Shown in pieces: positions 1-64,000 of a stretch of DNA of 64,000 nt (positions are counted from its first letter, which is position 1; every line of letters begins with the position of its first letter). The notes under the pieces were generated by a model. It was not told the DNA's origin and searched no databases. It worked only from the letters and a program-made list of their open reading frames with translations. The stretch comes from Bacteroidota bacterium (GTDB lineage: Bacteria; Bacteroidota; Bacteroidia; Cytophagales; Cyclobacteriaceae). The translations under genes and the position numbers were made by a program. Where the stretch lies: contig VGMW01000002.1 of the NCBI GenBank assembly GCA_016866235.1, positions 372,001 to 436,000 of the forward strand, read 5' to 3'.

Positions 1-1151
1 ATCGACGAGCCTGGTGCGCTTAAATCGATGGATGTGCCATAGTTGCTAAAGTTTGATTTGGCATCGGATGAGGTGGTGGCGGCAACAGACATCACGTAGT
101 TGTATGCGGCGGGATAAAAAGGATTTTCAGTTCCGTCGTTGCCTGCAGAAGAAACAATAAGACAATCCAAATCAAGGGTAATGAAGGTGATGAGTTGTTG
201 TACAATTTCACTTCGGAAAGGACTGCCCCAGGAAAGATTAATGATTTTCGCCCCATGGGTGGCGGCGTATAACAAACCAGAGTAACCCAGATACAGTGAT
301 CCTTTGTTTGGACTCTGGTTGTCTGCTGAATGTTTGGTGAACATTACCTTGGCTTTGTAGCCAACCCCTGCTATGCCAATGCCATTATTTACGGTAGCCA
401 CGGCGGTTCCTGCAACGTTCGTACCGTGGGAACCAAACCCAGAGGTGTAGGTGTTCGGATCGTTGTCGCCAATGAAATCAGGATCGTTAACATTTAAGGT
501 ATCTGCGCCAATGAAGTCCCAGCCTCTATTGTTGTCTATGTATCCATCGCCGTCGTTGTCAATGCCATCAGTGGGTTCATTAGGATCAACAAAAATTTTA
601 TCGGCAATGTCTGGGTGATCTAAATCGCCGCCGGAATCTACAATACCGATGAGGATGTTTTCTCCTGTGGCAATATCCCATGCCTCCTGAGCCTTGATCA
701 GGTTTAGGTAATACTGGCTTGAAAGTTTTTCGTCATTAGGCGTTAGGCGTATGTTGTCGGTGTAAATGGGTTCGACCAATTCGAAAAGTCCGGTCGCATA
801 CAGTTTGTTGATGAAAGCCTCGACATTGTTCCCCTGAACAGCCACCTCTGCAAACTGATTTAGGTTGAATCCTGATGAGGATTCGCGCGGAGCGGTGCGG
901 TAGGCGATTTTATCAAGCGCCTTCGCAGGCACCAGCGATCGGATGGACAAATCTTTTAGACCCTGGGCACCATTCATTTTTACACTTCTGGAATGAATGT
1001 TTATTGGTGCGTTGTTCTTGGTCTTAACCAGAACAAATGCCGTTGAGTAGTCTCTGGTTTGGATTCCAGCGGGCAGGCGGAAATTAGGTCGCTTTTGCTG
1101 ACCAAAGGCCTGGATGGAAAATGCCAAAAAGATTAGAAAGAATAATCTCAT
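1..1151 (-). CDS. Subtilisin-like (S8) secreted serine peptidase, C-terminus cut by window edge
   Basis: Secreted protease of the S8 family; about 383 codons are visible and the 3' part lies outside the window. From the ATG at 1151 there is a signal peptide (MRLFFLIFLAFSIQAFGQ), a propeptide-like region to about residue 150, then the peptidase domain: catalytic Asp in GIVDSG (about 172), catalytic His in SHGTNVAG (about 242) and the oxyanion Asn in SSAGNDG (about 338). A DNDGDG calcium-loop-like stretch follows the Asp block. The block with the catalytic Ser and any type IX secretion sorting domain are off-window. The reading frame stays open to base 1. Family assignment is firm; substrate unknown. 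Confidence 0.93.
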   Translation of the reverse strand, partial: MRLFFLIFLAFSIQAFGQQKRPNFRLPAGIQTRDYSTAFVLVKTKNNAPINIHSRSVKMNGAQGLKDLSIRSLVPAKALDKIAYRTAPRESSSGFNLNQFAEVAVQGNNVEAFINKLYATGLFELVEPIYTDNIRLTPNDEKLSSQYYLNLIKAQEAWDIATGENILIGIVDSGGDLDHPDIADKIFVDPNEPTDGIDNDGDGYIDNNRGWDFIGADTLNVNDPDFIGDNDPNTYTSGFGSHGTNVAGTAVATVNNGIGIAGVGYKAKVMFTKHSADNQSPNKGSLYLGYSGLLYAATHGAKIINLSWGSPFRSEIVQQLITFITLDLDCLIVSSAGNDGTENPFYPAAYNYVMSVAATTSSDAKSNFSNYGTSIDLSAPGSS

Positions 1152-1227
1152 GGTGGGAAGGATTGATCGAAGCTTAAAATTATCCAAAGATGGACAATCG
1201 GGCTACGAAATTATCTCCCAACTTCTT

Positions 1228-1596
1228 CTAGGATAGACCAGGTTGGGTTCTTTCCAGCATGGAAAGCAATCTTTTCCGATCCTCCCTAAGGTTTACAATC
1301 TCCTCCTGCAACATGCTAACCAGAGGAGTTTGCTGGTAGCTGTTGCGCACCATCACCGGAACCTCCTCCGGCATTGATGCATTAAAGAGTCTGGATTCGT
1401 TGAAGGTCAGAATTTCCTGGGTATTGATTTCCAGGACTTCTGCAATTTCAGCCAGGGTTTTGAGCGTCAGGTTTATCTGGTCGAGCTCTATTCGACTGTA
1501 ATTGTTCTGTGACATCTTTAAGCGAATCCCCATGTATTCCTGAGAATAGCCCCGGATGTTTCTGATCTTCCTGATTTTTTCACCGATTCCTTTCAT
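1228..1596 (-). CDS. XRE-family helix-turn-helix regulator
   Basis: Small DNA-binding protein of 122 residues. Residues about 5-60 form an HTH_3 (Cro/CI-type) domain: GEKIRKIRNIRGYSQEYMG, then the recognition-helix region KMSQNNYSRIE and the closing LAEIAEVLEI helix. The C-terminal third (LQEEIVNLREDRKRLLSMLE) has the heptad look of a coiled coil and probably dimerises. The ATG at 1596 starts right at the domain. A TACTTTTG box at 1665-1672 on the same strand is a likely promoter, so it is probably monocistronic. Its targets cannot be read from the sequence. Confidence 0.88.
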   Translation of the reverse strand: MKGIGEKIRKIRNIRGYSQEYMGIRLKMSQNNYSRIELDQINLTLKTLAEIAEVLEINTQEILTFNESRLFNASMPEEVPVMVRNSYQQTPLVSMLQEEIVNLREDRKRLLSMLERTQPGLS

Positions 1597-2109
1597 ACAA
1601 GTAGTGGTTGTTTAGGTTGGTGGTTTCTTTTTTCAGGCGAAGCTTTTTTTGCCTCCGTCTGCGACAAAAGTACTGGGCACCTTTGCCGGCCTGATTTTGA
1701 TTTAGGACGGAAACCTTACCCGCATCAAGCCGGGAAGGTCTTTAGTTGTTTTCAGCCATGAATTGCCTTGGGATAGATCGTTTGGAGGCTAGGCCATCAG
1801 TTTAATGCATGAAATCCACGGATCGTGCTCAATACATCTGACAGAATCATCTATAAACCTGACATGCAGAACAAAACCCTACAGATCAAAACTTTAAAGT
1901 GACGCTTTAAGTGGTCGATTCGTTTTGATATAAATTACATTTCTTAACCGCCAGAGCCCTGAAAAAGAGAAAACAAGGGTGTTTCAAACCTCTCGGTTCC
2001 TGGGTTAAACAAAGCATGCTATTAAAAGCCTTACGTATGATTCAAGTGAGCCTAGCGGCCTGAAAGGGAGTTTCAATCAGGCTTTTCAGTATTCATGATT
2101 GAAGCCGTG
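1597..2109. other. Intergenic region between the XRE gene and rpmB
   Basis: About 510 bases without a convincing ORF. It holds the XRE promoter and leader, an imperfect inverted repeat at 1891-1912 (ACTTTAAAG...CTTTAAGT), and a weak hairpin GCCTGA...TCAGGC followed by TTTT at 2058-2086 that could end a short plus-strand transcript. No tRNA or recognisable RNA family was seen. Confidence 0.4.
1665..1672 (-). promoter_or_regulatory. Bacteroidota -7 box for the XRE regulator
   Basis: Minus-strand TACTTTTG fits the TAnnTTTG consensus and lies about 70 bases upstream of the ATG at 1596. I see no TTTG at the ideal -33 distance, so this is a one-element call. Confidence 0.5.
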
Positions 2110-2142
2110 TTTGGAAATTAGACCCCGCTTTCCCGATATTTG
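2110..2142 (+). promoter_or_regulatory. Promoter of rpmB
   Basis: TTTG at 2110-2113, 21 bases, then GATATTTG at 2135-2142, one mismatch from TAnnTTTG. This lies directly before the rpmB leader. The TTG at 2140, which could be misread as an upstream start of rpmB, falls inside this box. Confidence 0.55.
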
Positions 2143-2146
2143 CCTT

Positions 2147-2163
2147 CCCTTTTCAAAAAAGGG
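2147..2163 (+). promoter_or_regulatory. Leader hairpin of rpmB
   Basis: CCCTTTT (2147-2153) pairs perfectly with AAAAGGG (2157-2163) across a three-base loop, placing a hairpin at or near the 5' end of the mRNA. Nearly the same element follows the rpsH promoter and a related one follows the rplC promoter. Confidence 0.5.
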
Positions 2164-2181
2164 CCAAAAAACGCATTTTTT

Positions 2182-2421
2182 ATGGCAAGAGTTTGTGAAA
2201 TAACCGGTAAGCGCCCTCGGGTTGGAAACAAAGTTTCCCACGCCAACAACAAAACAAAGCGCAGATTTTACCCAAATCTTCAGACCAAGAAGTTCTTCAT
2301 TCCTGAAGAAAACAAGTGGATAACCCTGAAGCTTTCCACCAAAGCCATTAAAACCATCAATAAAAACGGCATTACCGCGGTCCTGAAAGAGGCACGTGAG
2401 GCCGGATACTTGACCAAATAA
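2182..2421 (+). CDS. rpmB: 50S ribosomal protein L28
   Basis: Large-subunit ribosomal protein of 79 residues. The ATG at 2182 gives the expected L28 N-terminus [12 protein letters not shown], followed by [20 protein letters not shown], both typical. An in-frame TTG at 2140 would add 14 residues, but it lies within the promoter and is not used in this reading. First gene of rpmB-rpmG-DUF4295, a usual Bacteroidota arrangement; rpmG starts 20 bases downstream. Confidence 0.96.
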
Positions 2422-2441
2422 CCTTTTAATCAGGAAATCTC

Positions 2442-2624
2442 ATGGCTAAAAAAGGAAACCGCATTCAGGTGATCCTGGAGTGCACAGAGCATAAAAACAG
2501 CGGCATGCCCGGCATGAGCCGCTACATCACCACCAAAAACCGCAAGAATACTACCGAGAGGATCGAGTTGAAGAAATACAACCCAATCCTAAAGAAGTAT
2601 ACCCTGCACAAGGAAATCAAGTAA
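2442..2624 (+). CDS. rpmG: 50S ribosomal protein L33
   Basis: Large-subunit protein of 60 residues, starting [20 protein letters not shown] and ending YTLHKEIK. It is the zinc-free (C-minus) form: the canonical L33 zinc ribbon has two CxxC pairs, while here only one Cys remains (ECTEH) and the second pair is replaced by [16 protein letters not shown] insertion after the first strand is usual in Bacteroidota. It lies between rpmB and the DUF4295 gene and is probably cotranscribed with both. Confidence 0.96.
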
Positions 2625-2658
2625 TTCAGGTTTTTAAAACCATTAAAAGAAACAAACC

Positions 2659-2814
2659 ATGGCAAAGAAGGTTGTTGCATCATTAAAAAAGACTGACGGA
2701 AAAAGCTTCGCGAAAGTTATCCGTGCCGTCAAATCAGAGAAAACAGGTTCCTACACTTTCAGGGAGGAAATTGTTCCTTCTGATCTGGTGAAGGATACGC
2801 TGGCCAAAAAATAA
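2659..2814 (+). CDS. DUF4295 family small basic protein
   Basis: A 51-residue lysine-rich protein: MAKKVVASLKKTDGKSFAK to the C-terminus DLVKDTLAKK. It matches what I know of DUF4295, a Bacteroidota family that regularly follows rpmG. Its conserved place among ribosomal genes and its basic composition suggest a ribosome-associated role, but no function is established. The ATG is 35 bases after rpmG, with a terminator hairpin directly downstream. Confidence 0.88.
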   Translation: MAKKVVASLKKTDGKSFAKVIRAVKSEKTGSYTFREEIVPSDLVKDTLAKK

Positions 2815-2840
2815 GCGCAGTCGAGGCTGTGTTTCAATAC

Positions 2841-2866
2841 AAGTCCCCGCGTGGGACTTTTTTATT
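2841..2866 (+). terminator. Rho-independent terminator or attenuator before ftsY
   Basis: AAGTCCC (2841-2847) pairs with GGGACTT (2853-2859) and runs into six Ts. It closes the rpmB-rpmG-DUF4295 unit, yet ends only about 10 bases before the ftsY start, so ftsY would need read-through or is attenuated here. Confidence 0.75.
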
Positions 2867-2876
2867 TTAACCGACA

Positions 2877-3818
2877 ATGGGATTTTTTGATTTTTTTAAA
2901 AAAGAAAAACAGGCTCCGGTTCAAGGACTTGAGAAATCTCGTGAATCCTTTTTCTCACGTATGGGGAAAGCCATTGCCGGTAAATCAACTGTCGATGACG
3001 ATGTTTTGGATCAGTTGGAGGAGGTTCTGGTGTCCTCAGATGTTGGCATCGATACAACCCTGAGAATAATTGATCGAATCAAGGAAAGGGTAGCCCGGGA
3101 AAAATATTTAAGCACCGCTGAGCTTGATCGAATTCTGAGAGAGGAAATCATTTCGCTATTGCCAACAAGCCAGTCTTTTGAGGACACCGCTGAGCCACCC
3201 AAGCCTTATGTAATCATGGTGGTTGGTGTTAATGGTGTGGGCAAAACCACTACCGTTGGAAAGCTTGCTTCCCGTTTTCATGCGATTGGTAAAAAGGTTG
3301 TACTTGGTGCGGCCGATACATTCAGAGCGGCTGCTGTCGAACAATTGAAATTGTGGGGTCAGCGGACGGGTGTTTCGGTCATTGCACGTGGACAGGATGC
3401 AGATCCCTCCGCCGTCGCATTTGATGCGGTGTCTGAAGGTGTAAAATCCGGTGCCGATTTGGTAATCATTGATACTGCCGGAAGATTGCACACCAAGGTT
3501 AACCTGATGAATGAGCTTTCGAAAATTCGAAGGGTCATTCAAAAAGTAATTCCTGATGCCCCACATGAAGTGCTTTTGGTACTCGATGGAAGCACTGGAC
3601 AGAATGCAATCATTCAAGCAAAAGAGTTCACCAAAGCCACTGAGGTGAGCGCATTGGCAGTAACAAAACTCGATGGTACTGCACGCGGTGGGGTGGTCAT
3701 CGGAATTTCAGATCAATTTAAAATTCCTGTACGCTACATCGGTGTTGGTGAAAAACCTGAGGACCTCAGGCCTTTTGATGCCAAAAATTTTGTTGAGTCA
3801 TTTTTCAGCAGGGCTTAA
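2877..3818 (+). CDS. ftsY: Signal recognition particle receptor FtsY
   Basis: SRP receptor GTPase that docks SRP-ribosome complexes at the membrane; 313 residues, so it has the NG domain but almost none of the long acidic A domain of E. coli FtsY. The N-terminus MGFFDFFKKEK is an amphipathic, membrane-binding type. G motifs: GVNGVGKTTT (about 117-126), DTFRAAA (147-153), DTAGR (199-203), TKLDGTARGG (263-272), and the closing GVGEKPEDLRPF. The ATG at 2877 comes right after a terminator hairpin, with no separate promoter visible. Its 3' end overlaps the convergent DUF6048 gene by 21 bases. Confidence 0.97.
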   Translation: MGFFDFFKKEKQAPVQGLEKSRESFFSRMGKAIAGKSTVDDDVLDQLEEVLVSSDVGIDTTLRIIDRIKERVAREKYLSTAELDRILREEIISLLPTSQSFEDTAEPPKPYVIMVVGVNGVGKTTTVGKLASRFHAIGKKVVLGAADTFRAAAVEQLKLWGQRTGVSVIARGQDADPSAVAFDAVSEGVKSGADLVIIDTAGRLHTKVNLMNELSKIRRVIQKVIPDAPHEVLLVLDGSTGQNAIIQAKEFTKATEVSALAVTKLDGTARGGVVIGISDQFKIPVRYIGVGEKPEDLRPFDAKNFVESFFSRA

Positions 3819-4472
3819 TGCCTTGTCTTTCCTCAACGGAATCCTGAACATCATATAATAGCTGAAGCCCCACCAGGGTTTCTTAAAGGTTAATCCATAG
3901 CCTGGAATTTCATAAGGGGCAATCGGTGATTCGTCCGGTACGGAGGAACCAAACTTCAGCCGGGCAGTGTAGCCCATCCAGAAAAACTTCACCACACGAA
4001 CCCTCAAACCGGTGGTGAGCTCTAACCACCCGGATTTCACCTGCTGTTGATCAATGTCCATGTTCACAGTTCCAAAACCTGTGTTGTACACGTAGTCCAA
4101 TTGTTCCCTGTACACCGCTCTCCCGTACCTGAATCCAAGAAAAAACATATTACGGTCTGGATCCTTCTTCAAAAAGTTTACATCAGCCCCGAGCCTCAGG
4201 TACCTGCCCTCATTGGAATAGGTGCCATCTTTTATGGTGAGGTTGCGAAAGGATTCGCCTACCTCTACAGCAAGAAAATACCGGCCTAAGTCCATGTCAG
4301 CGAACAATTCCTTTCCACCGGCCTTCGAGCCAGCCAACGACTTGATCAATCCGATCGTTTCTGCACCCACCCTGATTCCCGTTGGTTTAAAGCTGCGCAA
4401 ACTGTCCTGACTTGAAGCAGTACCGCTGAGCATCAGCAAAAAAACAATCAGGCTATAAATATATTTTGACAT
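3798..4472 (-). CDS. DUF6048-like predicted outer-membrane beta-barrel protein
   Basis: Exported protein of about 224 residues. I start it at the ATG at 4472, which opens directly on a signal peptide (MSKYIYSLIVFLLMLSGTASSQ); an in-frame start at 4487 adds five residues. The rest alternates hydrophobic and polar residues with many aromatics (FFLGFRYGRAVYRE, WWGFSYYMMFRIPL) as in a small barrel. It overlaps the end of the DUF6452 gene, and this pairing is what suggests DUF6048. Function unknown. Convergent with ftsY (21-base overlap). Confidence 0.65.
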   Translation of the reverse strand: MSKYIYSLIVFLLMLSGTASSQDSLRSFKPTGIRVGAETIGLIKSLAGSKAGGKELFADMDLGRYFLAVEVGESFRNLTIKDGTYSNEGRYLRLGADVNFLKKDPDRNMFFLGFRYGRAVYREQLDYVYNTGFGTVNMDIDQQQVKSGWLELTTGLRVRVVKFFWMGYTARLKFGSSVPDESPIAPYEIPGYGLTFKKPWWGFSYYMMFRIPLRKDKALSPAEK

Positions 4473-4899
4473 GGGTCTCCTGAACACTGCTTATCAATGA
4501 CTTTATGATTTGAACCTTGGAGGCACTGCCTGTAAAACTGACTTCCTTCAGGGTAAATAAAACCCTGGCGCCGCATGCGGGATCCAGTAAGGTGCTTCTT
4601 TCCAGGTAGGAGATATTTAATGAAATATTTCCCAAAGGGCGGTAGATCTTTAATTCAGTATTGGAGCTTCCAGGTGTAAGCGGTAAAATGATGCGGCTAG
4701 CCTTCTCACCTTTATAAAAGGTTTTATCTACCCCGGATACCGTGACCGAGTCAATTGCTATTTCTGATGGTTTGTTGGTGCTGGAGCTGATGAATTCAAA
4801 GGTGATCCGGTTGGAGGTTTGATCCTGGCAGTCTCCTTGCTCAAAACATGAATTCAATGTCAGAAGCGCAAAAACAATTAGCCAACCGGATGGTTTCAT
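4453..4899 (-). CDS. DUF6452-like lipoprotein
   Basis: Predicted lipoprotein of 148 residues: MKPSGWLIVFALLTLNSC carries a lipobox, then a beta-rich domain with two further cysteines (GDCQDQ, DPACGAR). A GTG two codons upstream (4905) is less likely because it overlaps a TATCTTTG promoter-like box. The 3' end overlaps the start of the following DUF6048-like gene, so the two are probably translated together in the envelope. I recognise the pairing, not a function. Confidence 0.62.
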   Translation of the reverse strand: MKPSGWLIVFALLTLNSCFEQGDCQDQTSNRITFEFISSSTNKPSEIAIDSVTVSGVDKTFYKGEKASRIILPLTPGSSNTELKIYRPLGNISLNISYLERSTLLDPACGARVLFTLKEVSFTGSASKVQIIKSLISSVQETHVKIYL

Positions 4900-4904
4900 C
4901 GCCA

Positions 4905-4912
4905 CAAAGATA
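4905..4912 (-). promoter_or_regulatory. -7 box five bases before the DUF6452-like ATG
   Basis: Minus-strand TATCTTTG matches TAnnTTTG and ends five bases before the ATG at 4899. If used, the transcript would be nearly leaderless. No -33 element is visible, so chance is possible. Confidence 0.35.
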
Positions 4913-4935
4913 CATCCATAGTTCTGCTGTTTTTC

Positions 4936-5991
4936 CTACCTCATTTCTCGGATCCACTGCTCGATGAGTGCAGCACCTTCTCGGTCAACAATGGTTCTGC
5001 CAAGCTCAGGCATCATCACGCCCGGATCGGTCGACAATATTCTGTACAACAAAATCGAAGACTCGGGCCTTCCGGGAAGTACATCATATTGAAGTCCCCC
5101 GCTTCCTTTTCCGGCAGCCACCGGTGCCTTTCCGATCCCCAGCGCCAAAGGTTTATGGACCTCTGCCATTAGGTGTAGTCCACTGGTTTTGCCAGGACCT
5201 TCCGGTCGGTGGCAATGAGCACAGTTGCCTTCCAACCAGGCACGCGCCCGGCGCTCGGTTGATTCTGTAAGATTGTGGTAGTTGGCCAAGGCAGGTATGG
5301 TCTCTGGGTTGGGTACTGAATCAAGCACGCCTTGATTCACGAGGCGGAGCAGTTGTTGTCCACCTTCCTCGGTCATATTAAGCTGACGCGCAGTAGGACC
5401 AATTGGAACGAGCTTTCCTTTTTGCTGGTGACAACTTTTGCACTGATTTTGATTCGGAACCAAATAATCCACCGATTGCTTCAACCCTGAATCATCAATC
5501 CACGTTGCCTTCACCGTAGCTCCGGAGGATGTGAAATAGGCCTCTTCCTGATCTTCAGTCCATAAATAGGTCAGCGCCTCCCATTGACTTGCTTCTCTGA
5601 CCAGCAACCTGGTTTCAATGATTCGACGCTTTCCTTCGGGTTTTCTGAAATCGGCCGGATAGTAGAAATTTTTAATAAGGATGGTGCCTTCCTTGAAATC
5701 CATCGTTTCTCTTTCGTTGAAGGTTGCGGGCTCATTCGTCGGAACCTTGACAAATCTTTTTTTGAAGGCGTAATCACTGAACAGTGGCGCATTAATCTGG
5801 TAGGCCACCACACCTTTTTCAGGGCGCAACGCCTGTAATGGTTTTTGGAAAAATCCGAACGACGATAATTTTTCTGGCCACTTACTGGCTTTACCTCCCG
5901 CCAGAACAATCTCTTCAATTGCCTCCGGCTCCGGCGTTTTTACCGAACAGCCGGCGATCATCAAAAGCGTAAGCAGGAAAAGTAACCTCAT
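4936..5991 (-). CDS. Diheme c-type cytochrome lipoprotein (SO_2930-like)
   Basis: Periplasmic or outer-membrane electron-transfer lipoprotein of 351 residues. From the ATG at 5991: lipobox signal (MRLLFLLTLLMIAGC), a large N-terminal domain, then two haem-attachment motifs, CKSCH and CAHCH, about 70 residues apart; late Met residues in PGVMMPELG may be axial ligands. I chose this start because ATG overlaps the upstream stop as ATGA (5988-5991), implying translational coupling with the beta-helix gene. The same pair occurs as SO_2930/SO_2929-type genes elsewhere. Redox partner and substrate are unknown. Confidence 0.85.
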   Translation of the reverse strand: MRLLFLLTLLMIAGCSVKTPEPEAIEEIVLAGGKASKWPEKLSSFGFFQKPLQALRPEKGVVAYQINAPLFSDYAFKKRFVKVPTNEPATFNERETMDFKEGTILIKNFYYPADFRKPEGKRRIIETRLLVREASQWEALTYLWTEDQEEAYFTSSGATVKATWIDDSGLKQSVDYLVPNQNQCKSCHQQKGKLVPIGPTARQLNMTEEGGQQLLRLVNQGVLDSVPNPETIPALANYHNLTESTERRARAWLEGNCAHCHRPEGPGKTSGLHLMAEVHKPLALGIGKAPVAAGKGSGGLQYDVLPGRPESSILLYRILSTDPGVMMPELGRTIVDREGAALIEQWIREMR

Positions 5992-7256
5992 GGCTTCAGC
6001 GATGATACGACAGAGCAATCAAATCCAGTTGGATTTTTTGCAAAGCCCTCAAAATCATGTGCTGCATCCAGGAGAAGAAAATTTTCGGCGCCCTGGTTGT
6101 TGCTTAAACAAATTTCAGGATTGCGGTCAGGAGGCTTGATGCCGTCGTAGGCAATGTCCGGTGGTGACAAAAACGATTTCAGCAGAAATAAAAATCCAAT
6201 GTCGTTGCTTAGAGAAGGAAACCAAAATTCGTTTGAGTAGCGGTTGTTGCGGAGGGCAATCCGATACGGATAAGGATTGTAAAGTGAATCGAGTTTGTAG
6301 TTGTTTTCCACGGTTCGGATTCCGCCCTCTGCATCCGATTGAACCTCCTCTGTTTCATTCAGCGCTGCAACCAGTTCATAGCTTATGATTCCGGTGCCAA
6401 CCGTTCGGTTGTTGATCAAATCGTTGTCGAACATTTCCAGGTCGTGGGTGGCCAATATCATTACGCCGGTACCAGGCGGAATGCTCGCAACAACATTTCC
6501 GGGCATTGCGAAATTTTCGTGGTTGTTATCCCGAATTATGTTTTTGAAAATTTTGGTATGGTGTCCGTATTGAGTCAGACCGGGTAAATCGAAAACCAAC
6601 AATCCACCGGAGTTCATCCAGGCTTCATTTCCATAAATTTCCACCCACTTTGAATTTTCGCTTTCTATACCGGCAACATTGTTCCAGGCTTTATTGTTGC
6701 GAATGATCACCGAGTCGGATTGCCCAACATAAATGCCAGCATCGGAAGAGCCGATGGCTTCACAATATTCAATCAAAACTCTTTTACACAATACAGGGTA
6801 AAGGGCATATGCTCCATTCGCTGCGCTCGGCACTTCCGCCGTCCATCTCGACCGGATGTTACGTAGGGTAAGCCCATCGACATCGCTCACTTTTAAATTG
6901 TCTCCCTTGGCATCCTCGATGGTGAATCCTGAAACGATTATATTTTTACCGTTGGTAATCAATAAGCCCTGTGCACCTTCTTTTTGATTTTTAAAAGAAA
7001 GGAATGTCGAATCCTCGCCTGCTCCTATTAACACCAGATTGTTTTTTCCGTCGATAGAAAGTCCGCGGGTAAACAGGAAATGTCCTGCTGGAATTAGAAT
7101 GGTGTCACCGTCGCTTGCCTGAATAAATCTTTCCTGAAGCGAGCTTTCAATGGACTTCCAAACCGGCTGAGCTTCACGTTCAGGCTGGCAAGACCATAAA
7201 ATCGAAACAACTGAAAAACCCAGTAGGAGGCGCATAGCAAGGTTAAAAATAGCCAT
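5988..7256 (-). CDS. Parallel beta-helix repeat lipoprotein (SO_2929-like)
   Basis: Predicted lipoprotein with a right-handed parallel beta-helix. Starts at 7256 (MAIFNLAMRLLLG...) or 7235 (MRLLLGFSVVSILWSC) both place the lipobox Cys correctly; an upstream in-frame start at 7292 is less suitable. The region DGDTILIPAGHFLF begins a pectate-lyase-like coil, followed by many NNxA/GI repeats (SDAGIYVGQSDSVIIRNN, NNVAGIESEN, NSGGLLVFD). Such proteins bind or cut polysaccharides, but no catalytic set is obvious. Coupled by ATGA to the diheme cytochrome, so the two probably act together at the cell surface. Confidence 0.82.
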   Translation of the reverse strand: MAIFNLAMRLLLGFSVVSILWSCQPEREAQPVWKSIESSLQERFIQASDGDTILIPAGHFLFTRGLSIDGKNNLVLIGAGEDSTFLSFKNQKEGAQGLLITNGKNIIVSGFTIEDAKGDNLKVSDVDGLTLRNIRSRWTAEVPSAANGAYALYPVLCKRVLIEYCEAIGSSDAGIYVGQSDSVIIRNNKAWNNVAGIESENSKWVEIYGNEAWMNSGGLLVFDLPGLTQYGHHTKIFKNIIRDNNHENFAMPGNVVASIPPGTGVMILATHDLEMFDNDLINNRTVGTGIISYELVAALNETEEVQSDAEGGIRTVENNYKLDSLYNPYPYRIALRNNRYSNEFWFPSLSNDIGFLFLLKSFLSPPDIAYDGIKPPDRNPEICLSNNQGAENFLLLDAAHDFEGFAKNPTGFDCSVVSSLKP

Positions 7257-7292
7257 TGTCTTATTACGATGCAGATTTTGAATTGGCAGCAT

Positions 7293-7300
7293 TACCTTTG
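7293..7300 (+). promoter_or_regulatory. -7 box upstream of the DUF4834-like gene
   Basis: TACCTTTG matches TAnnTTTG and lies 17 bases before the ATG at 7318. It probably starts the transcript through the small membrane peptide and dapF. No well-spaced -33 element seen. Confidence 0.5.
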
Positions 7301-7317
7301 GGGCTTAATTAGCAGTA

Positions 7318-7497
7318 ATGTTCAAGTTTTTATTGATTCTCGCCATTGTGGTCTGGGTCCTCTATAAAGTAGGAACATTCTTTTTCAGGGCTGGTGCCAT
7401 CTCCCAGCAAATGCGAAATCAAGGTCAACGCAAACGTACGCGCGGTAAAGACGGTAAAATCAAGGGTGGTGATTATGTTGATTACGAGGAAGTATAG
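7318..7497 (+). CDS. DUF4834-like small membrane protein
   Basis: 59 residues. One N-terminal membrane helix (FLLILAIVVWVLYKVGTFFF) is followed by a basic stretch (QRKRTRGKDGKIKGG) and an acidic tail YVDYEEV. The layout and motif resemble DUF4834 of Bacteroidota, though it is short for that family. First of three plus-strand genes leading to dapF; the next ORF begins 50 bases later. No function known. Confidence 0.7.
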   Translation: MFKFLLILAIVVWVLYKVGTFFFRAGAISQQMRNQGQRKRTRGKDGKIKGGDYVDYEEV

Positions 7498-7547
7498 TTT
7501 TTAAATCGACTCGCTGGAGAAAATTGAATTAAAATTCTTCTTTGCTA

Positions 7548-7658
7548 ATGGCAAACAGACTTAAACTCTTCTTGGTTAAATACAAATCTGAAGTTATTGT
7601 AGGCATCCTGGTTTATCTTTTGTTGGTATTCAGGGATATATTTTCACTCATCTCTTGA
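7548..7658 (+). CDS. 36-residue predicted membrane peptide overlapping dapF
   Basis: ATG at 7548 encodes MANRLKLFLVKYKSEV, then a hydrophobic helix (VGILVYLLLVF) and a short tail. Its TGA stop overlaps the TTG start of dapF as TTGA (7655-7658), the geometry of translational coupling. It has a basic N-terminus followed by one membrane helix. I do not recognise a family; it may simply act as a coupling leader for dapF. Confidence 0.55.
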   Translation: MANRLKLFLVKYKSEVIVGILVYLLLVFRDIFSLIS

Positions 7659-8428
7659 AACTCAGATTCTACAAGTATCAGGCTGCAGGAAATGATTTTG
7701 TTGTCGTTGACAACCGAGATCAGCAGTTTTTTCCAAACGCGAAACAGGCCTCCTTTCTTTGTGACCGCCGCTTCGGTGTTGGCGCAGATGGTGTTATTCT
7801 CGTGGACAGAAACAATGCGGCTGATTTCAGCATTCGCTACTACAATCCCGATGGCACCCAAAGCTTATGTGGTAATGGTTGCCGATCGGCCGTTGCCCTG
7901 GCACGCCAACTTGGTTTAGCGGGAACAGCCTCTACCTTTTCAGCCTATGACGGCATTCATAAGGCAGAATGGTTGGAGGATAAAAACATCCGCATCCAAA
8001 TGAACGATGTCGGAGAAGTTAAAACCGTTTACGACGGATACTATCTCGATACTGGTTCACCCCATTTCGTTCGGTTTGTGAAAAGCGTCGAAGATTATCC
8101 GGTGGTGGAGGAAGGCAGGAAGCTTCGGTATGATTCTATTTTTCCTCATGGAGCCAATGCCAATTTTGTTGAGGTGGTCGATGACCACACGCTTACGATT
8201 CGGACCTATGAGCGTGGAGTTGAACAGGAGACTCTTGCTTGTGGCACTGGTGCCACGGCCACGGCCATCGCTGCAACGTTTCTTGGAATGAAAAGTCCCG
8301 TCACACTAAAGGCCAGGGGAGGTATTCTGAACGTAGGCTTTGATCATCGGCCCAATGGCTTTACCAATATCTACCTCTCGGGTCCGGCCAAGCTTGTTTT
8401 TGAGGGCCAGATTGAGCTGCCCGAATAG
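7655..8428 (+). CDS. dapF: Diaminopimelate epimerase
   Basis: Converts LL- to meso-diaminopimelate, a precursor of lysine and peptidoglycan; cytoplasmic, 257 residues, normal length. The start is TTG, because it gives the family N-terminus MKLRFYKYQAAGNDFVVVDN and no ATG is near. Catalytic cysteines are in LCGNGCRS (about 72) and ACGTGATAT (about 196), on two mirror-image halves. The start overlaps the stop of the upstream 36-codon ORF. secA follows after 77 bases with its own promoter. Confidence 0.96.
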   Translation: MKLRFYKYQAAGNDFVVVDNRDQQFFPNAKQASFLCDRRFGVGADGVILVDRNNAADFSIRYYNPDGTQSLCGNGCRSAVALARQLGLAGTASTFSAYDGIHKAEWLEDKNIRIQMNDVGEVKTVYDGYYLDTGSPHFVRFVKSVEDYPVVEEGRKLRYDSIFPHGANANFVEVVDDHTLTIRTYERGVEQETLACGTGATATAIAATFLGMKSPVTLKARGGILNVGFDHRPNGFTNIYLSGPAKLVFEGQIELPE

Positions 8429-8451
8429 GGCCATAATCCATAAAAGTGAAG

Positions 8452-8459
8452 TAACTTTG
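8452..8459 (+). promoter_or_regulatory. -7 box of secA and leader hairpin
   Basis: TAACTTTG matches TAnnTTTG. Immediately after it, TCGCC (8460-8464) can pair with GGCGA (8482-8486), or GCCG with CGGC (8467-8470/8481-8484); these two stems exclude each other. The secA ATG is at 8506. Confidence 0.5.
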
Positions 8460-8505
8460 TCGCCCTGCCGAAGGAAAAAACGGCGATTTTCACCTGGTTA
8501 CTCCT

Positions 8506-11500
8506 ATGCTGAAACTGATAGCGAAAATATTCGGCACCAAATCCGATAAAGACATTAAGAAGATCCTGCCGCTGGTCGATGAAACCAGACGTGAAGGTGA
8601 AAAACTTATAGGTCTGACCAACGATCAGCTTCGTGATAAAACCACTGATCTGAAGTCTCTGATCGCAGAGAAATTATCGGTTGTAGATGAGTCATTGTCT
8701 GATTGCCACAGCCGGATCGCCTCCAATCCTGACATGGATCTTCAGGAGAAGGAAGAGGTATTTGCTGAAATCGACCGTTTGGAAAAAGAGCGGAACGTTC
8801 AGCTGGAAAAAGTTTTACTTGAAATTCTACCCAGAGCATTCGCCATTGTGCGTGAAACGGCAAAGCGATTCAGAGAAAATGAATACCTGGAAGTTTCGGC
8901 CCGCGATTATGACAGGATATTGTCTGCCAGGCATGACAACATTCGGATTTCCGGAGATGTGGCCCGTTGGCAGAATCAATGGATGGCTGCAGGCAATCTC
9001 ATCAAATGGGACATGGTCCACTACGATGTGCAAATCATTGGTGGTATTGTCCTTCATGAAGGTAAAATTTCTGAGATGGCCACCGGTGAGGGTAAAACAC
9101 TGGTGGCAACCCTGCCGGCATTTTTGAATGCGCTGGCCGGTCGAGGTGTTCACATCGTTACTGTAAACGATTACCTGGCACGCAGGGATAGTGAATGGAT
9201 GGCTCCACTTTTTCAGTTCCACGGACTGATGACCGATTGCATCGATAAGCATGAGCCAAACTCCATCGCCCGACGCAATGCTTACCTGGCCGACATCACC
9301 TACGGCACCAACAATGAATTCGGTTTTGACTATCTGAGGGACAACATGGCCCGCGACCCGGAGGAACTTGTTCAACGGGGTCACCACTATGCTATGGTCG
9401 ATGAGGTGGATAGTGTCCTGATCGATGAAGCCAGAACACCGCTGATAATTTCAGGCCCCATTCCGAAGGGCGACGAGCATGAATTCCATGACCTGAAACC
9501 ACGGATATCCAAGGTGGTTGAGGCTCAGAAAAAAATTACCAATCAGTTCCTCAACGATGCCAGAAGGTTAATCACGGAAGGAAATGAAAAAGATGGAGGC
9601 CTCGCATTGTTCAGAGCCCATCGGGGTATGCCCAAGCACAAGCCCCTGATCAAATACCTGAGTGAAACCGGGATCAGACAAATTCTGCAGAAGACTGAGA
9701 ATTTCTATCTGGCCGACAATAAAAAGGAAATGCCGGTAGCCGACGAGCCGTTATTTTTTATAATCGATGAAAAGGATAACAGTGTTGAACTCACTGACAA
9801 AGGAATCGATTTAATTACCGGTGATGGAGAGGATCCTCGCTTCTTTATTCTGCCGGAGATTGGTATCGAGCTGAATAAAATTGAAAAGGACAACACCATT
9901 CCGGAAGAGGACAGACTCTCCAGGAAGGAAGCAATCATCAGAGAGTATTCAACCAAATCTCAGCGCATCCATTCTGTTAACCAGTTGCTGAAGGCCTATA
10001 CCTTATTTGAGCGGGATACGGAATACATCATTGTTGACGGTAAGGTCAAAATTGTAGACGAGCAAACCGGTCGTGTTCTGGAGGGAAGACGTTACTCCGA
10101 CGGACTGCATCAGGCCATCGAGGCAAAAGAAAATGTTAAGGTGGAAGATGCAACCCAGACCTACGCCACCATTACCCTTCAAAACTATTTCCGGATGTAC
10201 CACAAACTTGCTGGTATGACCGGAACTGCTGAAACCGAAGCGGGAGAGTTTTGGAATATCTATGAGTTGGATGTGGTGGTTATTCCCACCAACAAACCCG
10301 CGGTGCGTAAAGACATGGACGACCTCGTGTATAAGTCGATCCGTGAAAAGTTTAATGCGGTGGTGGAAGAGATTGTTCAACTTACTTCGCAGGGTAGGCC
10401 TGTTCTGGTAGGTACCACATCGGTCGAAATTTCGGAAGTGTTGAGCAGGATGCTTCAGCTCAAAAAGATCAAGCACAATGTACTGAATGCAAAGCAGCAT
10501 CAGCGGGAAGCTGAGATAGTGGCAGAGGCCGGTAAACCCGGAACGGTTACCATCGCCACCAACATGGCAGGTCGTGGAACCGACATAAAACTTACGCCCG
10601 AGTCGCGTGCTGCAGGTGGATTGGCCATCATTGGTACAGAGCGTCACGAGTCCAGAAGGGTCGATCGTCAGTTGAGAGGTCGCTCCGGACGTCAGGGTGA
10701 TCCCGGTTCTTCTAAATTTTATGTCTCGCTGGAGGACAACCTCATGCGGTTGTTTATGCCGGAGCGCATCGCAAGAATCATGGACCGCCTTGGATTGAAG
10801 GAAGGTGAAGTGATCTCCCACTCTATGGTCACCAGCTCCATTGAACGGGCGCAAAAGAAAGTTGAGGAGAACAACTTTGGAATTCGTAAGCGCCTGCTCG
10901 AGTACGACAACGTCATGAATTCTCAGCGGGATGTCATCTACCGCCGAAGAAGGAATGCATTGTTTGGTGAGCGGCTTCAGCTTGATTTGCTGACCATTTT
11001 TTATGATCTGAGCGAAGAGCTGATCAACAACGCCAAAGCAGGAGAAGGATATGAAAATCTTAGGTTGAATGTGCTTTCCACTTTTAGCGCCGATCTGAAC
11101 ATCACCGAAGAGGAGTTTAATACACAGCCTGAAGAGCAGTTGAGTCTTAAGCTCTATCAGGCTTCACTAAGCCACTACGAGCGGAAAAATAATTTACTGG
11201 CTCAGCAGGTATTGCCCCGGATGCGGGAGATTCAACGGACAAGTGGGGCCACCATTGAAAATATTCTGGTTCCTTTTTCAGATGGTACCCGTCAAATCGG
11301 GGTGGTAGTGAACCTTGCCCGAACGGTGGAGACCTCCAATGCGGAGTTGATCCGCTCCATGGAAAAAATCATTACACTCGCCATTATCGATCAGCAGTGG
11401 AAAGAGCATTTGCGCGATATGGATGATTTGAAACAATCGGTGCAGAATGCAGTTTACGAACAAAAAGACCCATTGCTGATTTATAAGTTTGAGGGCTTTG

Positions 11501-11841
11501 AAGCGTTCAAAAGATTTATTGGACGGGTGAACAATGAAACGGTGTCTTTCCTGATGAAGGCTACCATCCCTGATATTGCTGCGAATGTTCAGGAGGCACG
11601 GACTCAGAAACGTCAGCGTTTCAACGAACAAAAAGATGAGTCCCGGTCATTGCTTAGCGGTGGTCAGGCCCAGACGGCTGAAAGAGAGCCAGAGCGGGTG
11701 GCGCCGGTAAAATCCGAACGTCTTGCGGGAAGGAATGACCGTGTAGACGTTCAGTACACCGACGGACGCGTATTAAAAGATGTGAAATACAAAAAAGTCG
11801 AGGAAGACATTAAATCCGGCAAGTGTATTGTTTTGGAGTAA
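8506..11841 (+). CDS. secA: Preprotein translocase ATPase SecA
   Basis: Motor ATPase that pushes preproteins through SecYEG. At 1111 residues it is about 200 longer than E. coli SecA. Walker A GEGKT is at about residue 194 and Walker B/DEAD-like DEVDSVLIDEARTP at about 300; the second motor domain has TNMAGRGTDI and RQLRGRSGRQGDPG. A long insertion follows motif II (from about residue 325: KISKVVEAQKKITNQ to FILPEIGIEL), as in other Bacteroidota. The usual C-terminal CxC...CC/CH zinc tail is absent; the protein ends KSGKCIVLE. It heads a compact run with the SPOR, amidohydrolase and def genes (gap 6, overlap 4, gap 1 bases). Confidence 0.98.
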   Translation: MLKLIAKIFGTKSDKDIKKILPLVDETRREGEKLIGLTNDQLRDKTTDLKSLIAEKLSVVDESLSDCHSRIASNPDMDLQEKEEVFAEIDRLEKERNVQLEKVLLEILPRAFAIVRETAKRFRENEYLEVSARDYDRILSARHDNIRISGDVARWQNQWMAAGNLIKWDMVHYDVQIIGGIVLHEGKISEMATGEGKTLVATLPAFLNALAGRGVHIVTVNDYLARRDSEWMAPLFQFHGLMTDCIDKHEPNSIARRNAYLADITYGTNNEFGFDYLRDNMARDPEELVQRGHHYAMVDEVDSVLIDEARTPLIISGPIPKGDEHEFHDLKPRISKVVEAQKKITNQFLNDARRLITEGNEKDGGLALFRAHRGMPKHKPLIKYLSETGIRQILQKTENFYLADNKKEMPVADEPLFFIIDEKDNSVELTDKGIDLITGDGEDPRFFILPEIGIELNKIEKDNTIPEEDRLSRKEAIIREYSTKSQRIHSVNQLLKAYTLFERDTEYIIVDGKVKIVDEQTGRVLEGRRYSDGLHQAIEAKENVKVEDATQTYATITLQNYFRMYHKLAGMTGTAETEAGEFWNIYELDVVVIPTNKPAVRKDMDDLVYKSIREKFNAVVEEIVQLTSQGRPVLVGTTSVEISEVLSRMLQLKKIKHNVLNAKQHQREAEIVAEAGKPGTVTIATNMAGRGTDIKLTPESRAAGGLAIIGTERHESRRVDRQLRGRSGRQGDPGSSKFYVSLEDNLMRLFMPERIARIMDRLGLKEGEVISHSMVTSSIERAQKKVEENNFGIRKRLLEYDNVMNSQRDVIYRRRRNALFGERLQLDLLTIFYDLSEELINNAKAGEGYENLRLNVLSTFSADLNITEEEFNTQPEEQLSLKLYQASLSHYERKNNLLAQQVLPRMREIQRTSGATIENILVPFSDGTRQIGVVVNLARTVETSNAELIRSMEKIITLAIIDQQWKEHLRDMDDLKQSVQNAVYEQKDPLLIYKFEGFEAFKRFIGRVNNETVSFLMKATIPDIAANVQEARTQKRQRFNEQKDESRSLLSGGQAQTAEREPERVAPVKSERLAGRNDRVDVQYTDGRVLKDVKYKKVEEDIKSGKCIVLE

Positions 11842-11847
11842 ACATTA

Positions 11848-12348
11848 ATGTTCAACAAGGTGAGCTTTCGTAGTCCGGCATATTTAGCTTTTTTTCTTTC
11901 ACTTGTCTTGGTGAACGGAAGTTTTGCGCAAAAGAAAAAAGGTTACCAGGAGGATCTTTCCAGGTGGAGGCCGGTTCAAACACCGGCGGTGATCGAACAG
12001 CCGACCACTGAGCCAGATCGCGCAATCGTGCCGGCGACTAAAACCGTAAACGTCAGGGTAGACTCTGTCCTCGATAGCCTGGATGCCTTCAACCGTTCAA
12101 AAATGTTTTTGGATGGATTTACGGTTCAGATTTATTCCGGACAGAAAAAGCAAGAGGCGCTTGAGGCCAATAAAATTCTTGTAGAGTCAGGTATGGACCT
12201 CAAGGCCCAGGTTGAATTCATTCAGCCTAAATTTAGGGTTGTGGTCGGAAAATATTATACACGAATTTCTGCACACAGGGATTTGTACCGGCTTCGCAAA
12301 CTATTTCCCAACGCCATCATTGTTCCTGAAAAAGTTCCGGTGAAATGA
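11848..12348 (+). CDS. Exported SPOR-domain protein
   Basis: 166 residues with an N-terminal signal peptide ending near NGSFAQ, a Pro/Thr-rich linker (VQTPAVIEQPTTEPD), and a C-terminal SPOR-type domain from about residue 88 (FLDGFTVQIYSGQKKQEAL to LRKLFPNAIIVPEKV). SPOR domains bind denuded glycan strands at division sites, so a periplasmic role on peptidoglycan is likely. It starts 6 bases after secA and its TGA overlaps the next ATG as ATGA. Confidence 0.85.
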   Translation: MFNKVSFRSPAYLAFFLSLVLVNGSFAQKKKGYQEDLSRWRPVQTPAVIEQPTTEPDRAIVPATKTVNVRVDSVLDSLDAFNRSKMFLDGFTVQIYSGQKKQEALEANKILVESGMDLKAQVEFIQPKFRVVVGKYYTRISAHRDLYRLRKLFPNAIIVPEKVPVK

Positions 12349-13544
12349 CCATCACAAAAGAACAAATCATACAGGCTTCGGAAAATTATTATCAGGATGC
12401 TGTAAAATTCCGCCGCCACCTTCACCAGCACCCTGAACTTTCATTTGAAGAGCAGAGTACTTGTTCATGGGTTAAAGAAACCCTGTCTTCTTTTGGTATT
12501 GAAACTACGCTCATCGGTAAAACAGGGTTGGTTGGATTGATTAAAGGAAATGGACCAGAAGGCAGGGTTGTGGCCCTGAGGGCCGATATGGATGCCTTAC
12601 CGATCCAAGAACAATCGAAAAAAGATTATGCGTCTGCTGTGAAGGGAGTTATGCATGCCTGCGGTCATGACGTTCACACGGCAAGCCTGATGACCACAGC
12701 CAGGATCCTGAATGAACTTCGTTCTGAATTCAGCGGAACGGTTAAAATTATTTTTCAGCCTGGAGAAGAAAGAAATCCTGGAGGCGCTTCCATTCTTATC
12801 AAGGAAGGCGTCTTACAAAACCCCAGGCCCGACGCAATTATTGGTCAGCACGTGTCACCAGTGTTGGAAGTTGGTAAAGTTGGTTTCCGGGAAGGTAAAT
12901 ACATGGCCAGCTCTGATGAAATTCGATTGACCGTTCGTGGCAAAGGTGGACACGCCTCGACCCCGGAACTGAACGTAGATCCTGTTCTGGTAGCAGCTCA
13001 TATTCTGGTTGCACTTCAACAGGTGGTTTCCAAAAATGCAGGTCCAAAACAACCTACGGTTTTATCCTTTGGAAAAGTTTCAGCAGAGGGCGCTACCAAT
13101 GTGGTTCCTGACCATGTTTTCCTGGCTGGAACTTTCCGCGCACTGGATGAAAAGTGGAGACAAAAAGGCCTTGAACACATTCAGTCCATCGCCAAAGGCA
13201 TCGCCGAAGGAATGGGCGCTACCGTTGATATTGAGATTTCCAGAGGTTACCCGTGTCTGAACAATGACACCGATTTGACCCGCCGGCTTCGTATGGCTGC
13301 TGCAGCGTATATGGGAGGTGGAAACATCCAGGAGCTCGACCTGACGCTTGGCTCTGAAGATTTCTCTTACTATTCACTGGAACTTCCCGCTTCATTTTAT
13401 CGTTTGGGAACCAGAAATGAATCAAAAGGAATTGTCTCCTATGTCCATACGCCAACTTTTGATATCGATGAGCAAGCGCTTGAACATGGTCCTGGTCTGA
13501 TGGCGTGGCTTGCCTTGAATGAACTTAATTATAAACCGAAATAG
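12345..13544 (+). CDS. M20 family amidohydrolase (N-acyl-amino-acid hydrolase-like)
   Basis: Zinc-dependent amidase of the hippuricase/IAA-amidohydrolase branch, 399 residues, cytoplasmic. Motifs: RRHLHQHPELSFEE near the N-terminus, ALRADMDALPIQE, MHACGHDVHTAS (metal ligands, about 103-114), FQPGEERNPGGA (catalytic Glu pair), and a late SEDFSYY. The dimerisation lid lies roughly at residues 185-300. It overlaps the SPOR gene by four bases and def begins one base after its stop, so it is cotranscribed. The acyl substrate cannot be told from sequence. Confidence 0.92.
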   Translation: MTITKEQIIQASENYYQDAVKFRRHLHQHPELSFEEQSTCSWVKETLSSFGIETTLIGKTGLVGLIKGNGPEGRVVALRADMDALPIQEQSKKDYASAVKGVMHACGHDVHTASLMTTARILNELRSEFSGTVKIIFQPGEERNPGGASILIKEGVLQNPRPDAIIGQHVSPVLEVGKVGFREGKYMASSDEIRLTVRGKGGHASTPELNVDPVLVAAHILVALQQVVSKNAGPKQPTVLSFGKVSAEGATNVVPDHVFLAGTFRALDEKWRQKGLEHIQSIAKGIAEGMGATVDIEISRGYPCLNNDTDLTRRLRMAAAAYMGGGNIQELDLTLGSEDFSYYSLELPASFYRLGTRNESKGIVSYVHTPTFDIDEQALEHGPGLMAWLALNELNYKPK

Positions 13545-13545
13545 T

Positions 13546-14100
13546 ATGGTTTATCCTGTTGTTGTTTACGGTGATCCGGTGCTTAGGAAAGTCGCAGTAG
13601 ACATTCCTATAGGCGAAGACATCATCAAGCTCATTGAAGATATGTACGAGACCATGTACGCTGCAGACGGTATGGGACTCGCGGCACCTCAAATCGGAAA
13701 AAGCATCCGGTTGTTTATCGTTGATGCTACCATGGTTGAGGATGAGCCCGATCTGAAAGAGTTTAAAAAGGTTTTTATCAACGCGCAGATAACAGAGAAA
13801 GCAGGCGAGGAGAGTTTACTGGAGGAAGGTTGCCTGAGTATACCCAACCTTCGTGAGCGAATACCCAGACCCGACCGCATCCACCTGACCTGGTTCGATG
13901 AAAAATGGCAGAAGCATGAAGCGGAGTTTGTCGGCATGCAATCCAGGATCATTCAGCATGAGTATGATCACATAGAAGGGAAGCTTTTTCTCGATCACCT
14001 TTCGCCCCTTCGCCGGAAATTATTGAAAGGTAAACTCAACGACATCAGCAGGGGAGAGGTAGACACCACCTACCGCATTCTTGCACCACTGAGAAAGTAA
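13546..14100 (+). CDS. def: Peptide deformylase
   Basis: Removes the N-formyl group from new proteins; Fe/Zn enzyme of 184 residues. I start it at ATG 13546 (MVYPVVVYGDPVLRKVA), the family N-terminus; an earlier in-frame ATG at 13519 would lie within the upstream gene. Motif 1 GMGLAAPQIG is at about 43-52, motif 2 EGCLSIP at about 94-100 (Cys ligand), motif 3 HEYDHIEGKLF from about 138 (two His ligands). Last gene of the secA run, facing rlmN with 10 bases between. Confidence 0.97.
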   Translation: MVYPVVVYGDPVLRKVAVDIPIGEDIIKLIEDMYETMYAADGMGLAAPQIGKSIRLFIVDATMVEDEPDLKEFKKVFINAQITEKAGEESLLEEGCLSIPNLRERIPRPDRIHLTWFDEKWQKHEAEFVGMQSRIIQHEYDHIEGKLFLDHLSPLRRKLLKGKLNDISRGEVDTTYRILAPLRK

Positions 14101-14110
14101 ATCTGACTAT

Positions 14111-15160
14111 TTAGGACTCAAATTTATTGGCCAGTTGTCCGCAGGCGGCATCAATGTCTTTCCCCCGGCTTCTGCGAACCCTTGTGGTGATGCCATTTTC
14201 TTCCAGGACACTCATATAACGGTCGATCACGGTGCTCTCTGCCTGTTTGAAGTCACTGACACCAATTGGGTTGTATTCAATGAGATTCACCTTGCATGGA
14301 ATGTGCTTACAAAATTTTAGCAAGGCCTGAATATCGGTTTCCTTATCGTTGAAACCTTTCCAGACTACATATTCATAGGTGACCTTGCTTTTTGTTTTAC
14401 GATACCAGTATTTCAGTGCCTCCGCCAATTCATCCAGTGAATTGGTCTCATTAATCGGCATGATGGATGATCGTTTGGCATCCACAGCGCTGTGCAATGA
14501 AACAGCGAGATTGAACTTAACGCCGTCATCGGCCATTTTGATAATCATTTTGGCAATACCTGCTGTTGAAACGGTGATGCGCTTCATGGCCATTCCCAAA
14601 CCTTTAGGCGAAGTAATTTTATCTATGGCCGCAACCACGTTGCTGTAGTTAAGCAATGGTTCACCCATGCCCATAAAAACAATGTTGGTTAGCGGACGAT
14701 TGAAAAACTCTTCACTCTGTTCCCGGATGGCCACCACCTGATCATAAATTTCATCGACACTCAGGTTTCGCATACGCTTAAGGCTGGCGGTTGCACAAAA
14801 TTTGCAGGCCAGGCTACAGCCAACCTGCGATGAAACACAGGCTGTAATTCTTTTTTCGGCTGGAATGAGCACCGATTCCACCACAAGGCTGTCGTGCAAC
14901 GTAACGGCATTTTTAATGGTGCCGTCGTTGCTGCGCTGCATCCGGTCCACCCGAATAGGGTTAATGGTGAAATGCGTTTTAAGCAACTCCCTGACCGGCA
15001 AAGAAAGATTGGTCATCTGATCAAAATCGTGCGCCGATTTTTTCCAGAGCCACTCGAAAACCTGCTTTGCACGAAAAGGCTTATCACCTTGCTGGACAAA
15101 AAATTTTTCCAGGTCCTCCTGCTTTAATTTCCGGATATCACGCTTCACCTCAACACTCAT
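14111..15160 (-). CDS. rlmN: 23S rRNA (adenine-C2) and tRNA methyltransferase RlmN
   Basis: Radical-SAM enzyme that methylates C2 of A2503 in 23S rRNA and A37 in some tRNAs; 349 residues, usual length. The 4Fe-4S motif CxxxCxxC is GCSLACKFCATA (Cys 115, 119, 122). The C-terminal Cys that carries the methyl intermediate is in AACGQLA (about 340). GMGEPLLNY and the SAM region (ITVSTAGIAKMI) are typical. The ATG at 15160 follows a TATTTTTG box by only five bases, so the mRNA may be leaderless. Confidence 0.97.
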   Translation of the reverse strand: MSVEVKRDIRKLKQEDLEKFFVQQGDKPFRAKQVFEWLWKKSAHDFDQMTNLSLPVRELLKTHFTINPIRVDRMQRSNDGTIKNAVTLHDSLVVESVLIPAEKRITACVSSQVGCSLACKFCATASLKRMRNLSVDEIYDQVVAIREQSEEFFNRPLTNIVFMGMGEPLLNYSNVVAAIDKITSPKGLGMAMKRITVSTAGIAKMIIKMADDGVKFNLAVSLHSAVDAKRSSIMPINETNSLDELAEALKYWYRKTKSKVTYEYVVWKGFNDKETDIQALLKFCKHIPCKVNLIEYNPIGVSDFKQAESTVIDRYMSVLEENGITTRVRRSRGKDIDAACGQLANKFES

Positions 15161-15165
15161 GGTTG

Positions 15166-15173
15166 CAAAAATA
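15166..15173 (-). promoter_or_regulatory. -7 box directly before rlmN
   Basis: Minus-strand TATTTTTG fits TAnnTTTG and ends five bases before the rlmN ATG. No TTG at -33 is visible. If active, transcription starts at or next to the start codon. Confidence 0.4.
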
Positions 15174-15325
15174 GCGACTCTGCCGATCAGGTAACCCTGA
15201 ATTTTTTCACGGTTTGCCTGAGGTATAAAGTTTTTGACAGGACTTTATCAAACTTATTACAGTTGACTTCAGCTAAACACCCTATCGGTTTGGCAAAGGT
15301 TTAAGCTTTAGCGTAGCTTGGAAGG

Positions 15326-16609
15326 ATGGTAAGGGGTATAATTGGAATTTTGAACCTATGGGTAAGTCTGCTGTTGTCTGCAGCTATTGTCTTTCCCATA
15401 ACAGGGAGTGCACAGCAAGCCAGGAATGATGATTTTTTATTTCGGCTGATGAAATCAAAACCTGCCGAGTTCAAAAGGTTCACCGACAAGGCTAAGGCAT
15501 ACGACATTCAAATTCTCTACACCAAAATTGATCGGACTGAAAGCAATTCCCCTCAATTCTCTTCCTATTCCTATCGCCTCGATACTTCAAGATATTTCTA
15601 CCCTGCCTCTACCGTAAAATTTCCCATGGTTCTTCTCGCGCTTGAAAAAATGAATCGTTTGGGGATTTCAGGATTAAATCGTTTTACGCCGTTAAAATTA
15701 GACAGTGCATGGTCCGGACAGCGTAAGATCACATCAGACACCACGGCATTTGGCGGTGTTCCTACCATTGATCACCTGGCCAGGAAAATTTTTTTGGTGA
15801 GCGACAACGAAGCCTTCAACACGCTTTATGCTTTTGTGGGTCAACAAGACGCCAATGCTGCACTTCGTCGGAAAGGCTATCAGGCCAGAATTTTACATCG
15901 GTTGTCCAGGGGTGGTCTTACAGCTGCAGAAAACCGTCGAACGGAACCTGTAACTTTTTATAGAAGAGACTCACTGTTATGGAGTCAACCCATGTTGATG
16001 GCCGACTCAGTGCCGGTCCATAAAAAAGTATTTCGCGCAAAGGGCTATTACGAGAATGGCCGACTAATTCGAAAGCCTATGGACTTTTCGTATAAAAACT
16101 TTTTCTCGCTCAAAGACCAGCAGGATATGCTCATTGCCTTGTTGTTTCCTGAGGCCACTGACCGAGCCAGGCAGTTCAATTTAAGGCCCGACGACAGAAG
16201 GGCCGTACTACAATACATGAGTCAGTGGCCTTCGGAGACGAGGTACCCCGCCTATTTTCAGGACAGCACATTTCATAATGGCTATGCCAAGTATTTACTA
16301 TCGGGAGGGGAAGCCGGTACCATTCCTTCAGGGGTTAGAATTTTTAACAAAATCGGCGGTGCCTACGGATACATCATTGACAATGCCTACATCGTTGATT
16401 TTGAAAATAAAATTGAATTCCTCCTTTCAGCGGTCATCTATACCAATCGTGATGGCATCCTTAACGATGACCGATATGATTATGAAACAGATGCTATGCC
16501 ATTCATGAGAAGTCTGGGACGTCTGATATACGACCATGAGCGCAGTCGTTTCAGGTCAACGGTGCCTGATTTATCAGCATTTGAACTTAGCTATGACCTA
16601 AAGCATTGA
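15326..16609 (+). CDS. Exported class A beta-lactamase-like serine hydrolase
   Basis: 427 residues with a signal peptide ending near ITGSAQQ. The three penicillin-recognising motifs are present in order: STVK (Ser 95, Lys 98), SDN (159-161) and KIG (342-344). The 180-residue gap between SDN and KIG is longer than in true class A enzymes and there is no clear ExxLN omega loop, so it is more likely a DD-peptidase or amidase-type relative acting on peptidoglycan than a resistance enzyme. Located 83 bases before the DUF1611/dipeptide-epimerase pair, which also handles murein-type amino acids. Substrate uncertain. Confidence 0.8.
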   Translation: MVRGIIGILNLWVSLLLSAAIVFPITGSAQQARNDDFLFRLMKSKPAEFKRFTDKAKAYDIQILYTKIDRTESNSPQFSSYSYRLDTSRYFYPASTVKFPMVLLALEKMNRLGISGLNRFTPLKLDSAWSGQRKITSDTTAFGGVPTIDHLARKIFLVSDNEAFNTLYAFVGQQDANAALRRKGYQARILHRLSRGGLTAAENRRTEPVTFYRRDSLLWSQPMLMADSVPVHKKVFRAKGYYENGRLIRKPMDFSYKNFFSLKDQQDMLIALLFPEATDRARQFNLRPDDRRAVLQYMSQWPSETRYPAYFQDSTFHNGYAKYLLSGGEAGTIPSGVRIFNKIGGAYGYIIDNAYIVDFENKIEFLLSAVIYTNRDGILNDDRYDYETDAMPFMRSLGRLIYDHERSRFRSTVPDLSAFELSYDLKH

Positions 16610-16692
16610 AAAAAATTACATGACGGATTCGGATAGCTTGTCAGCCTTTATTAAAATGCACTCCCTTTTTTCACGGTGAACCCACTTTGGTT

Positions 16693-17763
16693 ATGGAAAA
16701 GAAAAATACTCTGATTATTACAGCCGGTTACCTTAATTCCAGCAGTGGAAAAACTGCTCACGGCCTTATTCGCGGTACCGATCGATTCAACATCATTGGC
16801 GTGGTAGATGAAAAGTCTGCCGGAAAGGATGCCGGTGAGGTTTTGGATGGTAAGCATCGAAACATTCCCGTTTATGGTACCATCAGGGAATTCATTCAGT
16901 CGTCTGGCCAAAAAGCTGAGTACTGTGTCATTGGAGTCGCAACCAAAGGAGGAGTTATTCCGGATGCATTAAAAATTATGCTCCGGGAAGCTTTGGAAAA
17001 TGGATTTAGCCTGGTAAACGGACTTCACGACTATGTATCTGATCATCCGGATCTAGCCCAGCTTGCTGCCAGCAAAGGATTGGAAATAATCGATGTTAGA
17101 AAGCCAAAGAAATTTAAAGACCTGCACTTCTGGAACGGAAAAATTGTTGAGGTGAAGTGTCCAAAAATTGCTGTGTTGGGAACCGACTGCGCATTGGGTA
17201 AAAGAACCACCACGCGTCTGCTCACAGAAGCCATGAACCAGGCTGGTTACAAGGCGGAAATGATTTATACCGGACAGACCGGATGGATGCAGGGGGCTCG
17301 GTATGGCTTTATTTTCGACTCAACGCTCAATGATTTTATTTCAGGCGAAATGGAACATGCTGTTCACCAATGCTGGACAGAAGTGAAGCCTGACATCATA
17401 TTTATTGAGGGGCAATCTTCCTTGCGAAACCCAAGTGGACCTGCGGGTGCCGAGTGGATTGTTTCAGCAGCCGCTAACGCTGCCATTATTCAGCACCACC
17501 CTGTAAGAAAGCAGTACAAGGACATGGAATATTATCCGGCCTATCTCCCTGAGCTTAAAGATGAGGTTAACCTGATCGGAATTTACGGAGCACCGACCGT
17601 TGGCATTACCCTGAACACGGCGAAAATGAAACAAGAGGAAGCCCGTGCTTATGCTCAGGAACAGGAAAAAATACTGGGCATTCCGGTTGTGTTGCCCCTG
17701 GAAGATGGGTTGTCGTCCCTGATTCCAATTTTTGAAAAAATGATCGCTGATTCCCGCAAATAA
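16693..17763 (+). CDS. DUF1611 family P-loop protein (DgcN-like D-glutamate N-acetyltransferase candidate)
   Basis: 356 residues from the ATG at 16693; a TTG two codons earlier is less likely. An N-terminal Rossmann-like domain (residues 1-150) is followed by a P-loop-like block GTDCALGKRTTT (about 163-174) and the DUF1611 core (TGQTGWMQGARYG, EGQSSLRNP). DUF1611 proteins beside a dipeptide epimerase have been described as DgcN (D-glutamate N-acetyltransferase) with DgcA (N-acetyl-D-glutamate racemase). The same pair is seen here 30 bases apart, so I favour that role by context. Family certain, activity inferred. Confidence 0.8.
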   Translation: MEKKNTLIITAGYLNSSSGKTAHGLIRGTDRFNIIGVVDEKSAGKDAGEVLDGKHRNIPVYGTIREFIQSSGQKAEYCVIGVATKGGVIPDALKIMLREALENGFSLVNGLHDYVSDHPDLAQLAASKGLEIIDVRKPKKFKDLHFWNGKIVEVKCPKIAVLGTDCALGKRTTTRLLTEAMNQAGYKAEMIYTGQTGWMQGARYGFIFDSTLNDFISGEMEHAVHQCWTEVKPDIIFIEGQSSLRNPSGPAGAEWIVSAAANAAIIQHHPVRKQYKDMEYYPAYLPELKDEVNLIGIYGAPTVGITLNTAKMKQEEARAYAQEQEKILGIPVVLPLEDGLSSLIPIFEKMIADSRK

Positions 17764-17793
17764 AAATTAGAGCCTGAACTTTGAACAGTACCT

Positions 17794-18864
17794 ATGAAAA
17801 TTAAAAACATTACATCCTGGTGCATCGATCTTGGGAACACCAAACCTTATACCATCGCTTTCAAAACAGTTGATGAAGTAAAAAATGCTTTCGTTGAGAT
17901 TGAATTGGAAAACGGGATTACCGGAATAGGCGCTGGCAATCCAAGCGAATATGTGACCGGTGAGCACCTCGACCAAACCAATGCTGCCTTAACACAGGCC
18001 AATCTTTCTTGGATTGTGGGAAGAGACATTCGGCACATCAATCAACTGCTTGCCGAACTGCTGATTCGTTTTCCTAAAAATCCTGCCGCCAGAGCGGCGG
18101 TAGACATCGCCCTGCACGATGTTTTCACGAAATTCCTTGGCGTTCCGTTGGTTCAATACCTGGGAAAAAAAATCCACGCTCTGCCAACCAGCAATACCAT
18201 TGGAATAAAAAATGTTGAGGAGACGCTGAAAGAGGCTGAAGATTATGGAAAGCGTGGCTTTACGGTTCTTAAGGTGAAGCTGGGCATCGACCTTGAAGAG
18301 GATATTGAACGAATCGTAAAATTGAGAGAAAAATTTGGCGACCGTTTTGTTATTCGAATCGACGCCAACCAGGGGTACACCACCGCTCAAACCATTGAAT
18401 TCTATAAGCGAACCAGTCATTTAAAGGTTGAATTGGTCGAGCAGCCCCTTCCTGCCAAAGCCATCGAAGAAATGAAGGCGCTTCCAGCTGAAATCAGAAA
18501 GGTAATCGCTGCCGATGAGTCACTCCTGAGTCCTAACGATGCACTCAATTTGATTAAGCCGCCAGTCGCTTCGGGCATTTTCAACATTAAACTCATGAAA
18601 TGTGGTGGCGTTAGTCAGGCACTTCGAATCGCAGATATTGCTGCATTGGAAGGCATTGAGCTGTTCTGGGGTTGTAACGATGAAAGCATCGTCAGCATCA
18701 CCGCAGCGCTTCACGCAGCTTTTGCTTGCCCCCACACCAAGTACATCGATCTCGACGGGAGCCTGGATCTGGCGCGCGATGAAGTGCGCGGTGGATTTAT
18801 CCTGAAAGACGGCGTCATGTATTGTTCCGATGCTCCTGGACTGGGCGTGGAAAGAATCAAGTAA
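17794..18864 (+). CDS. Enolase-superfamily dipeptide epimerase (DgcA-like candidate)
   Basis: 356 residues of the mandelate racemase/muconate-lactonising group. Visible catalytic set: LKVKLG (Lys 160/162), metal ligands Asp 190 (DAN), Glu 216 (VEQP) and Asp 241 (ADES), the second acid/base Lys in NIKLMKCGG (266), and a DLDGSLDL substrate-binding end. This is the L-Ala-D/L-Glu epimerase signature. Next to a DUF1611 gene, the alternative role is racemisation of N-acetyl-glutamate. Either way it would feed D-Glu from murein into metabolism. Its stop is 5 bases from the convergent ABC ATPase gene. Confidence 0.9.
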   Translation: MKIKNITSWCIDLGNTKPYTIAFKTVDEVKNAFVEIELENGITGIGAGNPSEYVTGEHLDQTNAALTQANLSWIVGRDIRHINQLLAELLIRFPKNPAARAAVDIALHDVFTKFLGVPLVQYLGKKIHALPTSNTIGIKNVEETLKEAEDYGKRGFTVLKVKLGIDLEEDIERIVKLREKFGDRFVIRIDANQGYTTAQTIEFYKRTSHLKVELVEQPLPAKAIEEMKALPAEIRKVIAADESLLSPNDALNLIKPPVASGIFNIKLMKCGGVSQALRIADIAALEGIELFWGCNDESIVSITAALHAAFACPHTKYIDLDGSLDLARDEVRGGFILKDGVMYCSDAPGLGVERIK

Positions 18865-18868
18865 AAAC

Positions 18869-19813
18869 TTACTCCTGCAAAATGGCCAACAGCTCCCTGA
18901 TGGAGTGACAGGTTTGATGGTGTATTGACCAGGAAATATTTTCTCCGTCGGTCACTACAGCGATATGGTTGTTCGAAGTTTCAGCAATTCGATAGCCCTT
19001 TCTTTCCAAGGCATTTTTGGTCCACAGAAGTCCAAAACCACTTCCTTCAACCGATACGCTTTGCAATTCCGAAATCTGATGCTCCAGTTTTCCTGTTTTC
19101 AGGGTGAAACCTTTTAGTTTAAAGATCCTGTCAACTGCCCCATTAAGCACAAGATCTTCCGGAACGCCGGTAATCAACTGATCGTCCTCCCCGGATAGCC
19201 AGATGCAGTCTGCGGTTTGAAGCGCAAGGTCAAGTTCATGCGTGCAAACCATAACCGACAATCCCTTGGAACGGCATAGGCTCCTGAGCAAATTCATTAC
19301 TTCCACACGATTGTTGAGGTCCAGATGAGCAGTAGGCTCGTCCAACAACAATACCTTAGGGCTCTGAGCCAAAGCCCTGGCAAGCATAACAAGTTGTCGC
19401 TGACCGTCGCTTAGCCACTCCATTTTTGTCGATGCCAAACCACTGCAGCCGGTCAATTTCATGCAGTCGTTTACTATGGAAATATCCTCTGCACTCAATT
19501 TCCTAGTCCAATCCTGAAATGGAATCCGCCCTGCCGCAACCACTTCCTCTGCGGTAAGTCCTGGATTGCCAATTCGATCGGTGAGCACCACGGATAAAAA
19601 CTTGGAGCGTTCATGGGATTGATTGTAACTGACTTCTCCTGAAATGGCTTTTTGGATGCCAGCAAGGGTTCTCAACAAGCTCGATTTTCCAGAACCATTA
19701 GGGCCCATAAAACAGATGAGCTCACCTGAATTCACTTTCAGGTCAAGGTCCTTGAAGAGTACATGTTTCCCATATCCTACCGATAGACCTGAAGTTTCAA
19801 GCAGAGCCTCCAT
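18869..19813 (-). CDS. ABC transporter ATPase, FecE/BtuD type, with C-terminal extension
   Basis: ATPase subunit of an iron-siderophore or cobalamin-type importer, 314 residues from the ATG at 19813, which sits two bases after the permease stop. Walker A GPNGSGKSS, Q-loop region LSVVLTDRIG, signature LSDGQRQ, Walker B VLLLDEPTAHLD and the switch His (VMVCTHELDLALQ) are all present. Normal FecE proteins end near residue 250; here about 65 more residues (GFGLLWTKNALERKGYRIAE onward) form an extra domain of unknown role. Transcribed after the permease. Confidence 0.92.
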   Translation of the reverse strand: MEALLETSGLSVGYGKHVLFKDLDLKVNSGELICFMGPNGSGKSSLLRTLAGIQKAISGEVSYNQSHERSKFLSVVLTDRIGNPGLTAEEVVAAGRIPFQDWTRKLSAEDISIVNDCMKLTGCSGLASTKMEWLSDGQRQLVMLARALAQSPKVLLLDEPTAHLDLNNRVEVMNLLRSLCRSKGLSVMVCTHELDLALQTADCIWLSGEDDQLITGVPEDLVLNGAVDRIFKLKGFTLKTGKLEHQISELQSVSVEGSGFGLLWTKNALERKGYRIAETSNNHIAVVTDGENISWSIHHQTCHSIRELLAILQE

Positions 19814-19815
19814 GA

Positions 19816-20823
19816 CTATGGTTTTTGGTAGCTGCGGTAAATAATCCAAATCACAACAGGCGCACCCAAAAGAGCAGTTACTGCATTTAATGGAAGAAAC
19901 CTGCCCGGACCTGGAAGGGAAGACAATAGGTCACAGGTCAAAACCAGGATGGAGCCTGCAAGTGCGCTGTAGGGTATTAATCTGATGTGCGTGTTGCCGC
20001 CCGACAATACTCTAACCAAATGAGGCCCCGCGATACCTACGAACGTAATTGGTCCACAAAACGCTGTAATAGAGCCGGTTAGTAGGGCGGCGGATATTAA
20101 AACGGATCGTCTGAGGCGTGAAGTCTGAATTCCAAGGGACTCAGCATAACCGGTGCTTAAGTCATAGGCATCGAGACCTTTGGAAGAATAGAGGGCAAGA
20201 AAGATTCCGGCAAAAACGCTGCCAGCGAGCCATGGAATATCCTCCCAGGTGGTAGAGGAAATATTACCCATGGTCCAAAGGGTGTAGCGCTGCAATTCCT
20301 CTGCACCTGAATAAAACTGTAAAACGGTAATAATCGACGAGGCAAAAGCACTGAACATGATGCCAGCGATCAGGAGGCTGTTGGCGCTAAAGGATCGGGC
20401 TATCCTTGATATGAGCAAGAAGGTTAGGGAGCTTCCGGCAAATGCTGAGGATGTCAGACTCAGTGCCCCGGATCCGGCAATACCGGTGGAAACCATAAGG
20501 GCTACACCTAGCCCTGCACCGGAGGTAAGCCCAATGACGTCGGGGCCGTTCAGTGGATTTCGGAAAAGACTCTGGGTTAATACGCCGCCGACGGCAAGAC
20601 CTGCGCCGCACAATGCTGCTGTCAAGGCTTTGGGAAGTCTTAAGTCCAGAATGATGTTTTGCCATACCGGATCAGAGGTCTCTTTCCCTACAAGGATGTT
20701 TAAAACCTCTGCGGCCGGGATGGAAACCGTTCCCGCCATGAGGCTGAAAAGGAACAAAACCGGCAACAAAATCGATCCAATCAGTCCAACCGGCAGTCGT
20801 CTCGGAGGGGTGATTAATGGCAT
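19816..20823 (-). CDS. FecCD-family ABC transporter permease
   Basis: Inner-membrane permease for siderophore-iron or vitamin B12, with about ten hydrophobic helices. I start at ATG 20823 (MPLITPPRRLPVG), about 335 residues; an in-frame ATG at 20847 would add eight. Typical segments: GAGLAVGGVLTQSLFRNPLNGPDVIG, GLTSGAGLGVA, GPITFVGIAGPHLVRVLSG and LPLNAVTALLGAPVVIWI. The ATPase follows after two bases. No periplasmic binding protein or TonB receptor adjoins, so the substrate is open. Confidence 0.93.
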   Translation of the reverse strand: MPLITPPRRLPVGLIGSILLPVLFLFSLMAGTVSIPAAEVLNILVGKETSDPVWQNIILDLRLPKALTAALCGAGLAVGGVLTQSLFRNPLNGPDVIGLTSGAGLGVALMVSTGIAGSGALSLTSSAFAGSSLTFLLISRIARSFSANSLLIAGIMFSAFASSIITVLQFYSGAEELQRYTLWTMGNISSTTWEDIPWLAGSVFAGIFLALYSSKGLDAYDLSTGYAESLGIQTSRLRRSVLISAALLTGSITAFCGPITFVGIAGPHLVRVLSGGNTHIRLIPYSALAGSILVLTCDLLSSLPGPGRFLPLNAVTALLGAPVVIWIIYRSYQKP

Positions 20824-20916
20824 TTGGGTACTTGGTTTGGGATGCAAGTTTCGCTTTTTAGAGCCGTATCAACAATCTCAGGCTCAGGGCCTTTCCAAAA
20901 TTTTTAAAACCCGTTC

Positions 20917-20946
20917 TTGGTAACTCGGGGCGGGTTTCTATCTTTG
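20917..20946 (+). promoter_or_regulatory. Promoter of the rplC operon
   Basis: TTG at 20917-20919, exactly 19 bases, then TATCTTTG at 20939-20946: a full match to the Bacteroidota -33/-7 consensus. It lies about 60 bases before rplC and overlaps an inverted repeat AAACCCG...CGGGTTT. Confidence 0.8.
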
Positions 20947-20950
20947 CAGT

Positions 20951-20980
20951 CCTTTTTGCGGGAATAGACCCTTAAAAAGG
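20951..20980 (+). promoter_or_regulatory. Leader hairpin of the rplC operon
   Basis: CCTTTTT (20951-20957) pairs with AAAAAGG (20974-20980), and inside it GGG (20960-20962) pairs with CCC (20969-20971). It begins four bases after the -7 box, so the stem is at the mRNA 5' end. It is related in position and sequence to the leaders of rpmB and rpsH, which suggests common autoregulation. Confidence 0.5.
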
Positions 20981-21008
20981 CATAAACAGACCCAAAACAG
21001 TTTCGATC

Positions 21009-21641
21009 ATGCCAGGCATAATTGGTAAGAAAATAGGAATGACGAGCATCTACGGAGCGGATGGCCAGAATTTGGCCGTGACCGTTATAGAGGCTGGTCC
21101 ATGCGTTGTCACGCAGGTTAAGAGTCAGGAAACCGATGGTTACAAGGCTCTGCAGCTCGCTTTTGGGGAAAAGAAAGAGAAGAATACACCTAATGCAATG
21201 GTTGGTCATTTTAAGAAGGCCAACACTACCCCAAAGCGGTCGGTAGTAGAATTCAGAGACTTTGGTGATGAATTCGCTGCGATTGCTGAACTGGGCAAGG
21301 AAGTGCGTGTGCAGGATATTTTTGTTGAAGGTGACTTCATTGATGCAGTAGGCACATCAAAAGGTAAAGGATTTCAAGGCGTAGTAAAGCGCCACGGTTT
21401 TAATGGTGTTGGTGGTCAAACCCACGGTCAGCACAACAGACTTCGTGCTCCCGGATCAATGGGTAACGCTTCCTTCGCGTCTCGTGTAATTAAGGGTAAG
21501 AGACTTCCCGGACGTATGGGTAGCGACCGCGTTAAGCTCACCAACCTTCAGGTGGTTAAGATCATGCCTGAGCAAAATCTTATTCTTATCAGTGGATCTG
21601 TACCCGGTCCTAAGAACTCAACCGTAATTCTCCAGAAGTAA
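21009..21641 (+). CDS. rplC: 50S ribosomal protein L3
   Basis: Large-subunit assembly protein, 210 residues, starting [15 protein letters not shown] with the L3 loop [20 protein letters not shown] and [20 protein letters not shown] that reaches the peptidyl-transferase centre. First gene of the run. In most genomes rpsJ (S10) lies just upstream, but here a divergent FecCD transporter does, and L3 has its own promoter. Its TAA overlaps the rplD ATG by one base. Confidence 0.98.
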
Positions 21642-22276
21642 TGGAAATTTCAGTCATTCAATCTACCGGTAAAGCAACTGGCCGCAAAGCCAGCCTGACC
21701 GAAACCATTTTTGGAATCGAACCCAACGATCACGCTATTTACCTTGATGTAAAGAGTTACCTGGCCAACCAACGTCAGGGGACCCATAAGTCAAAGCAGC
21801 GTAACGAGATCACCGGTTCCAGCAAGAAAATTAAGAAGCAGAAGGGTACCGGCGGCGCTAGGGCGGGTAACATCAAAAACCCCCAGTTCAAGGGTGGTGG
21901 ACGTATATTCGGTCCTGTCCCTAGAGATTACTCCTTCAAATTGAATAAGAAGGTAAAGGATCTGGCAAGAAAGTCCGCCCTTACCTACAAGGCAAAAGAC
22001 AATTCTATTTCGGTTATCGAAGACTTCTCTTTCGATACCAACAAGACAAAAAATTACAAGCAGTTGCTTAAGTCGCTCGATGCAGAAAAGGCAAAGACCC
22101 TGCTCGTGCTGCCTGAGTCAATTTCTAACATTATGCTTTCCGGCCGCAATTTGCCCAACACACGGGTGATCACTGCTGCTCAGATCAATACGTATGACGT
22201 ATTGAATTCAGACAGATTGTTGCTTTTTGAAAGTGCGATCGGAAAGATTGAAACCATTTTAAATAAGCAATCATGA
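21641..22276 (+). CDS. rplD: 50S ribosomal protein L4
   Basis: 211 residues. L4 contacts 23S rRNA and lines the exit tunnel; in E. coli it also represses its own operon. The tunnel loop is visible as KQKGTGGARAGNIKNPQFKGGGRIFGP. Overlaps rplC by one base (TAATG) and rplW by four (ATGA). Whether it also acts on the leader upstream of rplC is unknown. Confidence 0.98.
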   Translation: MEISVIQSTGKATGRKASLTETIFGIEPNDHAIYLDVKSYLANQRQGTHKSKQRNEITGSSKKIKKQKGTGGARAGNIKNPQFKGGGRIFGPVPRDYSFKLNKKVKDLARKSALTYKAKDNSISVIEDFSFDTNKTKNYKQLLKSLDAEKAKTLLVLPESISNIMLSGRNLPNTRVITAAQINTYDVLNSDRLLLFESAIGKIETILNKQS

Positions 22277-22560
22277 GTATCCTGATCAGACCGCTCGTCA
22301 CGGAGAAAGTATCAGCCCTCAACGAAAAGGGTAAATACGGATTCATTGTTGACATCAATGCCAACAAAGTTGAAATCAAGGATGCAGTGAAAAAGATGTA
22401 TGGTGTTACTGTTGAAAAGGTAAACACCATCAGCTTGATGGGAAAGCGCAAGGTGCGTTATACCAAGGCCGGCGTGGTGGAGGGCAACAAGCCCAACTTC
22501 AAGAAGGCCATCGTCACCCTCGCAAAGGGTGAGGTAATTGACTTTTACAACAACGTATAA
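22273..22560 (+). CDS. rplW: 50S ribosomal protein L23
   Basis: 95 residues, [24 protein letters not shown]23 sits at the tunnel exit and is the docking site for trigger factor and SRP. The core [21 protein letters not shown] is typical. It overlaps rplD by four bases, and rplB follows after 11 bases. Confidence 0.98.
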
Positions 22561-22571
22561 CCAAGCGAAGT

Positions 22572-23396
22572 ATGGCGTTGAAGAAACTTAAGCCGGTTAC
22601 ACCCGGTACTCGTCACAGACTCGCACCGGGTTTCGATGATATCACCGAAAGCCGGCCCGAGAAATCACTGCTGAAAACCCTCAAAAAGACGGGTGGAAGA
22701 AACAGTGTAGGTCACATGACCATGCGCTACATCGGCGGCGGTCACAAGCAGAAACTCAGAATCATCGACTTCAAGCGTGATAAGTTCGGCGTTCCTGCAG
22801 TGGTTAAATCCATAGAATACGATCCAACCCGCACAGCAAGGGTTGCTAAACTTTATTATAAGGATGGTGCCAAGTCTTACATCATCGCCCCACAGGGTCT
22901 TGAGGTAGGTCAAACCGTTATTTCCGGCGACAACGTTGCGCCAGAAGTAGGAAATGCACTTCCGCTCGCTAAAATTCCGATCGGTACCGTTGTTCACAAC
23001 ATCGAGATCCAGCCAGGTAAAGGTGGAGCCATCGGAAGAAGTGCCGGATCTTTTGTTCAGTTGGTTGCTCGTGAAGGTGAATACGCTACCCTCAAAATGC
23101 CTTCAGGCGAAATGAGAAACGTATTGTCCCGTTGCATCGCAACCATTGGTTCAGTATCGAATGCCGACCACATGAACGAAAGTGTCGGTAAAGCTGGAAG
23201 AAGTCGTTGGAGAGGTCGCAGACCAAGAAACCGTGGCGTTGCCATGAACCCAGTTGATCACCCGATGGGTGGTGGCGAGGGTAGAGCATCTGGAGGTCAC
23301 CCTCGTTCAAGAAGAGGTCTCATCGCCAAAGGCAAAAAGACCCGTCATCCTAAGAAGTATTCAGATCATTTAATCATCTCAAGGAGGAAAAAGTAA
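22572..23396 (+). CDS. rplB: 50S ribosomal protein L2
   Basis: 274 residues, full length. L2 is needed for subunit joining and peptidyl transfer. The conserved C-terminal [17 protein letters not shown] contains the His associated with activity. The N-terminal OB-fold ([19 protein letters not shown]) is normal. Overlaps rpsS by one base (TAATG). Confidence 0.99.
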
Positions 23397-23680
23397 TGGG
23401 AAGGTCAATTAAAAAAGGTCCTTACATCGACCAGCGACTGATGAAAAAGGTCGTTGCCATGGAGCAATCCGGCAAAAAATCAGTGATCAAAACTTGGTCA
23501 CGCCGTTCTACCATTACGCCTGACCTTATTGGTCACACCCTTGCGGTGCACAATGGAAATAAATTCATTCCGGTTTACGTGACCGAGAATATGGTCGGAC
23601 ACAAGCTGGGCGAATTTTCTCCCACCAGAACCTTCAAGGGTCACTCTGGAAACCGTAAAGACGAAGGAACTGCAGCATAA
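23396..23680 (+). CDS. rpsS: 30S ribosomal protein S19
   Basis: 94 residues, [19 protein letters not shown]; binds the head of the small subunit with S13. [22 protein letters not shown] and [16 protein letters not shown] are the family signature. Starts within the rplB stop codon; rplV follows after 18 bases. Confidence 0.98.
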
Positions 23681-23698
23681 TTCAAAGACTGAAGAAGC

Positions 23699-24160
23699 AT
23701 GGAAACAGCAGAAAAGAAAGTCAAGCGTTCGGTCAGGAAGCGTAACAAGATCACTGCCGTGAAGCAGGCTGCGGCCAGCGGAGCAGCTACTGCCTACCTG
23801 AGAAACGTTCCTACCTCACCAAGAAAAATGCGCCTGGTCGCAGACCTTATTCGTGGTGAAAGGGTGAACAAAGCATTGAATATCCTTAAGTATGAGTCAA
23901 AGCACCCATCCATCAGACTGGAGAAGCTTCTTCTCTCTGCCATTTCAAACTGGCAGGCAAAAAATGCTGATGTAAAGCTTGAGGATGCCGACTTGTATGT
24001 GAAAGAAATTTTTGTGGATGGTGGAAGAATCCTGAAGCGTCTTCGCCCTGCACCTCAGGGTCGTGCGCACCGGGTGCGTAAGCGTTCCAATCACGTTTCA
24101 CTGGTTATCGACCGCATGCCGGCCACGGAAGAGAAGACTGTAAAAGAAAACAAAGAATAA
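23699..24160 (+). CDS. rplV: 50S ribosomal protein L22
   Basis: 153 residues, longer than E. coli L22 (110), with about 30 extra basic residues at the N-terminus ([17 protein letters not shown]) and a short acidic tail ([10 protein letters not shown]). The core [20 protein letters not shown] and the beta-hairpin [20 protein letters not shown] that lines the exit tunnel are intact. A start nearer the core would lack an ATG, so I keep 23699. rpsC begins three bases later. Confidence 0.97.
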
Positions 24161-24163
24161 TAC

Positions 24164-24943
24164 ATGGGACAAAAAGTTAATCCGGTAGGCCTTCGCCTCG
24201 GCATTATTCGCGGATGGGATTCAAACTGGTACGGAGGAAATACCTTCTCCGACAAACTCGTTGAAGACCAGACCATCAGAGATTACATTTCCACCAGAAT
24301 TCCCAAAGGTGGTATCTCCAAGGTGGTGATCGAACGCACCCTCAAGCGTATTAGCCTTACCATCCACACTGCTCGTCCCGGCGTGGTGATCGGTAAGGCA
24401 GGTGCTGAGGTAGATACTTTGAAGGAAGAGCTTAAGAAGCTTTCCGGAAAAGACGTTCAAATCAATATTTTCGAAGTGAAGCGTCCTGAGTTGGATGCCA
24501 AGCTGGTCGGTGAATCCATTGCTCAGCAACTCGAAGCAAGGATCTCCTTCCGTCGTGCCATGAAGCAAGCCATCGCTTCTTCTATGCGCGTAGGTGCACT
24601 TGGAATTAAAGTAAAAGTTTCCGGTCGTCTGGCAGGCGCAGACATCGCGCGTTCAGAGCAATACCGCGAAGGTCGTGTGCCGCTGCATACCCTGCGCGCT
24701 GACATCGATTACGCGATTTCTGAGGCGCAGACTGTTTATGGCAAAATCGGAATCAAGGTATGGATCTTCAAAGGTGAGGTTTATGGTAAAAGAGACCTCT
24801 CTCCGAACATCGGCATGGTAGCCAATGCCCCCGGTCAGGATGGCAAAGGTGCACCACGTGGTGGTCGTGGTGGAGACCGCGGTGGACGTGAAAGATCAGA
24901 ACGTCCGGGCGCAGGCGGAGGACGTGGACCACGTAAGCGCTGA
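24164..24943 (+). CDS. rpsC: 30S ribosomal protein S3
   Basis: 259 residues: KH domain with [17 protein letters not shown] and the C-terminal S3 domain [23 protein letters not shown]3 forms part of the mRNA entry helicase. The final 35 residues are Gly/Arg-rich ([12 protein letters not shown]), an RGG-like tail that is longer than in E. coli and probably binds RNA. Confidence 0.98.
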
Positions 24944-24983
24944 GAATTATTGAATCATTGAATTGAAATAAAGAGATAAGAGC

Positions 24984-25403
24984 ATGTTACAGCCTAAAAG
25001 AACCAAATACCGCAAGGCCCAGAAAGGCAGGGTAAAAGGAATGGCTACGCGCGGACACATGATTTCGTTCGGTTCGTTCGGAATCAAGGCACTTGAGCCA
25101 GGCTGGCTCACTGCACGTCAGCTGGAAGCTGCCCGTGTGGCAGTTACCCGCGCCATGAAAAGAGAAGGCCAGGTTTGGATCAGGGTTTTCCCCGATAAGC
25201 CGGTAACCAAAAAGCCTGCAGAGGTTCGTATGGGTAAGGGTAAAGGAGCGCCTGAGTTCTGGGTGGCTGTAGTAAAACCAGGTACGATTTTATTCGAGGC
25301 CGGTGGAGTAAACAGAGCTACTGCGTTCGAAGCGCTGAAGCTGGCTGATGGCAAACTCCCCATCAAAACAAAATTTATTGTACGTAGGGATTACGTCGAA
25401 TAA
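24984..25403 (+). CDS. rplP: 50S ribosomal protein L16
   Basis: 139 residues, [19 protein letters not shown]; binds at the A-site tRNA elbow region of the large subunit. [22 protein letters not shown] is the family signature, including the Arg hydroxylated in some bacteria. Sits 40 bases after rpsC and 4 bases before rpmC. Confidence 0.98.
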
Positions 25404-25407
25404 GCAT

Positions 25408-25602
25408 ATGAAATACTCAGAAATAACAGGACTTAATGCTGAAGAGCTGAAGCAGAAGATCTCCAGTGAGAAGGAGAACCTTCGGAAGCTCACTTTTGCC
25501 CATCAGGTATCGGCAATCGAAAGTCCGATGAAAATAAAGGAAACGCGCCGTTTGATTGCGCGCCTGAACACAGCCCTCACCGAAAAGCAAAATCAAAAAT
25601 AG
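25408..25602 (+). CDS. rpmC: 50S ribosomal protein L29
   Basis: 64 residues from the ATG at 25408 ([18 protein letters not shown]), four bases after the rplP stop. A longer in-frame reading from 25348 would overlap rplP by 56 bases and add 20 unrelated residues, so I reject it. Two-helix hairpin near the tunnel exit; [16 protein letters not shown] is the conserved end. Confidence 0.97.
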
Positions 25603-25610
25603 TTTCACCC

Positions 25611-25865
25611 ATGGAAAGGAACCTTAGAAAAGAAAGGATCGGCAAGGTGGTCAGCAACAAAATGCAAAAGACCATCACCATTGCTGTAGACCGTAAGGTG
25701 AAGCACCCCATCTACGGAAAGTTTATTAACCGCACCACCAAATTCATGGCCCATGATGAAAAGAATGAGGCAGGAATTGGCGATACGGTTCGCATTATGG
25801 AAACACGTCCGCTGAGCAAAAGCAAGCGTTGGCGCCTCATTGAAGTAATTGAAAAAGCGAAGTAG
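25611..25865 (+). CDS. rpsQ: 30S ribosomal protein S17
   Basis: 84 residues, [22 protein letters not shown]-fold primary binder of 16S r[23 protein letters not shown] and [19 protein letters not shown] are characteristic. Eight bases after rpmC, three before rplN. Confidence 0.98.
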
Positions 25866-25868
25866 TAT

Positions 25869-26237
25869 ATGATACAGAATGAATCAAGGCTAACAGTAGC
25901 CGACAACAGCGGAGCTAAAGAAGTTCTTTGCCTCCATGTTCTGGGCGGTAGCCATCGCCGATATGCATCGGTAGGTGATAAAATTGTGGTGACTGTTAAG
26001 TCTGCCCTTCCTACCAGCCAGATTAAAAAAGGTACCGTTTCGCGTGCTGTGGTTGTTCGCACCAAGAAGGAGATCCGCCGCAAGGATGGTTCTTATATCC
26101 GGTTTGAAGACAACGCCGCTGTGTTGCTGACCCCTCAGGATGAACCAAGAGGAACGCGCATTTTCGGACCGGTGGCCCGTGAGCTTCGCGAAAAGCAGTT
26201 CATGAAAATTGTTTCACTCGCTCCAGAAGTTCTCTAA
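25869..26237 (+). CDS. rplN: 50S ribosomal protein L14
   Basis: 122 residues, [20 protein letters not shown]. Part of the intersubunit bridge and the site of RsfS silencing. [15 protein letters not shown] and [14 protein letters not shown] are family marks. rplX follows after four bases. Confidence 0.98.
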
Positions 26238-26241
26238 GATC

Positions 26242-26583
26242 ATGGAAAGAAAGTTCAACAAACAGCCCAAACTCAAGATCCGCAAAGGCGACATGGTTCG
26301 CGTTATTGCCGGAGACGACCGTGGAAAAGAAGGTCGCGTACTTGAGGTTAACCTTGCCAAGAGAAGAATCGTGGTAGAGGGCGTAAACATTATAACCAAG
26401 CACCTGAAGCCTTCAGCTGGCAAGCCAAATGGCGAGCTCAAGAAAACTGAGGCAGGCGTGCACGTAAGCAATCTCGCACTCATCGATCCTGCTTCAGGTA
26501 AAACCACCCGCGTTGGTAGAAAACTTGATGAAAAAGGATCCTTGCAGCGTTATTCAAAGAAAACCGGTGAATTCATAAAATAA
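26242..26583 (+). CDS. rplX: 50S ribosomal protein L24
   Basis: 113 residues from the ATG at 26242 ([19 protein letters not shown]). A start at 26209 would lie inside rplN. The KOW motif [14 protein letters not shown] is clear; L24 begins assembly of the large subunit. Its TAA overlaps the rplE ATG by one base. Confidence 0.97.
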
Positions 26584-27134
26584 TGGCGACACCAAGACTT
26601 AAGGACAAGTATCTCAAGGAGATCGTACCTGCTCTGAAGACCAAATTCAAGTATTCGTCGGTCATGCAAGTGCCGCGCATACAAAAGATTTGCATCAACA
26701 AAGGTGTTGGTGCTGCTGTAGCCGATAAGAAAATCGTAGATGTAGCATTGGAAGAAATTTCAAACATCAGCGGTCAGCGCGCAGTATCAACCAAAGCCAA
26801 GAAGGCCATTTCAAACTTCAAACTCCGCGAGAACCTTCCCATTGGTGTTCGTGTAACACTCAGAGGAGAGCGCATGTATGAGTTCCTGGATCGCCTGATG
26901 AACATTGCACTCCCACGCGTTCGCGACTTCCGTGGCGTTAGCGACAAAGGATTTGATGGTCATGGGAATTACACCCTCGGCGTAAAAGAACAAATCATCT
27001 TCCCTGAAATTTCAATTGATAAGGTTACCCGCATTGGTGGAATGGACATTACGTTCGTTACCTCCGCTAAATCCGATGAGGAAAGCTTCGAGCTCCTCAA
27101 GGGACTAGGAATGCCTTTCGTTACAAAAAACTGA
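26583..27134 (+). CDS. rplE: 50S ribosomal protein L5
   Basis: 183 residues, [19 protein letters not shown]; binds 5S rRNA and contacts P-site t[15 protein letters not shown] and [22 protein letters not shown] are the conserved blocks. Coupled to rplX by a one-base overlap; rpsN starts seven bases after. Confidence 0.98.
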
Positions 27135-27141
27135 TTTCAAC

Positions 27142-27411
27142 ATGGCTAAACTCGCACTCATTACCAGAGACAAAAAGAAGGCAGACTTGGTTGCCCGCTA
27201 TGCAAAAAAGCGTCAGGCCCTCAAGGAAGCAGGCGATTACGCAGCATTAGACAAACTGCCCCGCAGTTCATCTGCTGTACGCATCCGCAAGCGCTGTAAG
27301 CTCACCGGCCGTCCACGCGGTTACATGAGCAAGTTTGGTGTTTGCCGTAACGTATTCCGCCAGATGGCAAGCGACGGAAAAATTCCTGGTCTGACCAAGG
27401 CCAGCTGGTAA
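27142..27411 (+). CDS. rpsN: 30S ribosomal protein S14 (zinc-free form)
   Basis: 89 residues, [20 protein letters not shown]. It is the long, C-minus type: the CxxC...CxxC zinc ribbon of short S14 proteins is absent, with single Cys residues in [12 protein letters not shown] and [10 protein letters not shown]. It ends the first part of the run; a strong promoter follows before rpsH. Confidence 0.97.
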
Positions 27412-27413
27412 TA

Positions 27414-27444
27414 TTTGAAGAAGTAGCCTATTTAGATAAATTTG
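27414..27444 (+). promoter_or_regulatory. Internal promoter upstream of rpsH
   Basis: TTTG at 27414-27417, exactly 19 bases, then TAAATTTG at 27437-27444: a full Bacteroidota promoter match just after the rpsN stop codon. It would let the rpsH-to-rplQ half be expressed independently of rplC. Confidence 0.8.
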
Positions 27445-27447
27445 CAG

Positions 27448-27465
27448 CCCTTTTTGAAAAAAGGG
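27448..27465 (+). promoter_or_regulatory. Leader hairpin of rpsH
   Basis: CCCTTTTT (27448-27455) pairs perfectly with AAAAAGGG (27458-27465) over a two-base gap. Together with the following CCTAAAAACG it is almost identical to the rpmB leader. It starts four bases after the -7 box. Confidence 0.5.
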
Positions 27466-27485
27466 CCTAAAAACGAAGAAAACGA

Positions 27486-27890
27486 ATGAAGACGACCGAT
27501 CCAATAGCCGACTACCTAACCAGGGTCAGAAACGCCATAAAGGCCCGCCACCGCATAGTGGAGATCCCTGCCTCCGGCCTCAAAAAGGAAATCACTAAAG
27601 TGCTTTTCGAAAAAGGCTATATCCTTAACTACAAACTTGAGGAACAATCGGCTTCTAAAAAGAACATCAAAATTGCATTGAAGTACAACCCTGATACCAA
27701 AGAGTCGGCGATTACGAAGCTTGTTCGTGTCAGCAGCCCCGGTCTCAGGAAATATGCTTCTTCTGATAAGCTTCCAAAAGTCCTCAATGGACTGGGAATT
27801 GCTATTCTATCTACCTCCAAAGGTGTGATCTCCGACAAGGAGGCAAGAAACATGAATGTGGGTGGAGAAGTATTGTGTTACGTCTATTAA
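27486..27890 (+). CDS. rpsH: 30S ribosomal protein S8
   Basis: 134 residues, [21 protein letters not shown]8 binds the central domain of 16S rRNA and in E. coli represses the spc operon translationally at rplE; here the break and new promoter fall right before rpsH instead. The C-terminal [20 protein letters not shown] is the RNA-binding signature. Confidence 0.98.
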
Positions 27891-27901
27891 TCTGAAAGGT
27901 C

Positions 27902-28459
27902 ATGTCACGAATAGGTAACCTTATTATTAAACTTCCTGCAGGGACAACCTGCGCCTTCAATGCTTCGACCGCTACGGTCTCTGTAAAAGGTGCGAAAGGA
28001 GAATTGCAGCAAGTGTTGAAACCAGGCTTCGACGTAAAAGTCGGAGATGGAACAGTTTCAGTTACTCGTCCATCAGAAGAGAAGCCGGATCGTGCTTTGC
28101 ACGGATTGTACCGCGCGCTGATCGCTAACATGGTTGAAGGCGTTAGCAAAGGTTACAAGCGCGAGCTTGAACTTATTGGTGTAGGTTTTAAAGCTTCTGC
28201 TCAGGCCAACGTGTTGGAATTGAGCTTAGGCTACTCACACAATATCTTTTTCGTAGTGCCTAAGGAATTGAAACTTCAGGCGGCACAGGAGAAAGGCTCC
28301 AATCCAATCATCACCCTCGAGGGAATCGACAAGCAGTTGATTGGTCAGGTCGCCTCCAAGATCAAGTCGCTCAGAAAAGTTGAGCCTTACAAAGGAAAAG
28401 GTATTCGTTACGTAGGAGAATTTGTTCGCAGAAAGGCCGGAAAGGCAGCTGCTAAATAA
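27902..28459 (+). CDS. rplF: 50S ribosomal protein L6
   Basis: 185 residues, [16 protein letters not shown], two repeated RNA-binding folds; the second holds [25 protein letters not shown]. Sits near the sarcin-ricin loop. Eleven bases after rpsH, eight before rplR. Confidence 0.98.
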
Positions 28460-28467
28460 TTGATAAT

Positions 28468-28812
28468 ATGTCCAAGCTAGAGAGAAAGACAAGAATCAAA
28501 TTGGGGATCCGGAAAAAGGTTCAAGGAACGCCGGGCCGCCCCAGATTAACCGTGTTCAGAAGCAACCGCGGCATTTATGCCCAGGTGATCGACGACACCA
28601 AAGGACACACCATCGTCCATGCCTCCTCCATGGAGTTGGAAAAAAAAGGCAAACTCAATGTTGAGATTTCCAAAGCGGTCGGCAAAAAAGTTGCTGAACG
28701 TGCTAAGGACGCAGGCGTGGAAAGTATTGTATTTGACCGCAGTGGTTATTTGTATCACGGAAATGTTAAAGCGCTCGCAGAGGGTGCACGCGAAGGCGGT
28801 TTAAACTTCTAA
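28468..28812 (+). CDS. rplR: 50S ribosomal protein L18
   Basis: 114 residues, [20 protein letters not shown]; binds 5S rRNA with L5 and L25. [20 protein letters not shown] and the end [20 protein letters not shown] are typical. rpsE follows after three bases. Confidence 0.98.
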
Positions 28813-28815
28813 GGC

Positions 28816-29334
28816 ATGACACAAACCAATATCAGTTCAGTTAAAGTCAGCGAGATTGATCTCAAGGACAGGGTCGTTGCCATCCAGCGTGTTGCGAAGG
28901 TGGTAAAAGGCGGTCGTCGTTTCAGTTTTGCTGCCATTGTCGTAGTAGGTGATGGAAACGGTGTGGTAGGCTATGGCCTTGGTAAGGCAAACGAGGTTAC
29001 CGACGCCATTACTAAAGGTATTGACGATGCTAAAAAGCACTTGGTGAAAGTGCCGATCATCAAAGGAACTGTTCCCCACGAATCGATTGGAAAATTTGGT
29101 GGTGGTCTCGTTCTTCTTAAGCCCGCTTCTCCTGGAACAGGTGTTATAGCAGGTGGTGCGATGCGCGCCGTATTGGAAAGTGCAGGAGTACACAATGTAT
29201 TGGCAAAGTCTAAAGGTTCGTCCAACCCGCACAACGTGGTGAAAGCAACCTTCAAGGCACTTACCAGCATGAGAGATCCATACACGATCGCACGTAACCG
29301 CGGAGTAGAATTGTCTAAAGTGTTTAAAGGTTAA
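28816..29334 (+). CDS. rpsE: 30S ribosomal protein S5
   Basis: 172 residues. S5 monitors decoding and forms the mRNA entry pore with S3 and S4. The double-stranded-RNA-type motif [20 protein letters not shown] and [16 protein letters not shown] are conserved. rpmD follows after three bases. Confidence 0.98.
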
Positions 29335-29337
29335 ATC

Positions 29338-29517
29338 ATGGCTAAAGTCAGGATAACTCAGATCAGAAGCACCATTAAAAGACCGCACACCCAGTTGCTG
29401 ACCATTCAGTCGCTCGGTTTGGGTAAGCTTCATGCCTCCGTTGAAGTGGAGTACACACCTCAGATCAAAGGCATGGTCAGAAAAGTTAATCACTTAGTAC
29501 AGGTTACTGAACTCTGA
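29338..29517 (+). CDS. rpmD: 50S ribosomal protein L30
   Basis: 59 residues: MAKVRITQIRSTIKRPHTQL, then LTIQSLGLGKLHASVEV and the end LVQVTEL. Small ferredoxin-like protein of the large subunit, usual length, in its standard place between rpsE and rplO. ATG at 29338, TGA at 29515-29517. Confidence 0.97.
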   Translation: MAKVRITQIRSTIKRPHTQLLTIQSLGLGKLHASVEVEYTPQIKGMVRKVNHLVQVTEL

Positions 29518-29549
29518 ACCAGCCAGGGCAAAAAGATAAAATACGCATC

Positions 29550-29996
29550 ATGAAACTTCATCAACTCAGACCGGCTAAAGGTTCGGTAAGAAAAAATAAG
29601 AGGCTCGGTCGCGGACAGGGTTCTGGCGGTTCAACTGCAGGCCGTGGACATAAAGGTGCCCAGTCACGCTCAGGCTACCATAAGAAAATTGGTTTTGAAG
29701 GTGGTCAGATGCCCCTTCAGCGCCGTACCCCAAAGTTTGGTTTCAAAAACAACAATAAAATTTACTACAAGCCTGTCAACCTCGACTTGCTTGAAGAATT
29801 GGCGAAGAAAACAGGCTCTGGCACCATCAGTCTCGATGTATTCCGCAAAAACGGATTGATCGGCAAGACCGATAAAATTAAATTATTGGGTCGCGGGGAG
29901 TTGAAATCAAAAATCACGGTAGAAGCCCACGCGTTTTCTGAAAAGGCTTCTAAAGCAATTGAACAAGCAGGCGGAACTGTAACCAAGTTGGCGTAA
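29550..29996 (+). CDS. rplO: 50S ribosomal protein L15
   Basis: 148 residues, MKLHQLRPAKGSVRKNKRLG, with the Gly-rich GQGSGGSTAGRGHKGAQSR arm and the C-terminal VEAHAFSEKASKAIEQAGG. Late assembly protein. Its stop overlaps the secY ATG by one base, a common coupling. Confidence 0.98.
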   Translation: MKLHQLRPAKGSVRKNKRLGRGQGSGGSTAGRGHKGAQSRSGYHKKIGFEGGQMPLQRRTPKFGFKNNNKIYYKPVNLDLLEELAKKTGSGTISLDVFRKNGLIGKTDKIKLLGRGELKSKITVEAHAFSEKASKAIEQAGGTVTKLA

Positions 29997-31312
29997 TGAA
30001 GAGGTTCTGGACAACCATAGTGAACATTTTTTCCATTGAGGATCTCAGGATCAAAATCCTGAATACCCTTGGCTTCCTGGTTATGTTCAGATTCGGATCC
30101 TACGTGGTACTTCCGGGCATTGACCCTAACCGTCTGACGGGAGTCGACGGCGGTGGTTTCTTCGACCTGATCAACAATTTCCTCGGCGGAGCATGGAACA
30201 GAGCTTCGATTTTCGCGCTGGGCATTATGCCCTACATTTCAGCATCCATCGTTGTTCAGCTGCTCACAGTAGCCGTACCCCATTTTGCCAAAATGCAAAA
30301 GGAGGGTGAAAGTGGCCGTAAGAAGCTTAATCAGTTCACGCGCGTGTTGACCATTTTCATCACCGCCGCACAGTCTTACGCATATTTGCGCACAACGATC
30401 AATGCAGAAGCCATCACCAATCCTGGCCTCTGGTCTTTCACCATTCCAGCGATCGTAATCATCGTCTCCGGTACCATGTTTTGTATGTGGTTGGGTGAGC
30501 GGATCACCGATAAGGGCATTGGAAATGGCATCAGCATGCTCATCATGATTGGTATCGTGTCACGTTTTCCGCTGGCCATTTTCCAGGAAATGGACTCCAA
30601 AGGATTGCCAGGCGCACTGATCTTCATCATTGAAATTTTAGCGCTCTTCTTTGTGGTTGTTGGTGTAATTGCATTAACCCAGGCGGTTCGCCGCATTCCG
30701 GTTCAATACGCCAAACAGGTGGTGGGCAATAAACTTTACGGTGGCAAAAGAGATTTCATTCCGCTGAAACTGAATTCAGCAGGGGTAATGCCGATCATCT
30801 TTGCTCAGGCACTCATGTTCATTCCTCCGATGGTGGCGAATGTGTTCCGCGATTCAGATGTCGCGGCATACATAGGTTCAACCATTGGTGACTTCACCAG
30901 CTGGCAATACAATGTATTGTTTGCCGTGCTGATTTTGCTCTTTACATTCTTTTATACTGCCATCACCGTTCCGTCGAACGATATGGCCGATAACCTGAAA
31001 AGAAACGGTGGTTTTATTCCGGGCATTAAGCCAGGAAAACCAACCGCCGAATTTATAGATACTGTTCTCTCTAGGATCACGCTTCCCGGAGCATTGTTTT
31101 TGGCCGCCATCGCTATTCTGCCTGCCTTCGCAGTCAGAGCAGGGATTACCCAAAACTTCGCTCAGTTTTATGGCGGTACCTCTCTGTTGATCATGGTCGG
31201 GGTAATTCTCGATACGCTTCAGCAGATTGAAAGTCACCTGCTCATGAGACATTACGAAGGCATGATGAAGAGTGGAAGGGTAAAAGGACGTTCTCAGTTT
31301 GCTGCAGCTTAA
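29996..31312 (+). CDS. secY: Protein translocase channel subunit SecY
   Basis: 438 residues with ten membrane segments; the translocation pore partnering SecA and SecE. The plug and gate regions (GIMPYISASIVVQLL, NGISMLIMIGI) and the cytosolic loop RRIPVQYAKQVVGNK that contacts ribosome and SecA are clear. One-base overlap with rplO; map starts six bases later. The adk gene often found here in other phyla is absent. Confidence 0.98.
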   Translation: MKRFWTTIVNIFSIEDLRIKILNTLGFLVMFRFGSYVVLPGIDPNRLTGVDGGGFFDLINNFLGGAWNRASIFALGIMPYISASIVVQLLTVAVPHFAKMQKEGESGRKKLNQFTRVLTIFITAAQSYAYLRTTINAEAITNPGLWSFTIPAIVIIVSGTMFCMWLGERITDKGIGNGISMLIMIGIVSRFPLAIFQEMDSKGLPGALIFIIEILALFFVVVGVIALTQAVRRIPVQYAKQVVGNKLYGGKRDFIPLKLNSAGVMPIIFAQALMFIPPMVANVFRDSDVAAYIGSTIGDFTSWQYNVLFAVLILLFTFFYTAITVPSNDMADNLKRNGGFIPGIKPGKPTAEFIDTVLSRITLPGALFLAAIAILPAFAVRAGITQNFAQFYGGTSLLIMVGVILDTLQQIESHLLMRHYEGMMKSGRVKGRSQFAAA

Positions 31313-31318
31313 AGGCTG

Positions 31319-32113
31319 ATGGTACACCTGAAGACAGCCGAGGAGTTACGGCTGATCCGACTAAGCGCCGATCTGTTGGGTAAAACCCATGGAGAGATCG
31401 CCAAAGCGGTGAAGCCAGGAATCAAAACTTCTCAGCTCGACAGGCTTGCCGAATCGTTCATCCGGGATCATGGAGGAAAACCTTCCTTCAAAAATTACCG
31501 GGGATTTCCTGCAACACTTTGCATCTCAGTAAATGAGGTAGTGGTGCACGGATTTCCAGGAAACTATGAACTCAGGGAAGGTGATGTGCTGGCGGTGGAT
31601 TGCGGAGTGGAGCTTGAGGGCTACCACAGCGATTCAGCCTACACCTATCCGCTGCCTGGGGTGGCGCAGGAGACAATGGATCTTCTGCAACGAACCTACG
31701 ATTCACTCCTTATCGGAATTGAAACCGCTAAGGCTGGCAACCGAACAGGTGACATTGGTTACGCAATTCAGACTTATGTTGAGTCTTTCGGATACGGAGT
31801 GGTGAGAGAATTGGTGGGGCATGGCGTAGGAAAGAATCTGCACGAGGAACCTGAAGTACCCAACTTTGGAAAAAGAGGTACAGGTACCAAGTTGGTTCCT
31901 GGAATGGTCTTCGCGATAGAACCGATGATCAACCTGGGGACAAAGAAAGTGGTGCAAGAGCGTGACGGATGGACCATCAGAACCCAGGACCGCAAACCTT
32001 CTGCTCATTATGAGCACATGGTCGCGATCTTCGAAAGTCATACTGAGGTACTCACGACGCATAAGTATATAGAAGAAAATTATAGTATAAAGTGGCGAAA
32101 CAAAAGTCGATAG
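31319..32113 (+). CDS. map: Methionine aminopeptidase type I
   Basis: 264 residues; removes the initiator Met after deformylation. Metal ligands in the pita-bread fold are visible: [17 protein letters not shown] (two Asp), [12 protein letters not shown] (His), [10 protein letters not shown] (Glu) and EHMVAI (Glu). No N-terminal zinc finger, as expected of type Ia. Its 3' end overlaps the infA GTG start by 22 bases. Confidence 0.97.
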
Positions 32114-32310
32114 AACAGGACGGTACGATTCTCGAAGCGCTCTCGAACGCAACGTTCAGGGTTCAGCTGGAGAATGGACACGAAGTCCTGGCGCACATAT
32201 CCGGTAAAATGAGGATGCACTACATCCGATTGTTGCCCGGAGATCGTGTAAAACTGGAAATGTCGCCTTATGATTTGACAAAAGGTAGGATAACTTTTAG
32301 ATACAAATAG
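32092..32310 (+). CDS. infA: Translation initiation factor IF-1
   Basis: 72 residues, OB-fold factor binding the A site of the 30S subunit. The start is GTG at 32092, inside the end of map; it gives the family N-terminus [17 protein letters not shown] and no ATG is available. [22 protein letters not shown] and the final GRITFRYK are diagnostic. rpmJ begins two bases after the stop. Confidence 0.97.
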
Positions 32311-32312
32311 TT

Positions 32313-32429
32313 ATGAAGGTAAGAGCATCAATAAAGAAACGAAGCGCTGAATGCAAAATCATTCGCCGCAAAGGAAAGTTGTATGTGATCAACAAGAAAA
32401 ACCCACGCTATAAGCAGCGTCAGGGATAA
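32313..32429 (+). CDS. rpmJ: 50S ribosomal protein L36 (zinc-free form)
   Basis: 38 residues, [20 protein letters not shown], ending NPRYKQRQG. The canonical zinc ligands (Cys 11, 14, 27, His 32) are reduced to one Cys, so it is a C-minus variant. Located between infA and rpsM, the normal order. Confidence 0.97.
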
Positions 32430-32457
32430 TCTATAAACCAAAACAAAGACATTAATT

Positions 32458-32838
32458 ATGGCACGTATTGCAGGTGTTGACATCCCGGATAACAAAAGAG
32501 GAGAGATAGGTCTTACCTACATCTTCGGAATCGGACGCCGGTCTGCGCAAAACATTCTTACCCAGGCAGGCGTAAACCTGGACAAGAAGGTTAAGGACTG
32601 GTCAGACGATGAATCGAATGCTATTCGCGCGATCATCGCTGAACAATTCCGCATCGAAGGTCTCCTCAAGTCAGAGATTCAACTCAGCATCAAGCGCCTG
32701 ATGGACATTGGCTGTTACCGTGGTCTTCGTCACCGCAGGGGACTCCCTGTTCGTGGTCAAACCACCAAGAACAATGCGCGCACCAGAAAAGGTAAGCGTA
32801 AGACTGTGGCCAATAAGAAGAAAGTAACTAAAGGTTAA
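32458..32838 (+). CDS. rpsM: 30S ribosomal protein S13
   Basis: 126 residues, [21 protein letters not shown]13 bridges to the large subunit and contacts P-site tRNA through its tail. The helix-two-turn-helix [18 protein letters not shown] and [20 protein letters not shown] are conserved. Confidence 0.98.
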
Positions 32839-32856
32839 TCATTAAATAACTGAAGA

Positions 32857-33261
32857 ATGGCAACCGCTCCGGTAGAAAAAAAGAAGGACAAGAGTAAAAA
32901 GCGCACGGTAGTAGTAGAAGCTGTTGGTGAAGCGCACATTCAGGCGACCTTTAACAACATTATTGTTTCCATTACCAATTCGACAGGCCAGGTTGTATCC
33001 TGGGCATCTGCCGGAAAAATGGGTTTCAAAGGGTCTAAGAAAAACACTCCATACGCCGCTCAGATGGCGGCTCAGGAATGTGCAACAAAGGCTTTTGAAC
33101 TCGGTATGAGAAAAGTAGAAGTTTTTGTGAAGGGCCCTGGTTCCGGAAGAGAATCTGCCATCAGAACCATTCAGGGTGCCGGCATCGAGGTAACCATGAT
33201 CAGGGACGTTACGCCACTGCCCCACAATGGCTGCCGCCCTCCAAAAAGAAGAAGAATTTAA
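32857..33261 (+). CDS. rpsK: 30S ribosomal protein S11
   Basis: 134 residues with a Lys-rich N-terminal extension ([16 protein letters not shown]), then the core [20 protein letters not shown] and the end [17 protein letters not shown]. Platform protein near the E-site mRNA. Cotranscribed with rpsM and rpsD. Confidence 0.98.
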
Positions 33262-33286
33262 TCATTCAAGATAAGTCAACAGGAAC

Positions 33287-33892
33287 ATGGCAAGATATAC
33301 AGGACCAAAAGCAAGAATTTCCCGCAAATTCGGTGAGCCCATTCTGGGTGAAAGCAAGGCTGCTCAAAAGAAAGCCTATCCTCCCGGAATGCACGGAAAA
33401 ACCCGTAAGCGTAAACAATCTGAATACGCTACTCAGCTTGCTGAAAAGCAGAAAGCCAAATTCATCTACGGTGTGCTGGAACGCCAGTTCTCCCACACTT
33501 TCGATAAGGCAACCAGCAAAAAGGGTGTAACCGGTGAGGTTCTCCTTCAGCTTCTGGAGTCACGCCTGGATAATACCGTGTATCGCTTGGGCATTGCACC
33601 GACCCGTCGTGCCGCCCGCCAGCTTGTCATCCACAAACACATTGTGGTTAATGGTGAAATCGTAAACTATCCTTCATTCTCGCTGCGTCCTGGCGATGTG
33701 GTGGGTGTGCGCGAAAAGTCTAAATCACTTGAAACCGTTACCACTAGTCTCTCCCTTCAATCTGCCAAGAAATACAACTGGTTGGAGTGGGATACAAATG
33801 AAATGTCCGGGAAGTTCATTTCTGTGCCCGCCAGAGCAGACATCCCTGAGAACATCAATGAACAGCTCATTGTCGAATTGTATTCTAAGTAA
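33287..33892 (+). CDS. rpsD: 30S ribosomal protein S4 (zinc-free form)
   Basis: 201 residues, [20 protein letters not shown]. Primary 16S rRNA binder. No Cys zinc ribbon at the N-terminus (C-minus type). The S4 RNA-binding domain is [20 protein letters not shown] to [15 protein letters not shown]. In E. coli S4 represses this part of the operon. Confidence 0.98.
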
Positions 33893-33911
33893 TCTCTAAA
33901 AATTTAAGACT

Positions 33912-34901
33912 ATGTCAATTTTAGCATTTCAAATGCCTGAAAAGGTGGTCATGGAGAAGTCCGATGATTTCCGCGGATTGTTCACCTTTAAACCACTGGA
34001 GAAAGGTTACGGCGTTACCATCGGAAATGCACTCAGAAGAATATTGCTTTCCTCTTTAGAGGGTTATGCCATCACCGGTATTAAAATCCCGGGTGTGCTT
34101 CATGAATTCTCTACACTGGAAGGTGTGGTGGAGGACGTAGCTGAAATCATTCTGAACCTTAAACAGGTTCGTTTCCGCAAAGTCTCTGAAGCCAATGAAA
34201 CCAAAATCACGGTTTCAGTTAAAAAACAAAAGCAGTTTAAGGCTTCTGACATTGCAAAGGCGACCAGTGCGTTCGAGATCCTCAATCCTGAGCTCGTGAT
34301 CTGTAACCTCGATGATTCAGCGCACTTTGAAATTGAACTTACCGTTGAGAAAGGACGCGGCTATTTGCCCGCCGAGGAAAACAAGCCAAACGAGCAGGTC
34401 TTCGGATTTATTCCGATCGATGCTGTATTCACGCCCATCAAGAACGTTAAGTACAGTGTGGAGAACACCCGCGTGGAACAAAAGACCGACTACGAGAAAC
34501 TTCTGGTCGATATTGAGACCGACGGTTCCATACACCCTGAAAAGGCACTCGAAGGCGCTGCATTTATTCTGATCCAGCATTTCAGACTCTTCTCTGATAA
34601 ATCCATTGAACTGGAGACCGGAAAGGATAGCGAGATCGAACAGGTGGATGAGGAATTACTCCACATGCGTAAGCTGTTGAAAACTTCCCTGCATGATCTG
34701 GATCTTTCTGTTCGTGCATACAACTGCCTGAAGGCTGCCGATGTAAAAACTCTTGGCGACCTCGTGCAGCTTGAAATCTCTGATATGATGAAGTTCAGAA
34801 ACTTCGGAAAGAAGTCACTCGCCGAGCTCGAGCAGCTCGTCGCTGAGAAAGGCCTTACTTTCGGAATGGATCTGGGCAAGTATAAACTCGATGAAGAATA
34901 A
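33912..34901 (+). CDS. rpoA: RNA polymerase alpha subunit
   Basis: 329 residues, full length. The N-terminal assembly domain includes [20 protein letters not shown] and [14 protein letters not shown]; the C-terminal domain from about 250 ([34 protein letters not shown]) binds upstream DNA and activators. A short flexible linker separates them. rplQ begins three bases later. Confidence 0.99.
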
Positions 34902-34904
34902 TTT

Positions 34905-35390
34905 ATGAGGCACGGAAAAAAAATCAACCACCTGGGCAGAAAGACTGCGCATCGTCATGCGCTGATGTCTAATCTTGCTTCGTCGCTGATTCTTAAGAAG
35001 CGCATCACCACCACGGTGGCCAAAGCCAAGGCTTTGAAGAAATATGTAGAGCCACTGCTTACCCGCTCTAAAGACGACACCACCCACTCACGTCGAGTGG
35101 TTATGTCATACCTCCAGAATAAGGAGACGCTTAAGTCCCTGTTCGGAGAGGTTGCAAGCCGCATCGCAGACCGCAAAGGTGGATACACCCGCATCATCAA
35201 ACTGGGCGAAACCCGTTTGGGCGATGGTTCTGAAATGTGTGTGATGGAGCTGGTTGACTTCAACGATGTCTACAAAAAAGACGGTGCTGTGAAGAAGGCC
35301 AAAACAAGACGCTCCAGAAAACCCGCCGGCGCGAAGGCCGAAGCCGCAAAAGGCACTCAAGAGGAAGCGGCTTCAGAGGAAAAAGCCTGA
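34905..35390 (+). CDS. rplQ: 50S ribosomal protein L17
   Basis: 161 residues, starting [20 protein letters not shown]. The conserved L17 domain ends near residue 125; the rest is an Ala/Lys/Glu-rich, low-complexity tail ([20 protein letters not shown]) absent from E. coli L17 but common in Bacteroidota. Last gene of the superoperon, followed by a strong terminator. Confidence 0.98.
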
Positions 35391-35410
35391 TGCTTACAGA
35401 CAAAATCAAC

Positions 35411-35442
35411 AAAGGACTGAATCTAATTCAGTCCTTTTTTTT
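35411..35442 (+). terminator. Rho-independent terminator after rplQ
   Basis: AAAGGACTGAAT (35411-35422) pairs perfectly with ATTCAGTCCTTT (35426-35437) across CTA and continues into a run of Ts. It ends the 14-kb ribosomal transcript. Confidence 0.92.
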
Positions 35443-35481
35443 GCCCTTTAGGCTGGCCGGTGGATTTATTTGTCCAGGTAA

Positions 35482-35511
35482 TTTGAAAAGAGGAATCACG
35501 GATTAATTTTG
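35482..35511 (+). promoter_or_regulatory. Promoter of carA
   Basis: TTTG at 35482-35485, 18 bases, then TAATTTTG at 35504-35511. The carA ATG follows after 16 bases. Confidence 0.7.
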
Positions 35512-35527
35512 CAAAACTTCTTAAAGC

Positions 35528-37934
<2,407 letters not shown>

Positions 37935-37992
37935 TGGAATTCGGTCCTCGAAGACCGACTTAAGCTGCCTGATTTAAATTAATGCCAAAGGT

Positions 37993-39099
37993 TTAGCGAA
38001 TAAGCTCGCTTAACCTTGCATCAAGCTGTTCGCCACGAAGACCTTTGGCTATGATTTTTCCGTCAGGATCAAGTAGGAAATTGGCGGGTATGGAGCGCAC
38101 GCCATACTGCAGTGCAACTACATTTCCCCAGCCTTTCAGATCTGAAACCTGCAACCAGCTCAATCGATCGTCCTGGATGGCTTTTAGCCAGGGATCTTTT
38201 TTCTGATCCAGAGAAACTCCTAAAATGGTTAGTCTGTCTTTGAACCGGTCGTAGGTTCGAACCAGGTTTGGATTTTCTACCCTGCAAGGTCCGCACCAAC
38301 TCGCCCAGAAATCAATGAGTACATATTTCCCCCTCAGGGAGGATAGCGCGATGGTGCTGCCGTTAATGTCATTTTGAGAAAAATCCGGCGCTACTTTTCC
38401 GATCATCAGTCCTTCCACACGTGCTACATTTTCACCGACCACTTTTCCGTAGTAGCTGTTTTTAACTTCTGATGCCAATGGCTGGTAAAGCGGGACTAAG
38501 GTTTCAGCTTGGGGCTGATTAAGGTAATTCAGTGCAATTATAAAGGCAGAAACATAAGAGTCTGGATGTTGCAGGACCCAGGTTTTAATAAACGATTCCT
38601 TTTCCGCCGAAAGCAAAGCATAGTGACTTCGCAGGCTATCTTCCTTTTCGGCCAATTTTCCTTCCTGAGCCAATTCATCAAAATAGGTTGCTGTCTTTTT
38701 TAGATTTTCATCGATTGTACCTACGGAGTTTTGGTATTCTGACCACTGGCGGTGTGATTCAGAGCCTGTAACTTTTGCGCCTGCCAGGTTGGAGGCAAAC
38801 CCCCGGATCTCCAATGGCTCCATCCCGCAAAAAAGGGTAACGGTTGAGGCCGGATTGTCTGCAACACGAAGGTTGTAAGCAGTAGGGGAAGGTTGGTTAA
38901 TGGAGAAGGAAAATGATCCCTTTTGTACAGTGGCCTCAAAGGCTACAGGATTGGAAAAAACAATAGTCTCCAGCTTTAAAGTACCGGCATCCATACCATC
39001 CAGCATGCCGGAAATCCGACATACCCTCGGCTGCGCCATCAGCCCGGCGCCAGTTCCGATGAATAACATCCAAACCATTAAAACAACCTTTCGATTCAT
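37993..39099 (-). CDS. TlpA-like thioredoxin lipoprotein/exported protein with DUF4369-type N-terminus
   Basis: Exported thiol-disulfide protein of 368 residues. I start at ATG 39099, which opens on a signal peptide (MNRKVVLMVWMLFIGTGAG) and lies just after a TAAATTTG box; a start at 39159 would cross that promoter. Residues about 25-120 resemble DUF4369, a beta domain found before TlpA domains in Bacteroidota. The C-terminal thioredoxin fold has the CGPC active site (Cys 269 and 272) and cis-Pro in SIPANFLLD. Likely reduces periplasmic disulfides; partner unknown. Confidence 0.88.
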   Translation of the reverse strand: MNRKVVLMVWMLFIGTGAGLMAQPRVCRISGMLDGMDAGTLKLETIVFSNPVAFEATVQKGSFSFSINQPSPTAYNLRVADNPASTVTLFCGMEPLEIRGFASNLAGAKVTGSESHRQWSEYQNSVGTIDENLKKTATYFDELAQEGKLAEKEDSLRSHYALLSAEKESFIKTWVLQHPDSYVSAFIIALNYLNQPQAETLVPLYQPLASEVKNSYYGKVVGENVARVEGLMIGKVAPDFSQNDINGSTIALSSLRGKYVLIDFWASWCGPCRVENPNLVRTYDRFKDRLTILGVSLDQKKDPWLKAIQDDRLSWLQVSDLKGWGNVVALQYGVRSIPANFLLDPDGKIIAKGLRGEQLDARLSELIR

Positions 39100-39123
39100 C
39101 GCTAAAATGCTGGTTATGAGGAA

Positions 39124-39131
39124 CAAATTTA
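39124..39131 (-). promoter_or_regulatory. -7 box of the TlpA-like gene
   Basis: Minus-strand TAAATTTG fits the consensus and lies 24 bases before ATG 39099. It is back-to-back with the nqrF box at 39167-39174, making a divergent promoter region. Confidence 0.55.
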
Positions 39132-39166
39132 CAACGCTGTAAAGAAGGAAAAATTCCACCCCTTCC

Positions 39167-39174
39167 TATATTTG
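39167..39174 (+). promoter_or_regulatory. -7 box of nqrF
   Basis: TATATTTG fits TAnnTTTG, 19 bases before the nqrF ATG at 39194. No clear -33 element. Confidence 0.55.
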
Positions 39175-39193
39175 TATCCCAAAATTCAATCAC

Positions 39194-40492
39194 ATGTTTA
39201 CCATACTTGCCACATCCTCTGTAGCATTCGCGGCGATTATCCTGGCGCTGGTTTTTCTGTTGATTTTAGCACAGAAAAAGCTTGTTCAGTCAGGTCCGGT
39301 TAAAATCACCATCAACGGGGAAAAGGTAATCACGGTGTCTGCAGGCAGCTCGCTTCTGTCTACCCTAGGAAATGAAAAAATATTTCTTCCTTCCGCCTGT
39401 GGCGGTGGCGGTACGTGTGCCATGTGCAAGTGCGTTGTCAATGCCGGAGGCGGCGATGTTCTGCCCACTGAAGTGGGTCACCTGAGCCGTCAGGAACGCA
39501 AAGACAACGTTCGGCTTGGCTGTCAGGTTAAAGTAAAACAAGACCTCAACATTCAGATTCCGGAAGAAATTTTTGGCATCAAAAAATGGGAGTGTGAGGT
39601 GATATCCAATTACAACGTTTCGACTTTTATAAAAGAGTTCGTTGTTAAACTTCCGCCCGGTGAATCTTTAAAATTTGAGGCGGGTGGTTACATCCAGATC
39701 GATGTTCCCCAAATTAATGTTGACTTCAAGAACATCGATATTACACCTCATCCTGAGCTCGGCCACAAGCCAGATGTTTTCAAAAGCGATTGGGATAAAT
39801 TCAAGCTGTGGGATCTTAAGATGAAAAATGAGGAAGGCATCTTCAGAGCCTACTCAATGGCCAATCACCCCGCAGAAGGAAATATCATCATGTTGAACAT
39901 CCGTGTGGCAACACCACCCTGGGATCGCCAGAACAACAAATGGATGGATGTAAATCCTGGTATCTGTTCATCCTACATCTTCTCCAGAAAGCCCGGTGAT
40001 AAGGTTATGATTTCCGGACCTTACGGAGAGTTCCACATCAATAAGACCCAGCGTGAGATGATTTACATCGGTGGTGGTGCAGGTATGGCCCCGCTGCGTG
40101 CTCAAATCTTCCACTTGTTCCATACCGAAAAGACCAACCGTAAGGTTTCATACTGGTATGGCGGCCGCTCTAAAAAGGAACTGTTCTATACAGAACACTT
40201 CAGAAAAATTGAAAAAGACTTCCCGAACTTTAAATTTCACATCGGTCTTTCTGAACCGTTGCCGGAGGACAATTGGAAGGTGAAGACCAGCCTGGAAGAT
40301 ACTCAGGGTGATGGATATACCGGCTTCATCCACAAATGCCTATTTGACAATTACCTCAAAAACCACCCTGCTCCAGAGGATGTAGAGTATTACCTCTGCG
40401 GACCACCCATGATGAACTCAGCAGTATTTAAAATGTTGGACGATCTCGGAATCCCCAAAGAGAATATTCGGTTCGACGATTTCGGAGGTTAA
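39194..40492 (+). CDS. nqrF: Na+-translocating NADH:quinone reductase subunit F
   Basis: Entry subunit of the Na+-NQR pump, oxidising NADH and passing electrons via FAD and a 2Fe-2S centre; 432 residues. One N-terminal membrane helix ([16 protein letters not shown]), ferredoxin domain with Cys 69, 75, 78 and 110 ([18 protein letters not shown]), FAD-binding RAYSMAN, NADH-binding [12 protein letters not shown] and [10 protein letters not shown]. No nqrA-E genes adjoin: it has its own promoter and a terminator right after. Either the other subunits are elsewhere or this copy serves another electron acceptor. Confidence 0.96.
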
Positions 40493-40509
40493 TTCCGAAA
40501 CGGAACATT

Positions 40510-40534
40510 AAAGGGGGCTTAAGCCCCCTTTTTT
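40510..40534 (+). terminator. Rho-independent terminator after nqrF
   Basis: AAAGGGGGCTT/AAGCCCCCTTT is a perfect 22-base palindrome followed by more Ts, 17 bases after the nqrF stop. Confidence 0.9.
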
Positions 40535-40613
40535 ATTGAGCAATTGTTGAATCAGCCAGCAGCATAACCAAAGTATTTTCCGAAATTGAAAACAATTAAA
40601 ATGTCGGCTCCAT

Positions 40614-41756
40614 ATGGATCTAACGCTGTTTTTTTCACCCATTGATGAATCGATCACCAAAGACAAAAGCGGCTCGGGATCCTTTTTTAAAAGCATAAGC
40701 CTCTACGGCGATAAAATCCCTGATTATCGTTCTGCAGACATCGCCATTATTGGTGTGCCTGAAGAGCGTGGTACCGATAACAACCAGGGTGCTGCCGGTG
40801 GTCCCGACGCCATTCGCTCTAAACTCTATTCATTGAAGAAGGGCACCGGTGCGTACCGAATTGTAGACCTGGGAAACCTAAAACCTGGGTTGGACTTGGA
40901 AGAAACCTACACCCGTCTAAGTGAGGTCTGTCGGTTGCTCCTTGAATCCAATACACTCCCAATTATTCTAGGGGGTACTCATGATTTGGACATCGGACAA
41001 TATCTGGCATATCAGGATTTGGATAAGCTCGTGAGTTTTTTGAATGTCGATGCATTCCTGGACCTCGAAGAGGGGTATGCCAACCCTCTAAACAAACAAC
41101 ACATCAATAGGGTATTGATGCATACGCCCAATTACCTGTTCAGCTATACCCATCTCGCGCATCAGTCATACCTGGTCGATCCTGGTCTGAATGCCATTCT
41201 TGAAAAACTTTATTTTGAAGCATACAGGGTTGGCGCAGTACGATCCAACATTCAGGAAATGGAGCCTGCAGTACGAAGTGCTGATTTGCTTTCTTTCGAC
41301 CTGACAGCCATTAAATCTGCGGATGCGCCTGGAAACCGAAATGCTCAACCATTTGGTCTGACAGGGGAGGAGGCCTGCCAACTGTGTTGGTACGCTGGCA
41401 TAAATGAAAAGCTAAGCTCCTTTGGCATTTATGAGTACAATCCTGGCGCAGACGATGAGGCAATGAAGACCGCTTCGGTGGCGGCCACCATGATCTGGTA
41501 TTTTATTGAAGGCTTTTATCACCGCAAAAACGAACAGGATTTTAAATCAAACGATTTCCTTCGTTATACCGTCTCCATGCCGGTTGAGCCGGAGGTCATG
41601 ACATTTTATAAAAGTAAAATAACCGACCGTTGGTGGATGGAAGTCCCCGGCCCGGTAAGATCAAGTGTTGTTCCCTGCACTTACAGCGACTATGAAATAG
41701 CCACCAAGGGAGAATTACCAGAGCGCTACATCAGCACGCTCTCCAGAATGATTTAA
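40614..41756 (+). CDS. Arginase/formiminoglutamase-fold protein with degenerate metal site
   Basis: 380 residues of the ureohydrolase fold, often labelled formimidoylglutamase in Bacteroidota. Expected dinuclear Mn ligands: GGxH is kept (GGTHD, His 123), but DAHxD reads DAFLD (146-150, His to Phe) and SxDxDxxDP reads SFDLTAIK (from 227; second Asp to Thr, last Asp to Lys). At least three positions are changed, so normal arginase chemistry is unlikely. The C-terminal RWWMEVP and PERYIS blocks are shared with flavobacterial relatives as I remember them, so the loss looks family-wide. Its role is unknown, perhaps a binding or structural protein. Confidence 0.82.
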   Translation: MDLTLFFSPIDESITKDKSGSGSFFKSISLYGDKIPDYRSADIAIIGVPEERGTDNNQGAAGGPDAIRSKLYSLKKGTGAYRIVDLGNLKPGLDLEETYTRLSEVCRLLLESNTLPIILGGTHDLDIGQYLAYQDLDKLVSFLNVDAFLDLEEGYANPLNKQHINRVLMHTPNYLFSYTHLAHQSYLVDPGLNAILEKLYFEAYRVGAVRSNIQEMEPAVRSADLLSFDLTAIKSADAPGNRNAQPFGLTGEEACQLCWYAGINEKLSSFGIYEYNPGADDEAMKTASVAATMIWYFIEGFYHRKNEQDFKSNDFLRYTVSMPVEPEVMTFYKSKITDRWWMEVPGPVRSSVVPCTYSDYEIATKGELPERYISTLSRMI

Positions 41757-41786
41757 TGGAGAACGCTAAATTTTCCTAAGGAGATC

Positions 41787-42614
41787 TCAACCGAATTTAA
41801 CAGAGGCCATAGTAATGGAACCGCCCATGACCTGATCGTTAAAAATTTCCACTGCTTCGTTTTGCTTCCTTAAACCCAATGTATAAATCAACGGCCAATA
41901 ATGGTCCGGCGTTGGTACGGCAAGAGAAATGGACTTTCCTAGTTGATCGTATCGCATCAGTGAACGGTCATCTCCGTCGAATATTTTTTGTTTGAAGATC
42001 TGATTGCTTTCAATCGCCCAATCGTATCCATAGCCTGGTGCATCCAGTTTTTCAAAATCAACCATGCGCAGGTTGTGCACCATATTTCCGCTGCCAACAA
42101 ATAAAACACCCTTTTTTCTGAGTTCAGAAAGGTCTTTCGCAAGTGAATGATGGTATTCGCCGGGTTTGAAATAATCTATACTCAATTGAATGATCGGAAT
42201 GTTGGCCGCTGGGTACATTCTTCTCAGGACTGTCCATGCGCCATGATCAAATCCCCATTCATGGTCTTCACCAACAGCTGTATACTTGGCCATGGTTGTG
42301 ATTTCTTTTGCCAACACCGGGTTGCCGGGCGCGGGGTACTGAACTTCATAAAGTTGTTGCGGAAATCCACCGAAATCATGGATGGTCTTTGGGTACTGTT
42401 CGGCCGTTACAAAACTTCCTTTGGTTAACCAATGTGCTGAAATACAAACTACTGCTGTTGGCTGCGGTATGGTTTTACCCAATTCAATCCATTTTTGACT
42501 AAAATCATTTTCCTCAATTCCATTCATAGGGCTGCCATGTCCTATAAACAACACTGGCATGGTTTCATGGGGTTTCAGGTTTTCAGCTAGCCTACTTAAG
42601 TGCTTTAAATCCAT
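41787..42614 (-). CDS. DODA/YgiD-type extradiol aromatic ring-opening dioxygenase (LigB family)
   Basis: Zn/Fe enzyme of 275 residues resembling 4,5-DOPA extradiol dioxygenase. Metal and catalytic His: IGHGSPMN (26), ISAHW (61), GSGNMVHN (180) and PTPDHYWP near 235. FDHGAWTVLRRMYP is the other strong block. Single gene, about 30 bases from the convergent arginase-like gene. The natural aromatic substrate is uncertain; YgiD-like proteins are mostly annotated by homology. Confidence 0.9.
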   Translation of the reverse strand: MDLKHLSRLAENLKPHETMPVLFIGHGSPMNGIEENDFSQKWIELGKTIPQPTAVVCISAHWLTKGSFVTAEQYPKTIHDFGGFPQQLYEVQYPAPGNPVLAKEITTMAKYTAVGEDHEWGFDHGAWTVLRRMYPAANIPIIQLSIDYFKPGEYHHSLAKDLSELRKKGVLFVGSGNMVHNLRMVDFEKLDAPGYGYDWAIESNQIFKQKIFDGDDRSLMRYDQLGKSISLAVPTPDHYWPLIYTLGLRKQNEAVEIFNDQVMGGSITMASVKFG

Positions 42615-42908
42615 TTTTCGATGAGTGAATTGTCGTTTTCAAAGAGTGAATGGCAAGAATGATAAAAATTTTGAAATAGTTACATGTATTTTGAATGGCC
42701 CTTGAATCATTCAATTTTTTGAACTTTTCAGTTTAAGTTATTACACCCAAGTTTCAACAAATCAGACTGTTAAGTTGAAAGTGAATCTTCACGATTTCTT
42801 AACAGCCAAATAAGCTTGCTGAAGCGGCGTTTTTGACCAAAAAAGCTACTTTTGCCGCCTTCTGAGGGTCCATAAACCCTGAACCTACTCTAACCAATTT
42901 CAAACCGT
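42615..42908. other. AT-rich regulatory region before the TonB receptor
   Basis: Nearly 300 bases without an ORF. It contains the divergent 5' regions of the dioxygenase and receptor genes, a long AT-rich stretch (42660-42830), the -7 box at 42847 and a small leader hairpin GGGT...ACCC (42866-42879). Confidence 0.45.
42847..42854 (+). promoter_or_regulatory. -7 box of the TonB-dependent receptor
   Basis: TACTTTTG fits TAnnTTTG; the ATG is 54 bases further. A GGGT...ACCC stem lies in the leader. Confidence 0.55.
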
Positions 42909-45900
42909 ATGAAAAAATTTTACTCCCTGGTAGTGGCTATGATCCTGGGTGCATTTTCGCTCCATGCTCAGATCACTACCTCCACCATCTCCGGTGTGGT
43001 AAAAGACCAAGCCGGAGCGCCGGTGCCCAACGCCACCGTGCAAGCTGTTCACGTTCCTTCCGGAACAAAATATGGAACAGTCACCAATGTTAACGGTGCG
43101 TATATCCTTCCTGCTGTAAGAGTCGGAGGACCATACAACGTAACAGTTTCTTTTGTTGGATTTAAAACCGAAACCGTTCAGGTCCTAGAAGCGGATCTTG
43201 GCTCCACAGCGCATGCTGACTTCCAACTCAAAGAGGAAAGCACAACACTTGGTGAGGTTTTGGTTACCGCAGAGGGTGGACGGGTCTTCTCTAAAGACAG
43301 AACCGGAGCAGCACAGAAATTTGGTAGAAATGAAATTACCAGTGTTCCCATCATCGGCGCAAGAACCATCGATGGTATAACTAAATACAATCCTAATGGT
43401 GATGGCCGCTCCTTTGGTGGTCAGGATTCCCGCTTGAACAATTTCACCATCGACGGGTCTCAGTTCAACAATGGTTTTGGTCTAGGCTCATCAGCTCAGG
43501 CCGGTGGTAGAACAGGTGCTTCGGCCATTTCACTTGACGCGATCGATCAGCTTCAGGTGAACGTTGCGCCTTTTGATATCCGTCAAAGTGGATTCGTAGG
43601 TGCGGGTATCAATGCTGTTACTCGCTCTGGTACAAACAGGGTGGAAGGTTCTGTTTACAGCAACCAACGTGACAACTCTTCAACTTTCACAGGAAACTCT
43701 GCTTATGATGTTCCTGTAACAGCTTCTAAATTCAGCGAGAAGGTAACAGGTCTTCGTTTAGGCCTCCCAGTCATTAAAGACAAATTGTTCTTCTTTGGTA
43801 ACTACGAAAATCTTGTAAAGACGGAGCCTGGTACGACCTGGATTTCTGACGGCTCACCACTTACCGGTTCCCAGGTTTCAAGAGTCAAGTATTCTGACAT
43901 GGAAACACTTTCCAAGTTCATGAAGGAAAAGTTTGATTACGAAACAGGCCCTTGGGAAGGCTACAACAACGCAGTTAACTCTGAAAAATTCCTGGTTCGT
44001 ATGGACTGGAACATCAGTGACAAGCATAAACTAACCGCCCGTTATGTATTCCACAATTCAGATGCTGAAATCAATATTTCAAACTCAGCGTCGGCCGGTG
44101 CTGGTAACCGCACCACTCAGGTAAACGCTATGAGTTTCCAGAACAGTGGATACATCATTCAGGACAACACCAGATCTGCCGTTCTTGAACTGAACAGCAG
44201 GCTTTCTGACAACCTCCACAACAATCTTATTATTGGTTACGACAAACAGATTGAAGACCGTGCTTATCGCTCTCAGCTTTTCCCCACCATCGATATCCGA
44301 GATGGTGCTGCAACCTATACGTCTGTTGGCTTCGATCCGTTTACACCAAGCAACAAGCTTGATTACGGAACTTTCCACATCACCAACAACCTGACCAAGT
44401 ACATGAACAAGCACACCTTAACGTTGGGCTTGAATTTTGAAAAGTACCGTTCGAACAACCTGTTCTATCCTACGTCAAATGGAGTTTATGTATTTAATAG
44501 TCTGTCTGACTTCTATACTGCCGCCAACCAGTCATTGGCCAACAACGGCGCTCCATCAGCATTTGTGCCTGCAAGATTTCAGTTAAGATATTCTGCGCTG
44601 CCTGGCGGCAAAGAGCCACTTCAGGTTCTGGAGGCTACCCGTTTGGACTTATATGCGCAGGATGAGTGGAACGTCACCGAGCGTTTGAAGATTTCTGCAG
44701 GTATCAGAACTGCCATCATCGGATTTGAAGACACAGCGCTTGAAAACCCAAAAATAACTGCGTTACCATTTTCAGATGGTACCAGGAATTTTTCTCAAGT
44801 CAAGCAATTCAATACCGGCGTACTTCCAGAGACTCAAATCCTTTGGGAGCCCCGTTTAGCATTTAACTATAGCACCGAGGGTAAGTATCGCACCCAGATC
44901 CGAGGCGGTACAGGTATTTTCACTGGTCGCCCTCCTTATGTATTTGTTTCCAATCAGGTGGGTAACAATGGTGTATTGACTGGATTCATAGATGTATCCG
45001 GCACTGCGGCCGCTAAGTATGGTTTTACGGCCAAGCCCAATGACTACTTTATCCCCTCTACACCTACACTGCCTTCTACCTTTGACCTGGCATTTACCGA
45101 TCCGAACTATAAGTTTCCCCAAATGTGGAAAACCAATATCGCTGTGGATCAAAAGTTACCCTTTGGTTTAATCGGTTCGGTTGAATACTTGTACAACAGG
45201 TCAATCAATGCAGTGCACTACTACAATGCAAACCTTGATAAGCCTACAACCACCCTGAAAGGTGGCGATGGAAGAGATCGTTATGCCAACACCGATGCAG
45301 GTGTTCGTATCAATGACAACGTTTCTATGGCAGCAGTTCTGACGAACATCGATGGTCCTTATTACTCCGGATTGACCTTTAAACTGGAGAAGCCCTATCA
45401 GAAAGGCTTCTGGGGATCCATAGCGTGGACAACCTCTAAAGCTTATGACTACATGAGTGCAGGTAGCATCGCGAGCGGAAGCTGGCAGGGTGCGAGATCA
45501 GTAAATGGCAATAATGACCTTGGTCTGTCTTTTTCAGACAACAACATTCCTAATCGTTATGTTGGTCTGGCTGGTTACCGTATTGAGTATGGTGATAAGT
45601 TTGGAGGAGCGACCACCTTTACACTTGGTTACGTTGGTCAGCAGGGTGGGGCCTTCTCCTACATCATCGCAGGTGATGCCAACGGCGATCGTGTGCGTGA
45701 CAACGATCTGCTCTATGTGCCAAAAGATGCCTCATTGGTTCGTTTTGCACCCTCTGAAGTTTCCTCTACTGTAAATGGTACCACCACTAAAGTAACCTAC
45801 ACTGAAGCTCAGCAACAGGAGGCTTTCGCTGCTTATCTTAAGCAAGATCCTTATCTGTCTAAACTGGCAGACCAGCACGTTGAAAGAAACGCCATGGTGC

Positions 45901-46223
45901 TTCCTATACTACATCGTTTTGATTTCTCAGTTGCTCAGGACTTTTATGTAAAAGTTAAAGGTTACAGAAATACCATTCAGATTCGTTTCGACGTCCTCAA
46001 CTTTGGTAACATGCTGAACGATAAGTGGGGTGTTTCACAACGCGCAACGGCTCCTTCATTATTGGAGTATCAGTCGCTTAACACACAAGGTGAGCCTGTT
46101 TATAAATTAGCTCGCCAGCGTTTGTTGGATGGCACCAACATTCTTGTTAAGGACACTTTCTCCAGAAATTCGTCGGTATTTGATGTGTGGCAGGCCCAGC
46201 TTGGCTTGCGCTACATCTTTTAA
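42909..46223 (+). CDS. Oar-like TonB-dependent outer-membrane receptor
   Basis: 1104 residues. Signal peptide (MKKFYSLVVAMILGAFSLHA), then a carboxypeptidase-regulatory-like beta domain (STISGVVKDQAGAPVPNATV, about 25-105), a plug domain with ITSVPIIGARTIDGITKY and RLNNFTIDGSQFNN, and a 22-strand-type barrel ending in LGLRYIF with terminal aromatic. There is no SusD gene next to it and the plug resembles Oar rather than SusC. Ligand unknown; Oar-type receptors have been linked to protein export or surface adhesion. It has its own promoter and terminator. Confidence 0.92.
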   Translation: MKKFYSLVVAMILGAFSLHAQITTSTISGVVKDQAGAPVPNATVQAVHVPSGTKYGTVTNVNGAYILPAVRVGGPYNVTVSFVGFKTETVQVLEADLGSTAHADFQLKEESTTLGEVLVTAEGGRVFSKDRTGAAQKFGRNEITSVPIIGARTIDGITKYNPNGDGRSFGGQDSRLNNFTIDGSQFNNGFGLGSSAQAGGRTGASAISLDAIDQLQVNVAPFDIRQSGFVGAGINAVTRSGTNRVEGSVYSNQRDNSSTFTGNSAYDVPVTASKFSEKVTGLRLGLPVIKDKLFFFGNYENLVKTEPGTTWISDGSPLTGSQVSRVKYSDMETLSKFMKEKFDYETGPWEGYNNAVNSEKFLVRMDWNISDKHKLTARYVFHNSDAEINISNSASAGAGNRTTQVNAMSFQNSGYIIQDNTRSAVLELNSRLSDNLHNNLIIGYDKQIEDRAYRSQLFPTIDIRDGAATYTSVGFDPFTPSNKLDYGTFHITNNLTKYMNKHTLTLGLNFEKYRSNNLFYPTSNGVYVFNSLSDFYTAANQSLANNGAPSAFVPARFQLRYSALPGGKEPLQVLEATRLDLYAQDEWNVTERLKISAGIRTAIIGFEDTALENPKITALPFSDGTRNFSQVKQFNTGVLPETQILWEPRLAFNYSTEGKYRTQIRGGTGIFTGRPPYVFVSNQVGNNGVLTGFIDVSGTAAAKYGFTAKPNDYFIPSTPTLPSTFDLAFTDPNYKFPQMWKTNIAVDQKLPFGLIGSVEYLYNRSINAVHYYNANLDKPTTTLKGGDGRDRYANTDAGVRINDNVSMAAVLTNIDGPYYSGLTFKLEKPYQKGFWGSIAWTTSKAYDYMSAGSIASGSWQGARSVNGNNDLGLSFSDNNIPNRYVGLAGYRIEYGDKFGGATTFTLGYVGQQGGAFSYIIAGDANGDRVRDNDLLYVPKDASLVRFAPSEVSSTVNGTTTKVTYTEAQQQEAFAAYLKQDPYLSKLADQHVERNAMVLPILHRFDFSVAQDFYVKVKGYRNTIQIRFDVLNFGNMLNDKWGVSQRATAPSLLEYQSLNTQGEPVYKLARQRLLDGTNILVKDTFSRNSSVFDVWQAQLGLRYIF

Positions 46224-46240
46224 TCAATAACTATTTGCTT

Positions 46241-46270
46241 AAAAAAGGGTCCGTAACTGGACCCTTTTTT
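46241..46270. terminator. Bidirectional terminator between the TonB receptor and folB
   Basis: AAAAAAGGGTCC (46241-46252) pairs perfectly with GGACCCTTTTTT (46259-46270). T-rich on both strands, it serves both convergent genes. Confidence 0.92.
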
Positions 46271-46277
46271 ATTTTAA

Positions 46278-46625
46278 TCAAGGCCAGCTCACAGAAACCT
46301 TATCACACTTTCCGCCGATGGGAGGGTTCATTTTGGAAACTTTAACGGTGCATGAGACAACGGTTGGAAAACCTATTTTGATTTTTTCACCAATTCGGCG
46401 GGCCACGTGTTCAAGCAAGTTGCTTCGAACCAACATTTCCGCCTTAATGATTTGATAAATTTTGGCGTAATCCGTTGTATCCTCAAGCTTATCGGTCTGA
46501 GCAGGAATGGAACAATCTAATTCGAACCAGACATCCACCAGGAATCTATTGCCATTTTGTTGCTCCTCTGCATAAGCGCCATGGAATGCAAAAAATTCGA
46601 GTCCTTCTAATGAAATGCTGGCCAT
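46278..46625 (-). CDS. folB: Dihydroneopterin aldolase
   Basis: Folate pathway enzyme of 115 residues. ISLEGLEFFAFHGAYAEEQ carries the conserved Tyr/Glu region, VDVWFELDC the core strand, and LLEHVARRIGEKI the catalytic segment. NPPIGGKCDKVSV is the C-terminal signature. Its ATG shares one base with the stop of the DivIVA-domain gene, so they are coupled. Confidence 0.94.
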   Translation of the reverse strand: MASISLEGLEFFAFHGAYAEEQQNGNRFLVDVWFELDCSIPAQTDKLEDTTDYAKIYQIIKAEMLVRSNLLEHVARRIGEKIKIGFPTVVSCTVKVSKMNPPIGGKCDKVSVSWP

Positions 46626-47314
46626 TAAAGTATGGTATCAAAAAATGATTTGTTTTCAGTCTCATTATGGCCACTAGACTGATGGATGGTTTTCCTGGCC
46701 TCCGAATTTTCCTTCGAAGGACGCTGCGCCTCTTCAGTATCCTTGGCCTTTGCTCTAAACTCAGCAAGAAGTGCTTCTGGTTCAAAATCACTGTGAAGCT
46801 GACTTAAGGCCATCGTCTTTTCATTTAATTCCTCAATGGCCTTTAGATATTGCCCAGTTAGTCCTTGCCGATGCTGGGAAAGTCCCTTGTAATCAGCTAT
46901 AAGTTCCTTAAGTCTCTTTTCGATCCCTCCCAGGATTTGCTGCGCTTCCAATTCAGCTTCTTCTACAAGATTTCTTGCTTTAATTCGTGCTTCCTGAATG
47001 AAGGCCTCTGCATTGATTTGTGATTCCCTAAACTGAACCTCGGCAGCCTGAGTAACCTGCTCAACCAGTTGGTTGTTTGAGTTTTCGGAATCATTGATGG
47101 ATTGTAACAATGCACTTTCGGCTTCTCTTAGTTTGACGATCTCCTTTTGTGCATTTTCAATCTGTGATTTAAGCTCCTTATTTTCCTCAATAATTTTTTC
47201 CCACTCTTTGGACAGGGTCACCAAAAAGGCCGTTACCTCGTCTTTGTCGTAACCCCGCAATACCTTTTCAAACGATTTTTGACGAATTTCAGAAGGTGTA
47301 ATTTTTAGACTCAT
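46625..47314 (-). CDS. DivIVA-domain coiled-coil protein
   Basis: 229 residues. The first 60 match the DivIVA/GpsB N-terminus (KITPSEIRQKSFEKVLRGYD, KDEVTAFLVTLSKEWEKI), which binds curved membranes in Firmicutes. Residues about 60-190 are a long coiled coil, and the tail is Glu/Ser/Lys-rich and probably disordered. It lies six bases after the WD40 gene and overlaps folB by one base. A role in cell polarity or envelope growth is inference; DivIVA-like proteins are little studied in Bacteroidota. Confidence 0.85.
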   Translation of the reverse strand: MSLKITPSEIRQKSFEKVLRGYDKDEVTAFLVTLSKEWEKIIEENKELKSQIENAQKEIVKLREAESALLQSINDSENSNNQLVEQVTQAAEVQFRESQINAEAFIQEARIKARNLVEEAELEAQQILGGIEKRLKELIADYKGLSQHRQGLTGQYLKAIEELNEKTMALSQLHSDFEPEALLAEFRAKAKDTEEAQRPSKENSEARKTIHQSSGHNETENKSFFDTIL

Positions 47315-47320
47315 GATGGG

Positions 47321-48247
47321 TTAATTGGGGTTGGAAATCCTCCAAATGGAAATTTTTCGGTCGTCGCCTGCAGAGGCAAAAGTAAGGTTATCAATCCACA
47401 AGACCCTGTTCACCGAATTTTTGTGTCCCCCGTACCGTGAATGATCCAAAACCCGCAAAAGTTTAAGGTCAGAGGCTTCCCAAAACTTTACCGTTTTATC
47501 CATACTACAAGTTATCAAATACCTTCCATCAGGGCTTTGCTGTAGGTGGTTGATCGCAAAAAGATGGGCATTAACCTCCTTATTCAATTGTATCAATTCA
47601 TCAACTCGCCAGCGCTTCAATTTAGCATCCCTTGATCCGCTAAGCAGAAATTCACCATTAGGTTCCCAGGCCATTGTGAAAATGGAAAAATCGTGAGCCT
47701 TCCACTGGTTCAGACATTCCAGGCCATCCTTGTAAATCAGTCGAATGACACAATCGCTGTAACCTGCTGCGATTAGCCCGTTTACTGGGTTACAAACCAG
47801 GCATCGCAGGCTTTTTTCTGAATGTCGTTGGATGGCTTTAGTTTTTAATGTCTGGTGATTAATGCATACAAGGCTGCCATCTGCCAGCCCTACATACAAA
47901 TCATCTTCAACCCACAGTAGATCGTAAATGGCCATGGCACCTGTTTTTACGAACCCTGCATCCTTTAAGGATCGAACTTCTATAAATTGAATGCCATCAT
48001 TGTTTTTTCCCACCGCCAGTATACCAGCTTTGGAATTATGGGCCAGACTGTAAACCGATCCTTCTGACTTGGCAATCAATCTGCCCTGATCCGGCTCCTC
48101 CAGGCTCCACTCCACCACCATACCATCTCCACCGGCAGAAATAAATTTTTGCTGTGAAATCCATTCCAGGCGGTAAATGGCATCCTGATGCCCCTCATAT
48201 TGGGCCAGTCGGGTAACCATCGGCCGGTAGTCCGGATCGCGTTCCAT
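47321..48247 (-). CDS. WD40-repeat beta-propeller protein
   Basis: 308 residues with about seven WD40 blades, for example GHQDAIYRLEWISQQKFISA, AHDFSIFTMAWEPNGEFLLS and HKNSVNRVLWIDNLTFASAG; several end in W-x-x or IW/FW. No signal peptide, so cytoplasmic scaffold. First gene of a WD40-DivIVA-folB unit with a TAGTTTTG promoter. Partner unknown; the tight link to a DivIVA protein suggests the two interact. Confidence 0.9.
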   Translation of the reverse strand: MERDPDYRPMVTRLAQYEGHQDAIYRLEWISQQKFISAGGDGMVVEWSLEEPDQGRLIAKSEGSVYSLAHNSKAGILAVGKNNDGIQFIEVRSLKDAGFVKTGAMAIYDLLWVEDDLYVGLADGSLVCINHQTLKTKAIQRHSEKSLRCLVCNPVNGLIAAGYSDCVIRLIYKDGLECLNQWKAHDFSIFTMAWEPNGEFLLSGSRDAKLKRWRVDELIQLNKEVNAHLFAINHLQQSPDGRYLITCSMDKTVKFWEASDLKLLRVLDHSRYGGHKNSVNRVLWIDNLTFASAGDDRKISIWRISNPN

Positions 48248-48273
48248 TTTTATTTGTTTGCCTGAATTTGAAT

Positions 48274-48281
48274 CAAAACTA
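48274..48281 (-). promoter_or_regulatory. -7 box of the WD40-DivIVA-folB unit
   Basis: Minus-strand TAGTTTTG fits TAnnTTTG, 26 bases before the ATG at 48247, in the 43-base divergent gap with the phosphopantetheinyl transferase gene. Confidence 0.5.
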
Positions 48282-48290
48282 TATTTAAAG

Positions 48291-48950
48291 ATGCCTTTAG
48301 AGAAATCTTCTGCCCCGATCTCTTCTTGGACCTTGGATAAGGGTGCTTGCTGGGCAGTTTGGAGAATCCTGGAGCCCGAAGATTTTTTTCTGGCCTTTAC
48401 AGATGAAGCAGGGTCTATTGAGATTTCACCTAAAGCCCCTATGCGCAGGATGGAATGGCTGGCATCCAGATATCTCGCCCGTGAAATGATGGTTTCACTC
48501 GGACAGGGTTATTTTGGCCTAACCAAATCAGATGAAGGGAAACCCAGACTGATAGGTTCAGGATTGAAAATATCGCTTTCTCATTCCTACCCTTTTGTTG
48601 CTGTGCAAATCGCTTCTGACTTTGAGGTTGGGATCGATATTGAAAAACCAAGGGAGCAACTGTATAAGGTAATGCCGAGGGTTTTACAACCTGAGGAATA
48701 TTCCGATGCGTCAGCGTCTTTAAAAAAACTTTGTTTGTACTGGAGTGCTAAGGAGGCACTCTTTAAAATTCACGGAGGTGGACCGTTTTCTTTTAGGGAG
48801 CATTTTAAAATCAATCCATTCAAGGAGGAGACCCATGGGTTTATTTCCGCATCAGTTAGGGGCGTTGAAATTAAGTCAAATCACCTTTTGGAATATGTTA
48901 ACACCGATGAATATGTTCTCATAACCACTGGTCGTCCATGCGCAAACTGA
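48291..48950 (+). CDS. 4'-phosphopantetheinyl transferase (Sfp type)
   Basis: Transfers phosphopantetheine from CoA to carrier proteins; 219 residues from ATG 48291 (MPLEKSSAPISSW). An in-frame TTG at 48258 is less likely. Mg-binding motif VGIDIEK and the WSAKEALFKIHG motif are clear, with SLSHSYPFVAVQI before them. Its 3' end overlaps the redoxin gene by 13 bases. No polyketide or peptide synthase genes are near, so it may serve a distant cluster or fatty-acid ACP. Confidence 0.9.
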   Translation: MPLEKSSAPISSWTLDKGACWAVWRILEPEDFFLAFTDEAGSIEISPKAPMRRMEWLASRYLAREMMVSLGQGYFGLTKSDEGKPRLIGSGLKISLSHSYPFVAVQIASDFEVGIDIEKPREQLYKVMPRVLQPEEYSDASASLKKLCLYWSAKEALFKIHGGGPFSFREHFKINPFKEETHGFISASVRGVEIKSNHLLEYVNTDEYVLITTGRPCAN

Positions 48951-49501
48951 TTACTTTTTTGCTTTCTTTTCTCTTTTGCAGCTTAGCCGTCGCCCAAAAT
49001 GTAGACATCCCTCTTTTGGCAGTTCAAATCGACGGAGCGCCATTTGATTTGAAAAAAGATACGAGGGAAGGGCTGGTGCTATTTTTTACCTCCAGCCAGT
49101 GTCCTTTTGATGACCACTATTTCACCAGACTTCGTGACCTGAATCAGGGGTTCAAAAATAAAATTGGATTCTATTTCATTAATGCCTCCTTTGAAGACAC
49201 CAGGGATGAAATCCGGAAGCAGATGAATGAGTGGGGAAACGATATTCCTTATTTGCTTGACGAGGGCAATATTATTTCAAAAGCCTTAATGGTAAAACGA
49301 ACTACAGAATGTATTCTGCTTAAGCGCAATAAAACAGCTTTATCTATTTTTTACCGAGGTCCAATCGATGACAATCCCCAGGTGGCAAATGATGCAGACC
49401 ATGAATACCTGGAAGAGGCCATTAAAAACTTACTGGAGGGCAGAGAAAATACCGCTAACTCAGCTCGGGTAGCTGGCTGCCTGATCAGGGACCGTTACTA
49501 A
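48938..49501 (+). CDS. Exported redoxin-like protein with single active-site Cys
   Basis: 187 residues; signal peptide MRKLITFLLSFLFCSLAVAQ. A thioredoxin/AhpC-like fold with SSQCPFDDHYF, where one Cys replaces the usual CxxC, then YLLDEGNIISKAL and a strand with Cys (TTECILLKRN). A C-terminal GCLI motif holds another Cys. This looks like the redoxin group with QCPY-type sites, possibly peroxidase or metallo-oxidase-associated. Overlaps the transferase gene; converges with lptD, overlapping by four bases. Confidence 0.75.
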   Translation: MRKLITFLLSFLFCSLAVAQNVDIPLLAVQIDGAPFDLKKDTREGLVLFFTSSQCPFDDHYFTRLRDLNQGFKNKIGFYFINASFEDTRDEIRKQMNEWGNDIPYLLDEGNIISKALMVKRTTECILLKRNKTALSIFYRGPIDDNPQVANDADHEYLEEAIKNLLEGRENTANSARVAGCLIRDRY

Positions 49502-52155
49502 AAAGAGCCAAGGCTATCAAAGAAGGATCGCTGTCTGCTGATCCGCAAATCCTGTAGTAGACTTGATTTAACTCCGATGTTGAAGCTGTAAAATTGCATT
49601 CTTCCGAATGGCACCCAGTTTAGACTCATGGTCCAGCAATGGAGGTCTCTGGAGAGCGAAATATTGGTTTGGGTGAAGGCCTTCTTATCAATGTCGTATC
49701 CGGTGTTGTACTGAATTTTCCACTTTTCGGATAGGCTTATGTCGCCATTAAGTCTAATGGCCTGAACCACCTGCGCTTTTTCGTATCCGTTTTTGTTAAG
49801 TGTGAAATTATAGTTCAAACGTAAATTCCAAGGAATGTTGAAGTCAACATAGGCATCGGGGTTGGCCAGCAAAAAATTTTTATCTGGCTCGTTGAGATTC
49901 GATTTGGCAATTTTATCTCTGGTTTGATTGTCCTTATCTCTTCCTTTTGGATTCAGGTTGGTTCCAAAATTAAAATTGACGCTTGAGAGATTTCCCAGTT
50001 TTATTTTTCCATCCTTCCAGGTATAGCGGTCAATTTTTTCCTGGAACACAACTTTATTGACGATGCTGTCGAGGCGGTATTGGTACGGATCTAAAGTGCC
50101 GCCAAAATTTAGATTGATTTTATCGTTCAGGATGTTGGTATTGGCGCTTAATGATAGGGGAGAGAGTTTATATTCCGTTGCTTCAAAATTGTATCCACCA
50201 CTGATCGATAGGGTATTGAACAATGAAATTTTCCTCGCCACGGTGTCCTCCTTGCCCTTCACCTTCATTTCTAAAGTATTGTTAATCCCGAATCCAAGAG
50301 TTTTTGACCCTGTTCTTCTGGATTCTCCGTATGCATAACCCTGGTGCACCGAATAAAATTGTTCACGACCCCTCACATCAAATTTTTGAAAATATCCTTT
50401 GGATGGATCGGTGTAGTCGGGTTGGAAATTAAGGCTAACGCTGGGCGCAATGATGTGACGAATGGCTTGAACTTTTCTGTTCTGCCCGAAAAAGGCCATA
50501 CCAAAAATCCTGGTGTTGATCGATGCGCTCATGGAATAATTCGATACCCTGTTGAATCCGTCAACCGTATCCTGAACTTCAGGATTACCATTGCCATCAA
50601 GCCCCCACTTCAATCTATCGAAATACCAGATTTCATCGTATGCAATGGATGGACTAAGGGTGAAGTAGCGAAGAAGTTTAATAGAGGTTGAAAATGGAAT
50701 GGTGTGCTTTACGCCTTTTCTGGATTGCTTGAGAAAATTTGGCAGGTTCTCAAGGGTGAAAGGAGCGATCGAATCACTATAGACATATTCCTTTCTGGCA
50801 TTTAGTTTTCTAACCTTTTGCTGGTTGGTGATTTGATTGGTGGCTACGCTGGTAAGTCTGATGTTGACATTTTCCAGAAAATCCACACCCCGGGCAACCT
50901 TTCTGAAAGGATAAATATTATTGACGTTGAGCGATACATCAGGCGCCGGTATATCCACCCTTTTGGTTACGAGGTCCTGGTTGTGTCTAAGGTTCGCACC
51001 TAAGGTAATCCCTGCTACAGGAAAGGATTTTGAGTAGGAGACATTTGAGCTCATTTTGGTGGTTGTCTGATCGAACCTCGCATTTTGAATCGAGGTATTG
51101 ATTCCCAGATAATTGTTGTTGGAAAAGGAAGAGGTAGCGGCATTTACACTTGCTGAAAAACGACCGGTTCCTTTTGTTTGAGGTGTATGCGACCAGGTGA
51201 GGACAAAATCTTTTCTGGCATTTTTTTCCTCGATTTTATCCGATTGTCTGTTGTTGGTAAAATTGAAATTGAAGGATCCGTCATACCGATAGCGCTTTTT
51301 ATAGTTCATGTTCAGTTGCAGTCCACTGGATCCCTTTGAGTAAATATCTCCGCGCACCGTCAACTTCAGGTATTCACTGATATCGAAGAAGTAACCGCCA
51401 CCTCTCAGGAAAAATCCACGACGACCCTCTTCACCATAGGTTGGTATGATTACCCCTGATGTGCTTTTTATTTTTGAAGGAAACATTCCAAATAAAAACG
51501 CCAGTGGGGTGGGGATGTGGTTGAATTCCAGATAGAATGGACCTGATACAATTTTATCACCGGGTATGGCTTTGGATCTTGTGCTGATTACCCTAAAGTG
51601 CGGATCAGGAAGATCGCAGGTGGTGTAGGCATTGGTGGTACTGAACAACTCTCCCCGGGTATTTTTGAAAACGGATGCTCCGTGCAACAGTCCTTCGCCC
51701 TGCTTGGTTACGACTTCTCTGATCTTAGCCTGTTTCGACTTAAAATTGTAAACGATTTCCTTGGTCTCATATTTTTCCTGTCCGTTTACAAATACCGGAT
51801 AACCAATTCTTCTGCCAGCCGAATCAAGTTTTCCTTTCGCTGTTAGTGTTGATTCGTTATAGTCAATGGTGATTTCTTCAGCTTCAAGTTGGATTTCGCC
51901 ATAGGTAATTTTCGCTTCACCGTATAACCGGACAATTTTGGTTACCAGGTTTGAATTGATTGAATCTTTGGCTGAATAAAGAATGGTGGTGGTAATATCA
52001 CTCTTTACAGCTGTGCTGTCTTTGGTGGTTTGGATCGAATCCTTTGCCGTTGAGGTGTTTGGTAAAGGTGGACGACCAGCGCCCCGTATGCCTTGCGCCG
52101 TTGCCGATGAGGCTAAACCCACTAAAATGACGGGAAGCAATAGGCGCAAAGCCAT
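49498..52155 (-). CDS. lptD: LptD-like outer-membrane LPS assembly protein
   Basis: Places lipopolysaccharide in the outer leaflet of the outer membrane. From ATG 52155 a signal peptide (MALRLLLPVILVGLASSATA) opens the protein of 885 residues; another in-frame start at 52200 would add 15. Residues about 60-200 are the OstA/LptA-like periplasmic jellyroll (LYGEAKITYGEIQLEAEEIT), the rest a large beta-barrel (GVIIPTYGEEGRRGFFLRGG). The C-terminus (LRISRQRSFFDSLGSF) is aromatic. Divergent from the amidase gene. Assignment rests on architecture and the gene neighbourhood. Confidence 0.82.
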   Translation of the reverse strand: MALRLLLPVILVGLASSATAQGIRGAGRPPLPNTSTAKDSIQTTKDSTAVKSDITTTILYSAKDSINSNLVTKIVRLYGEAKITYGEIQLEAEEITIDYNESTLTAKGKLDSAGRRIGYPVFVNGQEKYETKEIVYNFKSKQAKIREVVTKQGEGLLHGASVFKNTRGELFSTTNAYTTCDLPDPHFRVISTRSKAIPGDKIVSGPFYLEFNHIPTPLAFLFGMFPSKIKSTSGVIIPTYGEEGRRGFFLRGGGYFFDISEYLKLTVRGDIYSKGSSGLQLNMNYKKRYRYDGSFNFNFTNNRQSDKIEEKNARKDFVLTWSHTPQTKGTGRFSASVNAATSSFSNNNYLGINTSIQNARFDQTTTKMSSNVSYSKSFPVAGITLGANLRHNQDLVTKRVDIPAPDVSLNVNNIYPFRKVARGVDFLENVNIRLTSVATNQITNQQKVRKLNARKEYVYSDSIAPFTLENLPNFLKQSRKGVKHTIPFSTSIKLLRYFTLSPSIAYDEIWYFDRLKWGLDGNGNPEVQDTVDGFNRVSNYSMSASINTRIFGMAFFGQNRKVQAIRHIIAPSVSLNFQPDYTDPSKGYFQKFDVRGREQFYSVHQGYAYGESRRTGSKTLGFGINNTLEMKVKGKEDTVARKISLFNTLSISGGYNFEATEYKLSPLSLSANTNILNDKINLNFGGTLDPYQYRLDSIVNKVVFQEKIDRYTWKDGKIKLGNLSSVNFNFGTNLNPKGRDKDNQTRDKIAKSNLNEPDKNFLLANPDAYVDFNIPWNLRLNYNFTLNKNGYEKAQVVQAIRLNGDISLSEKWKIQYNTGYDIDKKAFTQTNISLSRDLHCWTMSLNWVPFGRMQFYSFNIGVKSSLLQDLRISRQRSFFDSLGSF

Positions 52156-52245
52156 GTAGGTCCTGTTAGGGAAGTTTAGCTTTTGGTAAAAAATTCTCAA
52201 TTTTGCCCGAAATTTATTCTAAAACACCCATTTCCCGTCACGCTG

Positions 52246-53031
52246 ATGCGGATTATCGGAACCTGGTTCCTCTTGTTAGCAATAACCTTGCTGAATTTAT
52301 CAGCGGTTTCTACCGAATCAGCCGGTACGAAGGTGTCTGTGGTTGTTATCGATGCTGGTCATGGGGGCAAGGATCCGGGTACCCGTGGTAAGGCAGTAAG
52401 GGAAAAGGACGTCGCACTTAAAATCTCCCTTTTGTTGGGCAATTACATTGAAAAAAACCTGCCCGACGTGAAAGTTATTTATACCAGAAAAGATGATCGA
52501 TACCTGGATCTTAATGAAAGAGCAGAAATTGCAAATAAGTCGAATGCTGATTTATTTATATGTATTCACGCCAACAGCGTTCCCCGTGCAGATACCCAAG
52601 GCACGGAAACTTATGTGATGGGTTTACACAAGACAGAGCAGAATTTTAATGTTTCCAAGAGAGAGAATTCAGTAATGTTGCTCGATGATAACTACAAAGA
52701 GAAGTATGAAGGCTTTGATCCGTCAAGTCCTGAATCTTATATTCTCTTTTCCCTGGCGCAATCGGCATACCAGGAAAGCAGTTTGAAACTTGCGGAAAAA
52801 ATTGAACGACAATTTAAAACTAAGGCAGGAAGGAACAGTTTGGGTGTGAAGCAAGCTGGTTTTTGGGTCCTATGGAAAACCACCATGCCCAGTGTACTGA
52901 TTGAAACCGGATTTTTAACGAATCCTTCTGAAGAGGCATTCCTTGGAAGTTCCTCAGGACAGGATGCAATTGCCTCCTCCATCTTCCGGGCATTTAAAGA
53001 TTACAAGGCTCAAATGGAAGCCATAAACTAA
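52246..53031 (+). CDS. N-acetylmuramoyl-L-alanine amidase (Amidase_3)
   Basis: Zn-dependent murein hydrolase of 261 residues. I use ATG 52246, which starts on the export signal (MRIIGTWFLLLAITLLNL); a TTG 21 codons upstream is unlikely. Metal ligands: DAGHGGKDPG (His), NERAEIAN (Glu) and FICIHANS (His); the catalytic Glu is in LIETGFLTNPSEE. SPESYILFSLAQSAY is the insert that gates the site in AmiC-type enzymes. Five bases before the MlaD gene and divergent from lptD. Confidence 0.95.
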   Translation: MRIIGTWFLLLAITLLNLSAVSTESAGTKVSVVVIDAGHGGKDPGTRGKAVREKDVALKISLLLGNYIEKNLPDVKVIYTRKDDRYLDLNERAEIANKSNADLFICIHANSVPRADTQGTETYVMGLHKTEQNFNVSKRENSVMLLDDNYKEKYEGFDPSSPESYILFSLAQSAYQESSLKLAEKIERQFKTKAGRNSLGVKQAGFWVLWKTTMPSVLIETGFLTNPSEEAFLGSSSGQDAIASSIFRAFKDYKAQMEAIN

Positions 53032-53036
53032 TACAC

Positions 53037-54002
53037 GTGAAAAACAGGGAATTAATTGTTGGTGTTTTTGCAGCAGTGGCCATAGCCGCGCTGTATTTGG
53101 GCTTTAATTATTTGAAGGGAAAAGATTTTTTCCATCATACCGCCACCTACTTTGTCAAATACGATAACGTAAGTGAATTGGCAGCCTCGAATCCGGTGCT
53201 GGTCAATGGCTATGCCGTTGGAAGGGTTAGTAAGATCGGACTTTTGCCAAGGGAGGGAAACAGGGTTTTGGTTGAGCTGGAAATTGAAGGCAACGTACCC
53301 ATTGGGAAAGATGCAAAGGCAACGCTGAGTAGCGCCCTGCTCGGTAGTAAGTCCATCTTACTTGACCTGGGCGATACACGCTATCCTGCCAAACCCGGCG
53401 ATACATTAAGAGGCGAGTTGGCCAAGGGAATGATTGAAATGATTTCTGAAACTGCCAACCCGGTTGCAGTTGATATGCAGTCCACATTGAAAAAATTTAA
53501 TGGTATTCTCGATGACCTGGCCGTTACCCTGGAAACCATTAATCCTGTTATCCACAAGTTCAATGAAACGCCCACTAAGCTCAATGGATTATTGGATCAA
53601 TCGGGCCAAAACTTAAACGATATGTCTTTGACCATAAAGGAGGTTTCCGACAAGTTGAAACTAAGTTTAGCGGAGTTAGATCCTACCCTTAAAAATTTAC
53701 GGGTGATCTCCGATTCACTTCGTCAGCTTGAAATAAACCGAACGCTGGAGCAAACAAGGACTACGCTGGTCTCCATGTCAGAGATTATGACCAAGCTCAA
53801 AAATGGCGACAATTCTGCAAGCAAACTTTTGACGGAAGACTCCCTGTACAACAATGTAAACCGACTTGTATTGAGTATAGACAGTTTAACCAATCACGTT
53901 AACAACGACCCTAAAGATTTTTTTGGGCCACTGGCGAAAAGCAGGAAAAAAATTGAGCGTGAGCGTCGTCGGGAAGAAGAGAAGAAAAAATCATCTAAGT
54001 AA
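53037..54002 (+). CDS. MlaD/MCE family lipid-transport protein
   Basis: 321 residues, GTG start at 53037 (no ATG nearby, and the next residues KNRELIVGVFAAVAIAALYL form the membrane anchor). One N-terminal helix, MCE domain at about 35-115 (YFVKYDNVSELAASNPVLVN), then a long helical region and a basic C-terminus (RKKIERERRREEEKKKSSK). MlaD hexamers move phospholipids between membranes. No MlaE/F genes adjoin. Cotranscribed with the amidase. Confidence 0.92.
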   Translation: MKNRELIVGVFAAVAIAALYLGFNYLKGKDFFHHTATYFVKYDNVSELAASNPVLVNGYAVGRVSKIGLLPREGNRVLVELEIEGNVPIGKDAKATLSSALLGSKSILLDLGDTRYPAKPGDTLRGELAKGMIEMISETANPVAVDMQSTLKKFNGILDDLAVTLETINPVIHKFNETPTKLNGLLDQSGQNLNDMSLTIKEVSDKLKLSLAELDPTLKNLRVISDSLRQLEINRTLEQTRTTLVSMSEIMTKLKNGDNSASKLLTEDSLYNNVNRLVLSIDSLTNHVNNDPKDFFGPLAKSRKKIERERRREEEKKKSSK

Positions 54003-54025
54003 AAATTATTGCTGACTTCCTGAAG

Positions 54026-54877
54026 ATGGAGGAAAAGGAGATTAAAGCCCTGATTTCGTTGCTCGACGATGAGGACAAAAATATCTCTGCGCATGTGGAA
54101 GATAAACTAAGGTCCCTAGGTACCTCTGCGATTCCATTTCTGGAGCAGGAGTGGGAATCCAATCTTAACCCCGAAGTTCAGCGCCGGATTGAAAACATCA
54201 TCCATGACCTGCAGGGCGATCAGTTGCGCGAGCGGTTGTTGGATTGGTATCATGGCGGGGAAAGAGATCTGTTAACAGGGATGTGGATAATTGCCACCAT
54301 CCAATATCCGGATCTTGAGCTTGAAAAGGTAAAACAGGATTTGGAGCAGATATATTACGAGACCTGGCTTGAGTTTCGCAATGACATGACAGCGCTTGAG
54401 CGAATCAAGGTTATTAATAGTGTGTTGTTCAGCAAGCTTCGTTTCGGCGCCAACACACGTAATTTTCATTCGCCCGGTAATTCAATGATCAATATTGTGA
54501 TGGAGAGTAAGAAGGGCAATCCCATCACATTGTGTGTCATTTATATGTTGGTTGCCAGAAAATTGAAGCTTCCGGTATTTGGAGTAAACCTTCCCAATTT
54601 GTTTATGTTGTTGTACCGCGATGAATCGCAGGATCTCTACATCAATGCATTCAATCGTGGTCTGATTTTTACGCGTCAGGATCTGGAAAATTACATCCAT
54701 GAGATTCACCTGACGCCTCAAGCGAGTTTTTTTGAGCCTTGCGGGGAAGAAGAGATCATTCGGCGTGCACTTCGAAACATTGTTATGGCCTTTGAAAAAA
54801 TTGGTGAGCACGCACGTGCTGAAGAGGTAAAGCAGCTTTTGTTTTTGATTTCGGAGGGCGGTGATTTAGGTGTTTGA
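54026..54877 (+). CDS. SirB1-like transglutaminase-fold protein
   Basis: 283 residues, cytoplasmic. An N-terminal helical HEAT-like stretch (to about 90) precedes the Transglut_core2 domain (NSMINIVMESKKGNPITLCV, YMLVARKLKLPVFGVNLPNL). The NSxxxxVLxxRxGxP pattern of SirB1 is recognisable; the catalytic Cys would be in LCVIY. C-terminal helices may form TPR-like repeats. Function in Bacteroidota is unknown; SirB1-type proteins occur near translation genes. It ends the lptD-divergent block, 24 bases after the MlaD gene. Confidence 0.8.
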   Translation: MEEKEIKALISLLDDEDKNISAHVEDKLRSLGTSAIPFLEQEWESNLNPEVQRRIENIIHDLQGDQLRERLLDWYHGGERDLLTGMWIIATIQYPDLELEKVKQDLEQIYYETWLEFRNDMTALERIKVINSVLFSKLRFGANTRNFHSPGNSMINIVMESKKGNPITLCVIYMLVARKLKLPVFGVNLPNLFMLLYRDESQDLYINAFNRGLIFTRQDLENYIHEIHLTPQASFFEPCGEEEIIRRALRNIVMAFEKIGEHARAEEVKQLLFLISEGGDLGV

Positions 54878-54997
54878 TAGGGATAATCTCGCGTCTGTCT
54901 ACGGTGGGTGAAGTGAAAGGGTAAGAGAATTTACACGTCTGTTGATTTAGATAGGTAAATGCACCACTATAGTACTCTAAAGATATCCTACATGGTT

Positions 54998-55048
54998 ACG
55001 ATCTCTTGAAGGAGAATAAAGAATGTAAAACGTAAATATTTTATCCAA
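54998..55048 (-). pseudogene. Truncated third copy of the GIY-YIG gene (5' end only)
   Basis: The TTG at 55048 starts the same MDKIFTFYILYSPSRD as the two full copies, but identity stops after 17 codons at about 54998. This marks the left edge of the 373-bp tandem array. Confidence 0.85.
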
Positions 55049-55063
55049 AACCTTTTAAAAACG

Positions 55064-55088
55064 AAAAGCGGACCATCGTCCGCTTTTT
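55064..55088. terminator. Terminator in 373-bp unit, copy 1
   Basis: AAAAGCGGAC (55064-55073), CATC, GTCCGCTTTT (55078-55087). T-rich in both directions; on the minus strand it follows the tRNA 3' end by about ten bases. Confidence 0.8.
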
Positions 55089-55096
55089 ATTTCCGT

Positions 55097-55156
55097 GGGA
55101 GCTGAGGGGTTCGAACCCCCGACCCTCCCGACTTGAAGTCGGGATGCTCTGAACCA
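55097..55156 (-). pseudogene. tRNA 3' remnant fused to GIY-YIG copy 1
   Basis: Minus strand: the D-loop GG onward, an anticodon arm CCCGA-CTTCAAG-TCGGG, variable loop, intact T-arm GGGGGTTCGAACCCCTC and acceptor strand AGCTCCC. The 5' acceptor and first D-stem strand are missing, replaced by the end of the nuclease gene, whose TAG stop (55158-55160) abuts it. If read as a tRNA the anticodon would be UCA, but it cannot fold fully. Confidence 0.85.
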
Positions 55157-55157
55157 A

Positions 55158-55421
55158 CTATTTCATTTTGGACTTTATTAAAGCCTCAATTTTCTTTCTA
55201 CTCTTCCAGCTTTTAACGCTACGCTCTCGAGCATAAGCAGATATCTTATCAGGATACTGCTCCAAAAAAGATATTTGCCAGTCTTCTTGGCTGCCCGTGA
55301 ATCCTTTATGCTTAGAGTTATGTCGGCGAAGTCGCTCCTGAATTTGGTCAGAAGTGTATCCGAGGTAGTAACGATCTCTTGAAGGAGAATAAAGAATGTA
55401 AAACGTAAATATTTTATCCAA
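55158..55421 (-). CDS. GIY-YIG nuclease, copy 1
   Basis: 87 residues, a stand-alone GIY-YIG domain like the small YhbQ/UvrC-N relatives. Strand motifs are FYILYSPSRD (GIY) and YYLGYTSD (YIG), then RLRRHNSKHKGF with the conserved Arg, and ARERSVKSWKSRKKIEAL with the catalytic-type Glu. Start TTG at 55421 (no ATG upstream in frame). Its protein is identical to copy 2. The stop codon lies at the D-loop of a tRNA remnant. It may be a homing-type endonuclease that spread into the tRNA locus, or a passenger duplicated with it. Confidence 0.88.
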   Translation of the reverse strand: MDKIFTFYILYSPSRDRYYLGYTSDQIQERLRRHNSKHKGFTGSQEDWQISFLEQYPDKISAYARERSVKSWKSRKKIEALIKSKMK

Positions 55422-55436
55422 ACCCTTTTAAAAACG

Positions 55437-55461
55437 AAAAGCGGACCATCGTCCGCTTTTT
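55437..55461. terminator. Terminator in 373-bp unit, copy 2
   Basis: Exact repeat, 373 bases on, of the hairpin AAAAGCGGAC...GTCCGCTTTT. It separates the upstream tRNA remnant from GIY-YIG copy 1. Confidence 0.8.
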
Positions 55462-55469
55462 ATTTCCGT

Positions 55470-55529
55470 GGGAGCTGAGGGGTTCGAACCCCCGACCCTC
55501 CCGACTTAAAGTCGGGATGCTCTGAACCA
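55470..55529 (-). pseudogene. tRNA 3' remnant fused to GIY-YIG copy 2
   Basis: Same structure as the remnant at 55097, but the anticodon loop reads CTTTAAG, so a formal UUA anticodon (would read UAA). The T-arm and 3' acceptor are intact while the 5' acceptor strand is missing. Confidence 0.85.
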
Positions 55530-55530
55530 A

Positions 55531-55794
55531 CTATTTCATTTTGGACTTTATTAAAGCCTCAATTTTCTTTCTACTCTTCCAGCTTTTAACGCTACGCTCT
55601 CGAGCATAAGCCGATATCTTATCAGGATACTGCTCCAAAAAAGATATTTGCCAGTCTTCTTGGCTGCCCGTGAATCCTTTATGCTTAGAGTTATGTCGGC
55701 GAAGTCGCTCCTGAATTTGGTCAGAAGTGTATCCGAGGTAGTAACGATCTCTTGAAGGAGAATAAAGAATGTAAAACGTAAATATTTTATCCAA
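55531..55794 (-). CDS. GIY-YIG nuclease, copy 2
   Basis: 87 residues, identical in protein to copy 1 and differing by one silent base (Ser codon TCG for TCT). TTG start at 55794, 16 bases or so upstream of which is the hairpin at 55810-55834 that follows tRNA-Val. Two intact, identical ORFs next to each other argue either for very recent duplication or for selection on the protein. Same domain features as copy 1: GIY, YIG, Arg and Glu motifs all present, so probably catalytically competent. Confidence 0.88.
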   Translation of the reverse strand: MDKIFTFYILYSPSRDRYYLGYTSDQIQERLRRHNSKHKGFTGSQEDWQISFLEQYPDKISAYARERSVKSWKSRKKIEALIKSKMK

Positions 55795-55809
55795 ACCCTT
55801 TTAAAAACG

Positions 55810-55834
55810 AAAAGAGGACCATCGTCCGCTTTTT
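55810..55834. terminator. Terminator after tRNA-Val (copy 3, one mismatch)
   Basis: AAAAGAGGAC...GTCCGCTTTT: the same hairpin as in the other units with one base changed, so the stem has one mismatch. On the minus strand it follows the tRNA-Val 3' end by eight bases. Confidence 0.65.
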
Positions 55835-55842
55835 ATTTCCGT

Positions 55843-55916
55843 GGGAGCTGAGGGGTTCGAACCCCCGACCCTCTGCTTGTAAGGCAGATGCTCTGAACCA
55901 GCTGAGCTAAGCTCCC
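55843..55916 (-). tRNA. tRNA-Val (anticodon UAC)
   Basis: Complete 74-base cloverleaf on the minus strand: acceptor GGGAGCT/AGCTCCC, D-arm GCTC...GAGC, anticodon arm TCTGC-CTTACAA-GCAGA with anticodon TAC (55881-55879), five-base variable loop GGGTC, T-arm GGGGG-TTCGAAC-CCCTC. The 3' CCA is not encoded (ACGG follows). It is the only member of the cluster with every stem intact. Confidence 0.93.
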
Positions 55917-55996
55917 TTTTTAATCACCTAACTCGAACCTTTCCGACCCTCCCGATTTTAAGTCGGGATGCTCTGAACCAGCTGAGCTCTTCTCCC
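55917..55996 (-). pseudogene. tRNA-like unit a
   Basis: Acceptor strand altered to GGGAGAA; anticodon loop CTTAAAA in stem CCCGA/TCGGG (formal anticodon UAA). Directly upstream of tRNA-Val in the direction of transcription. Confidence 0.7.
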
Positions 55997-56076
55997 TTTT
56001 TAATCACCTAACTCGAACCTTTCCGACCCTCCCGACTTTAAGTCGGGATGCTCTGAACCAGCTGAGCTAAGCTCCC
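55997..56076 (-). pseudogene. tRNA-like unit b
   Basis: GGGAGCT acceptor strand, intact D-arm, anticodon loop CTTAAAG (formal UAA). T-arm decayed. Confidence 0.7.
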
Positions 56077-56156
56077 TTTTTAATCACCTAACTCGAACCT
56101 TTCCGACCCTCCCGACTCGAAGTCGGGATGCTCTGAACCGGCTGAGCTAAGCTACC
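56077..56156 (-). pseudogene. tRNA-like unit c
   Basis: Acceptor strand GGTAGCT, D-loop AGCCGGTTCA, anticodon loop CTTCGAG (formal UCG). The most diverged of the four. Confidence 0.7.
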
Positions 56157-56236
56157 TTTTTAATCACCTAACTCGAACTTTTCCGACCCTCCCGACTTTA
56201 AGTCGGGATGCTCTGAACCAGCTGAGCTAAGCTCCC
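56157..56236 (-). pseudogene. tRNA-like unit d
   Basis: First unit after the promoter. GGGAGCT, intact D-arm, anticodon loop CTTAAAG (formal UAA), then GGAAAAGTTCGAG, one base different from the others. Confidence 0.7.
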
Positions 56237-56249
56237 TTTAAAAGGATTG

Positions 56250-56280
56250 CAAATCTAAATGAGATTTGGAATTATCCAAA
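56250..56280 (-). promoter_or_regulatory. Promoter of the tRNA-like array and tRNA-Val
   Basis: Minus strand TTTG (56280-56277), exactly 19 bases, then TAGATTTG (56257-56250). A full match to the Bacteroidota consensus, ending 13 bases before the first tRNA-like unit, so all four units and tRNA-Val are probably one transcript. Confidence 0.75.
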
Positions 56281-56331
56281 ACGACTGATCCATGGTTGAA
56301 AGAAAAAGAAACAACCTCAAAATCTCCAAAT

Positions 56332-57756
56332 TCAGCACTCCGGCAGATTGATTGAAATTTGCCTAGCTAAGCCTCCATCAGATGTTTCCTTGTATTTGCT
56401 ATTCATATCTATGGCCGTTTCCCACATCGTTTTTATTACCGCATCGAGTGTTACCTTCATTTGGTCAGTATTGCCCTTAAGCGCAAGTTGAGAGGCAGTG
56501 ATGGCTTTTATAGCACCCATGGTATTTCTTTCAATACATGGAATTTGAACGAGGCCTCCTATCGGATCGCATGTCATCCCAAGATGATGCTCCATTGCAA
56601 TTTCAGCAGCCTGCATTACCTGAACAGGATCACCACCATGGCACTCTGTCAGAGCCGCAGCGGCCATCGCAGAGGATACCCCAATTTCAGCCTGGCATCC
56701 ACCCATCGCAGCAGAAATGGTAGATCCTTTTTTGAACAAGCTTCCAATTTCAGAGGCTGTTAACAAAAATTTAATAACGTCATGATCACGGTCCCCACCT
56801 GCGAACAAATGATAATACATTAATACGGCAGGCACGACTCCAGCGGCGCCGTTGGTTGGAGCGGTAACAATTCGTCCAAAAGATGCATTCTCCTCATTAA
56901 CTGCGAGTGCAAAACAGCTGATCCAATTCATTATCATTGTAAAATCAGTTCCGGTAGAACGAATTAATTCCGTCCATTCAGAAACCGATTGATACCTCTT
57001 GTCTCTTAACATTTCTGAATTTAACCGAGCTGCTCGTCTGGCAACATTCAATCCTCCTGGCAGAACTCCTGATTTATGACATCCTCTGTAAATGGATTGC
57101 AACATCACGGACCAAATTTTTAATAAGCCATCCTCAACACCCTCCCTGTTCCTTAGACATAACTCATTTTCCAAAACCAATTCCGAAATACTGAGTCTCG
57201 CCAAATTACAATTTTGAAGAAGGTCATCCGCATTAGATATTTCGTATTTAACCTTTTGAGTTGGCCTATGACTATTCGACTCGTGCTCATGGACCACAAA
57301 TCCCCCTCCAATGCTATAGTAGACTTCATTCAGGACTTTCCCATCGCTCAATGTTGCCACAAACCTCAAGGCATTTGGATGAAAGGGTAAGCTTTCTTGT
57401 TTATGGAACTCAATATATTCGGCAGGATTAAAATCTACCAGCAATTTATTTTGAATGCATAGCTTTTTTACATCTCGAATGTTTTCAACCTTAGCAGAAA
57501 GCAATGAGGTGTCACAGGTTACTGGATCCTCGCCTGCTAAACCCATCATTACCGCCAAGTCGGTTCCGTGCCCTTTACCAGTTTTAGCCAGAGAACCGTA
57601 CAATAGAATACGTATTGAAGCAACTTCACTCGCACCACGCGTTTTTAATAGATGGACTGAAAATTGTTCAGCCGCTCGCCATGGTCCAAGGGTGTGGGAG
57701 CTGGAAGGGCCAACTCCGATTTTGAACATATCAAAAACACTGATAAATTCTTTCAT
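56332..57756 (-). CDS. L-serine ammonia-lyase (iron-sulfur, single chain)
   Basis: Deaminates L-serine to pyruvate; 474 residues from ATG 57756 ([20 protein letters not shown]); a TTG three codons earlier is less likely. The beta domain comes first ([13 protein letters not shown]), the alpha domain after about residue 190. Iron-sulfur Cys are in [16 protein letters not shown] and [26 protein letters not shown] is the substrate region. Preceded by a TAATTTTG box. Ends about 50 bases before the tRNA-array promoter on the same strand. Confidence 0.96.
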
Positions 57757-57770
57757 ATTGATCAACGCAA

Positions 57771-57778
57771 CAAAATTA
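57771..57778 (-). promoter_or_regulatory. -7 box of the serine dehydratase gene
   Basis: Minus-strand TAATTTTG, 14 bases before the ATG at 57756. No -33 element at normal distance. Confidence 0.45.
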
Positions 57779-57818
57779 GCCGCTTAAGCAAGGTAAGCTA
57801 ACCAGAGGATCGAAAACA

Positions 57819-57855
57819 AAAAACCCTCTGGTGATAAGCTCTCCAGAGGGTTTTT
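57819..57855 (-). terminator. Terminator after the small lipoprotein gene
   Basis: AAAAACCCTCTGG (57819-57831) pairs perfectly with CCAGAGGGTTTTT (57843-57855). It lies 20 bases past the minus-strand stop at 57875. Confidence 0.9.
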
Positions 57856-57874
57856 GACAATTGTACAAAAGTTC

Positions 57875-58105
57875 CTATCTCCCTTGAGGCTTATAAATAG
57901 CACCAGTGGCAAAGTCAACGACGGTACCCGGCCAAAAAAGTAGGATATCAGCAATTAGTGCTCCTACGCGAATCTCCCTCTGAGGCTCACCAGGTCCCGG
58001 TTTAGTTTTTTGATATACTGAAACAGGTCCCCCAAAAACCGTAGCACAGCTGGTTACTGTAGAAGCCAAAACGATGGCTAGAAAGGCGTTAAAGATTTTT
58101 TTCAT
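57875..58105 (-). CDS. Small predicted lipoprotein with CATVFGG motif
   Basis: 76 residues from ATG 58105 (MKKIFNAFLAIVLASTVTSC); starts six codons earlier also exist. The lipobox is followed by CATVFGGPVSV, a motif shared with YceK-like and other small Gram-negative lipoproteins. Then a Pro/Gly-rich segment and a hydrophobic stretch (GALIADILLFWPGTVVDFAT) which may re-enter the membrane. Single gene with its own terminator. Function unknown. Confidence 0.78.
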   Translation of the reverse strand: MKKIFNAFLAIVLASTVTSCATVFGGPVSVYQKTKPGPGEPQREIRVGALIADILLFWPGTVVDFATGAIYKPQGR

Positions 58106-58123
58106 AATTTTTATTTTTTTCAA

Positions 58124-58380
58124 ATTAAGTAAAATTAATTCAGATAGGAAAGGAATTAGTCATCCAAATGACTTTAAAGTTTAAATCTTGATAGGCTCAT
58201 TCACGAGATTTGATTTAAGCATTTTATTTAAAGATTTTTTGCCTAGCAAAAGGCAATCATTTTAGGTGAATTAAACGCATCACCTAAATTTTCCATAAAA
58301 TTTCTATGTGAGTAAACTTAATCTCTTTAGAATCGCTGACATTTTTTTCTAGTTCTACCATCAAATAATTAACTAAAAGT
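58124..58380. other. AT-rich intergenic region
   Basis: About 260 AT-rich bases between a minus-strand lipoprotein gene and the histidine kinase. I see no RNA gene, no good TAnnTTTG box toward the kinase, and no credible ORF. Confidence 0.4.
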
Positions 58381-58384
58381 GTGT

Positions 58385-58394
58385 GGGGGGGGGG
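58385..58394. repeat. Homopolymeric G10 tract before the histidine kinase
   Basis: Ten consecutive Gs in otherwise AT-rich DNA, 21 bases before the annotated start. Such tracts slip during replication and are hard to sequence. Confidence 0.85.
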
Positions 58395-58415
58395 TAATAA
58401 CCATAAGCTGAAATA

Positions 58416-59453
58416 TTGGCATTGCAAGCCATCGGATGGGGATGCTTTATCCTTTTCAATTTCATTTTGAACATCTCTGGCGCGCAGGAAATTGAAAATC
58501 ACTTCATTAAAATTTTTCTGTTTGTACTGATTGGTATCCTGCTTACCCACTTGATGCGTTATTTTATTCTTCGAAATGAGATAGTTAAAAAATCCTATAC
58601 CGTTCAAATAATCAGCTTCATTTCACTGAGCATTCTCTTCTCTGTTCTCCATTCAATTATTCAAATTTCTACACATATCATTTTTGGTCTTTCGCTGCGA
58701 TCATATGGAGAAAAAACCACCATTAGTTTGATTTTCATTATGGGGGTTTATTCATTCTTCGTCTATGCACCATGGAATTCGCTTTACTTTTTATTTCATT
58801 ACGTTGAAAAATCAGATGATCATCAACTAGAAAAAATACGCCTGGAATACACCGTCAAAGACCTGGAGCTAAAAAATATCAACTCCTACATCAGTCCACA
58901 TTTTATTTTTAACGCACTCAACAGCATACGTGCTTTAATCAACGAAGACCCCGCCAAAGCACGCGATGCTGTCACTTCGTTGGCCTCCATCCTCCGCAAT
59001 AGCCTGCAATTAAAAAAACATGATGTTGTTGCGCTCGAAACTGAACTTGAAACAGTGCGTGACTACCTGGCGCTCCAGCACATCCGGTTTGAGAATCGTC
59101 TGAAGGTGGAATACGACATCGATCCAAGTACCCTCGCGGTACCCGTCCCCATCCTGATGCTACAGACATTGGTCGAAAATGCAATCAAACATGGCATAAG
59201 CAGGCAAGTGAAAGGTGGCTTAATCAGGATATCTTCGATGCTAAACCAACAGTATCTTGAATTGGTTGTTCAAAATACCGGTCGCCTGAACTCAAACCTT
59301 CAACAAAGTGGCTTCGGATGGAGTAGCACCTCGGCACGGTTGGCGCTGCTTTTTGGGGAAGAGGCAAGCCTGCAGATGCGAACCACCAGGGACAAACTGG
59401 TGGAGGTTACTGTCAAAATTCCAGTTCGAATGGCTACGCCAGCGCTGGCCTAA
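58416..59453 (+). CDS. LytS-type sensor histidine kinase, N-terminus probably frameshifted
   Basis: 345 residues from a TTG at 58416. Four N-terminal membrane helices, then the His_kinase (PF06580-type) domain with ISPHFIFNALNSIRAL (phospho-acceptor His), and an ATPase end with LVENAIKHG and GFGWSST. The start is doubtful. The +1-shifted frame just upstream reads HKLKYWH, and members of this family often begin KYW-x-LQAIGWG; inserting one T in CATTG would join the two frames. No LytTR response regulator adjoins, so it is an orphan sensor or a pseudogene in the making. Confidence 0.82.
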   Translation: MALQAIGWGCFILFNFILNISGAQEIENHFIKIFLFVLIGILLTHLMRYFILRNEIVKKSYTVQIISFISLSILFSVLHSIIQISTHIIFGLSLRSYGEKTTISLIFIMGVYSFFVYAPWNSLYFLFHYVEKSDDHQLEKIRLEYTVKDLELKNINSYISPHFIFNALNSIRALINEDPAKARDAVTSLASILRNSLQLKKHDVVALETELETVRDYLALQHIRFENRLKVEYDIDPSTLAVPVPILMLQTLVENAIKHGISRQVKGGLIRISSMLNQQYLELVVQNTGRLNSNLQQSGFGWSSTSARLALLFGEEASLQMRTTRDKLVEVTVKIPVRMATPALA

Positions 59454-59549
59454 TTTCCAAGAACATAGACCGTTCCTGAGGTTCTTTACAAGAAAAAGCA
59501 CTGATGGAGAGTCCGCTTTCAATTAATTTTATGGCGTACCAAAAGTAGA

Positions 59550-62018
59550 TTGAAGGCGATTTTTAAAATCCTCGGTTACGGAGTGGCAATTGTCGGCTTA
59601 ACGACACTGTCCTTATTGGCTGCCGGTTACTTTTTCAAAGACAAGATTATCAATGCCTTTTATGCTAAGGCAAATACTTATCTGACGACACCGGTACAGG
59701 TAGGATCAACTGAGCTATCGCTGATTCGAAACTTTCCTTTATTGTCCATTACCCTTAATCAGGTCCGAATAGAGGACAGCCATCCTGAGCCATTCACACT
59801 TCTAGCCGCTGACCGTATTGCCTTTTCGTTTGATGCCTTAGAGGCCTGGAATGGAAATTTTGAAATACTTAAGCTCGAGATTGAAAATTCAGTAACCAAC
59901 ATTCGGTACGATAAAAAGGGTGAATCCAACTTTCGTGTACTACGGGATACTTCGGCCAACAAGGAGTCATCTATTCGTTTTCGAATCAAAAACTTCAGCG
60001 CTAAACAAACGGAAGTTGTTTACGAAGACTTCCAAAGTAACCATAAACACCATTATACCTCAGAAAAAATTCGCTCTGAAATAGACTACAGTAGCGATGT
60101 CTATGCCATTAAAGCCAGTGGTGATTTGGGTGTGATACTTATAAATCTTGATGGGCTGCAGTTGCTTCAAAATAAAAAATTTACAGCCAATACGTATATA
60201 GAGCTTAATCCGACGGATGAATCCTTTGATGTTCGAAGTGCTGTTTTAGAGACCGGCAATGCGCGCTTTTCAGTTGAGGGCTTTTATGATTTTGGAGCAT
60301 CATCGAGGGTTGATCTTTCCATCATTTCGGAGGGCAGTGATGTCAAGGCCATAACGCCACTGCTGCCCAATTCAGTTGTGCAGGCACTTGCGCCTTACCA
60401 ATCAACAGGGAATGTTTCCTTTAAGCTTCGCATCTCTGGTATTCCTGGTACCCGCAAGGGGCTCCTGGTGACTTCTGATTTTAGCTGTAGAAATGCAAGT
60501 TTTACCCATCCGGAAACCGGATTCACACTCGATAGTCTATTTGCGGAAGGTATTTTTTCCGGAACCACCGGTGATCAAAGCCAAAATGAGTTGGCACTAA
60601 AGAATATTTCCGGTCGATTAAACCGGCGATCTTTTAACGCGAACCTAAGCGTACGGGATCTAAACAATCCGTTTATCGATACAGAGTTTAATGGCGCCAT
60701 CGATCATATTGCCCTCGAGCGCCTCCTGCCTGATTCACTTTTTTCAAATGTAGAAGGTTCCTTAAATGCAGATTTTAAACTGTCTGGATTTTGGGAGGAT
60801 CTGAAGAGTAGGTCCACCGCACGGCGGGCAAAGGCCAACGGCTCCATTTTATTTAACAATGTCTCGTTCAACTACCGAAATAAAAATCAAAAATTTATTC
60901 GATGGTCAGGTTCAATGGCTCTAAAAGATTCAGATATCAATCTTGAAAATTTAAAAGGATCACTTGGTCGAAGTGATTTATTGCTGAATGGGAAAATTAT
61001 CAATGCGCTGCCTTTTATTCTTCAGGATAATCAGGACCTTGGATTGGACATAAAATTGGGTGGTGCATTTTTGGATATGGACGAAATCCTAAATTTTGCC
61101 TTCGGGGAGGATTCGGAAGGGGAATATGATTTTAAAATATCACCAAGGTTGAGGCTAAAAATGTTTTACCTCTACGATCGGTTTCATTATAAAAAATTCT
61201 CACTTCGATCGATTACAGGACAAATGCGGGTAGAAGATCAGGTTGCTGATTTTTCCGGAAATCACTTTTCCGCCATGGGTGGTACCCTGGATTTCGACGG
61301 AACCATTGATGCTGCTGTTCCCGGAAGGGTAGGGGTGCAGACCGATATTCATCTAAGCCACATCAACATCGACAGCATTTTTTATGTTTTTGAAGATTTC
61401 AAACAAGAATTTATCACACAAAAACATTTGAAGGGATTGATTGATGCTGATTTATTAATCAATGCTACGCTGGACCGAAAACTTGATCTTATACCAAAGG
61501 ATTTAAATGCCGACATCTCCTTTTTAATCAGAAGGGGTGAGCTGAATAATTTTGAGCCCATATATGCATTGAACAAGTACTTAGATGATGAGGGTTTGCG
61601 TAAGCTTCGTTTCGGCGATCTTAAAAATGATATTCTGATCCGCGATCGAACCATTCTTATTCCGAAAATGGAAATCAAATCCAACCTTACTGTCATTGAG
61701 TTAAGTGGCAGCCACACCTTCGATCAGCATATTGATTATCGTATTGTTGCTCCATTCAGTCGGCGGAAAAACAATAAAGCAGAAGCCGAAGAAGCAATCC
61801 AGACTGATGCTCAGGGTCGATCTAAAATCTTTCTAAAAATCACCGGCACCACCGACGATTACAAGGTGGAATATGATTTTTCAGCCGTTAAGCAGAAAAT
61901 TTCCACCACCATAAAAAATGAATTCAAGTCACTCCGGGAATCGCTCCGATCTGGAAAGAAACAGGAGAAGAAAAAGGTAGTAGTTTCTGAAGATGATTTT
62001 TTCGATTGGGATAATTAA
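59550..62018 (+). CDS. AsmA-family envelope protein
   Basis: 822 residues, TTG start at 59550 giving MKAIFKILGYGVAIVGLTTL, an N-terminal membrane anchor typical of AsmA; no in-frame ATG precedes it. Then repeated beta-rich segments: the AsmA N-terminal region (VQVGSTELSLIRNFPLLSIT, KLEIENSVTNIRYDKKG) and the C-terminal AsmA_2-like part (RGELNNFEPIYALNKYLDDE, LRFGDLKNDILIRD). AsmA-like proteins form periplasmic grooves for phospholipid transport. The tail is Lys-rich (GKKQEKKKVVVSEDDFF). Convergent with the S9 peptidase gene, 18 bases apart. Confidence 0.85.
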   Translation: MKAIFKILGYGVAIVGLTTLSLLAAGYFFKDKIINAFYAKANTYLTTPVQVGSTELSLIRNFPLLSITLNQVRIEDSHPEPFTLLAADRIAFSFDALEAWNGNFEILKLEIENSVTNIRYDKKGESNFRVLRDTSANKESSIRFRIKNFSAKQTEVVYEDFQSNHKHHYTSEKIRSEIDYSSDVYAIKASGDLGVILINLDGLQLLQNKKFTANTYIELNPTDESFDVRSAVLETGNARFSVEGFYDFGASSRVDLSIISEGSDVKAITPLLPNSVVQALAPYQSTGNVSFKLRISGIPGTRKGLLVTSDFSCRNASFTHPETGFTLDSLFAEGIFSGTTGDQSQNELALKNISGRLNRRSFNANLSVRDLNNPFIDTEFNGAIDHIALERLLPDSLFSNVEGSLNADFKLSGFWEDLKSRSTARRAKANGSILFNNVSFNYRNKNQKFIRWSGSMALKDSDINLENLKGSLGRSDLLLNGKIINALPFILQDNQDLGLDIKLGGAFLDMDEILNFAFGEDSEGEYDFKISPRLRLKMFYLYDRFHYKKFSLRSITGQMRVEDQVADFSGNHFSAMGGTLDFDGTIDAAVPGRVGVQTDIHLSHINIDSIFYVFEDFKQEFITQKHLKGLIDADLLINATLDRKLDLIPKDLNADISFLIRRGELNNFEPIYALNKYLDDEGLRKLRFGDLKNDILIRDRTILIPKMEIKSNLTVIELSGSHTFDQHIDYRIVAPFSRRKNNKAEAEEAIQTDAQGRSKIFLKITGTTDDYKVEYDFSAVKQKISTTIKNEFKSLRESLRSGKKQEKKKVVVSEDDFFDWDN

Positions 62019-62036
62019 TCGTGAAAATCATGAATT

Positions 62037-63938
62037 CTATTTTTCTAACCCTTTAAGATGGGCATCAAGAAACTTCAGAATTTCCTCATAGGCCTTGATG
62101 TTATTCTCTTTTTTTACAAATCCGTGACCTTCATCTGGAAAAACCACATACTCTACTGGCACGCCATTTTTTCTGGCTTCTGCAACCATTTCATCCGATT
62201 CAATTTGCAATACCCGTGGATCGTTGCTGCCCTGTAGAACGATAAAAGGCTTGGTTATTTTATTGGCAAAGAAAAGAGGTGACTTATTGTATAGGGCAAC
62301 TGAGTCTTGCGTGAAAGGATCACCCAGTTCGGTATACAAAGCTGATCGAAAAGAACCCCACCAGGAAGGGATGCTTTTCAAGGTGCGCAGCCAATTGGTT
62401 ACCCCAAACAGATTTACGCCTACTTTAAACGCTTCTGGCTGAAAGGCCAGTGCCGCCATCGTCATGTAACCGCCGTAACTGCCGCCCATAATGCCAATTT
62501 TTTCCTTGTCAATTTCAGGAAGACCTGAAAGAAAATTTTTAGCCTCAACACAATCTCTTAAATCGGCATCACCATGTTTCCTGTCGTCTGCAGCAAAAAA
62601 AGTTTTGCCATAGCCAGAGCTTCCCCGGTTGTTAACCGCCAGGATGGCATAACCATGATTCACCAGGTATTGGGTGTATCCTGAATAATTTAATCTGGTT
62701 TGTCCACCCGGACCACCATGGATCAACAACAATGCGGGAATTTTCTCACCAGCCCCAATACCTTTTGGCATGTATAGAAGTGAGGGAATTTTTAATCCAT
62801 CGAAGGAACTGAACCGAACCACTTTTCCTTCCACCAGGTCTTCAGGATTTATTTCCGGATTCAAATTGTTCGTCAACTGTCTTACCCTACCTGACTCAAA
62901 TTCATATAAATACAAATTGGCCGGATTGTTTGAGCTGCTCAGATAGAAGCACATTTTGGTTTCACTGTCCGAAATATTGACGCCCGTGATGTCACCTTGA
63001 GGGATTCCCTGAATTTGAACCAGGTTCCCGACGCGATCGTAAATTTTCATTTCGGTTCGGGCATCGTTGTTAATGGCAACCACCCTGTACTTTCCTGTTT
63101 TCGAAATGTAGGAATAGGAAATATCCCACGGAGCATCTTCAATCTTTTTTCGTTCACCAGTCATGATGTCATAACTAGAGAGGTACATAAATTCGCTGTT
63201 CTCATCGGTGAGGTACATGAGTTGCTTTCCATCCACGCTGAAATATTGTGGGCTATACTGTGCATCGCCCTCATGTGGAGATAAAAGCTTTGTTTCGCCT
63301 GTCTGAGTATCGTGCAGGTATAGATTTGAATTGTTTGTGGTGATCGACTCAGTTAAAGCCAGATACCTTTCATCCCTCGATATAGCAGCTACGTTTAAAC
63401 CTTTTTCATTTTGGTAAATACTGGCCGCCGACAAAACAAAATCTTCTTTTTTTAGTGATCCGGTGCTGATTTTGTACAAATCAAAAAACCGTTTATCCCT
63501 GGAGTTGGACGTGTAATAAAGATTTTGTTTACTGAAGCTCCATCCGATGAAATCCGACTTCGCGGTGGAGTCGCTGATCAGATCCAACGCTTTTCCCTCT
63601 GGATACTGGACATACAAATGGCTGATCTCATTTCCGCCACGATCGCTGCTGTAAAGGATGCGATCATCTTCCGGGAAATAACTTTCAGAAAAAATAGCAT
63701 TGTCGGTAGACGAGGTAATAAATTTCTGTTCTCCGGTTTGCAGATCGATTTCGACAGCATTGAAAATACCTGTTTTATTAGAGTTGATCAGAAATCGATT
63801 TTCATCTTTGGAGAATGCCCCACCATTTACAGATACCACATCCATGAATTGGTTGATGGAATATTGCTCTGGTTTATCAGATGTACTGCAGGAGGTAAGC
63901 AAAGCCAAAATCAGAAAAAGTGTTGATGCGTATTTCAT
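62037..63938 (-). CDS. S9 prolyl-oligopeptidase family lipoprotein
   Basis: Periplasmic or surface peptidase of 633 residues. Lipobox MKYASTLFLILALLTSC; residues about 40-360 form a TolB-like beta-propeller; the alpha/beta hydrolase domain has the oxyanion HGGPGGQ, nucleophile Ser in GGSYGGYM, Asp in GSNDPRV and His in DEGHGFVKK. Likely cleaves small peptides. Single gene at the window's right edge; no clear promoter box in the 62 bases beyond it. Confidence 0.94.
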   Translation of the reverse strand: MKYASTLFLILALLTSCSTSDKPEQYSINQFMDVVSVNGGAFSKDENRFLINSNKTGIFNAVEIDLQTGEQKFITSSTDNAIFSESYFPEDDRILYSSDRGGNEISHLYVQYPEGKALDLISDSTAKSDFIGWSFSKQNLYYTSNSRDKRFFDLYKISTGSLKKEDFVLSAASIYQNEKGLNVAAISRDERYLALTESITTNNSNLYLHDTQTGETKLLSPHEGDAQYSPQYFSVDGKQLMYLTDENSEFMYLSSYDIMTGERKKIEDAPWDISYSYISKTGKYRVVAINNDARTEMKIYDRVGNLVQIQGIPQGDITGVNISDSETKMCFYLSSSNNPANLYLYEFESGRVRQLTNNLNPEINPEDLVEGKVVRFSSFDGLKIPSLLYMPKGIGAGEKIPALLLIHGGPGGQTRLNYSGYTQYLVNHGYAILAVNNRGSSGYGKTFFAADDRKHGDADLRDCVEAKNFLSGLPEIDKEKIGIMGGSYGGYMTMAALAFQPEAFKVGVNLFGVTNWLRTLKSIPSWWGSFRSALYTELGDPFTQDSVALYNKSPLFFANKITKPFIVLQGSNDPRVLQIESDEMVAEARKNGVPVEYVVFPDEGHGFVKKENNIKAYEEILKFLDAHLKGLEK

Positions 63939-64000
63939 TTTATTTTTTGTTTCTCAATTATTTTTCAAGGGTAACAAATAAATCTAAGGCTTCGTCTGCG

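What the first reader, a model, noticed from the sequence alone, without database searches (positions are those of the whole stretch)
54998..55916. Tandem element in which a GIY-YIG nuclease gene is fused into a tRNA D-loop
Seen: two 373-bp direct repeats with three differences by eye, each made of a tRNA 3' part, a terminator and an 87-residue GIY-YIG gene. The nuclease stop codon sits exactly where the tRNA D-loop begins, and a third, truncated gene copy marks the edge. The last unit joins an intact tRNA-Val. Known: GIY-YIG domains occur in homing endonucleases, and tRNA genes are common integration targets. Inference: a minimal selfish unit that duplicates by recombination at a tRNA, with the nuclease cutting tRNA-gene DNA. 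The repeated unit itself looks undescribed to me, but I could not search.
Basis: partly seen in the sequence, partly recalled or inferred. Interest (0 to 1): 0.85.

Follow-up and report, generated by a model that had tools for sequence, protein, structure and literature searches.

The report
tRNA-gene homing unit with GIY-YIG nuclease
A tiny gene that looks like a DNA-cutting enzyme sits beside an intact tRNA gene together with a spare piece of that tRNA, and the same arrangement turns up at many different tRNA genes in the Bacteroidota, which points to a very small selfish element that keeps the tRNA working by bringing a tRNA end along.

Summary
On the minus strand the window has an intact tRNA-Val(TAC), a spacer, an 87-residue GIY-YIG gene, and a 3' tRNA-Val fragment joined to the gene at the D-loop; the 373-bp unit repeats as described. 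The pattern is widespread: in the window's genome and 57 relatives, 79 of 104 GIY-YIG loci have a same-strand tRNA within 450 bp and none an opposite-strand one as nearest; 0 of 30 control toxin-gene loci contain a tRNA. Of 102 tRNA-linked loci, 87 have another, usually partial, copy of the same tRNA across the gene; 69 of those 87 hold a perfect hairpin of 6 bp or more, in tRNA-Val copies in place of the anticodon arm. Protein lineages track tRNA isotype (31 changes against 82 shuffled), close pairs show purifying selection, and the unit is present or absent at the same tRNA-Val. Best reading: a minimal homing unit of tRNA genes that carries a replacement tRNA end. Closest in print: phage T6 SegB, and fungal mitochondrial endonuclease ORFs carrying replacement gene ends. 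Cleavage is inferred, not shown. I found no description in the papers searched. New variant of a known kind; interest 0.82.

The parts
55841..55916 (-). intact tRNA-Val (anticodon TAC), the presumed restored target gene
   Evidence: ARAGORN; only match in the held genome at E<=1e-15
55795..55840 (-). spacer with terminator-like hairpin between tRNA-Val and first GIY-YIG ORF
   Evidence: sequence read by eye
55531..55794 (-). GIY-YIG ORF, first copy (87 aa, TTG as first start codon, TAG stop)
   Evidence: the ORF listing; PF01541 E 4.7e-14
55468..55529 (-). partial tRNA-Val copy 1 (tRNA positions 17-30 and 44-76) with the anticodon arm replaced by a palindrome
   Evidence: blastn of intact tRNA within the locus; hairpin measured
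55499..55517 (-). palindrome TCCCGACTTTAAGTCGGGA in anticodon-arm position, copy 1
   Evidence: pattern search, hairpin scan
55422..55467 (-). second spacer with terminator-like hairpin
   Evidence: 373-bp repeat
55158..55421 (-). GIY-YIG ORF, second copy (identical protein)
55095..55156 (-). partial tRNA-Val copy 2
55126..55144 (-). palindrome TCCCGACTTCAAGTCGGGA, copy 2
55049..55094 (-). third spacer
54983..55048 (-). truncated third GIY-YIG copy (first 22 residues), edge of the array
   Evidence: tblastn
55917..56237 (-). four tandem 80-bp ORF-less 5' copies of tRNA-Val with palindromised anticodon arm, upstream of the intact tRNA
   Evidence: the repeat finder; palindromes starting at 55950, 56030, 56110, 56190; sequence

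Best explanation
It is a minimal homing-type selfish unit of tRNA genes. SHOWN by sequence: a small GIY-YIG gene lies between an intact tRNA and a partial copy of that same tRNA, on the tRNA's strand, after the tRNA and a terminator-like hairpin or, in the mirror layout, just before the tRNA. At tRNA-Val of genome G033 the terminator expected behind an empty tRNA lies instead behind the displaced partial copy, as if the unit had brought in a tRNA end and a terminator of its own. INFERRED: the nuclease cuts an uninterrupted cognate tRNA gene, probably near the anticodon arm, and repair from an element-bearing chromosome copies the unit in. The carried tRNA part keeps the insertion harmless in an essential gene. 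Breaks or unequal recombination between the tRNA copies amplify the unit in tandem, as in this window. INFERRED and weakest: the palindrome in the leftover copy stops that copy from being cut or read as a tRNA, or is itself recognised by the nuclease.
For: tRNA linkage: 79 of 104 distinct loci (all matches listed, in the window's genome and 57 others) have a tRNA within 450 bp, 71 within 100 bp, 0 on the opposite strand; of the other 25, 11 are at contig edges and 14 internal. Control: the 30 ParE-toxin loci returned from the same genus contain no tRNA. Other copy of the same tRNA across the ORF: 87 of 102 loci; 69 of those 87 have a perfect stem of 6 bp or more, against 4.75 expected from base shuffles; the intact tRNAs themselves reach 6 bp in 27 of 87. 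ORF tree: 121 tRNA-labelled rows, 15 isotypes, 31 changes against a shuffled mean of 81.8, minimum 76 of 200. Empty and occupied sites: one tRNA-Val match in each of 33 of 36 genus genomes, the unit at about 11 of the 30 loci read by eye; Gly unit present in L018, absent in L032; terminator order in G033 against empty G003, G004, G034. dN/dS about 0.08-0.14 in four pairs, three of them among three Gly loci. Y8, Y19, G21, R30, H34, E66 invariant in 8 representatives. Window ORF groups with Algoriphagus L108 (96/89); one clade for its own genus rejected, p 0.014. Phylum sample: 72 of 118 genomes matched; of the 30 loci returned 26 have a same-strand tRNA within 450 bp, 4 none. Precedents: SegB (PMC13096335); fungal mORFs (PMC3630166).
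Against: No cleavage or mobility was shown. The intact tRNA sequence is still present at the occupied site, so the usual homing logic (insertion destroys the target) is not met unless recognition reaches into flanking DNA. The protein is one 87-residue domain, so its specificity is unexplained. Its nearest solved relatives are UPF0213 proteins and SLX1, named structure-specific, ahead of the homing endonuclease I-TevI. A clade of 15 proteins in the tree has 14 members without a tRNA within 450 bp. 15 of 102 tRNA-linked loci showed no second copy in the test. In G110 an array of 8 ORFs has no ARAGORN tRNA in the stretch read. The AU test was run after a first tree had suggested the grouping.
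Confidence: 0.62

Rival explanations
1. Palindrome-directed (SLX1-like) nuclease: the enzyme recognises cruciform or hairpin DNA rather than a tRNA sequence. The palindrome in the partial tRNA copy is its real site; breaks there drive recombination between tRNA copies and spread to other palindromic sequences, tRNA genes being one class and REP-like repeats another.
For: Nearest solved structures are UPF0213 and SLX1 by sequence and fold. Palindromes recur in the second tRNA copy (69 of 87) with stems that differ on both sides. In genome G005, 8 of 9 copies of CTTCGACARGCTCAG flank a non-tRNA member of the family.
Against: Lineages track tRNA isotype, which pure structure recognition would not predict. 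The pattern was picked from that locus, and in G000 its 8 copies lie away from the GIY-YIG loci. A generic hairpin count around 14 non-tRNA loci did not clearly separate them from controls (6 of 14 loci with 12 hairpins, shuffles 1.3, against 6 of 24 ParE loci with 10).
Confidence: 0.22
2. Passive tandem duplication: the gene once arose or landed behind a tRNA, and ordinary unequal recombination at short tRNA homologies made the arrays and partial copies; the nuclease has no role.
For: Tandem units share identical tRNA arms that would allow unequal crossing-over; an array of 8 ORFs exists.
Against: Many tRNA isotypes, two mirror layouts, same-strand placement, isotype-linked protein clades and purifying selection point to repeated targeted insertions.
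Confidence: 0.08
3. Host-serving gene: the nuclease acts on RNA or on DNA repair at tRNA genes and is kept for the host, with tRNA linkage only for co-expression.
For: Purifying selection in four pairs; by eye the ORF often starts just after the terminator-like hairpin, so it could be expressed by read-through.
Against: Patchy presence among relatives at the same tRNA, truncated or stop-bearing copies (L003, L006), several copies per genome and a gene tree at odds with the genus fit selfish DNA better.
Confidence: 0.06

Closest known systems
Phage T4/T6 SegB, free-standing GIY-YIG homing endonuclease of the phage tRNA cluster (PMC13096335; passages and sections 7, 9, 10 read)
   Same: GIY-YIG nuclease gene beside tRNA genes of many isotypes; tandem unit of tRNA plus nuclease gene; microhomology between tRNA and the nuclease gene's 3' end at the junction; cuts inside tRNA genes (shown there, inferred here).
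   Different: Here chromosomal and spread through Bacteroidota, a single domain of 80-90 aa nearest UPF0213/SLX1, no tblastn match at E<=1e-3 in 50,697 phage records, a second partial tRNA copy with a palindrome. SegB itself was not fetched and compared.
Fungal mitochondrial mORFs that carry a replacement gene end (Allomyces atp6; Glomus atp6, atp9, cox2, nad3; PMC3630166, passages read)
   Same: Endonuclease ORF inserted in an essential gene together with a substitute 3' end; the native end is displaced beyond the ORF; one case (atp9) is GIY-YIG.
   Different: There protein genes in mitochondria; here tRNA genes in bacterial chromosomes, in two mirror layouts.
UPF0213 / SLX1 branch of GIY-YIG proteins (PDB 1zg2, 1ywl, 7cq2)
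   Same: Sequence and fold of the catalytic domain.
   Different: No tRNA link of UPF0213 proteins was found in one PMC search (one unrelated paper); SLX1 works with SLX4 (entry titles).
Integrative elements at tRNA genes (integrase-carrying islands; recalled)
   Same: Insertion in a tRNA gene with the tRNA kept functional by a carried tRNA part.
   Different: No room for an integrase in the 373-bp unit; the nuclease is its only ORF of 60 aa or more apart from none other listed.

Membership tests
Homing endonuclease genes | Intact endonuclease domain | tested here: met
   PF01541 E 4.7e-14; Y8, Y19, G21, R30, H34, E66 invariant among 8 lineage representatives; their match to I-TevI active-site residues is recalled
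Homing endonuclease genes | Presence/absence at a conserved site among relatives | tested here: met
   tRNA-Val site with the unit at about 11 of 30 loci read by eye; Gly site occupied in L018, empty in L032
Homing endonuclease genes | Insertion destroys the recognition site | tested here: inconclusive
   An intact tRNA remains at the occupied locus; recognition may include flanks
Homing endonuclease genes | Site-specific cleavage of the empty allele and biased spread | not testable with these tools
   needs enzyme and crosses
SegB-like tRNA-linked GIY-YIG HEGs | Sequence relation to the phage family | tested here: not met
   no PHROG family at E<=0.01; no tblastn match in phage records at E<=1e-3. 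Direct comparison with SegB not done
Mobile ORFs carrying a replacement gene end (fungal mORF logic) | Carried end restores the gene and the native end is displaced beyond the ORF | tested here: met
   one site compared by eye: G033 against empty G003, G004, G034; native-type terminator lies after the displaced copy
tRNA-integrating islands | Integrase gene in the element | tested here: not met
   within 54998-55794 the ORF list shows only the two GIY-YIG ORFs
UPF0213/SLX1-like GIY-YIG proteins | Profile and fold similarity | tested here: met
   1zg2 E 9.9e-16, SLX1 E 1.9e-7; Foldseek rank 1 is 1zg2 (E 2.1e-3), ranks 2-7 are Slx1; none at E<=0.001

The most novel reading that the evidence does not exclude
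A phylum-wide class of roughly 300-400 bp autonomous selfish elements whose only gene is a single-domain SLX1-like GIY-YIG nuclease. Each lineage is specialised on one tRNA gene, carries a replacement tRNA part that keeps the essential tRNA alive, and leaves a pseudo-tRNA with a palindrome that serves the element, as decoy or protection from self-cutting. It also spawns ORF-less 80-bp derivatives such as those in this window. A sister clade may do the same with REP-like palindromes.
Probability: 0.45. Interest if true: 0.9.

Novelty: new variant of a known kind. Interest (0 to 1): 0.82.

Why it matters
It would show how a selfish gene can live at essential tRNA genes of bacteria without harm, by bringing a tRNA end along. 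The logic is known from fungal mitochondria and, in part, from phage T6 SegB, but I found no report of it for bacterial chromosomes in the searches named here. It would explain a large group of small GIY-YIG genes in Bacteroidota (matches in 72 of 118 sampled genomes; tRNA linkage checked in one locus each of 30), supply nucleases with apparently isotype-specific tRNA targets to assay, and raise a new question: why the leftover tRNA copy so often carries a palindrome.

Tried and rejected
Rejected: chance or assembly artefact (same structure in many separately held genomes). Rejected: integrase-type island (only the GIY-YIG ORFs in the unit). Not supported: phage or plasmid cargo (no tblastn match at E<=1e-3 in 50,697 phage or 72,556 plasmid records). 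The idea that the ORF stop codon regularly lies in the hairpin loop did not hold (13 of 53 in the loop, 37 before, 3 after). The idea that the palindrome is unique to these units is only partly right: TCCCGAYNNNNRTCGGGA is found in 28 of 36 genus genomes, up to 16 copies each. The REP-palindrome link of the non-tRNA clade held strongly in one genome, but a general hairpin count was not discriminating (24 of the 30 ParE loci used, the 6 shorter ones left out).

Rows set by hand or dropped: ARAGORN labels some partial copies as Met, Arg, Cys or undetermined tRNAs (L009, L115, L114, L125, L123). For the tree, L009, L114, L125, L123 and L119 were set by hand to Val, L010 and L128 left unlabelled, L002, L003, L005 and L115 dropped as repeats, and 17 of the remaining 170 loci dropped as under 60 residues or unmatched (153 rows). 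For the hairpin count L010, L119, L123, L125 were also left out, and L128 because its tRNA is on the other strand. Of the loci counted as without tRNA, L068 has a tRNA cut off by the contig start by Rfam, and by eye L064, L075, L134 and L135 have tRNA pieces; the counts were left as ARAGORN gave them. NCBIfam and PHROGs gave no family at E<=0.01. Rfam on 39 loci, mostly without a close tRNA, gave tRNAs and matches below the gathering score. Literature: ten answered PMC searches (most seen as listings only) gave no description of this element; the library lacks most subscription journals and holds no bioRxiv preprints.

Full report
1. What is in the window. On the minus strand, reading from 56237 downwards: four ORF-less 80-bp copies of the 5' part of tRNA-Val, an intact tRNA-Val(TAC) at 55841-55916, a spacer with a terminator-like hairpin, an 87-codon GIY-YIG gene, a partial tRNA-Val copy starting in the D-loop, the same spacer, a second gene copy, a second partial tRNA copy, the spacer again, and a third gene copy cut off after 22 residues. 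The two 373-bp units differ at three bases; the one in the gene is synonymous. All six partial tRNA copies have the anticodon arm replaced by a TCCCGA...TCGGGA palindrome. The protein is a plain GIY-YIG domain (PF01541, E 4.7e-14).

2. Relatives sit at tRNA genes. The protein was sought in 58 genomes, the window's own among them; 40 of 58 had matches at E<=0.001. I fetched a stretch around every listed match, 104 distinct loci. In 79 an ARAGORN tRNA lies within 450 bp, in 71 within 100 bp, and none of these is on the opposite strand; 17 loci have tandem ORFs. Of the 25 others, 11 are at contig edges and 14 internal. As a control, the 30 loci returned for the ParE toxin family, out of a longer list of matches in 36 genomes of the genus, contain no tRNA in 92 kb. 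Among 38 loci from the genome-contig scan (Algoriphagus, Belliella, Marivirga, Niastella and others), 29 have a tRNA within 450 bp, 22 of them labelled tRNA-Val(TAC), one on the opposite strand (L128); 8 of the other 9 are at contig edges. The sets overlap in part (L115 repeats L009). In a phylum sample 72 of 118 genomes, the window's among them, had matches at E<=1e-8, up to 21 per genome. The 30 loci returned, best-scoring and mostly one per genome, include the window; 26 have a same-strand tRNA within 450 bp, 4 have no tRNA in the stretch (two of them at contig edges), none has an opposite-strand nearest tRNA.

3. The tRNA is copied in part. In the commoner layout the intact tRNA comes first and a copy of its 3' part follows the gene; in the mirror layout (for example Gly, Arg, Ser) a 5' copy precedes the gene and the intact tRNA follows. 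Such a copy of the same tRNA was found across the ORF in 87 of 102 tRNA-linked loci; 15 had none by this test. In a few loci the other copy may be a second full tRNA. tRNA-Val gives one match in each of 33 of 36 genomes of the genus and none in 3. Reading the 30 loci returned by eye, the unit is present at about 11, decayed at one (L218) and not seen at the rest. In G033 the terminator behind the displaced copy resembles the native terminator of empty genomes, while the one between intact tRNA and gene resembles those of other elements. So at this site the unit seems to have brought in tRNA end, terminator and gene, with the host's own end pushed beyond it.

4. The palindrome. In 69 of 87 second copies a perfect stem of 6 bp or more is found, in 51 of 7 bp or more; base shuffles of the same stretches would give 4.75 with 6 or more, and the intact tRNAs themselves reach 6 bp in 27 of 87. 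In tRNA-Val copies it stands in place of the anticodon arm; by eye it can lie in the D- or T-loop of other tRNAs (L016, L004). Among tRNA-Val copies stems such as TCCCGAC/GTCGGGA, TCCCGCC/GGCGGGA, TCCCGAT/ATCGGGA, TTCCGAT/ATCGGAA and CTCCGAC/GTCGGAG differ on both sides, which suggests selection for pairing; no formal covariation test was run. What it does is unknown. A related palindrome occurs at 0-16 copies per genome in the genus.

5. The protein lineages. A tree of 153 proteins groups largely by tRNA isotype: 31 changes over 121 labelled rows and 15 isotypes against a shuffled mean of 81.8, minimum 76 in 200. The tree has few columns and 77 of 150 inner branches are open. In a smaller tree the window's protein pairs with Algoriphagus litoralis (96/89), and a single clade for its own genus is rejected (p 0.014), a test made after the first tree had suggested it. 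dN/dS in four close pairs is about 0.08-0.14. The predicted structure (mean pLDDT 87.4) and the sequence profile are nearest UPF0213 and SLX1; the I-TevI domain ranks ninth by fold, and no fold match reached E 0.001.

6. How it probably works. Shown: position, strand, second tRNA copy, isotype-linked lineages, presence/absence, purifying selection in the pairs tested. Inferred: cutting of the empty cognate tRNA gene and copying-in by repair, with tandem growth by recombination. PMC13096335 (passages and sections 7, 9, 10 read) reports that T6 SegB cuts inside tRNA genes and is needed for tandem amplification of a 718-bp tRNA-Tyr plus segB unit, with microhomology between the tRNA's 5' end and segB's 3' end that may help recombination. 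PMC3630166 (passages read) describes mitochondrial endonuclease ORFs that carry a substitute gene end and leave the native end downstream. The element here looks like a combination of both logics.

7. Against. No activity was measured. The target sequence is still present in the intact tRNA. In the tree a clade of 15 proteins has 14 members without a tRNA within 450 bp; by eye several lie among REP-like palindromes, clearly so in one genome (8 of 9 genome copies of a pattern picked from that locus), but in G000 the same pattern's 8 copies lie elsewhere, and a general hairpin count did not clearly separate this group from control loci. An array of 8 ORFs in G110 has no tRNA by ARAGORN in the stretch read.

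8. Novelty. Ten PMC searches and passages of the 2006 superfamily survey PMC1564403 gave no description of these units. The library is incomplete, so description in unheld journals is possible. I class it as a new variant of a known kind.

Noticed in passing
55917-56237: Four tandem 80-bp ORF-less copies of the 5' part of tRNA-Val with palindromised anticodon arms precede the intact tRNA; ORF-less 5' copies upstream of the intact tRNA occur in 18 of 76 tRNA-first loci. They may be non-autonomous derivatives.
   Followed up: partly
L099 (G005:C23:109286-109986): A non-tRNA member of the same GIY-YIG family is flanked by 8 of the 9 copies of CTTCGACARGCTCAG found in that genome of about 3.3 Mb; other non-tRNA members (e.g. 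L044, L048, L078, L089, L090) also lie among REP-like repeats by eye.
   Followed up: partly
L236 (G110:C34:5600-10400): Eight tandem GIY-YIG ORFs at about 365-bp spacing, with tRNA-Met-like partial copies by eye but no ARAGORN tRNA in the stretch.
   Followed up: partly
G000:C1:279210-279751 (L004): The window's own genome has a second element, of the mirror layout, in tandem in front of tRNA-Arg(CCT).
   Followed up: partly
28 of 36 genus genomes: Palindrome TCCCGAYNNNNRTCGGGA (in the listed rows often TCCCGATAGCTATCGGGA) occurs at low copy while the reversed control pattern was found in only 2 of 36 genomes.
   Followed up: no
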